DNA of 64,000 nt from Knoellia sp. Soil729. GTDB taxonomy: Bacteria > Actinomycetota > Actinomycetes > Actinomycetales > Dermatophilaceae. The DNA lies in the NCBI RefSeq assembly GCF_001427985.1, contig NZ_LMSA01000001.1, forward strand, positions 945,164 to 1,009,163, given 5' to 3'. Under the pieces are notes generated by a model. The model was given only the letters and a program-made list of their open reading frames with translations. It had not been told where the DNA came from and did no database searches. This document shows positions 1 to 64,000 of the stretch, one piece after another (positions within the stretch are counted from its first letter, which is position 1; each line of letters begins with the position of its first letter). Made by a program: the position numbers and the translations under genes.

Positions 1-799
1 TGAAGCCGAGCGCCTGCTGCACGTCGCTGGCCGAGGCCTTCGCCGCTGCGTCGCCGGTGACGGCCTCGACGCCGTCCGGCAGCTGGGAGGCCACCGCCGC
101 CCGCAGCTGCTCCTGGCTCGTGCCAGGCGCGGCCGTCACCCAGATCTCGCTGTACGTGTCCTTGCCACCCATGAAGAGCTTCTGGGCCTCGGTGGTGTCG
201 AAGATCGCCAGGCTGGCACCGGCGAGTCCGCCCTGCATCGTCGCGATCCCCACGAGCTTGGCCGAGATCCGGGGCTGGGCGCCGGAGGACGCGATCGTGA
301 CCTTCTCACCGACGAGGTAGCCCGCCTCCTCTGCGGTCTTCTCGTCGAGGACGACCTCCGACGGGGCGTCCGGCCAGGAGCCCTGGAGGAGCTGGAGCGG
401 CTGCAGCCCCTTGGCGGCCGGTCCGTCGGCGTGGTTCATGCCGAGGCCCGGAGGGCCGAAGCCACCGATGAGCTTGCCCTGCTTGGAGACGACGAAGGTG
501 CCGAAGTTCGTGATCTTGCCGTCGGCGCGAGCGGCGCCGTCAGTGCCCGCAAGCTGGGTGACGAGAGCTCCGGGCAGCGCCTGCGTGGAGGGTTGTGACT
601 CGGGATCGCCCCCTGCGGACGCGGGACGCACCACGACGTCACCGACGGTGCCGTTCATGATCGAGTCGAAGCTGCGACCGAGCGTGTCGGTGAAGACGAA
701 GGAGCCGGCGACGAAGGCCACACCGAGGATGATGGCGAAGGCGCTCATGAACAGCCGCAGCTTGCGGGCCATGAGGCTCTTCCAGCTGGCGCGGAGCAT
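1..799 (-). CDS. FtsX-like ABC transporter permease (C-terminus beyond window)
   Basis: This open frame runs off the left edge, so only the N-terminal 266 codons are visible. It starts with MLRASWKSLMARKLRLF, a positively charged stretch followed by a hydrophobic segment (about residues 17-35), then an extracytoplasmic domain with a VVVRP motif. This layout is typical of MacB/FtsX-family permeases that work with a LolD-type ATPase in lipid, peptide or drug export. The ATPase gene lies 3 bp upstream on the same strand, so the two form an operon and probably one transporter. Substrate cannot be told from sequence. The family call is fairly secure; the truncated end prevents a length check. Confidence 0.8.
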   Translation of the reverse strand, partial: MLRASWKSLMARKLRLFMSAFAIILGVAFVAGSFVFTDTLGRSFDSIMNGTVGDVVVRPASAGGDPESQPSTQALPGALVTQLAGTDGAARADGKITNFGTFVVSKQGKLIGGFGPPGLGMNHADGPAAKGLQPLQLLQGSWPDAPSEVVLDEKTAEEAGYLVGEKVTIASSGAQPRISAKLVGIATMQGGLAGASLAIFDTTEAQKLFMGGKDTYSEIWVTAAPGTSQEQLRAAVASQLPDGVEAVTGDAAAKASASDVQQALGF

Positions 800-802
800 T
801 GC

Positions 803-1585
803 TCAGCCCTGGGCGTTCGCGTCGATGTTCTTCATCGTCTCGAGGATGCGCTCGGGGGTGGGCTTCCGCAGCTCGGTGACGATCCTGCCGTCGGCGAGGA
901 AGACGACGCGGTCGGTCCAGCTCGCCGCGCCCGGGTCGTGGGTGACCATGACGATGGTCTGTCCGAACTCGTCGACCGAGTGACGCAGGAAGCCCAGCAC
1001 CTCGGCGCCGGACGTCGAGTCCAGGTTGCCGGTGGGCTCGTCGGCGAAGATGATCTCGGGCCGGCTCACCAGCGCGCGGGCACAGGCCACGCGCTGCTGC
1101 TGGCCACCGGACAGCTCGCCGGGCCGGTGCCCGAGGCGGTCACCGAGGCCGACCGTGGAGATGACGTGGTCGAACCAGGCCCGGTCCGGCTTGCGGCCCG
1201 CGATCGACAGCGGCAGGAGGATGTTCTCCTCGGCAGTCAGGGTGGGGATGAGGTTGAACGACTGGAAGACGAAGCCGATGGAGTCGCGCCGGACCTTGGT
1301 CAGGTCCTTCTCCTTGAGGGTCGTCAGCTCGATGTCGCCGAGCTGGACGGAGCCGCGGGTGACCGAGTCGAGTCCGGCGGCGCAGTGCATGAGGGTGGAC
1401 TTGCCCGAACCCGACGGCCCCATGATGGCCGTGAACTCGCACGCGTTGAGGTCCAGGCTCACGCCCTTGAGCGCGGTGACGGCCGTGTCGCCGGAGCCGT
1501 AGGTCTTGACGAGGTCGGTGACGCGGGCTGCCACCGTGATGGGGCTGTTCGTGGTGCCGCGCTCGGGGGCCAGGTCGGTGCTCAT
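803..1585 (-). CDS. ABC transporter ATP-binding protein, LolD/MacB type
   Basis: A 260-aa ATPase that should energise the adjacent FtsX-like permease at the membrane. Walker A (GPSGSGKS), Q-loop ([17 protein letters not shown]), signature [10 protein letters not shown], Walker B ([12 protein letters not shown]) and H-loop (MVTHDP) are all present and intact. The FQSFNL and EPTGNLDS motifs are typical of the LolD/MacB/FtsE group. The start at [10 protein letters not shown] was chosen because upstream in-frame sequence is low in conservation and reads as untranslated GC-rich DNA. It is followed after 2 bp by the permease. Substrate is unknown. Confidence 0.9.
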
Positions 1586-1664
1586 GCTGACAAAGGTAGG
1601 TGCGTGGACTGCAGGCGCGCTGTGGGTCTTCCCCCGGGGCCGACCCTGACTCGACCCTGAGATG

Positions 1665-2437
1665 TCATTCCCTGTCCGGGTCGAAGACGGCGTGGACCGC
1701 TGCAGCCCGGCTCTGGACCCCGAGGGCGCCATAGGCGTTCTCGAGGTGCTTGCGCACGGTGCCGGGCGAGACGTCGAGCTGATGCGCGATCTGCTTGTTG
1801 GCCAGTCCGAGGCGCACCAGGCCCAAGACCTCCCGCTGGCGTCGGGTGAGCGGGACCTCCTTCTCCGGAGGGGGCGTGCGGATCGTCATGAGGAGGCGCT
1901 CGAGGTGCGGCGCCAGCAACGCCAGTGCGAGGCGTTCGCGGTCCCCGAAGTGCGCACTGCCCCGCCCTCGTGGAAACAGCAGGCGAACGGTGCGCCCGGG
2001 CCCGTCGGGAAAGGTCAGCAGCATCTCGTCGTAGACGTCCAAGAGGACGTCGCGATGCATCTGCGTGGCCAGCCATTGACGCTCGCTGTAGAAGTCGTCG
2101 TGCATGACGAGCGCTCGACCTCCGACGTGGTCGGGGTGGATGCAGCTCATGCTGGACGGTAGGCATTCCAGAACGGGCCGTCGGCAGCGTCGGACACGAG
2201 CAGCTCGGATGACGACGCCTCCCCCTTGGCGCCGAAAGCCCAGAACTGCCGGTGGTAGTGCGACCGCGTCGTCGGGTCCATGCCGTTGAGTGCCACCAGA
2301 TCGCAACCGACGAGCTCCTGAAGCAGCCCGAGAACCGCCCAGCCTGCTCCCGACTCAGGGTCGGTCGGCGGAGCGCAGAGGTCGACGATGGCGCGCAGTC
2401 GACCCACGTCGGTGGCTGAGAGCGAGAACGAGCCCAT
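1665..2437 (-). pseudogene. LuxR-family regulator split by a frameshift
   Basis: An N-terminal frame starting MGSFSLSATDVGRL (from 2437) ends at a TGA near 2147 after FWNAYRPA. The rest of the protein continues in another frame with SCIHPDHVGG, FYSERQW and a C-terminal LuxR helix-turn-helix (LTRRQREVLGLVRLGLANKQIAHQL, quoted in part) ending at 1665. Together they match the usual single-chain actinobacterial LuxR regulators with an aromatic-rich sensor domain. One missing base explains the break. The TGA overlaps an ATG as ATGA, so the DNA-binding half (about 165 aa) could still be made by coupled re-initiation. It is divergent from the haloperoxidase-like gene and may control it. Confidence 0.75.
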
Positions 2438-2469
2438 TCCGCCTCCCGGGCGACAGGAGGCCTCCACAG

Positions 2470-2485
2470 TACGACGAACGTCGTA
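2470..2485. promoter_or_regulatory. TACGAC-N4-GTCGTA dyad in divergent promoter region
   Basis: A perfect 6-bp inverted repeat with a 4-nt spacer lies between the LuxR gene (start 2437) and the haloperoxidase-like gene (start 2571). A further TACGACGT half-site occurs at 2521. This is a plausible operator for the adjacent regulator, by position only. Confidence 0.4.
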
Positions 2486-2570
2486 TACCGGTAAGGGCTC
2501 GAGGGGCCAGACACTCGTCCTACGACGTCCGTCACCGTGAGTCGGACTCATGACCACAGGAGCCGACCAC

Positions 2571-3899
2571 ATGCAGACCACGGACACCACCCACACCAAC
2601 GAGGGCGCAGGCCGTCCCACCCGCCGCGCGATCCTCGCCCTGCCGGTCGCAGCAGGACTGCTCGCGTCAGGAGCGGTCAGCGCGCCAGCGCATGCCGGCG
2701 CGCCGCGGCTGGCGCCAGGTGCCGGCGCCGCCGGCCTCGTCGTCCTTGACTGGAACCGGATCATGCTCCGCACCTTCGCCGAGCCACCGCCCGCGGGTCT
2801 TCCCGTCCCGGTCCAGGGTCTGTATGCCGGCTTCGTCGGCGCAGCGGTCTCCAACGCCGTGGTCGCGGTCGAGGGCGGCTATGCCCCCTACGTCCCGCAA
2901 GCCCCGGCTGCGCGTGACGCCTCGGTCGAGGCAGCGGTGAGCACGGCCGCACGAGAGGTGCTCGGTGCGCTGGTCCCGTCCTCGGCAGCGAACCTCGAGG
3001 ACGACCTCCAGCGCTGGCTCAGCCAGGTGGGCGACCCGGCCGCCAGGGCTGCTGGTGTGAGCGCCGGCCACCAGGCGGCCGCGCTGGTCCTCGCCGCACG
3101 CGTGGGCGATGGCCGCGGCGCACCGGTCACCCTCACCACGACGCCCGGTCCAGGAATCTGGGATCCACCGCCCACCGGGATGCTGGTGCCGTGGCTGGGC
3201 TTCGTCCGGCCGATGGCGGTGCCCAGCCAGACATGGCTGGGGCTGCCCGGCCCGGATCCCCTCGACAGCGACCGCTACGCGGCCGACTTCGCAGAGGTGG
3301 CGTCCATGGGATCCCGGACAGGGTCGGCACGCACCCAGGAGCAGACCGAGAACGCGCTGTTCTACAACGCCAACGCCGTGGCCCAGTACAACGTCGGGCT
3401 TCGGAACCGCCTCGCCCGGGACGGCAGCAGGGCCCGCGAGGCCTCCCGGGCGCTGGGCTTGCTCAACATCACGACCGCCGATGCCCTCATCAGTTGCTGG
3501 CGCGTCAAGTACGACGTGCACAACTGGCGACCCCAGCAGGCGATCCAACGCGCCGGAACGGATGGCAACACCGCGACGGTGGCCGACGCGACCTGGGAGC
3601 CGCTCGTCCTGAACCCCCCGTACGGCGACTATGCCAGCGGACACGCGTGTCTGACCGGGGCCTTCAGCGAGACGATGGCCAACCTCTACGGGCGCAGCAG
3701 AATCGACGTCGACCTCTTCTCGAGCATCACCGGGACGACGCGGCACTACGCCAACGCCTCGGCCGTCAACCAGGACACCAAGAACGCCAGGATCTGGCTC
3801 GGGCTGCATTTCCGCCGCGCCAAGGACGACGGCAACCGCATCGGCCGCAAGACGGCCGACCACGTGGTGCGCACCGTCCTGACACCGGCTGGCTCCTGA
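2571..3899 (+). CDS. Vanadium-dependent haloperoxidase-like / PAP2-superfamily protein, exported
   Basis: A 442-aa protein with a twin-arginine-like N-terminus (RPTRRAILALPVAAG then AHA near residues 40-42), so probably exported by Tat. The C-terminal half carries the vanadium haloperoxidase/acid phosphatase ligands: K313 with R320-P321 (KYDVHNWRP), an ASGH motif at 355-358 and R407/H413 (ARIWLGLHFRR). These bind vanadate or phosphate. The upstream ATG at 2550 is possible, but AGGAG sits 9 nt before the ATG at 2571, which decides the start. Whether it halogenates or is a phosphatase cannot be told from sequence. Confidence 0.8.
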   Translation: MQTTDTTHTNEGAGRPTRRAILALPVAAGLLASGAVSAPAHAGAPRLAPGAGAAGLVVLDWNRIMLRTFAEPPPAGLPVPVQGLYAGFVGAAVSNAVVAVEGGYAPYVPQAPAARDASVEAAVSTAAREVLGALVPSSAANLEDDLQRWLSQVGDPAARAAGVSAGHQAAALVLAARVGDGRGAPVTLTTTPGPGIWDPPPTGMLVPWLGFVRPMAVPSQTWLGLPGPDPLDSDRYAADFAEVASMGSRTGSARTQEQTENALFYNANAVAQYNVGLRNRLARDGSRAREASRALGLLNITTADALISCWRVKYDVHNWRPQQAIQRAGTDGNTATVADATWEPLVLNPPYGDYASGHACLTGAFSETMANLYGRSRIDVDLFSSITGTTRHYANASAVNQDTKNARIWLGLHFRRAKDDGNRIGRKTADHVVRTVLTPAGS

Positions 3900-3949
3900 C
3901 GCCACGTGACGCCTGCGAGGAGCGGCCGGCGTCTCCACGACGGACACGG

Positions 3950-3985
3950 ACGAGGGCGGCCCACCCGGTGGTGGACCGCCCTCGT
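3950..3985. terminator. Bidirectional terminator hairpin
   Basis: ACGAGGGCGG and CCGCCCTCGT form a 10-bp perfect stem, extended inward by CCACC/GGTGG. It lies between the convergent haloperoxidase-like gene and groEL. Confidence 0.7.
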
Positions 3986-4019
3986 GATGAGCGTGGTGCG
4001 TAGAGCTCCGATCAGGTGA

Positions 4020-5790
<1,771 letters not shown>

Positions 5791-5798
5791 CGCCATTA

Positions 5799-5825
5799 TT
5801 GGCACTCTCGGCTGGAGAGTGCAAA
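5799..5825. promoter_or_regulatory. CIRCE operator 2 (HrcA site)
   Basis: TTGGCACTC-N9-GAGTGCAAA, a second CIRCE element 8 bp beyond the first, with the same 9-bp spacing. Two tandem sites suggest tight HrcA control of groEL. Confidence 0.85.
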
Positions 5826-5872
5826 CGCCCCCGTATGCCGTCCGCCCCCGACTGCGTGCACATCCAGCAGCT

Positions 5873-5944
5873 TTCTCTCACGTCGCGTCACGGCGGTGGT
5901 GCTGCGAACTGAGAGGAACCCACTTCAGGCGGGAAGGTTGGGAC
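5873..5944. repeat. Intergenic repeat family C, copy 1
   Basis: An imperfect hairpin region ending in AACCCACTTCAGGCGGG (5917-5933) then AAGGTTGGGAC. The same block recurs at 59481-59550, also directly downstream of a minus-strand stop codon. It lies after the gene ending at 5959 and may terminate it. Confidence 0.6.
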
Positions 5945-5958
5945 CTCCAGCGCGGCGC

Positions 5959-6423
5959 TCAGAGCTCGGGAGTGTGGCCCTCGAATGTCGCGCGCATCGC
6001 GCCGTCGGCCTCGGACGACACCGGGTCGTCGAGGTCGGCCACGAAGACCGCGAGGAGGGTGCGGGCGGGGTTGGACTGCGCCTCGGCCAGGGCGCTGCGC
6101 CACGCGGCCAGGTTGGGGTGGTCGAGCTCGGTGCACGCCTCGGCGGGGGCGAGCGACTCCACGGCGGCGGACAGCTGAGAGACGCTCACGTCGAGCGTGG
6201 CGGTCGACCCGTCGTGCCCGAGCACCGTGGCCAGGATGACCGCGGGCAGGCCGTGTCGTCCCTCCGGCTCGTTGATGTGCGCGAAGCCCCACTCGGGCGA
6301 GCTGGACGCGGGACTCAGCCCCACGGCATACGCGACCGGAGGGCGCCAGCCCTCGATCTTGGCGGCGAGGTGGTCCCGGATGGCCTCGAGGCCGTCGGGC
6401 GTGCTCCAGTCGAGCTCGGCCAC
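5959..6423 (-). CDS. Conserved actinobacterial protein of unknown function
   Basis: A 154-aa soluble protein (MAELDWSTPDGLEAI) without signal peptide or membrane segment. I do not recognise a domain. It has a mixed alpha/beta composition and an acidic C-terminus. It lies 3 bp after the DUF3263 gene on the same strand, so the two are co-transcribed. High GC3 and frame preservation support it being real. No function can be assigned. Confidence 0.7.
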   Translation of the reverse strand: MAELDWSTPDGLEAIRDHLAAKIEGWRPPVAYAVGLSPASSSPEWGFAHINEPEGRHGLPAVILATVLGHDGSTATLDVSVSQLSAAVESLAPAEACTELDHPNLAAWRSALAEAQSNPARTLLAVFVADLDDPVSSEADGAMRATFEGHTPEL

Positions 6424-6426
6424 GGG

Positions 6427-6732
6427 TCAGCCCTGCGGCTGAAGACCGAGGCGGCGCGCCGAGCGGGCACGCTGGCGGGTGGCCCGCTGGCGGCGCAGGC
6501 GCTTGACGAGCATGGGGTCGTGCTCGAGTGCGACCGGGCTGTCGATGAGGGCGTTGAGCACCTGGTAGTAGCGCGTCGGACTCATGTCGAAGAGCTCCTT
6601 GATGGCCGACTCCTTGGACCCGGCGTACTTCCACCACTGGCGCTCGAAGTCGATGATGCGGCGATCACGGTCGGTCAGGCCCTCGATGCTGGAATCAGCG
6701 GGCGTGGCGACGTTGTCGTGGACGGCGTTCAC
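6427..6732 (-). CDS. DUF3263 domain protein
   Basis: A 101-aa protein whose core (LTDRDRRIIDFERQWWKYAG) and SPTRYYQVLN motif match DUF3263, a small actinobacterial helix-turn-helix-like family. The middle resembles a DNA-binding segment and the tail is very arginine-rich (KRLRRQRATRQRARSARR), consistent with nucleic acid binding. The GTG start has AAGGG about 8 nt upstream. It is the first gene of a two-gene operon with the unknown protein at 5959-6423. The role is unknown. Confidence 0.85.
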   Translation of the reverse strand: MNAVHDNVATPADSSIEGLTDRDRRIIDFERQWWKYAGSKESAIKELFDMSPTRYYQVLNALIDSPVALEHDPMLVKRLRRQRATRQRARSARRLGLQPQG

Positions 6733-6835
6733 GGTTCGACCCTTCTGGTGTGACGGCTGCGACCGTCACCCTATCGGTCGAATGACACCCCTGTCATTAG
6801 GGCCGGCGTGTCCGCTGGACAGGGACACGGCCGTG

Positions 6836-7534
6836 CTACTCAGCTGCCCCATCCGTCACACCTGTCCCGCCCAGCAGGTATGCCGTGAGCTGGGCCACCG
6901 TGTCGACGACCGTGGCCGGGTCGGTCGCCTCGAGGGCGGCCCGCTCCCCCGCGCCCCAGGTCACGGCGACCCCGGCCATGCCGGCAGCCCGCGCGGCGAG
7001 AATGTCCACGGTGGCGTCGCCGACGTAGACCGCGGTGGAGGGGTCGACACCGACCTTGGCGGCCGCGACGAGCAGGGGCTCGGGGTCGGGCTTGTGCCTG
7101 GCCGTGTCCTCGAGGGCGCCGGTGACGTCGATGAGGTGGTCGATGCCGACGCCGGTGAGGGCGAGCCTGGCCGTGTCGCGGCGCTTGCTCGTGACGATGT
7201 GGAGGTCCGCCCCGGCCTCGGTGAGGGCGCTCAGCATCTCCGGGACGCCGTCGTAGCGCTCGATGAGGCGCGAGGTGTTGGCGAGGTTCCACTCGCGGTA
7301 GGTGCGGTCCAGGTCGTGACCGCGCTCTGGGTCCTCCTCGAGCAGCGCCCCGAGGAGGGGACGGCCGATCCAGGCGCGCGCCCGGGCGTCCTCGATCTCC
7401 TCGCCTCGCACCTCACGGAACGCGTGCTGGTAGCTCGCGACGATGAGCGGGATCGTGTTGGCCAGGGTGCCGTCGAGGTCGAAGAAGATCGTCTGCCATC
7501 TGGGTGCGCTCACCGCACCATCCTGCATGCGCAC
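6836..7534 (-). CDS. HAD-family hydrolase, phosphoglycolate phosphatase-like
   Basis: A 232-aa HAD-superfamily phosphatase. Motif I is FFDLDGTLANT (nucleophile Asp), motif II VTSKRRDTA, and motif III with acidic pair GDATVDILAARAAG. A cap of class C1 lies between motifs I and II. The family includes Gph and PpaX-type enzymes that act on small phosphomonoesters; substrate is not deducible. The GTG at 7534 and ATG at 7528 are both possible starts and differ by two residues; a GTG nearer motif I at about 7513 cannot be excluded. It is a stand-alone gene divergent from the TrpB2-like gene. Confidence 0.85.
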   Translation of the reverse strand: MRMQDGAVSAPRWQTIFFDLDGTLANTIPLIVASYQHAFREVRGEEIEDARARAWIGRPLLGALLEEDPERGHDLDRTYREWNLANTSRLIERYDGVPEMLSALTEAGADLHIVTSKRRDTARLALTGVGIDHLIDVTGALEDTARHKPDPEPLLVAAAKVGVDPSTAVYVGDATVDILAARAAGMAGVAVTWGAGERAALEATDPATVVDTVAQLTAYLLGGTGVTDGAAE

Positions 7535-7637
7535 GTGTCTGAGGCGTGAACACCCCTCCCCCTCGGACGGGTCCGCACCATAGCCTCACGCCACACGTCC
7601 AGCGCGAAGCCGCTGCCCGAGAACCATGGAGTGCCCG

Positions 7638-8936
7638 ATGACCGACGTCGCGACCACCCCCCTCACGGAGCCGACTGGAGCAGTCGTGCCGTCGTCCGTT
7701 CCGACCCACTGGTACAACCTCGCCGCCGACCTCCCGCAGCCCTGCCCTCCGGCCCTGCACCCGGGCACGCGGGAGCCGCTGGGGCCGGATGACCTCGCGC
7801 CGCTGTTCCCGATGGCGCTGATTCTGCAGGAGGTCTCGACCGAGCGCTGGATCGAGATCCCCCAGACCGTGCGCGAGATCTATGCCCTCTGGCGGCCCTC
7901 GCCCCTCATCCGCGCGCACCGGCTGGAACGAGCCCTCGGCACTTCCGCGAAGATCTTCTACAAGTACGAGGGCGTCAGCCCGGCCGGTTCGCACAAGCCC
8001 AACACCGCTGTGGCACAGGCCTACTACAACGCCATCGAGGGCACGACGAAGCTCACGACCGAGACCGGCGCCGGCCAGTGGGGCGCGTCGCTGTCGTTCG
8101 CGTGCTCCCTCCTCGGGCTTGACTGCGAGGTCTGGCAGGTGCGTGCGTCCTTCGACGCGAAGCCCTACCGGCGGTTCCAGATGGAGACCTACGGCGGCGT
8201 CTGCCACCCCTCGCCGTCGGACCTCACCGAGTCGGGGCGCGCGATGCTCGCAGCAGATCCCGAGACGACCGGTTCGCTCGGCATGGCGATCTCCGAAGCG
8301 GTCGAGGTGGCCGCCGGCGACCCCAAGGCCCACTACGCCCTGGGCAGCGTGCTCAACCACGTCCTGCTCCACCAGAGCGTCATCGGCACCGAGGCGCTGG
8401 CCCAGCTCGACGAGATCGGCGAGACGGCGGACGTCGTGTTCGGCTGCGCCGGTGGCGGTTCCAACCTCGCCGGGCTGTCCTTTCCCTTCATCGGTCGCAA
8501 CCTCACCGCCAACGGCACGACCCAGGTCGTGGCCTGCGAGCCCGCCGCCTGTCCCTCACTGACCCAGGGTGAGTACCGCTACGACCACGGGGACGTGGCA
8601 GGCCTGACGCCACTCCTCAAGATGCACACCCTCGGCAGCGACTTCGTGCCGCCGCCCATCCACGCCGGTGGCCTGCGCTACCACGGCATGGCGCCGATGG
8701 TCTCGCACGCTCTCGAGCTCGGCCTCCTCGAGGCCATCGCCGTCGAGCAGGACGACGCCTTCCGTGCCGGGGTCGAGTTCGCGAGGGCGGAGGGCATGAT
8801 CCCGGCTCCCGAGTCGACCCATGCCGTGGCGGGGGCCATGGCACGAGCAAGGGCGGCGACGACGGACGAGACGATCCTCATCGGCCTTTCCGGCAACGGG
8901 GTGCTCGACCTGCCGTCCTACAGCGACTACGTCTGA
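7638..8936 (+). CDS. TrpB2-like tryptophan synthase beta chain (PLP enzyme)
   Basis: A 432-aa fold-type II PLP enzyme of the TrpB2 group. The PLP lysine lies in [11 protein letters not shown], and a Gly-rich phosphate site is seen as [17 protein letters not shown] is the conserved active-site loop. TrpB2 makes tryptophan from indole and serine and is often found without trpA, as here. The second ATG (7638) was preferred because GGAG lies about 6 nt upstream; the ATG at 7626 lacks one. It is not in a trp operon, so an accessory or indole-salvage role is likely (inference). Confidence 0.88.
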
Positions 8937-9040
8937 GCCTCGAGGTCAGCGGCGGCCATCCGTGACCAGCCGGCGTCGTGGACGCACACGAAGAGCACAG
9001 AGGCGCGCGCGGTCAGGGCTGCGTTCCTTCCCGCGTACAT
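8927..9040 (-). pseudogene. Truncated arsC (LMW-phosphatase-type arsenate reductase) remnant
   Basis: A 37-codon frame overlapping the acr3 3' end reads [27 protein letters not shown] then stops. It matches the N-terminus of thioredoxin- or mycothiol-dependent ArsC (consensus VLFVCVHNAGRSQMA). The CX5R phosphate loop is broken because the Arg is Trp, and over 90 downstream residues are missing. The position after acr3 is where arsC normally sits, so this is a decayed member of the arsenic operon. Confidence 0.65.
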
Positions 9041-10095
9041 CGTGACCGCAACGCCAGGGACACATAGACGAGGCCCACAAGGACCGGGACCTCGATGAGG
9101 GGACCCACGACACCCGCCAGCGCCTGACCCGAGGTCACGCCGAACGTCGCGATGGCGACGGCGATCGCCAGCTCGAAGTTGTTGCCGGCAGCCGTGAAGG
9201 CAAGCGTCGTCGTGCGCTCGTAGGTCATCCCGAGAGCGCGTCCCAACGCGAACCCGCCGCCCCACATCAGCGCGAAGTAGGCCAGCAGGGGCAGGGCGAT
9301 CCGTGCCACGTCCCACGGCTTCGAGGTGATCTGGTCACCTTGGAGCGCGAAGAGGATGACGATCGTGAACAACAGTCCGTAGAGGGCCCAGGGACCGATC
9401 CGCGGAAGGAAGGAATGCTCGTATGCCGCTCTCCCCCAGCGCTTTTCGCCCAGCCTTCGCGACAGGTAGCCCAACAGCAGCGGCACTCCGAGGAAGATCA
9501 CGACACTGGCGGCGATCTTCCCTGCGGAGATGTCGAGTGACGCCTGCTCCAGGCCCAGAGCCCGGGGCAGCCAGGAGAGGTAGAACCAGCCCAGTGCGCC
9601 GAAGGCGATGACCTGGAAGACCGAGTTGAGGGCCACGAGGACGGCTGCGGCCTCGCGGTCACCGCAGGCCAGGTCGTTCCAGATGATCACCATGGCGATG
9701 CACCGGGCCAGCCCCACGATGATGAGGCCGGTCCTGTACTCCGGCAGGTCCGGGAGCAGGGTCCATGCCAGTGCGAACATCACGAGGGGGCCAAGGACCC
9801 AGTTGAGGAGCAACGACGCACCGAGCATGCGGCGGTCTCCGGTGACCGACCCGAGGCGGTCGTAGCGCACCTTGGCGAGGACGGGATACATCATGACGAG
9901 CAGCCCGATCGCGATGGGCAGGCTGACCCCGTCGATCTCCACGGCACTGAGGGCCCCGCCGAGGCCCGGCACGACGCGGCCCAGGAGCAGCCCCGCCACC
10001 ATCGCCACGCCGATCCAGACCGGAAGGAAGCGATCGAGGGTGGAGAGGCGAGCGACGACCTTTTCGTCGGCTGATGGAGATGTCGTCGTGCTCAT
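9013..10095 (-). CDS. acr3: ACR3-family arsenite efflux transporter
   Basis: A 360-aa membrane protein with about ten hydrophobic segments. Conserved ACR3 features include NWVLGPLVMFALAW, GLARCIAMVIIWNDLA (with the essential Cys) and AAGNNFELAIAVAIATFG. It exports arsenite (and often antimonite) across the cytoplasmic membrane using the proton gradient. Its ATG overlaps the stop of the arsI/cadI gene (ATGA), so the two are translationally coupled. Arsenic-responsive control by the divergent ArsR is expected. A broken arsC follows. Confidence 0.95.
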   Translation of the reverse strand: MSTTTSPSADEKVVARLSTLDRFLPVWIGVAMVAGLLLGRVVPGLGGALSAVEIDGVSLPIAIGLLVMMYPVLAKVRYDRLGSVTGDRRMLGASLLLNWVLGPLVMFALAWTLLPDLPEYRTGLIIVGLARCIAMVIIWNDLACGDREAAAVLVALNSVFQVIAFGALGWFYLSWLPRALGLEQASLDISAGKIAASVVIFLGVPLLLGYLSRRLGEKRWGRAAYEHSFLPRIGPWALYGLLFTIVILFALQGDQITSKPWDVARIALPLLAYFALMWGGGFALGRALGMTYERTTTLAFTAAGNNFELAIAVAIATFGVTSGQALAGVVGPLIEVPVLVGLVYVSLALRSRCTREGTQP

Positions 10096-10601
10096 GCGCC
10101 GGTCGAGCAGCAGACCGCCCCGGACGCCGGCGCGGATGCCTCGTCCTGCCCGAGGAGGGCGAGGGATGCCGTGGCCGGGCGGGCGTCGGCGGGGTTCTCG
10201 TCCTTGACGGTGTAGACCTCCCACGGAGCACCGGCAGGGTCGTGCACCCACACCTTGTCCTGCAGGGCGTAGCAGCACGAGGTGTCGTTCTCGTCGAAGG
10301 TGGCCAGGCCCGCGTCGGCGAAGCGCTCGCGGGCAGCGACCACTCCCTCCAGGGAGGGCACCTCCACACCGAGGTGGTTGAGGGCACCGGCCGCGCCGGT
10401 GCCGCGCTGCCCGTCGGTGGTCTCGATGAGGACGAGCTTGAGCGGCGGCTCGGTGACGGCGAAGTTGGCATAGCCGGGACGGCGCTTGGCCGGCGCGACC
10501 CCGAACATGGCGGAGTAGAAGGCGATGGAGGCCTCGAGGTCCGACACGTTGAGGGCCAGCTGCAGGCGGGAGCTGGCGGCTGGAGGAGGTGCACTGGCCA
10601 T
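10092..10601 (-). CDS. ArsI/CadI-type VOC metalloprotein
   Basis: A 169-aa vicinal-oxygen-chelate protein (LQLALNVSDLEASIAFYSAMFG at the N-terminus). Metal ligand candidates are His in NHLGVEV and Glu in PWEVYTV, and a vicinal Cys pair occurs in TSCCYALQDK. This combination is typical of the ArsI C-As lyase/CadI group that splits methylarsenicals or is induced by cadmium and arsenite. A second Cys pair ends the protein (VCCSTGA). AAGG lies about 8 nt before the ATG. First gene of the acr3 operon, divergent from arsR. Confidence 0.9.
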   Translation of the reverse strand: MASAPPPAASSRLQLALNVSDLEASIAFYSAMFGVAPAKRRPGYANFAVTEPPLKLVLIETTDGQRGTGAAGALNHLGVEVPSLEGVVAARERFADAGLATFDENDTSCCYALQDKVWVHDPAGAPWEVYTVKDENPADARPATASLALLGQDEASAPASGAVCCSTGA

Positions 10602-10697
10602 CGGAGGACCCTTCCCGTAGGTTTCTCGACATCGATGAAGGTCGATGGAGCGAGTCAACCGCATATATCGATGGCCGTCAATATCTAGGATGGGGAC
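10602..10697. promoter_or_regulatory. Divergent arsI-acr3 / arsR promoter with AT-rich dyads
   Basis: The gap holds ATCGATG and CATATATCGATGGCCG-type dyad elements followed by CAATATCTAGGAT just before arsR, unusually AT-rich for this genome. It is the expected ArsR operator. TAGGAT at 10686-10691 is 6 nt before the arsR ATG, suggesting a leaderless transcript. Confidence 0.6.
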
Positions 10698-11042
10698 ATG
10701 ACGCTCGAGCTGCCCTTCTCGGACGCCGCCACCGGCGCCTGCTGTGGGATCGCGACCCCGGGGGGACTGACCCGGGAGCAGGCCGAGTCCAGCGCCGCCC
10801 TCCTCAAGGCCGTCGCCGACCCCGTGCGGCTGCGCCTGCTCAGCATCATCCGCGACAGCGAGGGCGGCGAGGCCTGCGTCTGCGACCTCACCCCCGCCGT
10901 GGGCCTGGCCCAGCCGACGGTGAGCCACCACCTCAAGGTGCTCACCGAGGCCGGGCTCGTCGAGCGCGAGAAGCGGGGGACGTGGGCCTGGTTCCGCCTG
11001 GTGCCCTCCCGCCTCGACGACGTGCGCTCGATCTTCCCCTAA
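10698..11042 (+). CDS. arsR: ArsR-family metalloregulator
   Basis: A 114-aa winged-helix repressor. The recognition region is QPTVSHHLKVLTEAGLV and the metal-sensing pair is seen in ACVCDL, with an extra Cys pair near the N-terminus (TGACCGI). It should release the divergent arsI-acr3 promoter on binding As(III) or a related ion. It starts 6 nt after a TAGGAT hexamer with no Shine-Dalgarno, so it is probably leaderless. The gene is followed by a large perfect hairpin. Confidence 0.93.
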   Translation: MTLELPFSDAATGACCGIATPGGLTREQAESSAALLKAVADPVRLRLLSIIRDSEGGEACVCDLTPAVGLAQPTVSHHLKVLTEAGLVEREKRGTWAWFRLVPSRLDDVRSIFP

Positions 11043-11052
11043 CTACCCTTCA

Positions 11053-11110
11053 CCTCGCCTTGTGTGCCTGAGCGCGGGCTATGGCCCGCGCTCAGGCACA
11101 CAAGGCGAGG
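11053..11110. repeat. 27-bp perfect inverted repeat (hairpin family A, copy 1)
   Basis: Perfect 27-bp arms (CCTCGCCTTGTGTGCCTGAG and 7 further bases) around a TATG loop. It lies between convergent arsR and the SRPBCC gene and can act as a bidirectional terminator. A close relative is at 12022-12076. Confidence 0.85.
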
Positions 11111-11113
11111 GTT

Positions 11114-11608
11114 TCAGGCGGCTTCGGCCGCGAGCAGGTCGTCGATCTGGCTGATCGCGCCTGTGAGCCCCTCCTCCATGCCCATGGCGACGACCTTCTC
11201 CAGGTCCTCTGCGGTGGCGTAGGTCGTCGTGGTGACCATCCGGGTGCCGCCGTCGTGCTCGGTGAGCTCGACGACGCAGGTGCCGACCGGCATACCTTCG
11301 GCAGCCGTGCCGTCAGCGTCGGCGAAGGCGTCCGTGAAGGTCAGCCGCCGAGGCGCCTCGACGGACTCGATCCGCCAGAGGCCACCGAACTTCTTCCCCT
11401 CGGGGCTGGTCATGTAGTAGCCGACCTTGCCACCGGGGACGAGCTCGAAGTCGGTCACGGTCGCCGGGTAGGTCGGGGGCCCCCACCACTTCTCGAGCTG
11501 GCGGGCGTCGGACCACAGCTGCCAGATGCGTTCGAGGGTTGCGGGGAAGTCGGAGATGACGACGATCGAGTGGTCGTCGACGTTCGTGTCGATGCTCGTG
11601 ACGGGCAT
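11114..11608 (-). CDS. SRPBCC (AHSA1-type) protein
   Basis: A 164-aa START/Bet v1-like protein. The N-terminal FPATLERIWQLWSDARQLEKWWGP and later WRIESVEAPRRLTF are characteristic of the AHSA1/SRPBCC group, which binds hydrophobic ligands in a deep pocket. The start MPVTSIDTNV has GGAG about 8 nt upstream. It lies 23 bp after an ArsR-like regulator on the same strand, a common pairing in actinobacteria where the regulator controls the SRPBCC partner. The ligand is unknown. Confidence 0.88.
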   Translation of the reverse strand: MPVTSIDTNVDDHSIVVISDFPATLERIWQLWSDARQLEKWWGPPTYPATVTDFELVPGGKVGYYMTSPEGKKFGGLWRIESVEAPRRLTFTDAFADADGTAAEGMPVGTCVVELTEHDGGTRMVTTTTYATAEDLEKVVAMGMEEGLTGAISQIDDLLAAEAA

Positions 11609-11631
11609 GGTGCTCTCCTTGGTGGTGGGGC

Positions 11632-11961
11632 TCAGGGACGATCGGCGAGAAGGTCGTCGATCCGGCTGATCCGCCCGCGCCACACGGCCTCGAGCTCGTC
11701 GAGCAGGGAGGCGACTGACCGGATGGCCTCGACCTCTCCGCTCGCGAGCGCTTCGCGACCACTGCGGCGTTTGCTGACCAGCCCGGCCCGCTCGAGGACC
11801 GCGACGTGCTTCTGCACGGCCGCGAAGCTCATGTCATAGCTGCGAGCCAGTGCCGAGACCGAGTGCTCTCCCGCCAGGACGCGACGCAGGATGTCACGGC
11901 GCGTCCTGTCGGCGAGAGCATGGAAGAGGGCATCGGCCCGCTTCTCCTCAGCATCGGTCAT
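11632..11961 (-). CDS. ArsR-family (PadR-like subgroup) transcriptional regulator
   Basis: A 109-aa winged-helix regulator: [19 protein letters not shown] then [29 protein letters not shown]. It lacks the metal-binding CVC motif of true metalloregulators and belongs to the group paired with SRPBCC genes. The start at 11961 is supported by a TAGGTT hexamer 7 nt upstream and a TTGACA farther upstream. It is the first gene of a two-gene operon and probably autoregulated. Confidence 0.88.
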
Positions 11962-11968
11962 GAGCCAC

Positions 11969-11999
11969 AACCTACAACCATCAGGTTGCATGTTGTCAA
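11969..11999 (-). promoter_or_regulatory. Promoter of the ArsR-SRPBCC operon
   Basis: On the minus strand, consensus TTGACA (11994-11999) precedes TGTAGGTT (11969-11976), with the ATG 7 nt after TAGGTT. The spacing is 17 to TGTAGG or 19 to TAGGTT. CAACC-ATCA-GGTTG, a short dyad, overlaps it and could be the operator. Confidence 0.6.
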
Positions 12000-12021
12000 C
12001 CCCTTTCCCACCTTCACCCCT

Positions 12022-12076
12022 GCCTTGTGCGCCTGAGCGCGACCTATGGCTCGCGCTCAGGCACACGAGGCGAGGT
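12022..12076. repeat. Inverted repeat (hairpin family A, copy 2)
   Basis: GCCTTGTGCGCCTGAGCGCGA pairs with its reverse complement at two mismatches around a CTATGG centre. It is the same sequence family as 11053-11110, but here it lies between divergent genes, so it is not simply a terminator. Confidence 0.75.
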
Positions 12077-12091
12077 TTTAGGGTTGGACGC

Positions 12092-12769
12092 GTGACTCCC
12101 CGCCCCCTCAACGAGCTCGTCCACCCCTCGTGGGCGCAGGCCCTGGCGCCGGTCGAGCACACCCTCACCGAGCTCGGCGAGTTCCTGCGGGCGGAGGTCG
12201 AGGCCGGCCGCGGCTACCTGCCGGGAGGAGTGCACATCCTGCGGGCCTTCGAGCAGCCGCTCGAGGACACGCGCGTGCTCGTCGTCGGCCAGGACCCCTA
12301 CCCGACACCCGGCCACCCGATCGGCCTCAGCTTTGCCGTGGCCCCCGACGTGCAACCCATCCCCCGCAGTCTGGTCAACATCTACACGGAGCTGCAGGAC
12401 GACCTCAGGGTGCCCGCGCCGACCAGCGGTGACCTCACCCCGTGGGCCGAGCGTGGCGTCCTCCTGCTCAACCGCGTCCTCACCGTGCGACCCGGCGCCC
12501 CCGCCAGCCACCGCGGCAAGGGCTGGGAGCAGGTGACGGACTGTGCCATCGACGCGTTGGTGCGTCGCGGCGGCCCGCTCGTCGCCCTCCTCTGGGGCCG
12601 CGACGCCCGGTCGCTCAAGCCGCGCCTGGGCGGCATACCGTGTGTGGAGAGCGCCCATCCCTCCCCCCTGTCCGCACGGTCCGGCTTCTTCGGGTCGAGA
12701 CCGTTCAGCCAGGTCAACGACCTGCTCGTGCAGCAGGGCGCCGAACCGCTCGACTGGAGACTTCCGTGA
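12092..12769 (+). CDS. ung: Uracil-DNA glycosylase, family 1
   Basis: A 225-aa enzyme that removes uracil from DNA to start base excision repair. The water-activating loop GQDPYP (residues 66-71, catalytic Asp68) and the HPSPLSA loop (189-195) are intact. [12 protein letters not shown] is also diagnostic. The GTG at 12092 is preceded by TAGGGT 7 nt upstream, indicating a leaderless start; there is no clear ribosome site. The downstream SGNH gene overlaps by 4 bp (GTGA), so both are co-translated. Confidence 0.96.
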
Positions 12770-13593
12770 AACACATCCCGCCCAGCGAGTCCCGCGTCTG
12801 GAGCACCTATGTCGCCGTCGGTGACTCGTTCACCGAGGGCATGTCGGACCCCGACCCGGAGAGCGACGACGCCTACATCGGCTGGGCCGACCGGCTCGCC
12901 GAGTCGCTGAGCGACCTCGCGCGGATGGAGCACCTGCCGTTCCACTACGCCAACCTCGCCGTGCGCGGCCGGATGCTCAGCGACGTCGTCGGGCCGCAGC
13001 TCGACCGCGCCCTGTCCATGTCGCCCGACCTCGTCTCCATCGTGGGCGGCGGCAACGACCTCCTGCGTCCCTCGGTCGACACCAACGCGTTGATGGACAC
13101 CATCGAGCAGGCCGTGATCCGCGCCCGCCAGAGCGGCGCCGACGTCCTGCTCGCCACCCCCGTCGACCCCCAGCAGGCGGGCCTGCTCAGGCCGCTGCGG
13201 GGCAGGCACGCCATCCACGCCGCCAACCTCTTCACCATCGCGCAGCGGCACGGGTGCCACGTCCTCAACCTCTGGGGGATTCCTGCTCTGCGCGACTGGC
13301 GCTTCTGGGCCGACGACCGGATCCACCTCACCACAGAGGGCCACCGTCGAGTCGCCCTCGCCGCGCTGACCGCGCTCGGTCACGCGACCGACGACGACTG
13401 GGCCACACCGTTGCCGCCCGACCACTCGGTCACCCGCAGGCAGGAGCTACGGGCCCACGCCGCCTGGGCCCGCCAGCACCTGGCGCCGTGGGTGCAGCGT
13501 CGGATGCGTGGTGAGTCCAGTGGTGACCACGTGGCGCCGAAGCGTCCCGACCTCGCGCCCATGCGCCCCTTCGACGACGCACCAGGAGGCTGA
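12766..13593 (+). CDS. SGNH/GDSL-type hydrolase
   Basis: A 275-aa cytosolic esterase-like protein. Block I is [10 protein letters not shown] (nucleophile Ser), block III GGGNDLL, and block V is [11 protein letters not shown] (catalytic Asp-His). The fold hydrolyses esters or acyl groups on varied substrates. No signal peptide is seen. The start overlaps the ung stop by 4 bp, so the genes are coupled, but no functional link with DNA repair is evident. Confidence 0.9.
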
Positions 13594-13628
13594 ACCACCG
13601 CGCAGCCACGCGCGTTACAGTCGCCGGT

Positions 13629-14795
13629 ATGCCGGTCAACCGCCTTCTGCCCACCGACGAGGGTCGCGACCTCATCGAGCTCACCCGCGAGATCTGCACC
13701 AAGGAGCTGCGTCCACGCGTCGACGACGCGGAGCGCGCTGCCGCGACGAACGAGGCCTTCCCCACCGAGGTTTTCCGCACCCTCGGGCGGGCCGGGCTGC
13801 TCTCGCTCCCCCACCCCGAGGAGCACGGTGGCGGCGCACAGCCCTACGAGGTCTACCTCCAGGTCGTCGAGGAGATCGCCTCGGCGTGGATGAGCGTGGC
13901 CGTCGGCGTCTCCGTGCACTCCCTCACGGCCTACCCCGTGACGACGTTCGGCACCCCCGAGCAGCAGGCAGCGCTCCTGCCGGGGATGCTGTCGGGCGAC
14001 CAGCTCGGCGCCTACGCGCTGTCGGAGCCGCTGGCCGGTTCGGACGTCGGGTCGATGACCACCCGGGCGACACGGACCGACGACGGTGACGGGACGGCAT
14101 ACGCGATCAAGGGCCGCAAGGCCTGGATCTCGCACGCCGGTCACGCCGACTACTACACGACGTTCGCGCGCACGTCCGACGACGGCGGACGCGGGCTGTC
14201 ATGTTTCGTCGTCCCGGCCGGTTCCGACGCCATGAGCTTCGGTGCGCCGGAGAAGAAGATGGGTCTGCACTGCGACACGGTGCGCGAGGTGATCTATGAC
14301 GGCGTGCCCGTCGACGAGGCGAACCGCATCGGCGACGAGGGTCAGGGCATGGCCATCGCGCTGTCCGCGCTCGACGCGGGACGGCTCGGGATCGCTGCCG
14401 GCGCAACGGGTCTGGCACAGTCGGCGCTCGACGAGGCAGCTGCCTATGCCAAGGAACGACAGCAGTTCGGACGCCCCATCGCCGCGAACCAGGGGCTGGC
14501 GTTCATGCTCGCGGACATGGAGGCTGCGGTGTCCGGCGCACGCGCCGCCTACCTGTATGCCGCCCGCCTCAAGGACGCGGGCCGTCCGTTCTCCAAGGAG
14601 GCCGCCGTGGCCAAGCTTCTCGCGACCGACGCGGCGATGAAGGTGACCACCGACGCCATCCAGGTGCTCGGTGGTGCCGGCTACACCGCGGACTTCCCGG
14701 TGGAGCGCTACTTCCGCGAGGCCAAGGTCACGCAGATCTTCGAGGGGACCAACCAGATCCAGCGCCTCGTCATCAGCCGTCACGTCCTGCGCTGA
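13629..14795 (+). CDS. Acyl-CoA dehydrogenase
   Basis: A 388-aa FAD enzyme of the acyl-CoA dehydrogenase family that makes the 2-enoyl-CoA in fatty or branched acid breakdown. Family marks are YALSEPLAGSDVGS, the flavin-binding KAWISHAGHAD region, FGRPIAANQG and the C-terminal VLGGAGYTADFPVERYFREAKVTQIFEGTNQIQRLVI segment (partly quoted here in words: the PVERYxREAK and EGTNQIQ motifs). The ATG is 7 nt after TACAGT (13616-13621), suggesting a leaderless start. The acyl-chain specificity cannot be judged. Confidence 0.92.
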   Translation: MPVNRLLPTDEGRDLIELTREICTKELRPRVDDAERAAATNEAFPTEVFRTLGRAGLLSLPHPEEHGGGAQPYEVYLQVVEEIASAWMSVAVGVSVHSLTAYPVTTFGTPEQQAALLPGMLSGDQLGAYALSEPLAGSDVGSMTTRATRTDDGDGTAYAIKGRKAWISHAGHADYYTTFARTSDDGGRGLSCFVVPAGSDAMSFGAPEKKMGLHCDTVREVIYDGVPVDEANRIGDEGQGMAIALSALDAGRLGIAAGATGLAQSALDEAAAYAKERQQFGRPIAANQGLAFMLADMEAAVSGARAAYLYAARLKDAGRPFSKEAAVAKLLATDAAMKVTTDAIQVLGGAGYTADFPVERYFREAKVTQIFEGTNQIQRLVISRHVLR

Positions 14796-14835
14796 CCCGG
14801 CCTGCCCCGACGAGGGCCCGACCCCGGGAATGTCG

Positions 14836-14864
14836 GACCGGGCCGTCTCATACACGGCCCGGTC
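14836..14864. terminator. Terminator hairpin between convergent genes
   Basis: GACCGGGCCGT and ACGGCCCGGTC form an 11-bp perfect stem, followed by CACCTCTTTATA, between the acyl-CoA dehydrogenase and MFS genes. Confidence 0.75.
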
Positions 14865-14935
14865 ACCTCTTTATAGGTGTCGCAGCCCTCCCTGACGGTG
14901 ACCGACACGCGTCGGCCGTGTGAACCGGGGGCAGA

Positions 14936-16279
14936 TCAGTCGGGGTCGCGCGAGATCCCGGGCAGCAGCGTGTCGCCACCCCGCAACGCGTCCAGGGCGC
15001 CGGGGTGCTCGTCGATGTAGTCCAGGCCCTTGTGGCGGTATCTCCAGATCTGCACGGCTCCGAGCCCCCACAGGAGGAACTGCACCGACATGGCAATCTT
15101 GAAGTCTGTGAGCGTGTAGGTGCCCGGACCGCCGGGCGCGAGCTGGTCGAGGATGAGCCCGACGAGCGCCATCGTCACGAGGGAGGCGAAGAAGCCGCCG
15201 ATGTTGATGACACCCGTCGCCCGCCCCAGCCGGTCCGAGGGGTGGAAGCTGCGGGCCAGGTCGAAGCCGACCATGGAGCCGGGGCCGCCGAACCCCACGA
15301 TGCAGACCAGCAGCACGAGCAGCGGTAGGGGTGCGCGGCCGGGCCAGGCGATCACCGCGGCCCACACGAGCGCGATGGCACCGACGATGCACAGGACGAT
15401 CTGCGACCGCCGGTAGGGCAGCCGCCCGGTGAGGCTGCCGACGAGCGGCCCCGCCACCATCGAGGAGACGGTGAGGGTGATGAGCAGACCTCCGGCGACG
15501 GCGGGGCGAAGCCCCTGCCCCTCGACGAGGAACGGGTAGCCCCACAGCATCGTGAAGACCGTTGCCCCGAACTGCCCGGTGAAGTGGATCCACATGCCCA
15601 GCCGCGTGCCGGGGTTGCCCCACACCTCGGCGAGCGTGCGTCGCAGGGCCCGCACCTTGATCTTCTCGACGGCCTCGCCGGTGTAGGGCGAGTCCTTGAC
15701 CACGAGGACGAGGCCGACGAGCAGCAGGGAGCCGGCCCCCGCGGCGATGGAGAAGGTGCGGTCCCAGCCCCAGCGGTCGAGCGCGATAGCCAGCGGAGTC
15801 GCCGCGGCCACCGCCCCGAGCTGTCCCACCACACCGCTGAGCTGGGTGATGACCGGAGCCTGCTTGACGTGGAACCACAGGGCGACGAGCCGCAGCATGC
15901 TCGTGAAGATCATCGCGTCACCGATGCCCAGGAGAACGCGCGCGGCCAGCCCCATCTCGAAGCTGTGCGAGACGGCGAACCACAGCTGGCCCACCGTCAT
16001 GAGGACCAGCCCGATGATGAGCAGGAGGCGCGAGCCGAAGCGGTCGAGGAGCACGCCCACGGGGATCTGCATCCCGGCATACACGACGAGCTGGACGACC
16101 GTGAACGTCGCGAGCTGCGACGCGGAGATGTCGAAGCGCTCCGCGGCGACCAGACCCGCGACGCCCAGGCTCGTGCGGTGGAAGACGGCGACGGTGTAGA
16201 CCGCCAGCGCGACCGCCCAGATGACCCAGGCGCGCCGGCGGCCGATGTCGTGCACCTGGCGTCGAAGGGGGCGAGTCAC
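14936..16279 (-). CDS. Major facilitator superfamily transporter
   Basis: A 447-aa membrane protein with about 12 hydrophobic segments, including WVIWAVALAVYTVAVFHRTSLGVAG at the start and a GVLLDRFGSRLLL loop (MFS motif A, GxLxDRxGxR). It resembles the nitrate/sugar-phosphate-type or OFA-like MFS members of actinobacteria; the substrate is unknown. The GTG start has TAGGAT 6 nt upstream (16286-16291), indicating a leaderless message. It is the last chromosomal gene before the tRNA-Thr/island junction. Confidence 0.88.
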   Translation of the reverse strand: MTRPLRRQVHDIGRRRAWVIWAVALAVYTVAVFHRTSLGVAGLVAAERFDISASQLATFTVVQLVVYAGMQIPVGVLLDRFGSRLLLIIGLVLMTVGQLWFAVSHSFEMGLAARVLLGIGDAMIFTSMLRLVALWFHVKQAPVITQLSGVVGQLGAVAAATPLAIALDRWGWDRTFSIAAGAGSLLLVGLVLVVKDSPYTGEAVEKIKVRALRRTLAEVWGNPGTRLGMWIHFTGQFGATVFTMLWGYPFLVEGQGLRPAVAGGLLITLTVSSMVAGPLVGSLTGRLPYRRSQIVLCIVGAIALVWAAVIAWPGRAPLPLLVLLVCIVGFGGPGSMVGFDLARSFHPSDRLGRATGVINIGGFFASLVTMALVGLILDQLAPGGPGTYTLTDFKIAMSVQFLLWGLGAVQIWRYRHKGLDYIDEHPGALDALRGGDTLLPGISRDPD

Positions 16280-16399
16280 CGCTCGATCCTAGGGAGAACC
16301 GGCGTATGCCGTGTGCACCGTCCGCGCACCGCGTCCGTCGTCCGCGGTTGTGCAGGTAAAGTGCGGGGCGCCGTCGGGGGCGCATGCTCGCCGACGTGC

Positions 16400-16472
16400 G
16401 CTGGCGTGGCGCAATTGGTAGCGCACCTGTCTTGTAAACAGGTGGTTGAGAGTTCGAGTCTCTTCGCCAGCT
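16400..16472 (+). tRNA. tRNA-Thr (anticodon TGT)
   Basis: A complete cloverleaf: acceptor GCTGGCG/CGCCAGC, D stem GCGC/GCGC, anticodon stem CCTGT/ACAGG with loop CTTGTAA (anticodon at 16433-16435), T stem GAGAG/CTCTT. CCA is not encoded. Its 3' half is the left attachment core of the genomic island. Confidence 0.97.
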
Positions 16473-16473
16473 C
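16437..16473 (+). repeat. attL core: 37-bp direct repeat in tRNA-Thr 3' end
   Basis: The 37 bp from AACAGG to CAGCTC at the tRNA-Thr 3' end recur exactly at 26129-26165. Five more bases (CTTGT) also match beyond one mismatch. This is the classic tRNA attachment-site duplication. Confidence 0.93.
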
Positions 16474-16647
16474 TCCACGTATGCGCAGGTCGGGGTGCGT
16501 TTCTGCCTCGGCGCGACCGTCGAGCCGACCGGTGTGCAGGTCCGTTTCAGGTCCGTTAGCCCCGTGACCGACTCACAAAGTCCCTGCCGCGCGGTCGTGG
16601 AGTTCCGCGCGGAACTCCCGTAGCATCGAGTACGTACTAATTGAAGA

Positions 16648-16734
16648 TGGTGCCCCGGACGGGACTCGAACCCGTATGCCCTACCAGGCGGCAGATTGAC
16701 AGTCTGCTGTGTCTTCCAGTTCCACCACCGGGGC
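16648..16734 (-). tRNA. Atypical class II tRNA with GTC anticodon, CCA encoded
   Basis: On the minus strand: acceptor GCCCCGG/CCGGGGC, 3-bp D stem GTG/CAC with a GAACTGGAAGA loop, anticodon stem GCAGA/TCTGC with loop CTGTCAA (anticodon GTC), a 15-nt variable arm with GCC/GGC stem, T arm ACGGG/CCCGT, discriminator A, and genomic CCA. The long arm, D loop and A73 are like tRNA-Leu, but the anticodon is that of Asp. True tRNA-Asp has a short variable loop. It is within the island. Either a decoding oddity, a tRNA with another role, or a decaying copy. Confidence 0.8.
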
Positions 16735-16741
16735 CGTCTAG

Positions 16742-16787
16742 GAGCCCCGGTTGCTCGCGAGGTGACACTCACGGTGCGCCGGGGCTC
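16742..16787 (-). terminator. Hairpin downstream of the 16797-17357 gene
   Basis: GAGCCCCGG and CCGGGGCTC make a 9-bp perfect stem just past the stop of the minus-strand gene and before the tRNA-like gene. The stem repeats the tRNA acceptor sequence. Confidence 0.5.
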
Positions 16788-16796
16788 TGCCTTTGG

Positions 16797-17357
16797 TCAG
16801 CCGTCCATGTCACGCTCCTGGCCCCATGACGGCACGGTGCCCCAGTCCACGGGCTCGGGGTCCTCGTCGGGCGTCGACTCATCCTCTTCTGCGTCGAGCC
16901 CGTCCGGCTGCGCTTCGGGAGTCGCGAGTGCGGCCCGGTATCGTCCGCGCCCCACCTTCTCGATCTCCTCGCGCTTCGCCAGCCGGAGCAGAGCCGTTCC
17001 GAGCGCGTTGCGGCGGTTCTCGGCGTCAGTCTCCCAACCACGCTCGTTCATTTCGAGCAGGAGCGTTTCGACCCTCCATACGCGAGTGGGGTCCTCCGCG
17101 AGGATCGCGAGCACGAGCGGGTTGGTGCCTCGGTCTTCAAGGTCCTCTGCCGGAGGGCGCTTCACTCCCACCTTCAGTGTCGATGTCGCGGACATGCCGA
17201 CCCCCACAGGATGGTCATCCGCCGATTCGCCCTCTAACGCCGCGATGGCCCTATTGAGCCGCTGCAGATGCTGCCACCGCTCGTCGGCCGCAAGCTGGGC
17301 CTGCAGCGCGTCGCGGGCCTCGCGAACCATGGCGAGCATGTTGTCGAAGTCGGTCAT
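16797..17357 (-). CDS. Island protein of unknown function with winged-helix-like region
   Basis: A 186-aa acidic protein. An N-terminal helical stretch (MTDFDNMLAMVREARDAL, QHLQRLNRAIAALEGE) may form a coiled coil. Residues about 85-140 (VLAILAEDPTRVW, LLRLAKREEIEKVGRGRY) look like a winged-helix domain. The tail is Asp/Glu-rich. The start at 17357 is supported by a full promoter: TTGCAC, 17 nt, CATACT, then 6 nt to ATG. It is therefore probably a leaderless transcript. No function can be assigned; a regulatory role for the island is possible. Confidence 0.65.
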   Translation of the reverse strand: MTDFDNMLAMVREARDALQAQLAADERWQHLQRLNRAIAALEGESADDHPVGVGMSATSTLKVGVKRPPAEDLEDRGTNPLVLAILAEDPTRVWRVETLLLEMNERGWETDAENRRNALGTALLRLAKREEIEKVGRGRYRAALATPEAQPDGLDAEEDESTPDEDPEPVDWGTVPSWGQERDMDG

Positions 17358-17363
17358 GAAGCC

Positions 17364-17392
17364 AGTATGAACGCCAAACCGTCTCGGTGCAA
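17364..17392 (-). promoter_or_regulatory. Promoter of the 186-aa island gene
   Basis: Minus-strand TTGCAC (17387-17392), 17-bp spacer, CATACT (17364-17369), 6 nt before ATG. Confidence 0.6.
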
Positions 17393-17554
17393 CCACTAAC
17401 CCGCGCGGGTGTGTTTTGAGCGTTAGCCACTCCGCGCTTCCGTCCTACATGGATGTCATTCGCTACGCGTAGACGACTGGCTTGTGCACAGCCTGTCCAC
17501 ACATCCGTCCACAGGCGTCTGTGGACAACGCGCCTGTGGTGTCGGCGTCGTGTG

Positions 17555-17815
17555 CTAAACGCCGCTCGCGCGGTCGAGCGGGTGGGGCGCGTCGTCCTCT
17601 GACGGGATGAACTCGGCGTACACGTCATAGGTGATCCGGTAGGACCCGTGACCCAGTGACCGAATCGGCGATGGGGCGAAGGCTGACCTGGCGGTACCGC
17701 GTGACGGCCCGCGCCGAGTCCAAGAGCACGTCTGGGATGCCGTGCTTGGCGAGCTGGACGATATCGACGTAGTCGCGCCAGCTTTGACCGAAGTTCTACG
17801 AATTCTTGAAATGAG
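17555..17815 (-). pseudogene. Fused gene remnants: integrase C-terminus plus another fragment
   Basis: The part nearest 17555 ends in LGHGSYRITYDVYAEFIPSEDD, matching the last conserved box of tyrosine integrases (LGHxSxxxTxxxY with catalytic Tyr). Just upstream, in another frame (about 17660-17815), is SWRDYVDIVQLAKHGIPDVL with ARAVTRYRQVSLRPIADSV, resembling the C-terminus of AbiEii-type nucleotidyltransferases (low certainty). Neither fragment has an N-terminus. An IS110-like remnant abuts it. This is probably what is left of the island integrase. Confidence 0.55.
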
Positions 17816-17825
17816 GTGATCTGAC

Positions 17826-18430
17826 ATGGCAACCACGGCCGAGCCGGTGGTCGACCTGGAACGGATCTACACCCGGAAGAAGGCCGCGGACAAAGAGCTC
17901 AAGGACCTCGTCGCGGCGACCAGGACCTCCCTGCTGGGCCTGCACGGCATCGGCCCCTCCGGCGCCGCCCGGCTCCTGGTCGAGGTCGGTGACCTGTCCC
18001 GCTTCCCTGACCGCAACCACTTCGCGTCCTGGACCGGCACCGCCCCCATCGACGCCTCCTCCGGCGACCAGGTGCGCCACCGCCTCTCCCGCGGCGGAAA
18101 CCGTCAGATCAACCGGGTGCTGCACATCATGGCCACCGTCGAACTGCGCACCCCCCCACCGAAGGACGCGCCTACTTCGACCGGAAGAAAGCCGTCGGCA
18201 AGACCTCGATGGAAGCCATGCGCTGCCTCAAACGACGGCTGTCCGACCTCGTCTACCGCACGATGCTCGGCGACTACACCGCCAGCAAAATGACGGGCCC
18301 GGGAGGGCAACGGGGCAACGACTCTGACTCCAGCGCGACCGGCTCACAACCCCACACCGGCACTTCGGACAAGCCACTTCCCGGACCCGCCAACACCAAG
18401 CCTACGACCACCCTGCCAAGGGCCTCTTGA
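17826..18430 (+). mobile_element. IS110-family transposase remnant (C-terminal half, frameshifted)
   Basis: The frame carries the Transposase_20 helix-hairpin-helix region (LLGLHGIGPSGAARLLVEVGD, FASWTGTAPIDASSG, RGGNRQINRVLH), with the continuation (FDRKKAVGKTSMEAMRC, RRLSDLVYRTML) in a shifted frame after a run of seven C near 18152-18158. One base is missing. The N-terminal DEDD catalytic domain is absent. No terminal inverted repeats are expected for IS110. It is a dead remnant or a sequencing slip plus truncation. Confidence 0.85.
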
Positions 18431-18462
18431 CACAGAAAGGAGCCATGTGCGGAAACCTAGTG

Positions 18463-18732
18463 TTACCCCTGCTCGAGCCAGACACCCTCTTGAAAGGCTC
18501 CCCGAGAGGCACGCTTCCGGGCCGCCGCCCCTTGGACGTCGCTGAGATCCCATCCCATCATGTCGCTGACTGCCATCAACACCTCGTACACGTCGGCAGC
18601 CTCCTCGATTCGTTGAGCGAAGGCAGCTTCCCGCAACTCCACAGATTCCTCGACAAGCTTCGCTAGCAGCGCGTCCATGAGCGCAGGTCCGGTCACAGCG
18701 GACACCACTGGCTCTAGTCCCTTGGCTCGCAT
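18463..18732 (-). CDS. MazG-like NTP pyrophosphohydrolase, probably frameshifted at the N-terminus
   Basis: An 89-aa fragment of the small phosphoribosyl-ATP-pyrophosphatase/MazG-like family: LLAKLVEESVELREA, then EEAADVYEVLMAVSDMMGW with the metal-binding EExxE and ExxD acids, ending KRASRGAFQEGVWLEQG. In the upstream frame, GTG at 18767 with GAAAGGGG upstream encodes VGKLVRDLIR, the family's usual N-terminus. A single lost base near 18740 separates it from MRAKGLEPV. The product may therefore be shortened. Such enzymes hydrolyse non-canonical NTPs, a frequent island cargo. Confidence 0.7.
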   Translation of the reverse strand: MRAKGLEPVVSAVTGPALMDALLAKLVEESVELREAAFAQRIEEAADVYEVLMAVSDMMGWDLSDVQGAAARKRASRGAFQEGVWLEQG

Positions 18733-18885
18733 GATCTGCGAATGAGGTCACGCACAAGCTTGCCCACCGTTACCCCTTTCACCTAGGCCTTCGGCGGCGC
18801 TGCTGCTTCTGTCTGCCGCCCAAGGCGTCCGAGATGGATGACAACCCGGGTACGGCATGGGAGTGCTCTTAACCCGTCTGCGTTC

Positions 18886-19458
18886 TCAGTTCCGGCTGAC
18901 CAGCAGATAGCGCTCGTCTTCGATCTCCTTGCCCCAGTACACCGCATCAGGCATGGGAAGCACGGTCACCTCAGTGCGAGCTGTCTGGACGATGCGCTCA
19001 GCCTCAACAGCCGTCAGGCCGGCCCCCGTAGCCCACCTGCCCTCGACGAGCACGACCCTGCCGCCCGGAACGAGAAGGGCCATCCATCTGGCGACAGCAG
19101 CCTCCGGGTCATGCATCGCCCACAGCACGTGCCGGCACAGCACCACGTCGTAGGTGGCCGGTTCGAGCCCCGGATCGGAGGCGTCACCGACCACGAAGGT
19201 GGCCTGGGGAACCTTTGCTCGCGCCCGCTTAATCATTTCCGGCGACAAGTCAAGCCCGTCGACGGCATAACCCTCGTCCGTGAGCAACCGCGTCAGGGTG
19301 CCGGTACCGCAGCCAAGATCAGCTATCCGAGCGGGGGCAGCTGGTAGGACATCAAGCAGCAGGTCGCGCCACGCTGCACGGGTACTCGGGTCTGCCAGAC
19401 CGTGGTCCGGCTCATCATCGAAGGAAGCCGCCTCGCGGTCCCAGAGCTCTTGAGACAT
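18886..19458 (-). CDS. Class I SAM-dependent methyltransferase
   Basis: A 190-aa methyltransferase with motif I RIADLGCGTGTLTRLL (SAM site), motif II VDGLDLSPEMI and GDASDPG, then YDVVLCRHVLWAM. The C-terminal sheet is present but short. It is of the UbiE/Methyltransf_11/25 type that acts on small molecules; the substrate is unknown. MSQELWDREA was chosen as the start because TAGGGT lies 7 nt upstream (leaderless pattern), and the longer upstream frame has no conservation. An island gene standing alone. Confidence 0.85.
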   Translation of the reverse strand: MSQELWDREAASFDDEPDHGLADPSTRAAWRDLLLDVLPAAPARIADLGCGTGTLTRLLTDEGYAVDGLDLSPEMIKRARAKVPQATFVVGDASDPGLEPATYDVVLCRHVLWAMHDPEAAVARWMALLVPGGRVVLVEGRWATGAGLTAVEAERIVQTARTEVTVLPMPDAVYWGKEIEDERYLLVSRN

Positions 19459-19649
19459 GCCCCAAACCCTAGGGTGGTGCTCCACCACAGCAGAAAAGCG
19501 CTGTAGATCGAGAGTGGCTGGCCGGTGGGTCCCATTCGACCCTCCGTACGAGTGAACAGCGGCATGTGCGGACGTGTCCTGACCGGACATTGTCGCGGTA
19601 ACCACGGTTGCCCGACTTCGCCTTGAGACTGGGCCTAGGCTCCTGACTT

Positions 19650-19883
19650 GTGAGCGAATCGGCCCTCAGGGCGATCATCTGGATCGTGGCGTTCCTACCG
19701 GTGGCGCTGTTCACCGCAATCGTCTTCGACCGCGTAAGTGACACGCTGCCGATCGGCAGCGCAACGCGTTCGTTCTTCATCCTGGGTTTGCTGGCTACGA
19801 CGGCGCTAGCCGCCGCGACCATTCGACGCGCACTCCACAGCAGCGTCGATCGACGACGTCGGCCCAGAATAACGGGAGCGTAG
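19650..19883 (+). CDS. Small two-TM membrane protein, paralogue 1
   Basis: A 77-aa protein with two predicted membrane segments (IIWIVAFLPVALFTAIVF and FFILGLLATTALAAA) joined by a DRVSDTLPIGS loop, and a basic tail (RRALHSSVDRRRRPR). It aligns end to end with the 77-aa protein at 20484-20717: RAI-W, F-PVA-FT, SDTLP, S-A-RS, ILGL, LAAAT-RAL. The GTG start lies 8 nt after TAGGCT. Function unknown. The pair flanks the gene at 19930-20316. Confidence 0.65.
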   Translation: MSESALRAIIWIVAFLPVALFTAIVFDRVSDTLPIGSATRSFFILGLLATTALAAATIRRALHSSVDRRRRPRITGA

Positions 19884-19929
19884 GACTTCACCGCCCTGCG
19901 GCATGACAGGACGTATCGAGGCTCCTGCT

Positions 19930-20316
19930 TCAGGGAGCAGTAACCCTCAGGATCTGGGCGAGCACTCGGCCCAGCGCGTGGCCGTCCTTGGGTCCGTCGC
20001 CTGTGAGTTGCACGAGCACGTCGTCAGGCTCCAAGCCCTCCACACTGAAGCGCGCTTCACCGCTCGCAGGGTCGAGGTAGATCCAGTAGTCGATGCAAGG
20101 CGGCGGCCATTGATCCTGCCCGTAGGAGTCGATGATCCCGCTGTCGGGGTAGCGATCCGCGAAGAGAAGGGGCTCGGCCTCCCACAGCAGGGCCGAAACG
20201 CGACCGTTGGGGTCCGACATCACCTGACGGACGAACCCGACGTTCGCTAACTCGCAAATGGGGTCGCAGACCGCGCACACGGACTGAGCCCAAGCTTGGT
20301 CCAAGACGGTTGCCAT
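19930..20316 (-). CDS. Hypothetical island protein
   Basis: A 128-aa soluble protein, MATVLDQAWAQSVCAVCDPICELANVG at its start, with WPPPCIDYWIYLDPASGEARFSVEG in the second half. Three Cys lie near the N-terminus (CAVCDPIC), a possible but unproven metal site. It has no recognised domain. The ATG at 20316 follows TACTTT by 6 nt and is preferred to an upstream ATG. It is opposite in strand to, and sits between, two paralogous membrane protein genes. Confidence 0.5.
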   Translation of the reverse strand: MATVLDQAWAQSVCAVCDPICELANVGFVRQVMSDPNGRVSALLWEAEPLLFADRYPDSGIIDSYGQDQWPPPCIDYWIYLDPASGEARFSVEGLEPDDVLVQLTGDGPKDGHALGRVLAQILRVTAP

Positions 20317-20483
20317 GCGATCAAAGTAGTGTCCAAGCACCAAGGGGCCGTGGGAGTGCACCCGGCGACGAGCGCGGTTGGCGGCAAATTCGGTTAACGC
20401 CCCACGCTGATGAGCGTGCGCGATGCGGTGCGCCTCTATGGGGACGAAGGAGCCACGGAGCCATCGTGGCCTACGCTCTAATC

Positions 20484-20717
20484 GTGGACGGCGGGCCGAT
20501 GCGAGCGATCACCTGGCTGCTGTCCTTCGTGCCCGTGGCCGCATTCACGTTTCTCGTCCTCGAGAGGATGAGCGACACGTTGCCCCCGGACAGCGCGGAA
20601 CGATCCGTCTTTCTCCTTGGCTTGATGGTCGTGACCTTGCTGGCCGCCGCAACCCTGAAGCGAGCTCTGACCGACCTGCTCCGCCGCTGGCGTGCACCCG
20701 ACAAGTCCAACCACTGA
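20484..20717 (+). CDS. Small two-TM membrane protein, paralogue 2
   Basis: A 77-aa paralogue of the protein at 19650-19883, with segments ITWLLSFVPVAAFTFLVL and VFLLGLMVVTLLAAAT, an ERMSDTLPPDSAERS loop, and a basic tail. The GTG at 20484 was chosen because it aligns exactly with the paralogue's GTG and follows TACGCT by 6 nt. DNA identity is low, so the duplication is old or the two arrived separately. Function unknown. Confidence 0.65.
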   Translation: MDGGPMRAITWLLSFVPVAAFTFLVLERMSDTLPPDSAERSVFLLGLMVVTLLAAATLKRALTDLLRRWRAPDKSNH

Positions 20718-20831
20718 GGGGCCGCCCCCGTCGCGGCAGAGGCGTGCGTACGGGTCCGTTGCCTTTGCCCGCGGGCTCTCGCTCGGGGTCAGGGCGGTTC
20801 CTGCATTCGCCACCGGGTAAGTGCGTCTCGG

Positions 20832-23615
20832 TCAATCGTCCTTGACGAAACGTGCTCGGATGACCGCGGACGGATGGTTCCGCAGTGCCGCGTCGAGGTC
20901 GGCCAGTTTCTCGTCCGGATAGGCGGCGAGACCCTGGGCGATGCCGTCGACGAGCGCGCAACCGTTCTCCTGCATTAAGGCGCTGCGGATAATAGCGAAG
21001 GCCCGGTCGCGATCTGCCGGAAATCGGTGGGCGTGCTCGACGATGCTGAAGCCGGCCTGTGCACGAACGATGGGGTTCTCGTCGACGACAGTTGTCGCGA
21101 GGAACGGGAGTTTGCGTTCAGAGTTCCAGGCGCCAAGGGTCCGGACGAACCCGACCGGGTTGTTTCGGCGCTCGGCCAGTAGGAGTGATTCGACTTCGAG
21201 GTCAGGGATGGTGCCGGCGGCGATGCGCAGGTGGGCGACTGCGGCGCCGAACTCGTTGCGGCCGCCGCCGAAAGTAAAACCGAACGATGTTCCGCGCAGG
21301 TCAGGGGCCAGCTTTCGGAGCTTTCGCTGCACATGCGGCGGAAGCGTCTGGAAGCGACTGGCGAGCCTGCGAATGGCGCGCTGCTGTTGGGTCTGTTCGA
21401 TGACGCACGCCTCTAGGGCGTCGGTGACCTCTTTCCAAAGCTTGGTGTCATTGCTTTGGAGGGCCGCCAGCGTGAGGTCGTCGAGCTGGTCGCTGACATA
21501 CCCGGTCATCTTTCTGGTGCCGTCCTTGCCGCGGGCATCGTGAACCATGGTTCTGACGGTGCGCGCGGCGCTGCGACCGAAAGCGATGAAGTCATCGTGT
21601 TTGGTGGACCCAGCGACCAGGAGTGATCGAACCGCATTGTTGTTGCCAGCGTCCGCGTGGCGGCGCAACTCGGCAACGGCAGCGGCATGGCTGGGAGCGA
21701 TGGCTTCGAGCAAGTCGATGCCGTAGTGGTCGTCACGTGCCTTTGCGGCCTTCAGGAGCCGGTTGAGGCGGGCGCCACCGAGGTCGGGTGTCGCGAGTGC
21801 ATTGGCGACGCGCACGAGGGAGTCAGCTACCGAATCGTCGCAGGTGGCGAACTCGGCAGCGATGAGGTTGGCGACCTCTCTATGGGAAGTATTGGTGGCT
21901 GCTTTCAGGAGACGGCCAAGTGCGGTGTCGACTTCACCCCACCGGTAGGTCCAGGCGCTTCCGTGGACGCGCACCCCTCCCTCGGTGTGAAGCAGATCGA
22001 GGATCCGCCGGATGACATGGTCTGCGGCCTTGGTGTCCAAGAGGTCGCCGGCCTCGGAGAGCACGCCCATGATTGGTCCTTCTTCGCGCTTGGACCAGGG
22101 CCGGTACGCGTAGATGTGTACGAGCCCGTTGAGCGGTTCAACAGGCTCGTCCATCCACATCTTCCGGGTTGCATTCTTCGCGGCCTTCTTCTCGCCGACG
22201 AAGACGAGCGAACGGAGCGCTTCGATGAGCTGGCTGGGGTCGTCGCTGGAGGTGAACGTCAGGTGGGCGTTCATTGTGGTGAGGTGGCGCCAGGAGCTCC
22301 AACCTCCGCTCACCGCAGCATTCCAGGCGACGACCGCGAGGTCAGCGCGGGCCGTGCTATCGATGAACTGGATGGATCTGTTGTCAGTCCACCCTTCGAA
22401 TCGGAGCCTGAGGTCCTTCTCGAGGGCCCAGTTGACGTCCTGCGCTCGCCACCAGTTCCCCGCGTTGTCCTGGGCGGTGATGGTGGCTTCGATGTCGCCA
22501 GCGGCGAAGCCGGCGACCGAGTAGAGGATGGAGGCGGCGCCGCCACGGATGGCGCTGACCGAGAGGTCGCCCTCAAGAGACTTCAGAGCTACCAAGGCCC
22601 TTTTCGCGGCTGCTGCGGCCTCGGCTGGCCGGTCAAGCTCGAGGAGGAAAGCGGACTGGTGGACGCTGAGCCAGCCGCGGTCGGCCGGTCTGGTCGCCTT
22701 GCTGGGTACCACGGTCGGGAGCGCTTCGGTGGGTTTGTCGCTGGCGTAGGTGGCGCAGGCGTGGAGGACGAGGCAAGCATCGCGTTCGAAGCGGTGGCGT
22801 GCGTCCTGGGCGAGCTGTATGAAGCGGACGCTGGCGCCTTGGGTGACGAGCTCGTGGAGTGCGTGGACGAATCGCCAGCCCCAGTCCTTGTGGAACTCCC
22901 ACTCTTCGGTCTTGGGACACTGGCCCTGGTGGCCGCGGTAGGCGAGTTCGGAGTACCGGTTCCGCATGACCATGGCTGCGGCTTCTTCGAAGGTGAGTTC
23001 CTCGATGTTCTTGTTCGGATGAGGTGCGACCAAGCGGGGCAGGATGAGGGCGTTTCTGAGGCGGTCGGCAGGTCCGAGCTCGCTGAGGCTGCCGCTCCAT
23101 ACTGCGCCCTCGAGGTCGTACTTGCGGCGCGAGACCGCAATCTTGGTAAGCGTCTCAGCGTTGTCTGCGTCGACCTTTTGAGCCGCCGGGACAAAGATCT
23201 TGCGGCCCTTGCCGGTCGGGACGATAGCGTCGCCGGTGACCTCGGCCCAGTAAGCGATCTGGTTCTCGGTGTCGACGAGGACCAGCAGGTACGGAAGGCC
23301 AAACGACAGCCAGTGGTCGAAGTGATATGTGTCGGATTCGGCGAACCACCATCCGGGTTGTCCCTTCCGTTTGTTGGTGGGCTTCAGGTACTCACTGTCG
23401 CTCCCCTTAACCTGCATGAACACGGGTGCGCCGAGATCCCACGCGTCGCCCTTCTCTTCGGGGGCGGCAGTGTCGCGAGCGAATGTGACGAGATCCGTGC
23501 CGATGTCCTCGCTGAGCTTCACCGGGGGAGCCCAGCCGATGTCGGCAAAGATGACGGCGGCTTTGAGCTCCCCTCGGGAGCCTGTCGTTTTGGTGGGATG
23601 CACTGGCGTGGTCAT
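20832..23615 (-). CDS. DUF4365 (PD-(D/E)XK-like) N-terminus plus large helical C-terminus
   Basis: A 927-aa protein. Residues 10-170 match DUF4365: GSRGELKA (E16), DIGTDLVTF (D41) and MQVKGS (Q68-V69-K70), the layout of a PD-(D/E)XK nuclease core, then WWFAESDTYHFDHWLSFGLPYLLVLVD (quoted in part) and a sheet-rich end. From about residue 200 the protein is helical with many Ala/Leu-rich repeats resembling TPR or HEAT arrays up to the end. DUF4365 proteins occur in phage-defence settings. It is divergent from the ATPase gene 279 bp away. A nuclease with a sensory or scaffold helical body is an inference. Confidence 0.75.
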   Translation of the reverse strand: MTTPVHPTKTTGSRGELKAAVIFADIGWAPPVKLSEDIGTDLVTFARDTAAPEEKGDAWDLGAPVFMQVKGSDSEYLKPTNKRKGQPGWWFAESDTYHFDHWLSFGLPYLLVLVDTENQIAYWAEVTGDAIVPTGKGRKIFVPAAQKVDADNAETLTKIAVSRRKYDLEGAVWSGSLSELGPADRLRNALILPRLVAPHPNKNIEELTFEEAAAMVMRNRYSELAYRGHQGQCPKTEEWEFHKDWGWRFVHALHELVTQGASVRFIQLAQDARHRFERDACLVLHACATYASDKPTEALPTVVPSKATRPADRGWLSVHQSAFLLELDRPAEAAAAAKRALVALKSLEGDLSVSAIRGGAASILYSVAGFAAGDIEATITAQDNAGNWWRAQDVNWALEKDLRLRFEGWTDNRSIQFIDSTARADLAVVAWNAAVSGGWSSWRHLTTMNAHLTFTSSDDPSQLIEALRSLVFVGEKKAAKNATRKMWMDEPVEPLNGLVHIYAYRPWSKREEGPIMGVLSEAGDLLDTKAADHVIRRILDLLHTEGGVRVHGSAWTYRWGEVDTALGRLLKAATNTSHREVANLIAAEFATCDDSVADSLVRVANALATPDLGGARLNRLLKAAKARDDHYGIDLLEAIAPSHAAAVAELRRHADAGNNNAVRSLLVAGSTKHDDFIAFGRSAARTVRTMVHDARGKDGTRKMTGYVSDQLDDLTLAALQSNDTKLWKEVTDALEACVIEQTQQQRAIRRLASRFQTLPPHVQRKLRKLAPDLRGTSFGFTFGGGRNEFGAAVAHLRIAAGTIPDLEVESLLLAERRNNPVGFVRTLGAWNSERKLPFLATTVVDENPIVRAQAGFSIVEHAHRFPADRDRAFAIIRSALMQENGCALVDGIAQGLAAYPDEKLADLDAALRNHPSAVIRARFVKDD

Positions 23616-23894
23616 TGGGCCAGTGGAGCAGATCGGACGCGTCTGCGTCGCGCTCTGATGTTCTGACGCTGGCGTGCGTCACCTTGGTGGTGCGACGCGA
23701 CCCCCGATGGACTAGCGCGCTCATCGGCACGACCGCGCGGATCGCGGCATGTCCGGAAGTTCATCGGCCACCTACTCCTAACCGATGCGGCGTGCGCCTA
23801 CGTCATGGGCAACTCTACCCAGCCCGCGCTGAGCGCTGCTGCATGTATCTTGACGATCCATGGGCGCAGCACTACGGCTTTCGGAGGGGGACTT
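23616..23894. promoter_or_regulatory. Divergent promoter region of the putative defence pair
   Basis: A 279-bp gap without a gene separates the divergent DUF4365 and ATPase genes. An in-frame extension of the ATPase from 23805 is possible but lacks conservation. GGAGGGGG sits 4 nt before the GTG at 23895 and sets that start. Confidence 0.5.
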
Positions 23895-25841
23895 GTGAGG
23901 ATCACGAGGGTTGAGATCGCGAAGTGGCGAAATCTCGAAGGGGTTGAGTTCGACGTCTTCCCCGAGGCACGGGTTGTTTGCCTCGTGGGCGAGAACGGGT
24001 CAGGCAAGAGCACCGGTCTCGAACTGCTCTCGTTCGTGGCGCACAATTTGGGGATCAGTTCGGGATTCGAGTCATCGCGCGGGGATCCCCGAAGCGAACC
24101 GCACGACTTCAGAATCACCGCCTTAGTCCCTCTAAACATTCAAAATGCGGTCAATGAGCAGTTTTCATCCTCACTTCCCGATGGAGGATGGAACGGCTTG
24201 CTCGAGTATCGAGCAGCCAAGGACGACGAAGTCGGCGTCGTCGAACAGACGACGGCGCTGGGAATCGACGACGTGGGGATAAGCACTCAGGTCGCGCAAA
24301 CCGCAATCACTACTTTCCGCGCGCAGTTGGGCACGCAGCACCTTTACCTAGACGCGGACCGCGCCTACCCACCGATGCAGATTCAGCCGCACCAGTACAA
24401 CGAGATCCTGTCGCATGATTGGACTTCGGAGGCCTTCACCAAGCAGTTCTCCTTTCGCCCCACTCGAACCCTCTATGAGGAGTGGCACAAGTACTTCATC
24501 GCTTTGGAGGAGAGGGTTTCGGGCGCGCATGTCGCCGCAATCCGGGAATCCCGAGCGACGAACTCCGCTGCACCCGAGTTCGTGGACCCGTTCGATGACT
24601 ATTCAAGTGCCGTACAAGAGTTGTTGCCGCACTTGCGGTTCGTCGGGGTGGAGGGGTCCGGCACCTTCCGCACGATCCTTTTCGATAGCGCGGGCCTGAA
24701 GATTCCCTTCTCCAAGTTGAGCGGCGGGGAACGTGAGATAGCGTTCCTTATAGGACAGATTGATCGATTCGGTTTGCGCCAAGGGCTGCTGATGATCGAT
24801 GAGCCGGAGCTGCATCTAAATCCTGACTTACTACGAACATGGGTCGCCTACCTGCGAGACAGCGTCCAGGACGGGCAAGTCTGGTTGGCGACACACTCGT
24901 TGGAGGCAGTCGAGGTTGCGGGGCCGGAAGCGTCGTTTGTCTTCGAGAAGGACGTCGCAGATCGCGTAACGAGGCGCGTTACGGCTCTCGTTGGACGCCC
25001 GGCCGTAGCGGCTCTGTCCGCAGCGATCGGCGCCCCAGCGTTCTCCATCTCGAAACTTCGTTTTGTCTTCGTCGAGGGAGATAGGCAAAGTCGCGAGCGT
25101 GAGCGCTTCTACGACCTCTGCGGGGACCCCAACCTCAACAGATTCATTGAAGGAGGGAGCTGTCACGAGGTGCTGCGACGCCTCGCTCACGTGACAGAGT
25201 TGGCAGCGGAAACAGGGGAACAGTTGAGGGTGGGGGGCGTTCTTGATCGAGACTTTCGATCGGTCGACGAGGCGACCCTGCTGGGGGCCAACGAAGGCGC
25301 ATACGTCCTCGAGTGCCATGAAATCGAGAACCTGTTTCTGCATCCTCCAGCTATAGACGCGATCACCGCTCGAGGGGGTGGTGGCGAGACACGATCAGGT
25401 GTCGAAATAGTGCGAGATGCGGCCGATTCTTTCGCGGGACTGTGGATTGCTCAGTGCGCGGATAGCAAATTGCCTGAACTCGACATGACCCCCAAGGGTG
25501 CTTTGAGTGAACTGAGTGGGCTTGCGAGATCCGCGTTGCAGCCCATTTGGGTTGCAAAGCGGGATGCTAGCGCGAGCCACTTTGCCTCTCATGACGAGCA
25601 AACCTTGTGGGCGCAGGCGCTTGACGGCGCTTTCACAGAATTCGAGGAACGCAGATCCGCGCAGGAATGGTGGTCCGAATGCCTCGGTAAGCAGACTGCA
25701 AAGACGGTTTCACAGATTCTCGGATTCGCGAATGTTTCTGTGTTCCAAGCCAACGTCTTGCAACTCTGGAATAACGGCGACATTGCAGTGCCACAGAGCC
25801 TGCAGAGCCTCAGGACGTACGTCGATGGGCTAACGAGCTAG
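23895..25841 (+). CDS. AAA/ABC-type ATPase fused to a DUF4435/TOPRIM-like domain (OLD/PARIS-like)
   Basis: A 648-aa protein. The ATPase part has Walker A GENGSGKST (32-40), signature LSGGE (275-279), Walker B LLMIDEPELHLNP (298-310) and switch THS (333-335), as in the RecF/OLD-like AAA_15/AAA_21 ATPases. From about residue 385 comes FVFVEGDRQSRERERFY (VEGD 393-396), GVLDRDF (448-454) and HEIENLFL (475-482), acidic motifs of the DUF4435/TOPRIM-like nucleases. The same domain pair forms AriA-AriB of PARIS and resembles OLD nucleases. It is divergent from a DUF4365 gene. Lower GC than its surroundings. Anti-phage function is inferred. Confidence 0.8.
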   Translation: MRITRVEIAKWRNLEGVEFDVFPEARVVCLVGENGSGKSTGLELLSFVAHNLGISSGFESSRGDPRSEPHDFRITALVPLNIQNAVNEQFSSSLPDGGWNGLLEYRAAKDDEVGVVEQTTALGIDDVGISTQVAQTAITTFRAQLGTQHLYLDADRAYPPMQIQPHQYNEILSHDWTSEAFTKQFSFRPTRTLYEEWHKYFIALEERVSGAHVAAIRESRATNSAAPEFVDPFDDYSSAVQELLPHLRFVGVEGSGTFRTILFDSAGLKIPFSKLSGGEREIAFLIGQIDRFGLRQGLLMIDEPELHLNPDLLRTWVAYLRDSVQDGQVWLATHSLEAVEVAGPEASFVFEKDVADRVTRRVTALVGRPAVAALSAAIGAPAFSISKLRFVFVEGDRQSRERERFYDLCGDPNLNRFIEGGSCHEVLRRLAHVTELAAETGEQLRVGGVLDRDFRSVDEATLLGANEGAYVLECHEIENLFLHPPAIDAITARGGGGETRSGVEIVRDAADSFAGLWIAQCADSKLPELDMTPKGALSELSGLARSALQPIWVAKRDASASHFASHDEQTLWAQALDGAFTEFEERRSAQEWWSECLGKQTAKTVSQILGFANVSVFQANVLQLWNNGDIAVPQSLQSLRTYVDGLTS

Positions 25842-26128
25842 CGGTCGCCAGGGGGCCAGTTCGATGCACTCTCTACCCAGCGCGAGTGGTCCGCTCATCG
25901 GCATGTGCGAGCGTTGTCGAAGGTCAGGTGCAGCGTGACGCTCTCCTAATGTTGGGGACTCCCCCGGGGGACGCAGGTCGCGGAACGTGGAGTTAGCGAC
26001 AACTGTTGACAGAGATGGTCATGGCTCATCGCACAGGGATCGCACGGCAACGGAGCGGCGACCAAACCGTCCTGGCGTTTGCGCAGGTCAACGACGGTTT
26101 TCGGAGTCCCGTCAGCGCGAGGCTTGTC
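25842..26128. other. Right end of island, no gene seen
   Basis: About 290 bp between the ATPase stop and the attR repeat. Only short frames occur, and no RNA gene or clear hairpin is visible. Confidence 0.5.
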
Positions 26129-26165
26129 AACAGGTGGTTGAGAGTTCGAGTCTCTTCGCCAGCTC
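26129..26165 (+). repeat. attR core: second copy of the tRNA-Thr 3' end
   Basis: Identical over 37 bp to 16437-16473, including the T arm and 3' acceptor strand of tRNA-Thr but not the 5' half, so it is not a second tRNA. Marks the island's right border. Confidence 0.93.
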
Positions 26166-26217
26166 CACTCCCCTGTGGCGATCGGCCCGGTCACGTCGCC
26201 GCGCTAGCCTGAGCCCC

Positions 26218-26472
26218 ATGGCTGGCACGGATTTCGAGAAGGCTGTCGAGAGTGTCGGGACGCTCACCAAGGACCCCGGCAACGACACCAAACTGAGGCT
26301 CTACGCCCTCTACAAGCAGGCGACCCTCGGTGATGCGGACGGCAGGCGACCCGGCTTCACCAACCCGGTCGGCCGGGCGAAGTACGACGCTTGGGCCAAG
26401 CTCACCGGAACCTCTCGCGAGCAGGCCGAGGCCGACTACGTCGCCGAGGCGAACAGGTTGACCGGCGCCTGA
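26218..26472 (+). CDS. Acyl-CoA binding protein
   Basis: An 84-aa four-helix protein of the ACBP family: FEKAVESVGTL, LRLYALYKQATLGDA, and KYDAWAKLTGTSREQAEADYV. The YKQAT and KxxAW motifs bind the CoA head group. It buffers long-chain acyl-CoA in the cytosol. ACBPs are less common in bacteria than in eukaryotes but recur in actinobacteria. TAGCCT is 7 nt before the ATG, so it is likely leaderless. It is the first chromosomal gene past the island. Confidence 0.93.
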   Translation: MAGTDFEKAVESVGTLTKDPGNDTKLRLYALYKQATLGDADGRRPGFTNPVGRAKYDAWAKLTGTSREQAEADYVAEANRLTGA

Positions 26473-26492
26473 CCGGCGGCCGAGCGGATCGC

Positions 26493-27251
26493 TCAGGCGT
26501 CCTCGGCGCGGGGGACGCCGAACTCATGGAGCGCCTCGGTGCCGCGCAGCTCCTCGACGAGGTCGATGAGCCGGCCCATGACCTCGTCAGAGGCTCGGCG
26601 CACGGCCGCCTCGTCGACAGGTGCGCCAGCACCCACGAGGGACCGCACGTCGATCGCCTCGCCCACAAGGACCTTCACCTCGGGCGGCAGCGCAACGTTG
26701 CGCAGCGTGCGCAGCAGGTTCCCGCGCAGCCCCACGACCTCCTGGACGCCGTGCATCGCGATGGGGAGGATGGGCGCACCGGTCCTCAGGGCGAGGCGCA
26801 CCGCGCCGGTCTTGGACCGCTCGGGCCAGTGCTCTGGGTCGCGGGTGATGCGGCCCTCGGGGAAGAGACCCACCGCCTCCCCGGCGGCGAGGGCCTGCGC
26901 CGCGGCATCCAGGGCCTCGGCCGCCGAGGCCGATCCGCGGTGCACCGGGATGAAGCCGAGCCGGCGCACCACCGGACCGAGAAGCGGGTTCCTGAAGACT
27001 CCGGCCGTCGCCAGCAGGCGCAACGAACGCCCGAGGTCTCGGCACGCGATCGCCAGGAGCACGCCGTCGGCATAGCTCGTGTGGTTGGCCACGACGATGA
27101 GCGGGCCAGTGGGCAGCTGACGGGCCACCGACCTGCGGCCCACCTGCCGGGCCGCCTCGAGGCGGGCGACGCTCGCGACCACACCCCCGGCCGCGGCGGC
27201 GAGGGCGCCGTAGAGCAGCGCTCCGCCTCGACCCGGGTGTCTCCAGCTCAT
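26493..27251 (-). CDS. 1-acyl-glycerol-3-phosphate acyltransferase family protein
   Basis: A 252-aa PlsC-domain protein. The catalytic HX4D is seen in NHTSYAD, and the substrate-binding motif in GLFPEGRITRDP. An N-terminal hydrophobic segment (GALLYGALAAAAGGVVASV) anchors it to the membrane. It transfers acyl chains to lysophosphatidate or a similar lipid. TAGCCT lies 8 nt before the ATG at 27251, which supports this start over an upstream TTG. It is convergent with the acyl-CoA binding protein gene, a fitting but possibly chance pairing. Confidence 0.9.
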   Translation of the reverse strand: MSWRHPGRGGALLYGALAAAAGGVVASVARLEAARQVGRRSVARQLPTGPLIVVANHTSYADGVLLAIACRDLGRSLRLLATAGVFRNPLLGPVVRRLGFIPVHRGSASAAEALDAAAQALAAGEAVGLFPEGRITRDPEHWPERSKTGAVRLALRTGAPILPIAMHGVQEVVGLRGNLLRTLRNVALPPEVKVLVGEAIDVRSLVGAGAPVDEAAVRRASDEVMGRLIDLVEELRGTEALHEFGVPRAEDA

Positions 27252-27300
27252 GGACGCCAAGGCTAGCGACGTGGCGCCCGACGTGGTCCGGGTCGGGCGC

Positions 27301-28032
<732 letters not shown>

Positions 28033-28165
28033 TCACATCTGTCACAAATTTCAATGCTGCCACAGAACTACACAACTGTAACTTCAACCCCACGCGTTCT
28101 GCAAGCACGGGCGCCGGCGTGTCGTGGCGGTGTCACCACCCGTAGCCGCTTGCACCCACATCGAC

Positions 28166-28201
28166 GACGGGCGGATGCGGCATCTGCCACATCCGCCCGT
28201 C
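28166..28201 (-). terminator. Terminator downstream of rpf copy 2
   Basis: GACGGGCGGATG and CATCCGCCCGTC, a 12-bp perfect stem with a 12-nt loop, 15 bp past the stop of the minus-strand gene. Confidence 0.75.
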
Positions 28202-28215
28202 CAGAGCGCTGGGGA

Positions 28216-28917
28216 TCAGCGCCTGTTGAGGTAGCGCTGGAGTGCAGCCGTGGTCTTGGGACCCCAAGAGCCGTCCTGGGCGGACCCGACGATCCGCTGC
28301 AGCTTCTTGACGTCCGCCCCGCTGAGCTGACCGTTGACGGAACCACCGACCTTGCGCTCGAGCAGGCGGGTGTCGGCGCGACCGATCGAGGAGTTCACCG
28401 ACCCGCCGACCCACCGCTCGATCGCCGCGCGGGTCCTGGGGCCCTTCTGGCCGTCGACGACGAGCTTGGTCGTGCGCACCGCAGTGCGAGAGGCGACGGA
28501 GGGCGCCGCGGTCGCGACTCCCCCCACCGCTGCGCCGTTGGTGCGGGTCAGCCCAGCACGAACGCTGCACACCGGCCAGGCGCCGGGGCCCTGAACCTTG
28601 AGGACGTTCTGGGCGATGGTGATCTGCTGGGCCTTGGTCGCGCGGTTGGCCGTCGTCGCGTAGCGCTGGCCGCCGAAGGCCGCCCACGTCGAGTAGCTGA
28701 ACTGGAGGCCGCCGTAGTAGCCGTTGCCCGTGTTGATCGACCAGTTGCCGCCGCTCTCGCAGGCGGCGACGCGGTCCCACACCGTCCCGCTGGCAGAGGC
28801 GGGCTGGGCCATCGCGGTGGCTCCAGCGACGGTCGCCGCCGAGACGACGGCCACACCGGCCAGTCGACGACGAACGGGTGCGGACTTCGGGGCAGCATGC
28901 TTCGGGCTGTAGAACAT
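28216..28917 (-). CDS. Resuscitation-promoting-factor-like transglycosylase with peptidoglycan-binding repeats (copy 2)
   Basis: A 233-aa secreted protein with signal segment ([19 protein letters not shown], cleavage after ASA), Rpf domain [15 protein letters not shown] with catalytic Glu, and peptidoglycan-binding modules ([32 protein letters not shown]). The Rpf domain is almost identical to that of copy 1, while the middle differs by an insert rich in Ala/Val. [10 protein letters not shown] was chosen as the start. The pair likely arose by tandem duplication. Confidence 0.93.
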
Positions 28918-29049
28918 CGGCGGGTCCTTGGGAGTGGGGGAAGGCCCGCAGGGGTTCGGGCCAAGCCTCGACCGTACAGACACCGCCGCAAGGTCACAAG
29001 ATGATCACGGAAATTCACCGACCCGTGAATGTTGGCGGAGAGCGAGGAG

Positions 29050-30500
29050 TCAGACCCGCACCCTGCGCCGCACCCGAGCGACCCGCCGGTCCCAGGGCGA
29101 GGCGATGATCTCGCCGAGGATCGCACCTGTGGCGATGGCGAGCAGCACGCCCGCGGCACCGAGAAGGGTGGCCACACCGGCCTGGAACGACAGCGTCCCG
29201 ATCTCCGTGGCGTTCTGGCCGACCAGCTCATAGAGGCCCCGGAAGATCGTGAGCCCAGGGAGCAGTCCGAAGCTCGCAGGCACGACGACGACCATGGCCG
29301 GGGCTCCGAGGCGCAGCGCAACCAGGCGGCCGACGAGGCCGAGGGCGACGGCTGCGAGACCTGTCGCCGTCACCGCACCGACGTCGAAGAGCCGGGTCAG
29401 CACGGCATACACACCACTCGCGGCGACCGCCAGCAGGGCGGTCGGCAGCACCAGTCGGTGCCGGGTCTGCATCGTCACGGCTCCCGAGGCACCCACGATG
29501 AAGGCACCGAGGAGTGCGGCCCACCACTCCGCTTGGCTCATGCGGAGGTCAAGCACGGACGGGGAGATGAAGCTGAAGGAGAGTGCGTCCGTGAGCTTGA
29601 TCGTCGCGCCCAGCGCCACCGCGACTCCGATGATGAGGCCGGTGAGTGAGACCGTCACCGCCAGGAGCCGGCCGGCGCCCGTCACGGCGTAGCCGGAGAT
29701 GACGTCCTCGACGGCGGAGGCCATCGTCCGCCCCGGCAGGAGGGCCACGATCCCACCGGCAACGATGAAGGCAAAGTCCCTGCCCCCCAACGGGATCCAC
29801 CCTTGGGCCCCCAGCGCGTAGGCGGCCCAGGCCAGTGAGGTGGCGACGAAGGCGCTCACCGCGTTCGAGTAGAAGTCGGGCAGATGCATCGGATGGACGG
29901 CCCGCTCGACGGCTGACACCGCCAGCACGACGAGCACGGTGACACCGGCGGTGAACAGCGTGGATCCGATCATCACGGCAACGGCTGCCGCAAGCACGGA
30001 GGTCGCGGCGGTCACGGCCCAGTCGGGCCAGATGCGCCGCACCCTCTTGATGTCCCTGAGCTGCTCGGCGGCCTCGGGGAGCTCGACGTGACCACTGACG
30101 AGGGCATCGACGAGCTCATGGACCGCGACAAGCCGGGCGTAGTCGTGCCGCGACGACCGCACCACCCGCAGCTCGGTCACGGCATGCACGGCGTCGACGT
30201 GGGCGTGCACGAGGAGGGACTGGAGCGTGATGTCGATCTCGACGTCGTTGAGCCCGGCAGCAGCACACACCGCAGCGACCGACCCCTCGACCTGAGGCGC
30301 ACCGGCGCCGCAGCGCAGCATGAGCTCACCGAGGCGGACGGCGAGGTCGAGCGCCTCCCGCACCCGGGCCTCCTCGGCCGCCTCGATGGCGACCCGGGCG
30401 TTGCGGTAGGGCGTGCGCCGCAGGAGGTCGACCAGTGGCATGGGCTCGGTCGGTGGGCCACCCTCGAGGCGCCAGGCCCGGCGGCGTCGGTCCTTCTCGC

Positions 30501-30504
<4 letters not shown>
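29050..30504 (-). CDS. Threonine/serine exporter family protein (ThrE-like)
   Basis: A 484-aa protein with an N-terminal soluble ThrE domain (VRLGELMLRCGAGAPQVEGSV, VDAVHAVTELRVVRSSRHDY in parts) and about ten hydrophobic segments in two blocks. ThrE exports threonine and serine by proton antiport in corynebacteria. The GTG at 30504 overlaps the upstream kinase stop (GTGA), so the two are translationally coupled; longer upstream frames would lie inside the kinase. Link to the kinase suggests regulation, by inference. Confidence 0.85.
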
Positions 30505-32243
<1,739 letters not shown>

Positions 32244-32562
32244 GGCCCCCACGGTATGCCGTGAGGCTGGGCGCCGCCGGTCCGAACCACCGTGGGTGGC
32301 GCGATTCCTGTGCGGCTGGTGTGACTGGTGGGTCCCACGTCCCAGTGAGGACCATGCGGGTCGGGGCCTCTGCGACGGGTCGCACCCCCTGGAGCCACCG
32401 ACCCCTCACGCAGGCCCCGACCGCTGCCCCGACGCGAGTGAGGGTAGAGCCGCTTGTCGACGGAGCAACGGTTGCCGGTGAGCGGCCCCGGGGCCGGGTG
32501 GGCAACCAGGTCTCACCAGGTGTCGACGCCGTTGCGACGAGGCACTGCAGGAGGTCGGGCGA
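32244..32562. other. Gap upstream of the kinase gene
   Basis: About 320 bp without a credible gene. It contains the kinase TACCGT hexamer and a CGGCATAC octamer; no hairpin stands out. Confidence 0.5.
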
Positions 32563-32991
32563 CTACTGCTGGATGTAGGCAGTCAGCTGGTCGCGCTCCG
32601 CCTGGAGGTCGGTCATCCGGTGCTTGACCACGTCACCGATGCTGACGATCGCGCGCAGCTGACCGTCGACGACGACCGGCACGTGACGGAAGCGGTTCTC
32701 CGTCATCGTGTGCTCGAGCTCCGCGAGCTCGTCCTCGGGGCGACAGGTCTGCACCTCGCTCGTCATGATCGACGACACCGGCTGGTCGAGCACGGCGGCA
32801 CCGACCTTCTGGAGGTGGCGGACGATGTCACGCTCACTGACGATGCCATCGACGCTCCGCCCGTCGTCGCTCACCACGACAGCGCCGATGCGATGCTCGG
32901 ACAGCAGGTCGAGGAGGGCGGTGACACTGGCGTCGGAGCGCACCGTGATGACGGTGTCTCCCTTGCGCTTCACGACATCGGAGATCCTCAT
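32563..32991 (-). CDS. CBS-domain protein
   Basis: A 142-aa protein made of two CBS motifs: MRISDVVKRKGDTVITVRSDASVTAL with GIVSERDIVRHL, and VSSIMTSEVQTCRPED with RHVPVVVDGQLRAIVSIGDVVKHR (partly quoted). Paired CBS motifs bind adenosyl nucleotides and sense energy state; free-standing forms are common in actinobacteria. TACCGT precedes the ATG by 6 nt (leaderless). No partner enzyme is adjacent. Confidence 0.92.
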   Translation of the reverse strand: MRISDVVKRKGDTVITVRSDASVTALLDLLSEHRIGAVVVSDDGRSVDGIVSERDIVRHLQKVGAAVLDQPVSSIMTSEVQTCRPEDELAELEHTMTENRFRHVPVVVDGQLRAIVSIGDVVKHRMTDLQAERDQLTAYIQQ

Positions 32992-33203
32992 GCACTGACG
33001 GTAGTGCTCCGCGCAGAACCGCGCCAGACTTCGGCGCCTTGGCCCGAAAAGCCCACGCGCCGCGGACGGCGCGGCCCGCAGCGTGACAGGAGCGGACGGC
33101 ATACGGCATGCTGGACGAACCGTGCACACCGATGTGTGCGGGATTTTCCCTTTACAACGGATCGTCCGGCACGTTCCTGCCGGTGAAGGAAGGCAAAGAC
33201 GCC

Positions 33204-34310
33204 ATGGCAACTGTCAAGTTCGACGAGTCCACCCGGATCTACCCCGGCAACGACAGCCCCTCGGTCGACCGACTGAACATCGATGTCCAGGACGGCGAGT
33301 TCCTCGTCCTCGTCGGTCCCTCGGGCAGCGGCAAGTCGACCGCACTACGCATGCTGGCTGGCCTCGAAGAGGTCAACGGCGGCAAGATCTGGATCGGTGA
33401 CCGCGACGTCACCAACCTGTCCCCCAAGGACCGCGACGTCGCCATGGTCTTCCAGAACTACGCGCTCTACCCGCACATGTCCGTCGCCGACAACATGGGC
33501 TTCGCGCTCAAGATCGCCGGTGTCGACAAGGCCGAGATCCGCAAGCGCGTCGAGGAGGCCGCCAAGATCCTCGACCTCGAGCCCTACCTCGAGCGCAAGC
33601 CCAAGGCCCTCTCGGGTGGTCAGCGCCAGCGCGTGGCCATGGGACGCGCGATCGTCCGTTCGCCCCAGGTGTTCCTCATGGACGAGCCGCTGTCCAACCT
33701 CGACGCCAAGCTCCGTGTCCAGACTCGCACCCAGATCGCTTCTCTCCAGAGGCGACTGGGCGTCACCACGGTCTACGTCACTCACGACCAGGTCGAGGCC
33801 ATGACCATGGGTGACCGCATCGCGGTGCTCAAGGACGGCATCCTCCAGCAGGTCGCCACGCCCCGCGAGATGTACGACTCCCCGGCCAACGTCTTCGTCG
33901 CCGGCTTCATCGGCTCGCCCGCGATGAACCTCATCAGCGTCCCCGTCGCCGACGGCGGCGTGAAGTTCGGCTCGCACACCCTGGAGGTCCCGCGCGACTC
34001 CCTCAAGGGTGCCGGGTCCAACGCGATCGTCGGGGTCCGCCCCGAGGACGTCGAGGTCACCACCGACGGCCAGGGCCTCGAGATCACGGTCGACGTCGTC
34101 GAGGAGCTCGGCGCCGACGCCTACGTCTACGGCACCCCCAGCGACGAGTCGATCAGCCTCGAGGGCGGCGAGGACACCATCGCCAAGCCCTTCATCGCCC
34201 GGGTCGACGGACGCCGCGTCCCGCGCAAGGGCGACAAGATCTGGGTCCAGCCCAACGCGAGCCACATGCACGTGTTCAACGCCGAGTCCGGTGCCCGCCT
34301 GAGCAGCTGA
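33204..34310 (+). CDS. Sugar ABC transporter ATPase, UgpC/MalK/MsmK type
   Basis: A 368-aa ATPase with Walker [27 protein letters not shown], Walker B VFLMDEPLSNLDA and H-loop VTHDQ, followed by a C-terminal TOBE/OB regulatory domain (IGVRPEDVE-type sequence VGVRPEDVEV). This type often serves several carbohydrate uptake systems as a shared ATPase. No permease or binding protein is adjacent, which fits a multitask ATPase. Start MATVKFDEST was set by the conserved N-terminus and a GAAGG upstream. Confidence 0.93.
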   Translation: MATVKFDESTRIYPGNDSPSVDRLNIDVQDGEFLVLVGPSGSGKSTALRMLAGLEEVNGGKIWIGDRDVTNLSPKDRDVAMVFQNYALYPHMSVADNMGFALKIAGVDKAEIRKRVEEAAKILDLEPYLERKPKALSGGQRQRVAMGRAIVRSPQVFLMDEPLSNLDAKLRVQTRTQIASLQRRLGVTTVYVTHDQVEAMTMGDRIAVLKDGILQQVATPREMYDSPANVFVAGFIGSPAMNLISVPVADGGVKFGSHTLEVPRDSLKGAGSNAIVGVRPEDVEVTTDGQGLEITVDVVEELGADAYVYGTPSDESISLEGGEDTIAKPFIARVDGRRVPRKGDKIWVQPNASHMHVFNAESGARLSS

Positions 34311-34331
34311 CCCACCACCTCTCAACCCCCG

Positions 34332-34371
34332 GGGGTGCCAAGAGCGCTGTATGCCGCGCACTTGGCACCCC
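34332..34371. terminator. Terminator after the UgpC-type ATPase
   Basis: GGGGTGCCAAG and CTTGGCACCCC make an 11-bp stem. The loop contains a GTATGCCG octamer. Confidence 0.75.
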
Positions 34372-34417
34372 TGAGTCGTTCCTTCTGAGTTTTCAGTTCT
34401 CCACGACGGAGGTGCCG

Positions 34418-35671
34418 ATGGCCCTGCAGATCACCACCGCCCGGCCCGACCCCGCCCTGCTCGACCTGCCGTGGTCCACACCCCTCGAGGACTGGCCCGA
34501 GCACCACCTGGCTGCGCTCCCCCGCGGTATCTCGCGCCACGTCGTGCGCTTCGTCAGGCTCTCCGGCCGCGTGCTGGCGGTCAAGGAGATCAAGGAGGAC
34601 ATCGCCCGTCGCGAGTACGAGATGCTCCGCAACCTGCGCCGCCTCGACCAGCCGAGCGTCGAGCCGTTCGGCATCGTCAGCGGGCGGATCGACGCGGATG
34701 GCAACCCCCTCGACGCCTGCCTGCTCACCCGCCACCTCAAGTTCTCGCTGCCGTACCGGGCACTGTTCTCGCAGGGCCTGCGCCCCGGCACGGAGACCCG
34801 CCTCATCGACGCCCTCGCCGTGCTGCTCGTGCGGCTGCACCTCATGGGCTTCTTCTGGGGTGACGTCTCGCTCTCCAACACCCTGTTCCGCCGGGACGCC
34901 GGCAGCTTCGCGGCCTACCTTGTCGACGCCGAGACGGGCGAGCTCTTCGCCAGGCTGAGCGACGGCCAGCGCGCCCACGACCTCGACATCGCGCGGGTCA
35001 ACATCGCCGGCGAGCTCATGGACCTGCAGGCCGGTGAGCTCCTCGACGAGGACGTCGACCCGGTCGCCATCTCCAACCGCATCGTCACCCGCTACGAGGA
35101 GCTGTGGGTCGAGCTCACCGTGACTGAGGAGTTCGACACGGGCGAGCGCTGGCGGGTCGAGGAGCGCATCCGCCGCCTCAACTCGCTCGGTTTCGACGTC
35201 GACGAGCTGGCCATCACGACCGACATCGACGGCACCACCATCAGCATCCAGCCCAAGGTCGTCGACGCCGGGCACCACTCGCGACGGCTCCTGCGGCTCA
35301 CGGGCCTCGACGTCGGTGAGAACCAGGCCCGCCGCCTGCTCAACGACCTCGACAGCTATCGAGCCGGCATGGACCGCCAGAACGACGACGAGGAGCTCGT
35401 CGCCCACGACTGGCTCACCCGCATCTACGAGCCGATCACCCGGCGCGTCCCCCGCGAGCTGTCCGGCAAGCTCGAGCCGGCCGAGCTCTTCCACGAGGTG
35501 CTCGAGCACCGCTGGTACATGGCCGAGCGCGAGCAGCACGACGTGGCGATCGAGCGCGCCATCGAGGACTACGTCGCGTCAATCCTGCCGAGCAAGCCCG
35601 ACGAGGTGTCGGTCGTGGGTGTCGACACGGTCGAGATGCCGGTCATCGCCGACGTTCCCAGACGCCCCTAG
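34418..35671 (+). CDS. DUF4032 protein, kinase-fold
   Basis: A 417-aa cytosolic protein of DUF4032, with an N-terminal lipopolysaccharide-kinase-like domain: VLAVKEIKEDIARREYEML (Lys-Glu), LHLMGFFWGDVSLSNTLF (catalytic-loop-like Asp and Asn) and YLVDAETGEL (DxE). The C-terminal half is the conserved DUF4032 block (DWLTRIYEPI, ELFHEVLEHRWYM). A phosphotransferase role is inferred from the fold. GGAGG is 6 nt before the ATG at 34418. Confidence 0.85.
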   Translation: MALQITTARPDPALLDLPWSTPLEDWPEHHLAALPRGISRHVVRFVRLSGRVLAVKEIKEDIARREYEMLRNLRRLDQPSVEPFGIVSGRIDADGNPLDACLLTRHLKFSLPYRALFSQGLRPGTETRLIDALAVLLVRLHLMGFFWGDVSLSNTLFRRDAGSFAAYLVDAETGELFARLSDGQRAHDLDIARVNIAGELMDLQAGELLDEDVDPVAISNRIVTRYEELWVELTVTEEFDTGERWRVEERIRRLNSLGFDVDELAITTDIDGTTISIQPKVVDAGHHSRRLLRLTGLDVGENQARRLLNDLDSYRAGMDRQNDDEELVAHDWLTRIYEPITRRVPRELSGKLEPAELFHEVLEHRWYMAEREQHDVAIERAIEDYVASILPSKPDEVSVVGVDTVEMPVIADVPRRP

Positions 35672-35711
35672 GATCGGGGCGTCCGAGCACGCACTTCGCA
35701 GGGGAACCCAC

Positions 35712-36341
35712 ATGTCGCAGTCGCACGACCCGTCCCAACTGCCGCCGCAGGACCCGTATGCCGGTGGCGCACCTTCCTCCTACCAGGCAGCGCCGCAGGT
35801 GAACCCCTACGGGGTAGCCGGCCAGGCGTTCCCGGGGTCCAAGGCCTACGTCGAGCAGTACTTCGGCCCCGTGGCTGGTTTCGGCAGCCGCGCCGCGGCT
35901 CTGATCATCGACACCCTCCTGACGCTCATCGGCGTCGTGCCCATGGTCATCGGCATCGTGATGTTCGTGCTGGGTGCTCCGGAGACCGACGAGATGGGCT
36001 ACAGCGTCGACGGCACGAGCAACGGTGGGCAGATGGCGCTCGGCGGCCTGCTCGTCGTCCTCGGCATCCTGCTGATGATCGGCATCCAGGTCTGGAACCG
36101 CATCTTCAGGATGGGACGCACCGGCCAGAGCGTGGGCAAGAAGGCCATGGGTCTCAAGCTCATCAACGAGCAGACCGGTCAGCCGATCGGGGCCATCCAG
36201 TCGTTCCTGCGCGAGCTCCTTGGGGGCCTCATCAACCAGATCGTCTACCTCAGCTACCTGTGGATGCTGTGGGACGACAACAAGCAGACCCTCGCCGACA
36301 AGATCGTCCACTCCACCGTCATCAAGGTCCCCAAGCCCTGA
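35712..36341 (+). CDS. RDD-family membrane protein
   Basis: A 209-aa protein with a Pro/Gln-rich cytoplasmic N-terminus (about 1-45) and an RDD domain from FGSRAAALIIDTLLTLIG, through three or four hydrophobic segments, with GRTGQSVGKKAMGLKLI before the last segments. RDD proteins are of diffuse function, including possible ion transport. It follows the DUF4032 gene by 40 bp. The start follows GCAGGGGAACC. Confidence 0.88.
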   Translation: MSQSHDPSQLPPQDPYAGGAPSSYQAAPQVNPYGVAGQAFPGSKAYVEQYFGPVAGFGSRAAALIIDTLLTLIGVVPMVIGIVMFVLGAPETDEMGYSVDGTSNGGQMALGGLLVVLGILLMIGIQVWNRIFRMGRTGQSVGKKAMGLKLINEQTGQPIGAIQSFLRELLGGLINQIVYLSYLWMLWDDNKQTLADKIVHSTVIKVPKP

Positions 36342-36351
36342 CGACGCCCCG

Positions 36352-36410
36352 TCGAGAGTAGAAGAAGTCCCGCCTCTGCTCCTCGAAGGCGGGACTTCTT
36401 CTACTCTCGA
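36352..36410. terminator. Strong bidirectional terminator, 23-bp stem
   Basis: Perfect 23-bp arms TCGAGAGTAGAAGAAGTCCC plus GCC and its complement, 13-nt loop, between the RDD gene and a convergent minus-strand gene. Confidence 0.85.
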
Positions 36411-36480
36411 CTGCTCGGAGGTGACCATGGCGAGGCTGCGGCTCATGCCGCGGACGACGTCATGCTTCGCGAGGGCGGAC

Positions 36481-36864
36481 TCAGCTGATGATGCCTCGCC
36501 GCAAGTTCCACCTCTGCGCACTCCGGTACGCGTCGAACATCCCCCAGATCCAGATGGCTGGCGCTGTGAGGAATCCGATGAGGACGAGCATGAGCAGGAA
36601 ACTGAAGCAGTAGGCGAGGAACATCACGATCCCCTTGCCTGTGTCGCCATTCATCAGCTGCCCCAGGCCCGGGATGAAGAAGGACCCGAGGAGTGAGATG
36701 GCCGGGTTCTTCGGCGCCACGGTCACTGCGACACCTCCGCCATATGGGGTGCGCGCAGGCACCACCGCATTGGACGTCATTGACTGATGCTCGGTCCACT
36801 CGGTCCCGGACCAGTAGCGCTGTGTGCCGTCAGCTTGTGCGTACCACCCTGCTGGTGCGCTCAT
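36481..36864 (-). CDS. DUF2510 / TM2-like membrane protein
   Basis: A 127-aa protein. The N-terminus has the DUF2510 motif PAGWYAQADGTQRYWSGTEW, and the second half resembles a TM2 pair of membrane segments (SLLGSFFIPGLGQLMNGDTGKG then LLMLVLIGFLTAPAIWIWG) with a short DAYRSAQ tail. Both modules are widespread in actinobacteria with unknown roles. GGGGAGG lies before the ATG. Confidence 0.88.
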   Translation of the reverse strand: MSAPAGWYAQADGTQRYWSGTEWTEHQSMTSNAVVPARTPYGGGVAVTVAPKNPAISLLGSFFIPGLGQLMNGDTGKGIVMFLAYCFSFLLMLVLIGFLTAPAIWIWGMFDAYRSAQRWNLRRGIIS

Positions 36865-36965
36865 CCCGGCCTCCCCTCAATGTTGACAGGGCTCACCCTA
36901 GGGCCAGTCAGTTGCGGCTGCAGGCGAACCATGAAGGCGAGGGATGAAATCCCCACACTGCTCCC

Positions 36966-37421
36966 TCAGGCGGGCGAGAGCCAGGTCCACCCGGGAATGT
37001 TGCGCGCGACCCAGAACGCCATGATCAACCAGAACATGCCGTAGAGCATCCATGCCGGCGCGGCGGTCATCCGCTGCTCGCCGCGCCACTGGCGCCGGGT
37101 CCAGCGCATGAAGCCCAGCACCATGACGACGAAGGCCACGACGGTGAGCGGGTTGCGCTGCAGTGCCTCGACGACGTGCCCCTCGCTGAGGGCGTGGGTC
37201 GCACGCAACGTCCCGCACCCGGGGCAGAACGTCCCCGTGATGGCCAGCCACGGGCAGGTCGGGTAGTTGCCCGCCTGGTTGGGGTCAAGGACGTGCGCCA
37301 CGAGGACGAAGCCGGCGGCTGCAGCTGCTGTGGTGGCCGGCCACCACAGCCGGCGCCCCCGCCCGACCGACGTGTCGGTGAGCGGGGACGTCGGGAACTG
37401 CGTGAAGGACGTCGGGATCAC
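36966..37421 (-). CDS. DUF2752 membrane protein
   Basis: A 151-aa membrane protein with the DUF2752 signature CPWLAITGTFCPGCGTLRATHAL and three or four hydrophobic segments. The conserved CPxC-G Cys pair could bind metal. It overlaps the proline-rich protein gene upstream by 4 bp (ATGA), so the two are coupled. The role is unknown. Confidence 0.88.
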   Translation of the reverse strand: MIPTSFTQFPTSPLTDTSVGRGRRLWWPATTAAAAAGFVLVAHVLDPNQAGNYPTCPWLAITGTFCPGCGTLRATHALSEGHVVEALQRNPLTVVAFVVMVLGFMRWTRRQWRGEQRMTAAPAWMLYGMFWLIMAFWVARNIPGWTWLSPA

Positions 37422-37879
37422 ATACCCGTCGAGGACGTGCCGCCGGAGAAGGCGCCAGCGGCGAAGCCGATGATGATGGCAATGACGCCCAGGACGAGCG
37501 CGGCGATCGCGAACTTCTTGGCCTTGTCCGCTGCCGCCACTGCGCCGGCCTGGTCACCGGCGTTCCACTTGCCGTTGACCTGCGCCGCGAAGACGACAGC
37601 CGGGATGCCGACCGGCCAGCAGCACAGGAGGCTGACGATCGCGAGGATCAGGTTGTTGCTGGGGGGCGGACCGGCGGGCGGACCGCCATAGCCACCACCC
37701 ATGGGCGGCGGAGGGGCACCGTAGGCGCCACCGTCATACCCACCACCGCCGGGCGGCGGGGGCGGGGGCGGGGTCGAGCCACCGTAGCCGCCTCCACCGG
37801 GCGGGGGCGGCGGCGGCGTCGAGCCACCGTAGCTGCCATCTCCGGGAGGCGGCGGCGGGGTGTTTCCGTAGTCCGTCAT
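37418..37879 (-). CDS. CD225/dispanin-like protein with proline-rich N-terminus
   Basis: A 153-aa protein. Residues 1-75 are repeats of the form STPPPPPPGGGGYGG; the rest has two membrane segments with the CD225/dispanin pattern (LAIVSLLCCWPVGIPAVVFAAQVNGKWNAGD in part, then KKFAIAALVLGVIAIIIG). This group is usual beside DUF2752 genes in actinobacteria. The repeats may serve protein contacts at the membrane. It is the first gene of the pair. Confidence 0.85.
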   Translation of the reverse strand: MTDYGNTPPPPPGDGSYGGSTPPPPPPGGGGYGGSTPPPPPPPGGGGYDGGAYGAPPPPMGGGYGGPPAGPPPSNNLILAIVSLLCCWPVGIPAVVFAAQVNGKWNAGDQAGAVAAADKAKKFAIAALVLGVIAIIIGFAAGAFSGGTSSTGM

Positions 37880-38029
37880 GGGTGTGTGTCCCTCTCACTT
37901 CGCGTCATCAGGGTGTGAAGCCCCCTGGCCGGGTTGCCGGCTGGCGCAATCGTGGCACAGGTCACGGGCGGGCGACCGGAGACTCACGGGCAGGCGTGAC
38001 AACCCGCCGCCGGCCCCACGAGCCCCTGA

Positions 38030-38980
38030 TCAGGCACGACGTCGACGACGCGCCACCTCGTAGAGCGTGACTCCGGCCGCGATGCCGGCGTTGAGCGACT
38101 CGACCGCCGACGACATCGGCACCGACACGATCTGGTCGCAGGTCTCGCGCACCAGGCGCGACAGGCCCTTGCCCTCGGAACCGACGACGATGACGATCGG
38201 CTCGTTGGCCAGCTCGAGGTCGGGCAGCTCGACGTCGCCTTCCATGTCCAGGCCGATGACGAAGAACCCGGCCTTGCGGTAGTCCTCGAGGGTGCGCGTG
38301 AGGTTGGTGCACTGCGCCACGGGAATGCGGGCAGCCGCACCCGCAGAGGTCTTCCACGCCGAGGCGGTCATGCCGACGGAGCGACGAGCAGGCACGACGA
38401 CGCCGTGGCCACCGAATGCCGCCACGGACCGCACGATCGCACCGAGGTTGCGCGGGTCGGTGATGCCGTCGAGGGCGACGACGAGCGGGATGCCGGGCAG
38501 CTCGGGGTCGATGAGGTCGTTGGGGTGGGCGTACTCGTAGGGCGGAACCTGCAGGGCAAGGCCCTGGTGGACCGCACCATCGGTGATCCGGTCGAGCTCA
38601 CCGCGCGGTGTCTCGAGGATCGGCAGGCTGCGCTCGGTCGCGATCTTGAGGGCCTCGCGCACCCTGTCGTCGCTGTCGATGCGCCCCGCGACATACATCG
38701 TCGTCACGGGGACGTCGTTGCGCAGCGCCTCGAGCACCGAGTTGCGCCCGGCGACGACCTCGCTGGAGGCCTTGGCCTTGCGGCCACCACTCGGACGGCC
38801 GCCGGAGCGGCGCTCCGCACCCTTCGCGTCCTTGTGGGCCTTGTGGTACGAGCGGTCTTCCGCGCGGGGGGTCGGCCCCTTGCCCTCGAGACCTCGGCGG
38901 CGCTGGCCTCCGGACCCGACGGTCGGCGCCTTCTTGCTGCCCTTGCGAACGGCTCCACGTCGCTGGCTGTTGCCTGCCAC
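38030..38980 (-). CDS. rlmB: 23S rRNA (guanosine-2'-O)-methyltransferase RlmB
   Basis: A 316-aa SPOUT-class TrmH-family methyltransferase with an extended basic N-terminus (about 95 residues), a substrate-binding domain ([14 protein letters not shown]) and the knotted catalytic domain: [41 protein letters not shown] and IPMS-like [19 protein letters not shown]. It methylates G2251 of 23S rRNA. It lies 2 bp after cysS, the standard actinobacterial pairing. Confidence 0.95.
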
Positions 38981-38982
38981 GG

Positions 38983-40416
38983 CTACTCTCCTCGTCCACG
39001 GGTCAGCGACCAGCGGGCGCCGGTCGAAGTGTCCTCGATCGTGATGCCTGCCGCGACGAGCTGGTCGCGGATGGCGTCGGATGTCGCATAGTCACGCGCC
39101 GAGCGGGCGGCGGTGCGCGCCGCGAGGCGGTCGGCCACGAGCGCCTCAAGCGCCGACAGCGCGTCGCTCGTCGAGCTGTCCGCGCCCGACCACGAGGGGT
39201 CGAGCGGGTTGACTCCCAGGACATCGGTCATGGCGATGACGAGGGCTGCGAGGTCGCGCGCCACGTCGTTGTCGCCCTCGTCGAGCGCAGTGTTGCCCTG
39301 GGTGACGGTGTCGTGGACGACCGCGAGCGCACCGGACACCCCCAGGTCGTCGTCCATCGCCTCGACGAAGTCGCCGGGCAGCGTCTCGTCACCGGTCGGC
39401 GCCACGGCCCCGTCGGGACCGAGCGCGCGCCGCAGGAAGCCCTCGATGCGGTCGACCGCAGCCTCGGCCTCGGCGAGCGAGCCCTCGTGGAACTCGATCA
39501 TCGACCGGTAGTGCGCGGCGGTCAGGTAGTAGCGGACGGCCAGGGGACGGGCCTTCTTGGTGATCTCCTGCACGAGCAGGCTGTTGCCCAGCGACTTGCT
39601 CATCTTCTCGCCGCTGATGGTCACCCAGGCGTTGTGCATCCACATCGACGTGAACGGCAGCCCGGCAGCGCGCGACTGGGCCTGTTCGTTCTCGTGGTGC
39701 GGGAAGCGCAGGTCGACACCGCCTCCGTGGATGTCGAAGGCGTCACCGAGGTACTTGCGTGCCATCGCGGAGCACTCCAGGTGCCAGCCGGGACGACCCC
39801 GCCCCCACGGTGTCGGCCAGCTCGCGCTCTCGGGCTCGTCGGCCTTGTGGCCCTTCCAGAGCGCGAAGTCGCGCGGGTCGCGCTTACCGCGCGGGTCCGC
39901 GTCCTCCGCGGCGGCCATGTCGTCGATCTTCTGGTGGGTCACCTCGCCGTATGCCGGCCACGAGCGGACGTCGAAGTAGACGTCACCCGAGCCGTCCTCG
40001 GCTGCGTAGGCGTGGCCGCGGTCGATGAGCAGTCCGATGAGCTCGACCATCTCGGGGATGTGCCCCATGGCGCGGGGCTCGTAGGTCGGCGGGAGGACAC
40101 CGAGCAGCGCCAGGGCCTCGGAGGTCGCGACCTCGTTGCGGTAGGACAGCGCGAACCAGTCCTCGCCGGACTCGGCGGACTTGCGCAGGATCTTGTCGTC
40201 CAGGTCGGTGACGTTGCGCACCAGCGTCACGTCGTAGCCGTGGCCCCTCTCGAGCCAGCGCCGCAGCACGTCGAACGCGACGGCGAAGCGGACGTGGCCG
40301 ATGTGCGGAGGAGCTTGCGTGGTGAGCCCGCAGATGTAGATCCCGACCCGGCCGTCGTGCAGCGGGACGAAGTCACGCAGTTCGCGCGACTGGGAGTCGA
40401 ACAGTCTGAGAGTCAC
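38983..40416 (-). CDS. cysS: Cysteinyl-tRNA synthetase
   Basis: A 477-aa class I synthetase charging tRNA-Cys. The HIGH motif is PHIGHVR and KMSKS is [10 protein letters not shown]; zinc ligands include YICGLT, the ECSAMA Cys and HHENE. A GTG at 40416 begins VTLRLFDSQ, the usual N-terminus; TACCCT is 7 nt upstream, suggesting a leaderless message. The paralogue MshC of mycothiol synthesis is excluded by the full C-terminal anticodon-binding domain. Confidence 0.95.
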
Positions 40417-40485
40417 CCGCACAAGGGTACCGGCGCATGCCGCCACCCCTCGACCACCAAGGAACCTCGAGCGCAGGCGCGGGCC

Positions 40486-41166
40486 TCAGTGACCCCGAGC
40501 GATCCACTCCTCGAGCTGCGGCGCCTCGGCCCCGATCGTCGTGGCCTCTCCGTGGCCGGTGAGCACCCGTGTCCCGGAGGGCAGGGTGAGCAGGCGCCTG
40601 CGGATCGAGTCGATGATCTGGTCGAAGTTGCTGAACGACCGGCCCGTCGCACCGGGGCCTCCCTGGAAGAGGGTGTCACCGGTGAAGACGACGTGCATCG
40701 CCGGAACGTGGAAGCAGCAGGAGCCGGGCGAGTGCCCGGGGGTGTGCATGACGCGCAGGGTGACGTCCCCGACGCGGAACTCCTGGCCGTCGCGCATGTC
40801 GTCCGGCGGCGGGGCGTCCTGGCTCAGTGCCCACACCAGCCGTCCCTCACGCTGGAGGTGGACCGGAGCACGTGTCGCGGCGGCCAGCTCGGCCACCGCG
40901 TTGATGTGGTCGTTGTGCCCGTGCGTGAGCAGGATCGCGCGGACGTGCCGCCGCCCCACGACCGAGAGGATCGCCTGAGCATCGTGGGCGGCGTCGATGA
41001 TGATGCACTCGCGCTCGTCGCCGATGACCCAGACGTTGTTGTCGACGTCCCAGGAACCACCGTCGAGCTCGAACGTCCCCGAGGTGACGACACGGTCCAC
41101 GCCGACACCGCCGTGCGACAACGCGATGTCCGTGCCCTGGGTGGCCCGCGACCTGGAGCTTGCCAT
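40486..41166 (-). CDS. MBL-fold hydrolase, mycothiol-linked
   Basis: A 226-aa metallo-beta-lactamase-fold hydrolase with metal motif THGHNDH, then HTPGHSPGSCCF, GDTLFQGGPG and TGHGEAT. It overlaps the end of the S-(hydroxymethyl)mycothiol dehydrogenase gene (TGATG). The same pairing is seen in mycobacteria and many actinobacteria. It may hydrolyse S-formylmycothiol to formate, completing formaldehyde removal; this step is inferred from context. Confidence 0.88.
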   Translation of the reverse strand: MASSRSRATQGTDIALSHGGVGVDRVVTSGTFELDGGSWDVDNNVWVIGDERECIIIDAAHDAQAILSVVGRRHVRAILLTHGHNDHINAVAELAAATRAPVHLQREGRLVWALSQDAPPPDDMRDGQEFRVGDVTLRVMHTPGHSPGSCCFHVPAMHVVFTGDTLFQGGPGATGRSFSNFDQIIDSIRRRLLTLPSGTRVLTGHGEATTIGAEAPQLEEWIARGH

Positions 41167-42251
41167 CAGAGCACCACCACCGATCGCAGGACCTCGCCAC
41201 GTTCCATCTTGTCGAAGGCCTCCTCGACGTCACCGAGGCCGATGCGTTCGGAGACGAAGGCGTCGAGGTCGAAGCGGCCCTGGCGATAGAGGTCGACGAG
41301 CATCGGGAAGTCACGGCTCGGCAGGCAGTCGCCGTACCAGCTCGACTTGAGCGCGCCACCACGACCGAAGATCTCGATCATCGGCAGCGTCACCTGCTTG
41401 TCGGGAGTCGGCACACCGACGAGGACGACGGTCCCGGCGAGGTCGCGCGCATAGAACGCCTGCTCGTAGGTCTCGGGGCGACCGACGGCCTCGACGACGA
41501 CGTCGGCGCCGAAGCCACCGGTGAGCTCTCGGATGCGTTCGACGACATCCTCCGAGGACCCGTTCACCGTGTGGGTGGCACCGAACGCCTTGGCTCCCTC
41601 GAGCTTGCGGTCGTCGACGTCGACGGCGATGACGGTGGTTGCGCCGGCGACGACTGCGCCCGCGATGGCCGCGTTGCCCACGCCGCCGCACCCGATGACG
41701 GCGACCGAGTCGCCGCGGCAGACGCCACCGGTGTTGACCGCCGCGCCGAAGCCGGCCATGACGCCGCACCCGAGGAGCCCCACGGCCGCGGCGTCCGCGT
41801 CGGGGTCGACCTTGGTGCACTGGCCGGCGGCGACGAGCGTCTTCTCGATGAAGGCGCCGATCCCGAGAGCCGGGGTGAGCTCGGTCCCGTCGGTCAGCGT
41901 CATCTTCTGCGTCGCGTTGTGCGTGTTGAAGCAGTACCAGGGCTTGCCCTTGGCACAGGCGCGGCACTGACCGCACACGGCGCGCCAGTTGAGGATGACG
42001 AAGTCGCCCGGCGCGACCTCGGTGACGCCTTCGCCCACGGCCTCGACGACACCGGCGGCCTCGTGGCCGAGCAGGAAGGGGAACTCGTCGTTGATGCCAC
42101 CCTCGCGGTAGTGCAGGTCGGTGTGGCAGACCCCGCAGGACTGCACCTGCACGACTGCCTCGCCCGGCCCGGGGTCGGGCACCACGATGTCGACGAGCTC
42201 GACGTCGGCGCCCCGTTCGCGAGCGATGATCCCCTTGACGGTCTGCGGCAT
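41166..42251 (-). CDS. mscR: S-(hydroxymethyl)mycothiol dehydrogenase
   Basis: A 361-aa zinc-dependent alcohol dehydrogenase, class III-like. Catalytic zinc ligand Cys in [21 protein letters not shown], and structural zinc cluster [18 protein letters not shown]-binding is [15 protein letters not shown]. The sequence is of the mycothiol-dependent formaldehyde dehydrogenase/nitrosothiol reductase type. It oxidises the formaldehyde-mycothiol adduct. It is co-transcribed with the MBL-fold hydrolase. Confidence 0.92.
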
Positions 42252-42343
42252 GTTCCCCTCCGTGGTGTCCCTGGCTGCTCCGACTGTATGCCGTCGAGCA
42301 ACTGCAGCGCCTGCGCAGCGCAGGCGGCGTGTCAGGTGGCGTG

Positions 42344-42838
42344 TCAGGTGGCGGGAACGACCAGCGCCGTGGCGATGGCGGCGACCCCCTCGCCGCGGCC
42401 GGTGAGCCCCAGTCCGTCGGTGGTCGTGCCGCTCACCGACACCGGAGCGCCGCACGCTGCGGACAGCGCCTGCTCTGCCTCTGAGCGCCTCGGGCCGACC
42501 TTGGGACCGTTGCCGACCACCTGGACGGCGATGTTGCCGATCTCGTAGCCGGTCTCCCTCACGAGCCGCGCCGCCTCCGCCAGGAGCGCGACGCCGGACG
42601 CCCCGGCCAGCTCCGGCCGACCGGTGCCGAAGTGCTGGCCCAGGTCACCGATCCCGGCGGCCGAGAAGAGGGCGTCACAGGCCGCGTGGGCGGCGACGTC
42701 GGCGTCGGAGTGGCCGTCCAGGCCCCTCTCACCCGGCCAGTGCAGTCCCGCGACCCACAGCTGGCGATCGGATCCCTCCGGAGCAAGGGCATGGACGTCG
42801 ACACCGATCCCCGTGCGCGGCAACGCCGTTCGCGTCAC
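42344..42838 (-). CDS. ispF: 2-C-methyl-D-erythritol 2,4-cyclodiphosphate synthase
   Basis: A 164-aa enzyme making MEcPP in the non-mevalonate isoprenoid route. Zinc and active-site motifs [26 protein letters not shown] (partly quoted) and [18 protein letters not shown] are present. The GTG start overlaps the SDR stop (GTGA). It ends the carD-ispD-SDR-ispF run, with an SDR gene inserted between ispD and ispF. Confidence 0.96.
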
Positions 42839-43605
42839 GACCCGTCCTGCCAGTCGATGGGTCCGCGGTGCAGCAGGTGTGGCGCGGCCTGCGCCACCGG
42901 CTTGACGACGAGGGTGTCGATGTTGACGTGCTGCGGCAGCCCGACGGCGAACGCGACGCAGGCGGCGACGTCGTCAGCCACCAAGGGTCGGTCGACGCCC
43001 TCGTAGACCTTGTCTGCCGCCGACCGGTCACCGTGCAGGCGCGTCAGGGAGAACTCCTCGGTGTGCACCATGCCCGGGCGGATCTCGACGACCCGCACGT
43101 GGGTGCCGTTGAGCTCGAGTCGCAGCGTCTCGGAGACGGCCGACTCCCCGTGCTTGGCCGCGGTGTAACCGCCTCCGCCGGCATAGACACGCTCCCCCGC
43201 GATCGAGCTGATGTTGACGATCGTGGCGCGCGGTGAGCGCCGCAGGAGCGGCAGCGCAGCCTGGGTCACGCGCACGGTCCCGAGGACGTTGGAGGCATAC
43301 ATGGCCTCCCACTCGGCGAGGTCGCCGTCCTCGACGGAGCTCACGCCGATCGCGCCACCCGCGTTGTTGACGAGGACATCGAGCCGCTCGAGCGAGCCAA
43401 CCGACGGGGCGACGCCCTGGGCATCGGTGACGTCGAGCTGGAGCACGGACACGGACTCGCCCAGCTCTGCGGCAAGGGACTCGAGGGGGTCACGTCGACG
43501 GCCGGCGATGACGACGGCATACCCGTCCTCGACGAGCCTGCGGGTGATTGCGGCACCGATGCCGGTGCCACCTCCGGTGACGAGGGCGACGGGTCTCTGG
43601 CTCAC
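42835..43605 (-). CDS. Short-chain dehydrogenase/reductase
   Basis: A 256-aa classical SDR. Cofactor motif [16 protein letters not shown], catalytic Ser region NISSIAG and YTAAKHG (Tyr-x3-Lys) are intact. Its GTG overlaps ispD by 4 bp and its stop overlaps ispF by 4 bp, so it is translated as part of the isoprenoid operon. Substrate unknown; a link with isoprenoids is not implied beyond co-expression. Confidence 0.92.
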
Positions 43606-44273
43606 GCACCGAGGATACGGCCGGCGTGCGCGAGGTCGGCCGCAGTGGTGATCTTGAAGGCGAGCTCGTCGCCCTCGAGCACCTCCACCGTGACGCCGAG
43701 CAGCTCGACGAGGGCTGCGTCGTCGGTGGCCTCGGCGCCGGAGCCGTGCGCTCTCGTGAGGACGGCGCGCCGGAAGGCCTGCGGTGTCTGGATGGCCCGC
43801 AGGCTGGAGCGGTCCGGCGTCGCGACGACACGACCGTCGCCGTCCACCTGCTTGATGGTGTCGGTCACGGGCAGACCGGGCACGACCGCATCGCGCCCGT
43901 CGCGCACCGCCGCCACGAGGCGGTCGAAGAGGGAGGCGGGGGCCAGGCAGCGGGCGGCGTCGTGGACGAGCACGACCTCAATGTTGGCTCGCAGGGCCGC
44001 GAGCCCGGCCGACACCGAGTGCGTGCGCTCCACCCCGCCGGCGACGACCGAGATGTCGTCGGCGCGAGCATGAGATGACACGAGCGCGCCCGCCTCCCGG
44101 AGGTGGGAGGCGGGCGCGACGATGATGATCTGGGTGATGTCCGCAGCCTGGAACGCGCGCGAGACGGCGTGCTCGATGACCGTGCTGCCCGCGACGCGGA
44201 CGAATGCCTTGGGCTGCGTTGCCCCGAGCCTCGTGCCCTGTCCAGCGGCAACGAGGATGACACCTGCGTTCAG
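43602..44273 (-). CDS. ispD: MEP cytidylyltransferase, likely CTG start
   Basis: A 223-aa enzyme that makes CDP-methylerythritol. The nucleotide-binding motif [32 protein letters not shown] and DTIKQV are intact. No ATG, GTG or TTG lies before this motif in frame. CTG at 44271-44273 overlaps the carD stop as CTGA, matching the ATGA/GTGA coupling used by the neighbours; the next ATG (44081) would remove the catalytic loop. So CTG is the likely start. A single-base error cannot be excluded. Confidence 0.9.
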
Positions 44274-44752
44274 GACGCGAGGACCTCGTCGAGGATGGTC
44301 TCGGCCTTGTCCTCGTCCGTCTTCTCGGCCAGCGCGAGCTCGGACACGAGGATCTGGCGAGCCTTGGAGAGCATGCGCTTCTCGCCGGCGGACAGGCCGC
44401 GGTCCTTGTCACGGCGCCAGAGGTCGCGCACGACCTCGGCGACCTTGATGACGTCACCCGAGGCGAGCTTCTCGAGGTTGGCCTTGAAGCGACGTGACCA
44501 GTTGGTCGGCTCCTCGGCAAACGGGGCCCTCAGCACCTCGAAGACCTTCTCGAGGCCGGCCTTGTCGACGACGTCACGCACGCCGACCAGATCACAGTTC
44601 TCGGCGGGGACCTCGATGACGAGGTCTCCTTGGGCCACCTTGAGCTTCAGGTAGAGCTTCTCCACGCCCTTGATGGTGCGCTTGTTGATCTCTTCGATGC
44701 GCGCAGCCCCATGGTGGGGGTACACGACCGTTTCGCCGACCTTGAAAACCAT
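44270..44752 (-). CDS. carD: RNA polymerase-binding regulator CarD
   Basis: A 160-aa CarD/CdnL protein: the N-terminal RNAP-interacting domain ([19 protein letters not shown]) and a helical DNA-binding domain ([40 protein letters not shown]). It stabilises open promoter complexes and controls rRNA output. The ATG at 44752 has AAAGGGG about 9 nt upstream. It heads the operon continuing into ispD. Confidence 0.96.
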
Positions 44753-44984
44753 ATGCAACTTGCCCCTTTCGCGAGTGCAAGTTTAACACGCCGAGAGCGA
44801 CACACGGAATCCTGCTCAACGGCATACCTGCAGGTCAGGACGGTGAAAACCCTTGGGCGGCAGCGAAACTGGGGCTTGACACATCGTCGTTCGCGTGCCT
44901 GCGGTCCGTGCCCGTCGGGCCCCACCCGCCTCGCGGGCACTCCTGCGCACACGCCGAAGACCGCTGATCGCTACGCTGTCCCAC
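44753..44984. other. Divergent gap between carD and lipoprotein genes
   Basis: About 230 bp. It has the carD ribosome site, a CGGCATAC octamer at 44821 and TACGCT (44972-44977) for the lipoprotein gene. No other gene seen. Confidence 0.5.
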
Positions 44985-45581
44985 GTGACGACCGCACTTG
45001 TGACGACTCCCCGCCAACGCCTGCGCGCGACCCTTGCGGCCGCGGCGCTCGGCAGCACCCTGCTCGGCGGCTGCGCCGTCTTCTCGCCCATGCAGACCGA
45101 CGTCGCCTACCGGGCCGCCGACGGCGAGAACGCCACCTTCGGCAACCTGGACGTGCGCGGCCTCGTCGTCGTGTCGAGGGCCGACGGCCAGTCGGGCAAC
45201 ATCACCGGTCAGCTGGTCAACACGGGCAACGAGGACATGGACGTCGCCTTCGCCAGCGAGGGAGGCCCGGGCGGCAAGGTCACCGTCCCTCGTCACTCCT
45301 CCGTCAGCCTGGGCGAGGGCGGGTCGTCCTCGCTGCCCACCGTGAAGGCCGAGCCGGGCGACGTGCTGCAGCTGCAGGTCACCACGCCAGGCACCGGGCA
45401 GAACCTGCTCACCGTGCCGGTTCTGCCCCCCAACAACTACTACAAGGGCTACGCAGCGAGCCCCTCGCCGAGCTCTTCGGACAGCCCCTCGGCCAGCCCG
45501 TCCGCCAGCCCCTCGGCCAGCCCGTCCGCCAGCCCCTCGGCCAGCCCGTCCGCCAGCCCCTCGGCGACCCCCACCAGCTGA
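44985..45581 (+). CDS. Putative lipoprotein with Ser-Pro-Ala repeat tail
   Basis: A 198-aa exported protein. The N-terminus has a signal with lipobox LLGGC (about residues 24-28), a beta-rich domain (NLDVRGLVVVSR, NITGQLVNTGNEDMDVAF) like the copper-chaperone/DUF461-type or mycobacterial LpqE-like lipoproteins, and a low-complexity tail of SPSASPSA repeats. TACGCT 7 nt before GTG suggests a leaderless transcript. It may be surface-anchored. Function unknown. Confidence 0.75.
   Translation: MTTALVTTPRQRLRATLAAAALGSTLLGGCAVFSPMQTDVAYRAADGENATFGNLDVRGLVVVSRADGQSGNITGQLVNTGNEDMDVAFASEGGPGGKVTVPRHSSVSLGEGGSSSLPTVKAEPGDVLQLQVTTPGTGQNLLTVPVLPPNNYYKGYAASPSPSSSDSPSASPSASPSASPSASPSASPSASPSATPTS
45483..45562 (+). 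repeat. 24-bp tandem repeat encoding SPSASPSA
   Basis: Unit CAGCCCCTCGGCCAGCCCGT plus CCGC is repeated about three times within the lipoprotein tail, in frame. Copies are near identical, so length is probably variable between strains. Confidence 0.8.
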
Positions 45582-45602
45582 CCGAGCCCTTCCGTATGCC
45601 GG

Positions 45603-45637
45603 GAGCCCACCGTGCGCGACCGTGCGCCGGTGGGCTC
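45603..45637 (+). terminator. Terminator after the lipoprotein gene
   Basis: GAGCCCACCG and CGGTGGGCTC, a 10-bp perfect stem, 21 bp past the stop. Confidence 0.7.
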
Positions 45638-45654
45638 TCGCGTGCCGCACAGGA

Positions 45655-45723
45655 CCACTGGTTGCCCGTTCGGCCAGTGGGTCCGCGCCACTGGTTGCGC
45701 GTTCGGCACGCCGAACGGGCAGT
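45655..45723. repeat. Intergenic repeat family B, copy 1
   Basis: Contains TGGTTGCCCGTTCGGCCAGTG and a nested GCCCGTTCGG/CCGAACGGGC stem. Related to 58507-58569. Both are between convergent genes. Confidence 0.65.
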
Positions 45724-45739
45724 CAGTACGCGGGTTCGG

Positions 45740-46420
45740 TCAGGCCTCGAACTTGTAGCCCAGCCCGCGCACGGTGACGATGTGCCGCGGCGCCGCAGGG
45801 TCGGGCTCGACCTTGGCGCGCAGCCGCTTGACGTGGACGTCGAGGGTCTTGGTGTCGCCGACGTAGTCGCTGCCCCACACCCGGTCGATGAGCTGCATCC
45901 GGGTCAGGACGCGACCGGTGTTGCGCAGCAACATCTCCAGCAGCTCGAACTCCTTGAGCGGCAGCTGCGTCGCGGCGCCACCGACGGTCACCACGTGGCG
46001 CTCGACGTCCATCCGGACGGGACCGGCCTCGAGCGTCGCCGGCAGCAGCTCCTCGGGCTCGCTGAGCCGGCGCAGCACCGCCTTGATCCGGGCGAGCAGC
46101 TCACGCGAGGAGTAGGGCTTGGTGACGTAGTCGTCGGCGCCGAGCTCCAGGCCGACGACCTTGTCGATCTCACTGTCCTTGGCGGTGAGCATGATCACCG
46201 GGACGTTGGAGCGCTGGCGGAGCGCACGGCATACGTCCACGCCGGAAAGGCCGGGAAGCATGAGGTCGAGGAGCACGAGATCTGCCCCGGCACTGTCGAA
46301 GTCCGTGAGGGCGTCGTTGCCGTTCTCGGCCACACTCACCTCGTAGCCCTCCTTGCGCAGGAGGTAGGACAGGGGGTCCGAGAAGGACACTTCGTCCTCG
46401 ACGACGAGAATGCGGGTCAT
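45740..46420 (-). CDS. regX3: Response regulator RegX3 (phosphate)
   Basis: A 226-aa OmpR-type regulator: receiver domain (MTRILVVEDEVSF, phospho-Asp in VLLDLMLPG, KPYSSRELLARIKAVLRR in part) and winged helix (LPLKEFELLEMLLRNTGRVLTR in part, GLGYKFEA end). The senX3 stop overlaps its ATG. It activates phosphate-starvation genes, likely binding the PHO box upstream of phoU. Confidence 0.93.
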   Translation of the reverse strand: MTRILVVEDEVSFSDPLSYLLRKEGYEVSVAENGNDALTDFDSAGADLVLLDLMLPGLSGVDVCRALRQRSNVPVIMLTAKDSEIDKVVGLELGADDYVTKPYSSRELLARIKAVLRRLSEPEELLPATLEAGPVRMDVERHVVTVGGAATQLPLKEFELLEMLLRNTGRVLTRMQLIDRVWGSDYVGDTKTLDVHVKRLRAKVEPDPAAPRHIVTVRGLGYKFEA

Positions 46421-47601
46421 CCTGGCTGCTCTCCTTGTGCCGTGCCGACCGCCGGTCGGTCGGAGTCTGCCGCACCCCGGACGGAGGCGGCAGGAAGTCT
46501 CATGGTGAAGGTGGAACCGTGGCCCTCCTCGCTCCACACCGCCACGTCGCCGCCGTGGATCGCGCAGACGTGCTTGACGATGGCGAGCCCCAGGCCCGTG
46601 CCACCGGTGGCTCTGGAGCGGGCGGCGTCGACCCGGTAGAAGCGCTCGAAGATGCGGCTCTGCTCCATCTCCGGGATGCCCTGGCCCTGGTCGGACACGG
46701 TGATCTCGACGGTGTCACCGACCCGACGGGCGGCGACGGCCACTCGGGTGCCGGCCTCGGAGTAGTTCACGGCGTTGGACACGAGGTTGGCGACTGCGGT
46801 CGCGAGCAGCTCGGCGTCACCGAAGACGCTGGCGCGTTCGTCGGCGGCGGCCTCGAGGGTGATCTGGCGCGAGTCGGCGGCGACCCGCACCCGGTCGACG
46901 GCCTCGGCGAGAACCTGTGGGATCTGCACGAGCTCTGGCTCGTGCAGGGTGTCGGCGACCTGGAGGCGGGAGAGGTCGACGATCTCCTTGACGAGGCGGG
47001 TGAGCCGCGTCGACTCGACCTGGATGCGGGCGGCGAAGCGCGACACCGCCTCGGGGTCGTCGCGCGCGTCGAGGACCGCCTCCGCGAGGAGGGCGATGCC
47101 ACCGACCGGGGTCTTGAGCTCGTGCGACACGTTGGCCACGAAGTCGCGTCGGACCTCCTCGACCCGGCGGGCGTGGGTGTGGTCCTCGGCGAGGATGAGG
47201 ATGTGAGGGGCACCCAACGGGGCGACGCGGGCCTTCATCAGCGTGTTGGTCGTCGACCCGAAGCCACGCGAGAGCTCCAGCTCGACCTCGCGGATCTCGC
47301 CGTCACGGCGGACCTGACGGGCAAGCTGGCGCAGCTCGGTGTGGACGAGCTCCCCGTGGCGCACGAGGCCATGGCTCACGGCCGAGGCGGAGTTGTTGAC
47401 CACGGCGTCCGAGGAGTCCAGGACGATGGCGACCGAGCGGAGCACCGCCAGGACGTCACTCACTCCCGCGGGCAGGGGTGGAGGGGCGCTCGGCGGGATG
47501 GTCTTGAGGGTGCGTTCGCTGAACCTGCTGGCTGCGACGGCCACGGCACCGATGACGAGCCCCAGGCCGCCACCCAGTGTTCCCGCAACCGTCGCATCCA
47601 C
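46417..47601 (-). CDS. senX3: Sensor histidine kinase SenX3
   Basis: A 394-aa membrane sensor. One hydrophobic segment at the N-terminus (LGGGLGLVIGAVAVAA), a PAS-like region, H-box VSHELKTPVGGIALLAE, N-box LVSNAVNYS, G1 SDQGQGIPEMEQ and G2 GGTGLGLAIV. The GTG at 47601 follows TACGCT by 6 nt (leaderless pattern). It works with RegX3; PhoU is divergently encoded, as in other actinobacteria. Confidence 0.93.
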   Translation of the reverse strand: MDATVAGTLGGGLGLVIGAVAVAASRFSERTLKTIPPSAPPPLPAGVSDVLAVLRSVAIVLDSSDAVVNNSASAVSHGLVRHGELVHTELRQLARQVRRDGEIREVELELSRGFGSTTNTLMKARVAPLGAPHILILAEDHTHARRVEEVRRDFVANVSHELKTPVGGIALLAEAVLDARDDPEAVSRFAARIQVESTRLTRLVKEIVDLSRLQVADTLHEPELVQIPQVLAEAVDRVRVAADSRQITLEAAADERASVFGDAELLATAVANLVSNAVNYSEAGTRVAVAARRVGDTVEITVSDQGQGIPEMEQSRIFERFYRVDAARSRATGGTGLGLAIVKHVCAIHGGDVAVWSEEGHGSTFTMRLPAASVRGAADSDRPAVGTAQGEQPG

Positions 47602-47673
47602 GCTGCCAGCGTAGACGGGCCCACAGGGCGCTCCCGACCTCTCACCCGGCCGCGTGGGAGGAGGGAGACAGAT

Positions 47674-47706
47674 GTTCACCTTGGCGCTGACGGGAATTCA
47701 CCACCG
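47674..47706. promoter_or_regulatory. PHO box: three 11-nt direct units
   Basis: GTTCACCTTGG, CGCTGACGGGA and ATTCACCACCG follow without gaps. Outer units match the GTTCACC consensus of PhoP/RegX3 sites in actinobacteria. Lies between senX3 and phoU. Confidence 0.7.
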
Positions 47707-47788
47707 CGTGCCACGCTGCCGACGTCGCCGCTTCACGTCTGCGCGCCCGCCGGGCCGGAGGGCGCCGTCACCGTCTGAGAGGGAGCAC

Positions 47789-48496
47789 ATGCGCAAGGCA
47801 TTTCACGAGGAGCTGGACCGGGTCACCGAAGGGCTCGTCGAGATGACTCGACTCGCGAGCTCGGCGATGTCCCGGGCCACGACGGCGCTCCTCGACGCCG
47901 ATGTCCAGCTCGCCGAGTCGGTCATCGGTGCGGACATCGAGATCGACGCCCTGCGCGAGGAGCTCGACCTGCTCTCGTTCGACCTGCTCGCCCTCCAGCA
48001 GCCGGTCGCGACCGACCTGCGCATGGTCGTCACGTCGATGCGGATGAGCTCGGACATCGAGCGCATGGGCGACCTCGCCCGGCACGTCGCCAAGGTGGCT
48101 CGGCTGCGCTACCCGAACTCCGCGGTTCCCCCCGAGCTCCGGTCGATCATCCTCGAGATGGGGCAGGTGGCCGAGCGCATCGTCACCAAGGCGGGTTCGG
48201 TGATCGCGGCCCGTGACGTCGAGGCCGCCCGTCAGATCGAGCGCGACGACGACGCGATGGACGAGCTGCACCGCCGGCTCTTCGAGCGCCTCGCGGCCGA
48301 CTCGTGGAACCACCCGACCGAGACGACCGTGGACCTCACGCTGGTCGGCCGCTACTACGAGCGCTTCGGTGACCACGCCGTGTCGGTCGCGCGCCGCGTC
48401 GTCTTCCTCGTCACCGGTGAGAAGGGCGTCGACAACGGCTCCAGCCACGAGGACGACGAGGACGACCAGGCCTTCCCGGAGACCAAGACCCCCTGA
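47789..48496 (+). CDS. phoU: Phosphate transport regulator PhoU
   Basis: A 235-aa helical protein with two PhoU repeats: MRKAFHEELDRVTEGLVEM, MRMSSDIERMGDLARHVAKVARL (in part) and TLVGRYYERFGDHAVSVARRVVFLVTGE (in part). Metal-binding ExxxD sites are in both. It silences phosphate signalling via the sensor kinase. GGGAG is 4 nt before the ATG. The PHO box upstream supports autoregulation. Confidence 0.95.
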   Translation: MRKAFHEELDRVTEGLVEMTRLASSAMSRATTALLDADVQLAESVIGADIEIDALREELDLLSFDLLALQQPVATDLRMVVTSMRMSSDIERMGDLARHVAKVARLRYPNSAVPPELRSIILEMGQVAERIVTKAGSVIAARDVEAARQIERDDDAMDELHRRLFERLAADSWNHPTETTVDLTLVGRYYERFGDHAVSVARRVVFLVTGEKGVDNGSSHEDDEDDQAFPETKTP

Positions 48497-48522
48497 CGGC
48501 CCTCCCCGGCAACCCCCACCTG

Positions 48523-48564
48523 CGTCCGCAGGGTTGGTCGCCAACCCCACCAGCCCTGCGGACG
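48523..48564 (+). terminator. Terminator after phoU
   Basis: CGTCCGCAGGG and CCCTGCGGACG stem with inner GTTGG/CCAAC hairpin, 25 bp past the stop. Confidence 0.75.
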
Positions 48565-48650
48565 TTTCTCGTATGCCGTGCCACTCAACCTTTGCCCCCG
48601 AACTCGCGTTTCTCAGGGTGACGGGTTCCTGCGAGGGCGAGGATGGCGAC

Positions 48651-49178
48651 GTGGACGAAGACGAAGCGGCGTTCGCCGAGTTCGTGACGCACGAGTGGTC
48701 CCGCCTCGTGCGCGTGGGCTACCTGCTCACCGGCGACGTCGGGCGCGCCGAGGACCTTGTGCAGCAGGCCCTTGTCAAGGTCCACCGCCACTGGTCGCGC
48801 GTCTCCCGTGAAGGTTCCCCCTACGCCTACACCCGGGCTGCGGTCAGCAACGAGTCGAGCTCGTGGTGGCGGCGTCGTCGGGTCCCCGAGGACCTCGGCG
48901 AGGTCCCGTCGGTCACGGACTCGGGCAAGGCGGACGCCTATGCGGTCGTGGACAGCCGCGACGAGCTCGTCAGGGTGCTCTCCACCCTGCCACCACGGAT
49001 GCGGGCGGTCATTGTGCTGCGGTTCTACGAGGACCTCTCGGAGAGCGAGACCGCCAAGGCCCTGGGCATGTCGGTGGGCTCGGTCAAGAGCCAGACCTCG
49101 CGTGGTCTCGGCCGGCTGCGCCTCGCGATGACCGGACCCGCCGTGCCCGCGAGCAGCCTGCAGACGAACGGAGCCTGA
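48651..49178 (+). CDS. RNA polymerase sigma factor, SigE/ECF group
   Basis: A 175-aa sigma-70-family factor: region 2 FVTHEWSRLVRVGYLLTGDVGRAEDLVQQAL (partly quoted) and region 4 LPPRMRAVIVLRFYEDLSESETAKALGMSVGSVKSQTSRGL (partly quoted), of the actinobacterial SigE-family (TIGR02983-like). GTG was preferred because GAGG lies 8 nt upstream. The following gene begins 1 bp later and probably encodes its regulator. Confidence 0.9.
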   Translation: MDEDEAAFAEFVTHEWSRLVRVGYLLTGDVGRAEDLVQQALVKVHRHWSRVSREGSPYAYTRAAVSNESSSWWRRRRVPEDLGEVPSVTDSGKADAYAVVDSRDELVRVLSTLPPRMRAVIVLRFYEDLSESETAKALGMSVGSVKSQTSRGLGRLRLAMTGPAVPASSLQTNGA

Positions 49179-49179
49179 G

Positions 49180-50532
49180 ATGAGCCTCGAGACCGAGCTG
49201 CGGGAGGCCCTGGCCGCCCGTGCCGCCTCCGTGGAGTCCCGCGAGAGCGACCCCTATGCGAGGGTCCACACGGCCGTCACATCCTCTCGCCGCCGTCGGC
49301 GCGCTGTCGCAGCCGCCTCACTGGTGGCGGTCGCGGCCCTGGCCGTGGGGCTGCCGGCCCTCACGACGCAGCTCCGCGACGGGCCAGGAGTCACGGCACC
49401 GGCCACGCGGGAGCCGTTGCCCGCAGCCGACAGCACGCTGTGGCGCTCGATCGGCTCGTGGCCGGTGCGCGGGGCGCTGGCTGACGACAACGCCCTCGTC
49501 CGGGCGATCGAGGAGCGCTTCGACGGGCGCACGATCTTCGTCGAGGACGTCGCGCAGACCAGGGTCGCCCTCATGACGGCCGGCGGCCAGCTCACCCTGG
49601 TCAGTGGCAGACGCGGGTCAGCCGTCGACGCGCTCTCGACCACGAGCAGCGTCTCCCTCTCCGAGCTCGGGTCGGACCACGTCATCACTCTGTCGGGGCA
49701 AGGAGCGCTCGTCGTCCTCACCACCCCTGGGCTCACCTCGGCCGAGGTGTCCGGCACACCGGCGATCGCGCTCGATGGGGCGGTCAGCCGGTCATGGCGC
49801 CCGATCAGCCTCACCGGCGGTGTCGGACGATCGACGTCGGTCCCGCTCAGCCTGGTGCGGGTCGGCGGGCTCATCGGCAGCCCCGGGTTGACGTTCGGTG
49901 ACGAGGACCGCCCCAGCACGGCACCGCCGTGCGGCGATCCCTGCGGTGCCGACGACCTGGCCGCTCTCGAGGACCGCGAGGTGGACGAGGAGGTGGCGCA
50001 CGCGATGGTGCTCGACCCCGCCGAGGTCGACACGCGCACGACCTGGCGCGGTGAGGTCCCGTCCGAGATCGCCTCTCGCGTCACGGGCGACGCGCCGGCG
50101 GGTGCGCGCTCGAGCGTCCAGGTCGTCCTCAGCACCCTCCCCGGTGGTCAGGTGTTGCGCACGGTCGTCGTCCGGAGCGAGTCGGCGAACCAGTCGAGCT
50201 CGTGGGACGTGGAGCGGCTCAACCCGGTGGCCGCCGCGACAGCCGAGGTGCGACCCGTCATCCTCGCCACCGCGGGCAGGCGCAGCGGATCTGGGCTCAC
50301 CGCGTGGGTGCTGGCCCCGAGAGGCAGCACAGTTCGCGCGGTCTCGCCCCGGCCCACTGTGTGGCCGACCTCGGACACGGCACCGGTCCGGGACGGCGTC
50401 GCCCGCCTCGAGGTCGGCGTCGACAACGCGGTCCTCGAGCAGGAGTACGCCATGGAGGTCCGGGGCGCAGACGGGTCCTTCGTCGGGACGTGGCCGGCGG
50501 CCCCGGGCACCGCGCAGCTTGCGGCGCCCTGA
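49180..50532 (+). CDS. Single-TM protein co-encoded with the sigma factor; possible anti-sigma
   Basis: A 450-aa protein with a short cytoplasmic N-terminus (MSLETELREALAARAASVE), one membrane segment (AAASLVAVAALAVGLPAL, about 44-62) after an Arg cluster, and a large extracytoplasmic domain. No zinc-binding ZAS motif is present, so it is not a typical anti-sigma. The 1-bp gap and topology suggest a membrane partner of the sigma factor, by inference. Confidence 0.6.
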   Translation: MSLETELREALAARAASVESRESDPYARVHTAVTSSRRRRRAVAAASLVAVAALAVGLPALTTQLRDGPGVTAPATREPLPAADSTLWRSIGSWPVRGALADDNALVRAIEERFDGRTIFVEDVAQTRVALMTAGGQLTLVSGRRGSAVDALSTTSSVSLSELGSDHVITLSGQGALVVLTTPGLTSAEVSGTPAIALDGAVSRSWRPISLTGGVGRSTSVPLSLVRVGGLIGSPGLTFGDEDRPSTAPPCGDPCGADDLAALEDREVDEEVAHAMVLDPAEVDTRTTWRGEVPSEIASRVTGDAPAGARSSVQVVLSTLPGGQVLRTVVVRSESANQSSSWDVERLNPVAAATAEVRPVILATAGRRSGSGLTAWVLAPRGSTVRAVSPRPTVWPTSDTAPVRDGVARLEVGVDNAVLEQEYAMEVRGADGSFVGTWPAAPGTAQLAAP

Positions 50533-50533
50533 C

Positions 50534-51268
50534 TCAACGGCCCTGGTTCGCGACCGCAGCAGCGGCGGCCTCGGCAGCGGCGGGGTCGAGGTACTCCCCC
50601 GGCTTGGTGGGCATGAAGTCGTCGCCGAGCTCGTAGACCAGGGGCTGGCCGGTGGGGATGTTGAGGGCAGCGATGTCCTCGTCCGAGATGCCGTCGAGGT
50701 GCTTGACCAGGCCCCGCAGGCTGTTGCCGTGGGCGACGACGAGCACGGTCTCCCCCGCACTGAGGTCGTCGCGGATCGCTCCGTCCCAGTACGGCATGAA
50801 GCGCTCGATGACGTCCTTGAGGCACTCGGTGCGCGGCACGTCGATGCCGGCATAACGCGGGTCGTCGCTCTGGTCGAACTCCGACCCGACCTCGATGGGC
50901 GGCGGCGGGGTGTCGAACGAGCGGCGCCAGAGCATGAACTGCTCGTCGCCGTACTTCTCGCGGGTCGCCGCCTTGTCGAGCCCCTGCAGCGCGCCGTAGT
51001 GACGCTCGTTGAGGCGCCAGTCGCGGCGCACCGGGATCCAGTGGCGGTCGGCGGCGTCAAGCGCGAGGTTGGCCGTCGTGATCGCGCGACGCAGCACGGA
51101 GGTGTGGACCACGGTCGGCAGCACACCGCGCTCCTTGAGCAGCCGCCCACCGTTCACTGCCTCCTCACGTCCCTGGTCGTTGAGGTCGACGTCGACCCAC
51201 CCGGTGAAGAGGTTCTTGGCGTTCCACTCGGAGTGGCCGTGACGCAGCAGGATCAAGGTGTGTGCCAT
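50534..51268 (-). CDS. gpmA: 2,3-bisphosphoglycerate-dependent phosphoglycerate mutase
   Basis: A 244-aa glycolytic enzyme with phospho-His motif [12 protein letters not shown], Glu in [11 protein letters not shown] and the second His in [15 protein letters not shown]. Interconverts 3- and 2-phosphoglycerate. The ATG follows TAGGGT by 7 nt. In actinobacteria gpmA is regularly near senX3-regX3 and mshA, as here, with a sigma pair in between. Confidence 0.96.
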
Positions 51269-51294
51269 GCCCGCCACCCTAGTGAAGACCGCGC

Positions 51295-51340
51295 TGCGTC
51301 TGCGTCGATGGTCGATCTGGCGACCGCATCCGCAGACGCA
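51295..51340 (-). terminator. Hairpin after ybjN
   Basis: TGCGTCTGCG and CGCAGACGCA, 10-bp perfect arms, further paired inward. Downstream of the minus-strand ybjN stop and upstream of gpmA. Confidence 0.65.
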
Positions 51341-51363
51341 ACGGGCGGGCTCGTGGGTCCCGG

Positions 51364-51861
51364 TCAGGACTTGTCGAGCAGGTGACGGAACGCGTCGAGG
51401 TTGCGCAGCGACTCTCCGCGCGAGACCCGCCAGTCCCACTCCTTCTGCATCGAGGTGAGGAAGCCGATGACGAGGAGCTCGTTGAAGGGCGCGTCCGCGG
51501 CCTCGAGGACAACGCCGAGGATCTGGTCGAGCTGGTCGGCGTCGACGCCCGACGCGGGCACGTGGCCGGTGATGTAGACGTCGCCGCTGCCGTCGATCGC
51601 GTAGGCCATCCCCGGGAGCCGCAGGTTGCGCCGCAGGAGGCTGCGGTAGAACGCCTCGTGGTTCTCGTCGGGGTTGCGGATGACGAAGGCCGAGATGGAC
51701 AGGTCCGAGCCGGCCACCAGTGAGACGACCGTCCTCAGCTTCTTCTCGCCGGGCAGCGTCACGACGAACTCACCGTCGCGGGCACCGGCCTCCCACTCGA
51801 TCTCACTGTCGTCGAGGAAGGTCTCGATCGTGTGCGCGAGCTCCGTGCGCTGAGTGTTCAC
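51364..51861 (-). CDS. YbjN-domain protein
   Basis: A 165-aa soluble protein of the YbjN (T3SS chaperone-like) fold: [37 protein letters not shown] (partly quoted) and [22 protein letters not shown]. Such proteins are found beside mshA in most actinobacteria, function unknown. Its start overlaps mshA by 4 bp. Confidence 0.85.
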
Positions 51862-53174
51862 GGGATCACCGCCGTCGGTATGCCGGTCAGTGCGTCCGAG
51901 TCGTTGATCGAGGCCCTGCGCGGGGTTGCGAGCGCGGCTTCGTAGACGCCGGCCAGCCGCTCCGCGGTCACCTCCCAGGCGAACCCGCGGGCGCGGCGGG
52001 CGGCACGCGCCGAGAGGTCGGCCCGCAGCTTGGGGTTGTCGATGACCGACTCGATGGCGTCGACCCAGGCATGGAGGTCATGCCCCTCCACGAGGAGGCC
52101 GGCGTCACCGACGGCTGTGGGCAGGCCGCCGACCCTGGTGGCGACGACCACGGCGCCACAGGCCTGAGCCTCGACGGCCACGAGCCCAAAGGACTCGTTG
52201 TGCGAGGGCACGGTGACGACGTCGGCAGCGCGCATCCAGGTTGCGAGGGTGTCGCGGTCGGTGGGCTCGACGAACCGCACGTTGTCGGCGACCCCCTCGT
52301 CCACGGCGAGGCGGTCGAGAGCCATCGGGCTGCGCACGGCGCCTCCGCTCGGGCCACCGAGGATGCCCACGACGAGCCGGCTGCGCATCGACGGGTCGCG
52401 GCGGATCAGCATCGCGGCCGCCCGGATCAGGAGGTCCGGGGCCTTGAGCGGCTGGATGCGGCCGACGAAGAGCAGGAGGACGGCGTCGTCGGGCACGTCG
52501 ACGGCACGACGGGCCTCCGACCGGTCACCGGGCCGGAACACGTCGAGGTCGACGCCCGGCGGGACGATGTCGACGCGCTGGGGATCCGCGCCGTAGAGCT
52601 CGACCAGCTCGCGACCCTCGTCCATGGTGTTGGCGACGAGCCGGTCGGCCGCGTCGACGACCTGGGCCTCACCGATCTCGCGGCCACGCGGCTCCTCTGC
52701 GTCGCCCTCGGCGCGGTGGAGGTTCTTGACCCGGGCCATCGTGTGCATGGTGTGCACGAGCGGCACGTCCCAGCGGTCGGCCGCCAGCCAGCCCACCTGT
52801 CCGGACAGCCAGTAGTGCGAGTGGACGAGGTCGTAGTGCCCCTCGGGGGCATGGGCGGCCACCCGCATCATCCCGGCGGCGAAGGCGCAGAGCTGCCCGG
52901 GCAGGTCCTCCTTGTTGAGTCCCTCGTAGGGGCCGGCGGCCACGTGGCGAACGACCACCCCCGGCTCGACCTCGACGACGGGTGCGTCCGATGCAGTGGT
53001 CCGACGGGTGAAGATGTCGACGTCGATCCCCCTGCGCGCCAGCCTCTTTGCCGTCTCGAGGACATAGACGTTCATGCCGCCCGCGTCTCCGGTGCCCGGT
53101 TGGGCGAGGGGGGACGTGTGCACCGACACCATCGCGACCCGGCGGCGGCGGTTGCGTGGCTCGTCGCTCGTCAT
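51858..53174 (-). CDS. mshA: D-inositol-3-phosphate glycosyltransferase MshA
   Basis: A 438-aa GT4 glycosyltransferase for the first mycothiol step, adding GlcNAc to inositol-3-phosphate. Motifs: MVSVHTSPLAQPGTGDAGGMNVYV (partly quoted), HSHYWLSG, GRIQPLKAPD and ESFGLVAVEAQACG. The N-terminal GDAGGMNVYV loop is diagnostic for MshA. The last 4 bp overlap ybjN. Confidence 0.95.
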   Translation of the reverse strand: MTSDEPRNRRRRVAMVSVHTSPLAQPGTGDAGGMNVYVLETAKRLARRGIDVDIFTRRTTASDAPVVEVEPGVVVRHVAAGPYEGLNKEDLPGQLCAFAAGMMRVAAHAPEGHYDLVHSHYWLSGQVGWLAADRWDVPLVHTMHTMARVKNLHRAEGDAEEPRGREIGEAQVVDAADRLVANTMDEGRELVELYGADPQRVDIVPPGVDLDVFRPGDRSEARRAVDVPDDAVLLLFVGRIQPLKAPDLLIRAAAMLIRRDPSMRSRLVVGILGGPSGGAVRSPMALDRLAVDEGVADNVRFVEPTDRDTLATWMRAADVVTVPSHNESFGLVAVEAQACGAVVVATRVGGLPTAVGDAGLLVEGHDLHAWVDAIESVIDNPKLRADLSARAARRARGFAWEVTAERLAGVYEAALATPRRASINDSDALTGIPTAVIP

Positions 53175-53197
53175 CCAGCCAGTCTGACACGCACGCC

Positions 53198-53989
53198 TCA
53201 TCCGGGGCGTGGCACACCGCTCAGCGTCAGAGTGGCCCGGTTGCCCCACACGTGAACGTCGAGCCGACCGTCCGGACGCAGGTCCACCGCGCGGTCGCGA
53301 GTCGCCGGACCGATGCCGACGACGGCCTGCCGAGCCGACGTGAGGGCGCGCTGCTCCCCCAGGGAGTCCTCGAGCCACCACCCCTTGGTGCGCAGGTTGC
53401 GGTCCGGGAGCGCACCGCCCAGCCCGGTGGTGGCCGGCATGGAGTCGAGGTGCACGACGACGGCGTCGGCTCCCTGCACGTGGGCGGTGACGTGCACGCC
53501 GGCGGTCGTGAGCAGGAAGACGAGGCGCAGCGGGAGCGCGCGCTCCTTGCCGTCGGCACTGTCATAGACCTCTCCGCTGTATGCCGCGCGGCCGGGTTCG
53601 ATGCGTACCTGCCCGATGCGGACGTGGTCGAGGGTGGCGTCGGCGTGCTCGACCGGATGGTTCTTGCCGGGAGCGAGCTCGCCGAGAACAGCGCTCACGG
53701 GCGACCCGCGCGTGACCGTGTCGACAAGCGGCCCGGAGGAGGCCGACACCCGGAAGCCGGAGCTGTAGGCCGCGACGGTGTAGCCGCGTCCCAAGGTGGC
53801 GATGCCGCGAGCGCCCTTGTCGACGGTGAGGAGGCCGGGGTCGACGCGCACGAGGCCGATGTCGGTGCGCAGCAGCACCGGCACCCATGTGGTCAGGCCG
53901 AGGGCGAGGGCCGCCGACACGGAGACGACGATGGCCACCATGCTCCGACTGACGTCGCGGCCGCGACCGCGTACTCCCCACTGGCGCAC
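53198..53989 (-). CDS. Membrane-anchored protein of unknown function
   Basis: A 263-aa protein with one N-terminal membrane segment (VAIVVSVSAALALGLTTWV, about residues 18-37) and a beta-rich extracytoplasmic domain. A GTG start at 53989 is supported by TAGGCT 6 nt upstream. No recognised domain. It precedes mshA on the same strand with 23 bp between, so may share transcription. Confidence 0.6.
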   Translation of the reverse strand: MRQWGVRGRGRDVSRSMVAIVVSVSAALALGLTTWVPVLLRTDIGLVRVDPGLLTVDKGARGIATLGRGYTVAAYSSGFRVSASSGPLVDTVTRGSPVSAVLGELAPGKNHPVEHADATLDHVRIGQVRIEPGRAAYSGEVYDSADGKERALPLRLVFLLTTAGVHVTAHVQGADAVVVHLDSMPATTGLGGALPDRNLRTKGWWLEDSLGEQRALTSARQAVVGIGPATRDRAVDLRPDGRLDVHVWGNRATLTLSGVPRPG

Positions 53990-54076
53990 GCCTGCAGCCT
54001 ACGGGCGCCGACGGGGAACGACTGATCGCTGGCTGCGTGCACCCGAGGCGCGACGGGCGGCTCGTACGCTGGGCCG

Positions 54077-54892
54077 GTGGCGAGGACGAGACCGGTCGGG
54101 GTGATCACCAGGGGAACGACCAACCCCAACCGTCTGCGCCGGTGCGACCGCTGGCTCGCCGGACCCGCGTCCTGGCGGCTGCGCCGGTCCGCCGCACCTC
54201 CGGTGGTCGTCGACCTCGGGTACGGCGCCTCACCCGTCACGGCCGTCGAGCTGCACGACCGGTTGCGCGGAGTGCGCGCCGACGTCGAGGTGGTCGGCAT
54301 CGAGATCGACCCAGAACGGGTGGCTGCGGGGAAGGCGCTGGAGCGGGAGGGCCTGACCTTCCGCCGAGGCGGGTTCGAGGTGCCGCTCGACGGACGCTCA
54401 GCCACTGTGGTGCGCGCCTTCAACGTCCTGCGCCAGTACCCCGAGGACGAGGTGCCCGGCGCCTGGGACGCGGTGCGTGAGCGCCTCACCCCGGACGGCC
54501 TTCTTGTCGACGGGACGTGTGACGAGCTGGGCCGGCTGGCGACGTGGGTGGCGGTCGAGCCCTTGGGCGCGGTCAGCCTGACGTTCTCCTGGCACCTGCG
54601 CGGGCTGCGTACACCGTCGACGATCGCCGAGCGGCTCCCCAAGGCGCTCATCCACCGCAACGTCCCCGGCGAGCCCGTCCACGACTACCTGGCGGACCTC
54701 GACCGACACTGGGAACGCAGTGCCAGCCACGCGGCATACGGTGTGCGGCAACGGTTCCTGGCCACAGCGCAAGCCCTGCGCGACAGCGGATGGCCTCTCC
54801 TTGACGGCCCGTCACGGTGGCGGCTGGGCGAGCTCACCGTTGCCTGGGACGCCGTGGCGCCGCGGTCAGGTCGGGTTCACCAGGGTCCGTAG
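54077..54892 (+). CDS. Class I SAM-dependent methyltransferase
   Basis: A 271-aa protein. Motif I VVDLGYGASPVTAVELHDRL, acidic motif IEIDPERV and YPEDEVPGAWDAVRERL mark a Rossmann-fold methyltransferase of an actinobacterial group. N-terminus VARTRPVGVITRGTTNPNRLRR (partly quoted) is conserved there. TACGCT lies 6 nt before the GTG. Substrate unknown. It overlaps the DUF2516 gene tail-to-tail by 16 bp. Confidence 0.8.
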   Translation: MARTRPVGVITRGTTNPNRLRRCDRWLAGPASWRLRRSAAPPVVVDLGYGASPVTAVELHDRLRGVRADVEVVGIEIDPERVAAGKALEREGLTFRRGGFEVPLDGRSATVVRAFNVLRQYPEDEVPGAWDAVRERLTPDGLLVDGTCDELGRLATWVAVEPLGAVSLTFSWHLRGLRTPSTIAERLPKALIHRNVPGEPVHDYLADLDRHWERSASHAAYGVRQRFLATAQALRDSGWPLLDGPSRWRLGELTVAWDAVAPRSGRVHQGP

Positions 54893-55200
54893 GGACCCTG
54901 TCGGGAGCTGCTGCCGCGACCCTGGACGGACTCGACGGCGGGGCGGACGTCGGCGAGGTAGACCCCGGCCGCGACCACGCCGATGATCGCGAGCATGCCG
55001 AGGCCGCCGAGCGAGACGAACCCGAGCAGCGCGGCCACTCCGGTCACGGCGAGCCAGAAGTTCTTGGTGCGCTTGCCAGCCGCGACGAAGGCGTCGGGGC
55101 GGGTCCGGAGGGCATGGATGAACGCGAACACCTCGATCGCGAGCGCACCGATGGTGAGCAGGAGGGTCACGTAGTACTGCGCGCCGCCGATTCCGAACAT
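54877..55200 (-). CDS. DUF2516 membrane protein
   Basis: A 107-aa protein with three hydrophobic segments (YVTLLLTIGALAIEVFAF, LAVTGVAALLGFVSLGG, MLAIIGVVAAGVYLADVRP) and the DUF2516 core HALRTRPDAFVAAGKRTKNFW in the first loop. This family lies near hbhA in mycobacteria as here. TAGGCT precedes the ATG by 6 nt. Function unknown. Confidence 0.88.
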   Translation of the reverse strand: MFGIGGAQYYVTLLLTIGALAIEVFAFIHALRTRPDAFVAAGKRTKNFWLAVTGVAALLGFVSLGGLGMLAIIGVVAAGVYLADVRPAVESVQGRGSSSRQGPYGPW

Positions 55201-55209
55201 GGAGCCAGC

Positions 55210-55644
55210 CTACGGTGCGGAGGAGTCCACGACGATCGTCACCGGGCCATCGGCCACGAGGTCGATCTCCATGTGGGCGCCGAACCGGCCCGTGGCGACG
55301 GTGAGGCCGCGCGCCCGCAGTGCCTCGACCACCTGGGCGACGACGGGTTCGGCGACATCGCCGGGGGCCGCGGCGTTCCACGACGGACGGCGCCCCTTGC
55401 GGGTGTCGGCCAGGAGGGTGAACTGGCTGACGACGAGCACCGGCGCGTCGGCGTCGGTGACCGACTGCTCGCCGTCGAGCAGCCGCAGGTCGGCGATCTT
55501 GCGAGCGATGAGCTCGACGTCGGCGTCACCATCGTCGTGCCCGACGCCCACGAGCGCGAACAGGCCCGGCTCGCGAATCTCACCCACAGTCTCGCCCTCG
55601 ACGAGCACCGCGGCGCGCTGGACGCGCTGGAGGACAGCGCGCAC
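55210..55644 (-). CDS. dtd: D-aminoacyl-tRNA deacylase
   Basis: A 144-aa DTD enzyme that removes D-amino acids from tRNA. Motifs MRAVLQRVQRAAVLVEGETVG, LVVSQFTLLADTRKGRRPSW (SQFTL) and cross-subunit GxP in GRFGAHMEIDLVADGPVTI (partly quoted, GAHMEIDL). The GTG start abuts the asparaginase stop (TGAGTG). Confidence 0.94.
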   Translation of the reverse strand: MRAVLQRVQRAAVLVEGETVGEIREPGLFALVGVGHDDGDADVELIARKIADLRLLDGEQSVTDADAPVLVVSQFTLLADTRKGRRPSWNAAAPGDVAEPVVAQVVEALRARGLTVATGRFGAHMEIDLVADGPVTIVVDSSAP

Positions 55645-56628
55645 TCAGATGCCGACGGCCACGACGGAGCCCACCGGCTCGCCGTGCCCGAGGATGGGTG
55701 CGTCCTCGAGCGCCTGCAGGGCGCCCGTCTCGACACCGAGCCGGCGAAGCACGGCGGCGAGGATGACGGTGCGAGCCCGCTGCCCGCCGTCGGCCACCTT
55801 GAGGGCGATGCCGCGGCCGTCGGCCAGCCCCACGGCATACACGGCTTCCGCGCCGTCCTTGGCGATGGCGCCCGGGGTGCGCTGGATGAACGTCGTGACG
55901 TCGCGGCGGCTGCCACCGAGGTACTCGGGGTGGCTGCGGATGGCGTCGGCGACGCGCGCCTCGTCGGTGCCGGGTGCAGCGCTGGCGATGCGCCCGAACG
56001 CCCGGGCCAGGCCCGCGAGGGAGATGGCCATGACGGGAGCCCCGCACCCGTCGATCGCGGTCGCGGCGACCGGTTCGCCCGCGAGCTCCGCCAGCGTCGC
56101 GTCACACGCCCGCTGAAGCGGGTGGTCGACCTCGAGGTATGTCGTGTGGTCCCAACCTGCCGCGACGCACGTCGCGAGCATGCCGGAGTGCTTGCCCGAG
56201 CAGTTCTGGGCGAGGGACTCCTTCTCGTGCCCGGCGCGGATCCACTCGAGCCTGGCCTGGTCATCGACCGGGTAGTCCGGGGTGTTCTGGAGGTCGGCGA
56301 CCGTGAGGCCGGCGCCGTCGAGGATCTCGCGCACGGCCTCGAGGTGGAAGTCCTCGCCCGAGTGGCTCGCGCTCACGAGCGCGAGGTGGCGGGGCGCGAC
56401 GTCGAGCCCGCTGCGCACCATGGCCAAGGCCTGTACCGGCTTGTTGGAGGACCTCGGGAGGACCGGGTCCGTCGCGTTGCCGAGCTCCAGCTCCACGGAG
56501 CCGTCGGCCGCGGTCACGGCGACGCTGGCCCGGTGGACGGATTCGACGAAGCCGCCCCGGATCGCTTGCGCGAGAACCGGAGCGGCGTCGAGGACAGCAG
56601 GGGTGCGGGAAGTCTGGGAGGCGCTCAC
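55645..56628 (-). CDS. Asparaginase (PF06089-type)
   Basis: A 327-aa asparaginase II-family protein. Motifs: RSSNKPVQALAM, SASHSGEDFHLEAVREIL, NCSGKHSGMLA and DGCGAPVMAISLAGLA. This family is unrelated to AnsA/AnsB in sequence and hydrolyses L-asparagine. The GTG start at 56628 follows TAGTCT by 7 nt. Shares an operon with dtd. Confidence 0.88.
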   Translation of the reverse strand: MSASQTSRTPAVLDAAPVLAQAIRGGFVESVHRASVAVTAADGSVELELGNATDPVLPRSSNKPVQALAMVRSGLDVAPRHLALVSASHSGEDFHLEAVREILDGAGLTVADLQNTPDYPVDDQARLEWIRAGHEKESLAQNCSGKHSGMLATCVAAGWDHTTYLEVDHPLQRACDATLAELAGEPVAATAIDGCGAPVMAISLAGLARAFGRIASAAPGTDEARVADAIRSHPEYLGGSRRDVTTFIQRTPGAIAKDGAEAVYAVGLADGRGIALKVADGGQRARTVILAAVLRRLGVETGALQALEDAPILGHGEPVGSVVAVGI

Positions 56629-56659
56629 GCCCCCCAGACTAGGTCCGCGGGGGAATCCT

Positions 56660-57337
56660 TCAGTCGCCGACCTTGTCAGCGGCCTTGGCCGTCGCCTTGG
56701 TCGTGGAGGAAGCGGCCTTCTTGGCGGAGGTCGTCGTGGCCTTGGCGGAGGTCGTGGTGCGCTTGGCGCCCTTGGCCGCGGTCGTGCTGGTGCGCTTGGC
56801 GGCGGTGCGGGTGCGCTTGGCGGCGGCCTTGATGTCGGTCGCGGCGACCTCGGCGTCCTCGGCCACGGTGTCGACGACGATCTCGGCGACGTGGGCGGCC
56901 TCCTTGCGGCCGGTGGTGAAGGTCGCGAGGGCGGAGCTGCGGACGTCGAGGACGGCCTTGCGGGCGGTCGTGACGGCACCCTTGCCGAGGGAGAGGGTGG
57001 TCTCGGCCTGGGCGACGAGGTCCTTGGTGGCCTTCTGGTTCTTGATGCGGGTCACGAGCTTCTCACCGCGGACGGCGAGGTCCTCGTAGCCCTTGGCGAC
57101 CTGGTCGGCCGTGGCGACACCCTGGTTGAGGGCCTTGGTCGGGAACGCCTTGACGTCCTCGATAACGACCTCGGCGCGCTTCTGCATGGCGTTCGGCGCG
57201 AGGTCCGCACGCAGCTCCGCGCGGGTCCTGTCGGCGCGCAGGCGGGCCTCACGGGCGCGCTCGACGGCGAGGTCCGTGGCGCCGACGACGGCGAACAGCG
57301 GGGTGGTGGGCTTCTTGGCGGTGGTCTTGCTGGCCAT
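56660..57337 (-). CDS. HbhA-like lysine-rich helical protein
   Basis: A 225-aa protein: LFAVVGATDLAVERAREARLRADRTR begins a long helical/coiled-coil region (about 20-150), and the tail is Lys/Ala/Thr-rich (AAKRTRTAAKRTS, KATTTSAKKAASSTTK). That layout is the heparin-binding hemagglutinin type, able to bind polyanions or DNA; the tail is also histone H1-like. GGAG is 6 nt before the ATG. It follows the XRE gene, as Rv0475 follows Rv0474. Confidence 0.8.
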   Translation of the reverse strand: MASKTTAKKPTTPLFAVVGATDLAVERAREARLRADRTRAELRADLAPNAMQKRAEVVIEDVKAFPTKALNQGVATADQVAKGYEDLAVRGEKLVTRIKNQKATKDLVAQAETTLSLGKGAVTTARKAVLDVRSSALATFTTGRKEAAHVAEIVVDTVAEDAEVAATDIKAAAKRTRTAAKRTSTTAAKGAKRTTTSAKATTTSAKKAASSTTKATAKAADKVGD

Positions 57338-57391
57338 GTTCACTCCTGGTGTGGGTGGGTGGTGCGGATACGAAGGGTTCGTGCGTCGGGA

Positions 57392-57760
57392 TCAGCGCTG
57401 GGGGTCCGCGCCGGTGAAGGACTCATAGACGTCGAGCAGCGTTGCTCGTTGACGGTCGGTGAGGTTCGGGTCGGCGGCGATGGCGTCCCGGACGGTCGTG
57501 GTGCTGGCCTCCGCCACGGGGTGCTCGTCGAGGATCCCGGCCTTGACGTAGAGCGTCTCGGCCGACACCTCCAGCCCCTTGGCGAGCTGCTGCAGGATCT
57601 CGGCGCTCGGGCGCTTGAGGCCGCGCTCGAGCTGTGACAGGTAGGGGTTCGAGATCCCGGCGAGCTCGGAGAGCTGACGCAGCGACAGACGGTGGGACAG
57701 ACGCTGCTCACGCAGGTAGTCGCCCAGTCCGGCGAGGTCGTTCAGCGGGTTCCGGCTCAT
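57392..57760 (-). CDS. XRE-family regulator
   Basis: A 122-aa repressor with a Cro/C1 HTH: LGDYLREQRLSHRLSLRQLSELAGISNPYLSQLERG (in part), then a C-terminal helical stretch. It matches the actinobacterial regulator set upstream of hbhA. CACAAT lies 6 nt before the ATG with TTGCAT 18 bp farther up, so it is probably leaderless. It likely controls hbhA. Confidence 0.9.
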   Translation of the reverse strand: MSRNPLNDLAGLGDYLREQRLSHRLSLRQLSELAGISNPYLSQLERGLKRPSAEILQQLAKGLEVSAETLYVKAGILDEHPVAEASTTTVRDAIAADPNLTDRQRATLLDVYESFTGADPQR

Positions 57761-57893
57761 GCATCCATTGTGCTTGCTCCAGTTAGCAGAATGCAAACCG
57801 GGGCAAGCGTGATCGTGGCCACACCCTCCACTTCGTCGACCACAACCAGAGACGATGTATGCCGTCCGTGGGGTATCGAGATAACCTTGCGTT

Positions 57894-58490
57894 ATGCCCG
57901 TGCGCCAGTTGCTGAGCTTCCCGAACCCGGTCAACGAGAAGGCCGCGCGGTCCGTGGCCGGTGGCGTCGTCGTGCTCGGGGTCCTGACGCTGCTCACCCA
58001 GTGGTGGTGGCTGGCGGTGCTGCTGGCGGCCGGCTTCGCGCTGCGTGCCGCCGCCGGGCCCCGCTTCAGCCCGCTGGGCTGGCTGGCCGTGCATGCCGTC
58101 GCGCCGCGGTTCGGGGCACCCCGCATGGTTCCCGGCCCACCCAAGCGCTTCGCGCAGGCCGTCGGCCTGGTGACGAGCACGGCGGCGGCTGTGGCAGCCC
58201 TCGGTTTCGGGGCGACGACGGTGGCGTCAGTGCTGCTCGCGGTCCTCGTGCTCTTCGCGACCCTGGAGTCTGTCCTCGGGTTCTGTGCCGGCTGCTGGGT
58301 GTTCGGTCACCTCATGCGCCTCGGCGTCATCCCCGAGGAGACCTGCGAGGCCTGCAACAACCTCACCCTCCGCCAGCCGGAGCCACGAGCCGAGCCCCAG
58401 CCCCAATCCGAGCGCCAGCCGGAGCCCCAAGCCGAGCGCCAGCCGGAGCCCCACGCCGAGCGCCAGCCCCAGCCGCAGCCGACTCCCTGA
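57894..58490 (+). CDS. DUF4395 membrane protein with acidic/Gln-Pro tail
   Basis: A 198-aa protein with DUF4395 features: FPNPVNEKAARSVAGG, several hydrophobic segments, and ESVLGFCAGCWVFGHL with a Cys pair, then EETCEACNNLTL. The last 48 residues are repeats of QPEPxAERQ. DUF4395 often sits with rhodanese/thioredoxin genes; none is adjacent. TAACCT precedes the ATG by 6 nt. Confidence 0.85.
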   Translation: MPVRQLLSFPNPVNEKAARSVAGGVVVLGVLTLLTQWWWLAVLLAAGFALRAAAGPRFSPLGWLAVHAVAPRFGAPRMVPGPPKRFAQAVGLVTSTAAAVAALGFGATTVASVLLAVLVLFATLESVLGFCAGCWVFGHLMRLGVIPEETCEACNNLTLRQPEPRAEPQPQSERQPEPQAERQPEPHAERQPQPQPTP

Positions 58491-58506
58491 CCCCGCACCC
58501 ACGCAC

Positions 58507-58569
58507 GACTGATTGCCCGTTTGGCCAGTTGCGAGGGCACCGAGCACTTGGCCAAACGGGCAATCAGTC
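58507..58569. repeat. Intergenic repeat family B, copy 2: 21-bp inverted repeat
   Basis: GACTGATTGCCCGTTTGGCC plus A and its reverse complement (58549-58569) around a 21-nt loop. Shares its core with 45655-45723. Between convergent genes. Confidence 0.75.
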
Positions 58570-58574
58570 GGTTC

Positions 58575-59417
58575 TCAGCGCGGCTTGATGCCGAGCAGCT
58601 CGCGCGCCTGCGTCGTCGACATCGGCGGACGCTGCATCGTCGTCGCCACCTCGGCCGCCCTGGCCACGAGCTCGGAGTTGTGCTGCACCTGCTGACCGCG
58701 AGCGAACACCACGTTGTCCTCCATCCCGACCCGCAGGTGGCCCCCGGCCGACAGCGCCGCCGCCAGGACGGGCAGGTGCGTGCGACCGATGCCCGTGGCC
58801 GACCACGACGTCACCTCGTCGGGCAGCATCGCGACCCCAGCCATGAGCGCCGCCGCGGTCCCGGGCATGGCGCCGGGCACTCCGAGGACGAAGTCGACAT
58901 GGACCTTGCCGCCGAACGGCAGCCCGTGGGTGTCGAGAAGCCGTTGCAGGGCGTGCACATGACCCAGCTCGAAGAGCTCGAACTCGGGCACGACCTCGCG
59001 CTCCTGCGCCTGGACATAGAGGTCGGACATGAAGCCCCACGGGTTGAGGAAGACGTCGTCACCGAAGTTCGTCGTGCCGCAGGTCAGCGAGCACGAGTCC
59101 GGTTCGGCGTCAAGGACGGTGAGGCGCTGCTCCAACGGGTCGTGCACCGACCCGCCGGTGGAGAGCTGGACGATGAGGTCGGTCTCCGAACGGATGGCGT
59201 CGACCGCGGCCTTGAGGTGGCCACCGTCCAACGTCGGCCGGTGCTCGCCGTCACGGATGTGCAGGTGAATCAGTGCCGCCCCGGCGGCCTCGCACGAACG
59301 GGCGGTCTCCACCAGCTCGTCGAGCGTCGTCGGCAGCTGGGGCACGTCCGCCTTGGCGTGCTCGGCGCCTGTGGGGGCGACGGTGATGAGGGTCGTCGAA
59401 CTGGGCGAGAGGGCCAT
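58575..59417 (-). CDS. BKACE-family (DUF849) beta-keto acid cleavage enzyme
   Basis: A 280-aa TIM-barrel protein: ITVAPTGAEHAK start, GAALIHLHIRDGEHRPTL (metal His pair HLHIRD), STGGSVHDPLEQRL, GVPGAMPGTAAAL and HLRVGMEDNVVFARGQ. The family condenses a beta-keto acid with acetyl-CoA; specificity unknown. CACACT lies 7 nt before the ATG. Confidence 0.88.
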   Translation of the reverse strand: MALSPSSTTLITVAPTGAEHAKADVPQLPTTLDELVETARSCEAAGAALIHLHIRDGEHRPTLDGGHLKAAVDAIRSETDLIVQLSTGGSVHDPLEQRLTVLDAEPDSCSLTCGTTNFGDDVFLNPWGFMSDLYVQAQEREVVPEFELFELGHVHALQRLLDTHGLPFGGKVHVDFVLGVPGAMPGTAAALMAGVAMLPDEVTSWSATGIGRTHLPVLAAALSAGGHLRVGMEDNVVFARGQQVQHNSELVARAAEVATTMQRPPMSTTQARELLGIKPR

Positions 59418-59480
59418 GGCGGTCAGTGTGTCAGGACCGCTGGGGCGGCTCGGGCCCAGCCCGTGACTTCGCCTGACGGA

Positions 59481-59550
59481 CTCTCACTTCGCGTGGTCGC
59501 GGCGACCAGGCGAAGTGAGAGCAACCCACTTCAGGCGGGGAAGGTGGGAC
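59481..59550. repeat. Intergenic repeat family C, copy 2
   Basis: CTCTCACTTCGC and GCGAAGTGAGAG stem (extendable to 20 bp with one mismatch), then AACCCACTTCAGGCGGG at 59523-59539 shared with 5917-5933. Directly 3' of ygfZ. Confidence 0.7.
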
Positions 59551-60591
59551 TCAGGGGGTGACGATGACGGTCTGGGCGCCGGCGACCGTTCCGGCGGCGA
59601 GGACGGCGTCGGTGGGCGTGTTGCGCTTGATGACCGCCAGGGCGATCGGCCCGTCCTCGTAGTGGCGCGCCACCGTCGTGATGCGACCCACCACGCGGCC
59701 CTCGAGCGTCAGCTCGGCGCCCGCCTCGGGCAGGACGTGACCCGACCCGTCGAGGTGCAGGAAGACGATCCTCCGAGGCGGGCGGCCCAGGTTGTGCACC
59801 CGGGCGATGGTCTCCTGCCCGCGGTAGCAGCCCTTGTGCAGGTGCACCGCCGTGCGCAGCCAGTCGAGCTCGTGGGCGATGGTGCGGTGGTCGGTCTCGA
59901 ACCCCAGCCGCGGCCGCCACGCCGCCACCCGCAGCGCCTCGGCTGCCCACGTGCCGGCCAGCGGCCGGTCGCCCACGGCTGACTCCAGCTCGGCGCGGGG
60001 CACGATGAGCTCGCGCCAGCGACGCGCCTCCCCCGGGTGCCCCGCCTCCGGCCCGTAGGCCGCGGTGTCACCCACGAGGTGGGGCCAGGGGTCGACCCAC
60101 GCGAGTGGCTCGCCCTCGGCGCTGGCGGCCGAGAGCGGTTCGCCGAGCACGGCATACGCCTCACTGACGTCCGCGACCTCGACACGCAGCATGAAGCGCA
60201 TGGAGTCCAGCCACGCCACCAGCGCGGGCGCCGTGCCGGGCTCGACCGTGATCCACGTGGTCTGGCCGTCGTCGACGACGTGCAGGGCATGCTCGATGTG
60301 CCCCTTGGGTGACAGGACGAGCGACTCGGTCGACACGCGAGGGGCCAGCCCGGTGAGCTGCTGCGACGTGATCGAGTGCAGCCAGGACAGGCGGTCGGGG
60401 CCCGTGACCGTGACGACACCGCGCTGCGAGAGGTCGACGACGGCCAACCCCTCGTCGAGCAGTCGCTGCTCACGGCCGGGGTCGCCGTAGTGCGCGGCCA
60501 CACCGCCGTCGAGACCCTCGCCGGCCACGGCCCCGGGCCGGGCGAGGAGAGGGGAAACCACAGGGGCGGGGGCGGTGCTTGTGTCGGTCAT
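59551..60591 (-). CDS. ygfZ: YgfZ/GcvT-like folate-binding protein
   Basis: A 346-aa member of the YgfZ family used in Fe-S protein maturation or repair. Conserved KGCYRGQE motif (as HKGCYRGQETIARV), VTGPDRLSWLHSITSQQL near the N-terminus. Its ATG overlaps the fur stop by 4 bp. The link with a Fur regulator fits an iron-sulfur role. Confidence 0.92.
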   Translation of the reverse strand: MTDTSTAPAPVVSPLLARPGAVAGEGLDGGVAAHYGDPGREQRLLDEGLAVVDLSQRGVVTVTGPDRLSWLHSITSQQLTGLAPRVSTESLVLSPKGHIEHALHVVDDGQTTWITVEPGTAPALVAWLDSMRFMLRVEVADVSEAYAVLGEPLSAASAEGEPLAWVDPWPHLVGDTAAYGPEAGHPGEARRWRELIVPRAELESAVGDRPLAGTWAAEALRVAAWRPRLGFETDHRTIAHELDWLRTAVHLHKGCYRGQETIARVHNLGRPPRRIVFLHLDGSGHVLPEAGAELTLEGRVVGRITTVARHYEDGPIALAVIKRNTPTDAVLAAGTVAGAQTVIVTP

Positions 60592-61007
60592 GACTGCTTC
60601 CTGCAGGTGCGGCAGAGGCCGTGGATGGCGGCATGGGTGACGTCAGCCTCGAACCCGAGGGAACGGTCGAGACGGGCCACGAATTCCTCGGCCACGTCGG
60701 CGGGTGCCTCGTCCACGCAACCACAGTCACGGCATACGACATGGATGTGGGTGGCGTGCGTCGTGAGGTGATAGCTGGGCACCCGGTGGTCGACGTGCGT
60801 GTGCGTCACGAGCCCGAGCTCCTGCAACGCCTCGAGTGAGCGGTAGACCGTCGACAGCGCCATGGGCGCGGCGTCCGTGGCGGGGGCCGCCTCCACGATC
60901 TGCTCGGGCGTGGCGTGGCCGAGCTGCTCCACCAGGTCGAGGACCTGCTGGCGCTGCGGCGTGAGCCGCCGGCCGGCGGCTCGCAGACGCGTGCCGAGAT
61001 CACTCAC
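60588..61007 (-). CDS. Fur-family regulator
   Basis: A 139-aa Fur/Zur-type repressor: LRAAGRRLTPQRQQVLDLVEQLGHATPEQI (in part), DNA-binding ALSTVYRSLEALQELGLV, metal site THIHVVCRDCG and two CxxC motifs (CRDC, CRTC). The class (iron, zinc or peroxide) is not decided here. GTG follows TACATT by 6 nt. Operon with ygfZ. Confidence 0.92.
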   Translation of the reverse strand: MSDLGTRLRAAGRRLTPQRQQVLDLVEQLGHATPEQIVEAAPATDAAPMALSTVYRSLEALQELGLVTHTHVDHRVPSYHLTTHATHIHVVCRDCGCVDEAPADVAEEFVARLDRSLGFEADVTHAAIHGLCRTCRKQS

Positions 61008-61065
61008 CCCACCAATGTATGCCGGTCGGCCGGCGGGGCGAGACCGCCCACCTACACTGGGCCGC

Positions 61066-62082
61066 GTGCTAGACGACTTCGCCACCGAGGACAGCGGTAC
61101 CCCGCCCCGGGCCCGACGAAAGCCTCGCTGGGGACGGCGCTTCCTCGTCGTCGTGGCCTCGGTTGTCGCCCTCGCCCTCGTGGCGGGTGGCGGCTTCCTC
61201 TTTTTCCTCAACCAGAAGGTCTCGGGCAACATCACGCACGACGACCTGCTCCCCAAGGCGGCACCGTCCGCCACGCTGCCGGACGGTTCGAGCGTCGCGC
61301 TCCCGCAGAAGGACGTCGGCGAGAACTACCTCATCATCGGCTCGGACGCCCGACCCGGTGACACCGCGAGCCGCTCCGACGTCATCGTCATCGTGCACGT
61401 GCCTGAGGACAAGAAGGCCGTCCAGCTCATCCACTTCCCCCGGGACCTCTACGTGCAGATCCCGGGCCGCAAGAAGGACAAGATCAACGCGGCCTACGCC
61501 TACGGCGGGGCGCCCCTGCTCGTGAGCACCCTCCAGGGCCTGCTCGGTGTCAAGATCGACCACGTCGCCAAGACCGACTTCGAGGGCTTCAAGCGCATGA
61601 CCGACGCCGTCGGTGGGGTACGCGTCTATGCCGAGGAGTCCAGCGACGGGATCCAGCAGGGCTGGAACAACCTCGACGGCACCCAGGCCCTGGCCTTCGT
61701 CCGCGAGCGCCACGAGCTCTCGGAGGGCGACATCTCGCGTGGCCGGCGCCAGCAGGCGTTCATCAAGGCGCTCATGCTCAAGGTCCTGAGCCGCGACGTC
61801 ATCACCAACCCGGTCACGGTGACCAAGTTCATCGGTGCGGCGACCGACAACCTCGTCGTCGACAAGGCGCTGTCCGTGGGCACGATGCGCAGCGAGGCCA
61901 TCTCGCTGCGCAACATCCGCAGCTCCGACGTCGTCTTCATCACCGCACCGTTCACCGGGTTCGGCACCGCCCCCGACGGCGGGTCCATCGACATCCTCGA
62001 CGAGCCCGGTATGGCCGACCTGGGCAAGGCCCTGCGCACGGACACGATGGACGAGTACGCCGACGCCACCGTCACGCCCTGA
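61066..62082 (+). CDS. LytR-CpsA-Psr (LCP) family protein
   Basis: A 338-aa membrane-anchored LCP ligase that attaches glycopolymers to peptidoglycan. One N-terminal TM segment (FLVVVASVVALALVAGGGFLFF), then ENYLIIGSDARPGDTASRSDVIVIVHV (in part), FPRDLYVQIPG, KINAAYAYGG and FVRERHELSEGDISRGRRQQ (in part). GTG follows TACACT by 7 nt (leaderless). Confidence 0.93.
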   Translation: MLDDFATEDSGTPPRARRKPRWGRRFLVVVASVVALALVAGGGFLFFLNQKVSGNITHDDLLPKAAPSATLPDGSSVALPQKDVGENYLIIGSDARPGDTASRSDVIVIVHVPEDKKAVQLIHFPRDLYVQIPGRKKDKINAAYAYGGAPLLVSTLQGLLGVKIDHVAKTDFEGFKRMTDAVGGVRVYAEESSDGIQQGWNNLDGTQALAFVRERHELSEGDISRGRRQQAFIKALMLKVLSRDVITNPVTVTKFIGAATDNLVVDKALSVGTMRSEAISLRNIRSSDVVFITAPFTGFGTAPDGGSIDILDEPGMADLGKALRTDTMDEYADATVTP

Positions 62083-62098
62083 CCCGACCCTTGTCCAG

Positions 62099-62608
62099 TT
62101 ACTCGACGCGCTTGAGCTCTGCCGACAGGTGCGAGGTGAGCGGCTGGCCCATGGCCGCCATGTCCATCACCCACATGAGGTTGGACTGGACGTAGCCGTA
62201 CATGCGGTGGGCCGCGGAGTAGTCCTTGGCGTGCGGGCTGCGCATGACACCGTCGGTGCGCAGCTCGACCTTGGCCGGCTGGGCGTGCCCGGCGTACATC
62301 TCCACGATGCCCGTCGGGTGGGTGAGGAGCAGCTCGACGTTGGTGCCGTCGTGCGACTGCGGCACGGGGCGCCAGAAGCCGACCTCCGTGGCGAGGGGAC
62401 GGACCTTCTCGCCGGCCTCGTCGAGGAGCCACGACTGGCTGCGCCACTCGAGGAAGGGGCGGCCGTCGTGGGAGCACACGACCTCCTGCCCGAAGTTGGC
62501 CGACTCCATCGTCGGGTAGCCGACGACGCCGGCGCCGGCCCACGTGCCGATGAGCCAGGCGAGCGGTGCGAGCTCGGGCGGGAGGTCTGTGTCGAGGTGG
62601 AATGCCAC
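62099..62608 (-). CDS. Nitrobindin/FABP-like heme-binding protein
   Basis: A 169-aa ten-strand beta-barrel of the THAP4-type nitrobindin family (DUF1794): APLAWLIGTWAGAGVVGYPT (GTWxGxG), then EWRSQSW and the C-terminal heme-ligand region. It may bind ferric heme and nitric oxide. GTG follows TACGAT by 7 nt. Neighbour of LCP and DsrE-like genes. Confidence 0.9.
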   Translation of the reverse strand: MAFHLDTDLPPELAPLAWLIGTWAGAGVVGYPTMESANFGQEVVCSHDGRPFLEWRSQSWLLDEAGEKVRPLATEVGFWRPVPQSHDGTNVELLLTHPTGIVEMYAGHAQPAKVELRTDGVMRSPHAKDYSAAHRMYGYVQSNLMWVMDMAAMGQPLTSHLSAELKRVE

Positions 62609-62643
62609 GAATGGGATCGTAGTCGCACACCCGAGGAGGACCC

Positions 62644-63027
62644 ATGCCCGACGCTGTGCCCCCGTCCCTGCGCCCGCTCGTCGTCAAGATCACCTGCGGC
62701 GCCGAGGCCCTCGAACGCCTGAGCCAGGGTCTGACCGTTGCGGCCACCGCGGTCGCCGCCGGCGCCGAGGTCAGCCTGTGGCTCACGGGCGACGGCGCCT
62801 GGATGGCCGTCGCCGGGCGCGCCGAGGAGCTCTCCCTGCCCCACGGTGCACCGCTGCACGAGCTGCGGGACGCCCTGCTCGCCGGCGCCACCGTCACGGT
62901 CTGCGGACAGTGCGCCGCCCGTCGTGAGCTGACGCCGGACGACCTCCTGGAGGGTGCCACGGTCCGTGGCGCCGCGGCATACGTCGAAGAGGTCCTGCGA
63001 CCGGGCGTGCAGGCGATCGTCTACTGA
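62644..63027 (+). CDS. DsrE-like protein
   Basis: A 127-aa protein with a DsrE/DsrF-type fold: VVKITCGAEALERLSQGLTVAATAVAAGAEVSLWLTG (partly quoted), TVTVCGQCAARREL. Cys in CGQCAA is the likely sulfur carrier position. GAGGACC is 7 nt before the ATG. Function unknown beyond a sulfur-transfer possibility. Divergent from nitrobindin. Confidence 0.8.
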   Translation: MPDAVPPSLRPLVVKITCGAEALERLSQGLTVAATAVAAGAEVSLWLTGDGAWMAVAGRAEELSLPHGAPLHELRDALLAGATVTVCGQCAARRELTPDDLLEGATVRGAAAYVEEVLRPGVQAIVY

Positions 63028-63057
63028 AGCGCCGGACAGCTCCCCGAGGCGGCGGCG

Positions 63058-63990
63058 TCAGCCGACGAGGATGCGGGCCAGCAGGTAGACGGGCACGGCC
63101 GTCACGAGGACCGATGCCGCCGCCGCGGTGACCTGGCCGCGGACGCCGCGGATGGGCGGCAAGGTGCAGAGTGCGCGGCGGGTCACGTGCGCGAGCCCGG
63201 CCGCGACCGCACCCAGGAGGAGTCCCACGAGGCCGCCCACGTCCGTGAGGACCAGCCCGGCGACGCCACCGGCACCGGCTCCGAGGAGGACGGCGAGCGG
63301 CACCATCCAGGGGCGCAACCGAGCGATGGGTGCGCCGAGGTCGGCGAGCGACGAGACCGCGAGTGCGATCCCGGCGATGAGCACCACGTCCGGGCCACCG
63401 GAGGTGCGACCGAGAGGCACGTAGGCGGCTCCGATGGTCGCGATGGCGATCCCGGCCGCGCTCACCGCCACGGACTGGGTCAGGCGTGGCCGACCGTCCT
63501 TGCGAAGCAGCTGGTGCATGAACATCACGAGCATGGCGAGCGCCACGACGACGGGGACGTTGCGCAGGTAGGGCTCGTCGGGGGTGGAGGCGACCACCAC
63601 GGGCGCGAGGACCCCGGCGACGCCGATCGCGAAGGACGAGCCGAACCGGCTCGAGGAGCCCAACAGCTCGGGCCAGCCCCACGCCAGGGCCACCCCGCCC
63701 CACGCGACTGCGGCTGCGCCCAGGGCGTGGTCGGCGGAGGTCGCAATCGCGAGCAGGACGGCGAAGAGGACCGTGGCAAGCACCAGCGTGACGCGGCGTT
63801 CGGTCGCGATGGGCGGCATGATCGGGTGCCGGCGCCGCTCCTCGCGCTGTGCTCGGCGGGCCGCGCGGGACGCCGCCACCGGCTGGATCGCGGAGGGCGC
63901 CGCCGCCTCGTCCGCCGGCTCGGCGACCGGGTCGGCGACCGGCTGCTGCACCGGCTCGCTTACAGGGTCGGTCGCATCCACGGTCGGCAT
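63058..63990 (-). CDS. Multi-pass membrane protein of unknown function
   Basis: A 310-aa protein with an Ala/Pro/Glu-rich cytoplasmic N-terminus (about 1-60; repeats of PVAxPVAEP) followed by about eight hydrophobic segments. The family is an actinobacterial conserved membrane protein; I do not recognise a domain. The start at 63990 is near the edge, so an upstream extension cannot be excluded. Confidence 0.65.
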   Translation of the reverse strand: MPTVDATDPVSEPVQQPVADPVAEPADEAAAPSAIQPVAASRAARRAQREERRRHPIMPPIATERRVTLVLATVLFAVLLAIATSADHALGAAAVAWGGVALAWGWPELLGSSSRFGSSFAIGVAGVLAPVVVASTPDEPYLRNVPVVVALAMLVMFMHQLLRKDGRPRLTQSVAVSAAGIAIATIGAAYVPLGRTSGGPDVVLIAGIALAVSSLADLGAPIARLRPWMVPLAVLLGAGAGGVAGLVLTDVGGLVGLLLGAVAAGLAHVTRRALCTLPPIRGVRGQVTAAAASVLVTAVPVYLLARILVG

Positions 63991-64000
63991 CCTGTCATCA

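Follow-up and report, generated by a model that had tools for sequence, protein, structure and literature searches.

A tRNA-Thr-integrated island that probably carries two independent anti-phage modules: a divergent single-chain PARIS-like protein and a stand-alone nuclease-solenoid protein

Results

Organization of the island

The window, by which we mean the whole 64,000-nucleotide stretch of Knoellia sp. Soil729 DNA that was analyzed, contains a 9.7-kb island integrated at a tRNA-Thr gene, and this island carries two large divergent genes (Table 1). The minus-strand gene encodes a protein with a DUF4365 head and a long alpha-solenoid body (hereafter P0001), and the plus-strand gene encodes a single chain joining an ATPase to a DUF4435-type Toprim domain (P0002). 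The open reading frame of P0002 opens at ATG 23805 and ends at 25841. Its likely start is GTG 23895, since a GGAGGGGG stretch (23883-23890) ends 4 nt upstream of this codon and since this start results in a 279-bp intergenic gap. With this start, the list of open reading frames agrees with a preliminary description of the locus, which had reported divergent genes separated by a gap of that size. Residues of P0002 are numbered here from CTT 23892, which is not a start codon, and are one higher than if counted from the GTG. A consensus scan of the gap gave no sigma-70-like promoter.

The tRNA-Thr gene and an imperfect direct repeat of its 3' end delimit the island, whose GC content is 63%, compared with 70% to its left and 71% to its right; that of the ATPase gene is 58%. 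The earlier placement of both genes in a tRNA-Thr island is thereby borne out. An ACBP gene adjoins the island on the right and has strong matches in five of the eight other genomes of the genus. In two of these a tRNA-Thr gene lies upstream of the ACBP match, at ~315 bp (L021) and ~960 bp (L019), and in the remaining three loci no tRNA was found within ~1.5 kb on either side. Six short open reading frames of the window were scanned (five inside the island, one just outside); none encodes an integrase, and one inside the island is a fragment of an IS110-family transposase.

The island also contains a tRNA gene (16648-16734, minus strand) that was called as tRNA-Asp(GTC) but has a long variable arm; the most complete matches to it in relatives are tRNA-Leu(CAA) genes (73-76% identity, five loci examined). 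It thus resembles a tRNA of the Leu type that bears an Asp anticodon, and it might be inactive or might place leucine at Asp codons. No copy of it turned up when viral contigs were searched by pattern.

Table 1. Features of the island and copies of the recurrent partner gene. Coordinates are those of the window, or of the named locus for the partner copies.
Feature	Coordinates	Strand	Details
tRNA-Thr (TGT)	16400..16473	+	island left end; ARAGORN; Rfam 71 bits
IS110-family transposase fragment	17826-18293	+	inside island
DUF4365-solenoid gene (P0001), 927 aa	20832..23615	-	Pfam; family alignment; PDB profile
Alpha-solenoid body of P0001, ~residues 210-925, TPR/HEAT-like	20841..22988	-	AlphaFold; PDB profile; Pfam on family
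DUF4365 domain of P0001, residues 34-159, with D41, Q68, K70	23139..23516	-	Pfam E 6.9e-16, 59 bits
Divergent intergenic gap, 279 bp	23616..23894	.	between P0001 gene and GTG 23895
Single-chain ATPase-DUF4435 gene (P0002), fused AriAB/PARIS-like	23895..25841	+	likely start GTG 23895; PADLOC AriAB 97.2 bits; Pfam
ABC/OLD-type ATPase part of P0002	23901..24974	+	Walker A GENGSGKS, signature LSGGE, Walker B MIDEPE, H-loop THS
DUF4435/Toprim part of P0002	25062..25367	+	FVEGD, LDRDF, HEIENLF
43-bp direct repeat of tRNA-Thr 3' end	26123..26165	+	island right end; 42/43 identical, longest exact run 37 bp
Partner gene, L007	12857-13996		
Partner gene, L010	11096-12346		
Partner gene, L038	3873-5036		
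Partner gene, L052	7011-8120		
Partner gene, L050	5860-7107		

P0002 is probably a divergent PARIS-like protein

The ATPase part of P0002 matches the Pfam families AAA_21 (55 bits) and AAA_15 (46 bits), each over its cut-off. DUF4435, the only C-terminal Pfam family listed for the protein, was matched at E 7e-6 with 26.4 bits, 0.6 bit under the gathering cut-off of 27. In all eight aligned sequences, P0002 included, the Walker A, signature, Walker B and H-loop motifs are conserved without exception, as are the Toprim residues E395, D452 and D454. Three relatives from plasmids and five from viral contigs share 22-30% local identity with P0002; three of nine plasmid matches were used and six left out. 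These results agree with the earlier reading of P0002 as an OLD/RecF-like ATPase joined to the VEGD and DRDF motifs of a DUF4435-type Toprim nuclease.

When the 5,027 PADLOC models were ranked by bit score, the best for P0002 was the AriAB model PDLC02981 (97.2 bits, E 2.5e-28), which spans the DUF4435 region. AriA (64.5 bits), a second AriAB model (62.2) and mad3 (62.1) came next, which puts the best AriAB score 33 bits over AriA and 35 over the best non-PARIS model; 120 models match at E 1. Among the best 25 of 69 NCBIfam matches, none came near its curated cut-off. The relatives L040 and L041 reach 582 and 447 bits with a fused AriAB model, and L042 reaches 88 bits with the AriAB model that P0002 matches best. 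We conclude that P0002 is likely a divergent single-chain PARIS-like protein and, judging from its relatives, a candidate nuclease that is probably a tRNase.

The PDB was searched with a profile of P0002 and seven relatives, which gave 278 matches including AriA (E 8e-13). The best 60 of these are mostly ABC ATPases, with another AAA family ATPase at the top and no AriB among them. A phmmer search of the PDB with the C-terminal part of P0002 gave no match, and an AlphaFold model from a six-sequence alignment has a mean pLDDT of 42, too low for the model to be relied on. P0002 had no match in the Phages collection, and a single-protein search of viral contigs found no relative; the alignment of its family recovered at least seven viral loci.

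On a Paraburkholderia plasmid (L040, 2063-6338), an ATPase gene and a DUF4435 gene, each standing alone, are followed in tandem by a fused ATPase-DUF4435 gene, so that split and fused PARIS-like genes stand in one row. A weak ATPase-like open reading frame (3702-5444) also precedes the fused-type gene of viral contig L043.

P0001 combines a DUF4365 head with an alpha-solenoid

DUF4365 is the only Pfam family found in P0001. Of the head motifs named in the preliminary description (E16, D41 and QVK 68-70), all 12 aligned family members, the window copy included, share the residues D41, Q68 and K70; E16 stands less firmly, as only 9 of the 12 keep it. All 12 members match DUF4365, and some also match repeat families (HEAT_2 in five, HEAT in three, TPR_19 in two, TPR_12 in one), of which none is matched by P0001 itself. 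A PDB search with the family profile matched designed alphaRep and HEAT-repeat proteins with the C-terminal part and DUF4365/DREN-APAZ proteins with the N-terminus. The helical body of roughly 700 residues described earlier is thus supported by both the relatives and the profile. With a profile of the head only (ten sequences), three DUF4365 sequences of known structure were matched, the best being the DREN-APAZ subunit of SPARDA (9jsb, E 6.8e-7).

The AlphaFold model of P0001, built from three sequences, has a mean pLDDT of 49 with best blocks of up to 82, and confidence is low in the region of the DUF4365 head. The 50 Foldseek matches listed for this model have TM-scores of at most 0.26, which indicate a helical solenoid only, and phmmer found no match to P0001 in the PDB. 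Relatives were found on actinobacterial plasmids; five of eight plasmid matches were used, and H6-H8, which are annotated with an IS3 transposase, were left out. The Phages collection gave one match, covering 14%, and viral contigs gave no relative with either the single protein or the family alignment. Excerpts from the literature on DUF4365 and on antiphage HEAT-repeat proteins contained no description of a DUF4365-solenoid protein. PADLOC has no dedicated model for the nuclease-solenoid family to which P0001 belongs, and of the two modules this family is the more novel.

The two genes are not linked in the other loci examined

We assembled 13 different loci, window included, in which the DUF4365-solenoid gene is full-length, dropping duplicates of the same locus (L002/L009, L003/L010, L013/L051, L014/L052) and leaving out the short DUF4365 proteins of L005, L015 and L016. 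A relative of P0002 was found in none of the 12 other loci when all open reading frames were searched with two P0002-family profiles (flanks of 2.7-10.7 kb a side). Three of the copies, in L006, L009 and L007, are 72, 69 and 62% identical to P0001 and have flanks of 6.5-10.7 kb a side; those of the other loci are 2.7-9 kb. Conversely, the loci of 11 P0002 relatives (L012 and L040-L049, flanks of 1.5-6 kb) all lacked a DUF4365-solenoid gene. This second test is weak, as no close relative of P0002 was found: the 11 relatives share 22-43% local identity with it, eight matching into the Toprim part and three in the ATPase part only.

Among 186 genomes of the family, five gave a match to P0001 at E 1e-3 (its own included, one match short), and six of 394 genomes of the class did so at E 1e-10 (its own included, two short). 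At E 1e-10, P0002 was matched in 1 of the 186 family genomes, its own, and in 2 of the 394 class genomes. In G198, another genome, both proteins have weak and incomplete matches, which lie on different contigs.

A recurrent neighbor and probable defense genes near the DUF4365-solenoid gene

In four of the 13 loci, the DUF4365-solenoid gene has beside it, in the same orientation, a gene for a protein of 369-416 residues (the ~390-aa partner). The partner gene abuts the DUF4365-solenoid gene upstream in L010 and L038 and lies downstream of it in L052 (by 45 bp) and L007 (by 78 bp). A fifth copy, in L050, has no DUF4365-solenoid gene within ~6 kb. The five copies align, the other four being 36-69% identical to the first, and those of L010, L038 and L007 have no Pfam match at E 0.1 and no PADLOC match at E 0.01. 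The window does not contain this partner. It was also found in 0 of 376 genomes of the phylum, a count that carries no information because the sample contained no known holder (known holders would have matched).

Further neighbors include AbiE genes (L038) and an AbiEii gene with a restriction endonuclease (L039). In L007, a gene on the minus strand (14139-17171) that adjoins the DUF4365 gene and its partner encodes a 1010-residue SIR2-domain protein with a weak STAND-type NTPase match; these surroundings are probably a defense neighborhood. SIR2, AbiE and restriction genes as neighbors fit a defense role of the DUF4365-solenoid gene without proving it.

Discussion

We favor, with a probability of roughly three in four, the view that the island holds two independent anti-phage modules: a divergent single-chain PARIS-like protein and a stand-alone nuclease-solenoid protein. 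The preliminary description had instead proposed a single undescribed system made up of both genes, which would share a divergent promoter region. They are indeed divergent neighbors across a 279-bp gap in one small island, but the other gene was found neither in the 12 other DUF4365-solenoid loci nor in the 11 loci of P0002's distant relatives, and the DUF4365 gene has another recurrent neighbor. We therefore reject the proposed pairing, chiefly on the lack of linkage in the 12 other DUF4365-solenoid loci, and regard such a system as very improbable. The recurrent neighbor itself raises another option, compatible with the two-module reading, namely a still undescribed two-gene system built around the DUF4365-solenoid gene, with the ~390-aa partner as second component; the window would then hold a partner-less copy. 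Four of the 13 loci, in which the two genes are adjacent and point the same way, speak for it, and L009 and L006, 69-72% identical to P0001, lack the partner just as the window does. However, nine of the 13 loci are without the partner, its position varies among loci and it also occurs with no DUF4365 gene nearby (L050), so that we consider this option rather unlikely.

A comparable degree of doubt attaches to the idea that P0002 is instead an OLD-like or other ATPase-Toprim nuclease (of the HEC-04, IbfA or retron effector class), which would cut DNA and would not respond to anti-restriction proteins. P0002 does match the PADLOC models of mad3 (62 bits), PtuA (56), HEC-01A (41) and GajA (35), and the PDB profile of its family matches OLD, PtuA and AriA alike. 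Against this stand the lead of AriAB over AriA and over every non-PARIS model in PADLOC and the presence of DUF4435 as the sole C-terminal Pfam family listed, and we think that an OLD-like nuclease is the less likely identity.

Under the two-module reading, and by extension from PARIS relatives, the AriA-like ATPase half of P0002 would sense a phage trigger, its AriB-like Toprim half would then be activated as a nuclease, probably a tRNase, and the infected cell would stop growing. P0001 may act as a stand-alone effector in which the DUF4365 PD-(D/E)XK nuclease is held inactive on the alpha-solenoid, which would probably sense an infection signal. We infer the autoinhibition of P0001 and the triggers, substrates and defense role of both proteins; the domains, the catalytic residues, the borders of the island and the lack of linkage in the loci examined are observed directly. 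A broader proposal, which we advance tentatively and at somewhat less than even odds, sees in the Actinomycetes proteins that join a DUF4365 nuclease to an alpha-solenoid an anti-phage family not described so far. It would be the nuclease-headed counterpart of DSR2 and, in some genomes, would act with the ~390-aa partner. The kind of system already known, fused PARIS, can now be set apart from the nuclease-solenoid proteins and their partner, which are apparently undescribed.

The genes of PARIS form either a cassette of two or a single fused gene according to Rousset et al. (PMC9122126), who also give rules for detecting the fusions, and AriA and AriB are fused in some cases according to excerpts of a 2025 paper (PMC12409363). 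Given these descriptions of fused PARIS, the single-chain ATPase-DUF4435 form is known; the earlier recognition of a PARIS-type combination in one chain agrees with these sources and with the PADLOC ranking. The same excerpts describe AriB as a Toprim tRNase whose activity leads ribosomes to stall at AAA codons (lysine) and, to a lesser degree, at ACA codons (threonine), and report that in two-gene PARIS an AriA hexamer keeps three AriB subunits inactive (PMC12409363). Like fused PARIS (AriAB), P0002 has an AAA_21/AAA_15 ATPase and a DUF4435-like Toprim in one chain with the catalytic acids kept, but it scores 97 bits with its best AriAB model, compared with 582 for the clear member L040. In two-gene PARIS, AriA lets AriB go as a free dimer. 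A separate AriB can leave its ATPase whereas the Toprim of P0002 could not, and the protein thus poses a testable question: how is a covalently tethered Toprim activated? The OLD family and the ATPase-Toprim proteins HEC-04 and IbfA (described in excerpts of PMC12111858) also have both domains in a single chain, but P0002 as a whole fits AriAB models better in PADLOC.

P0001 shares with SPARDA (DREN-APAZ) a DUF4365 head with a D, Q and K catalytic set. Its D41, Q68 and K70 are counterparts of the SPARDA catalytic residues, which in excerpts of the published accounts are D41, Q60 and K62 of NbaSPARDA (PMC12205087); Q62 and K64 were mutated together in TmuRE (PMC10810196). P0001 differs in having an alpha-solenoid of ~700 residues in place of APAZ and no short Argonaute beside it. 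The PADLOC model of the short-Argonaute nuclease (Aga_REase) matches only the head: across four family members scanned, the match reaches no further than position 147-151 of 429, so that there is no sign of APAZ. The genes on either side (P0002 and 19930-20361) show no Pfam match of Argonaute type. We rejected membership in SPARDA on these two grounds. DSR2 carries a SIR2 NADase head on a HEAT-repeat body. P0001 can be likened to it by layout alone, as both place an effector head on a long helical-repeat body within one protein, but the head is a SIR2 NADase in DSR2 and a DUF4365 nuclease in P0001.
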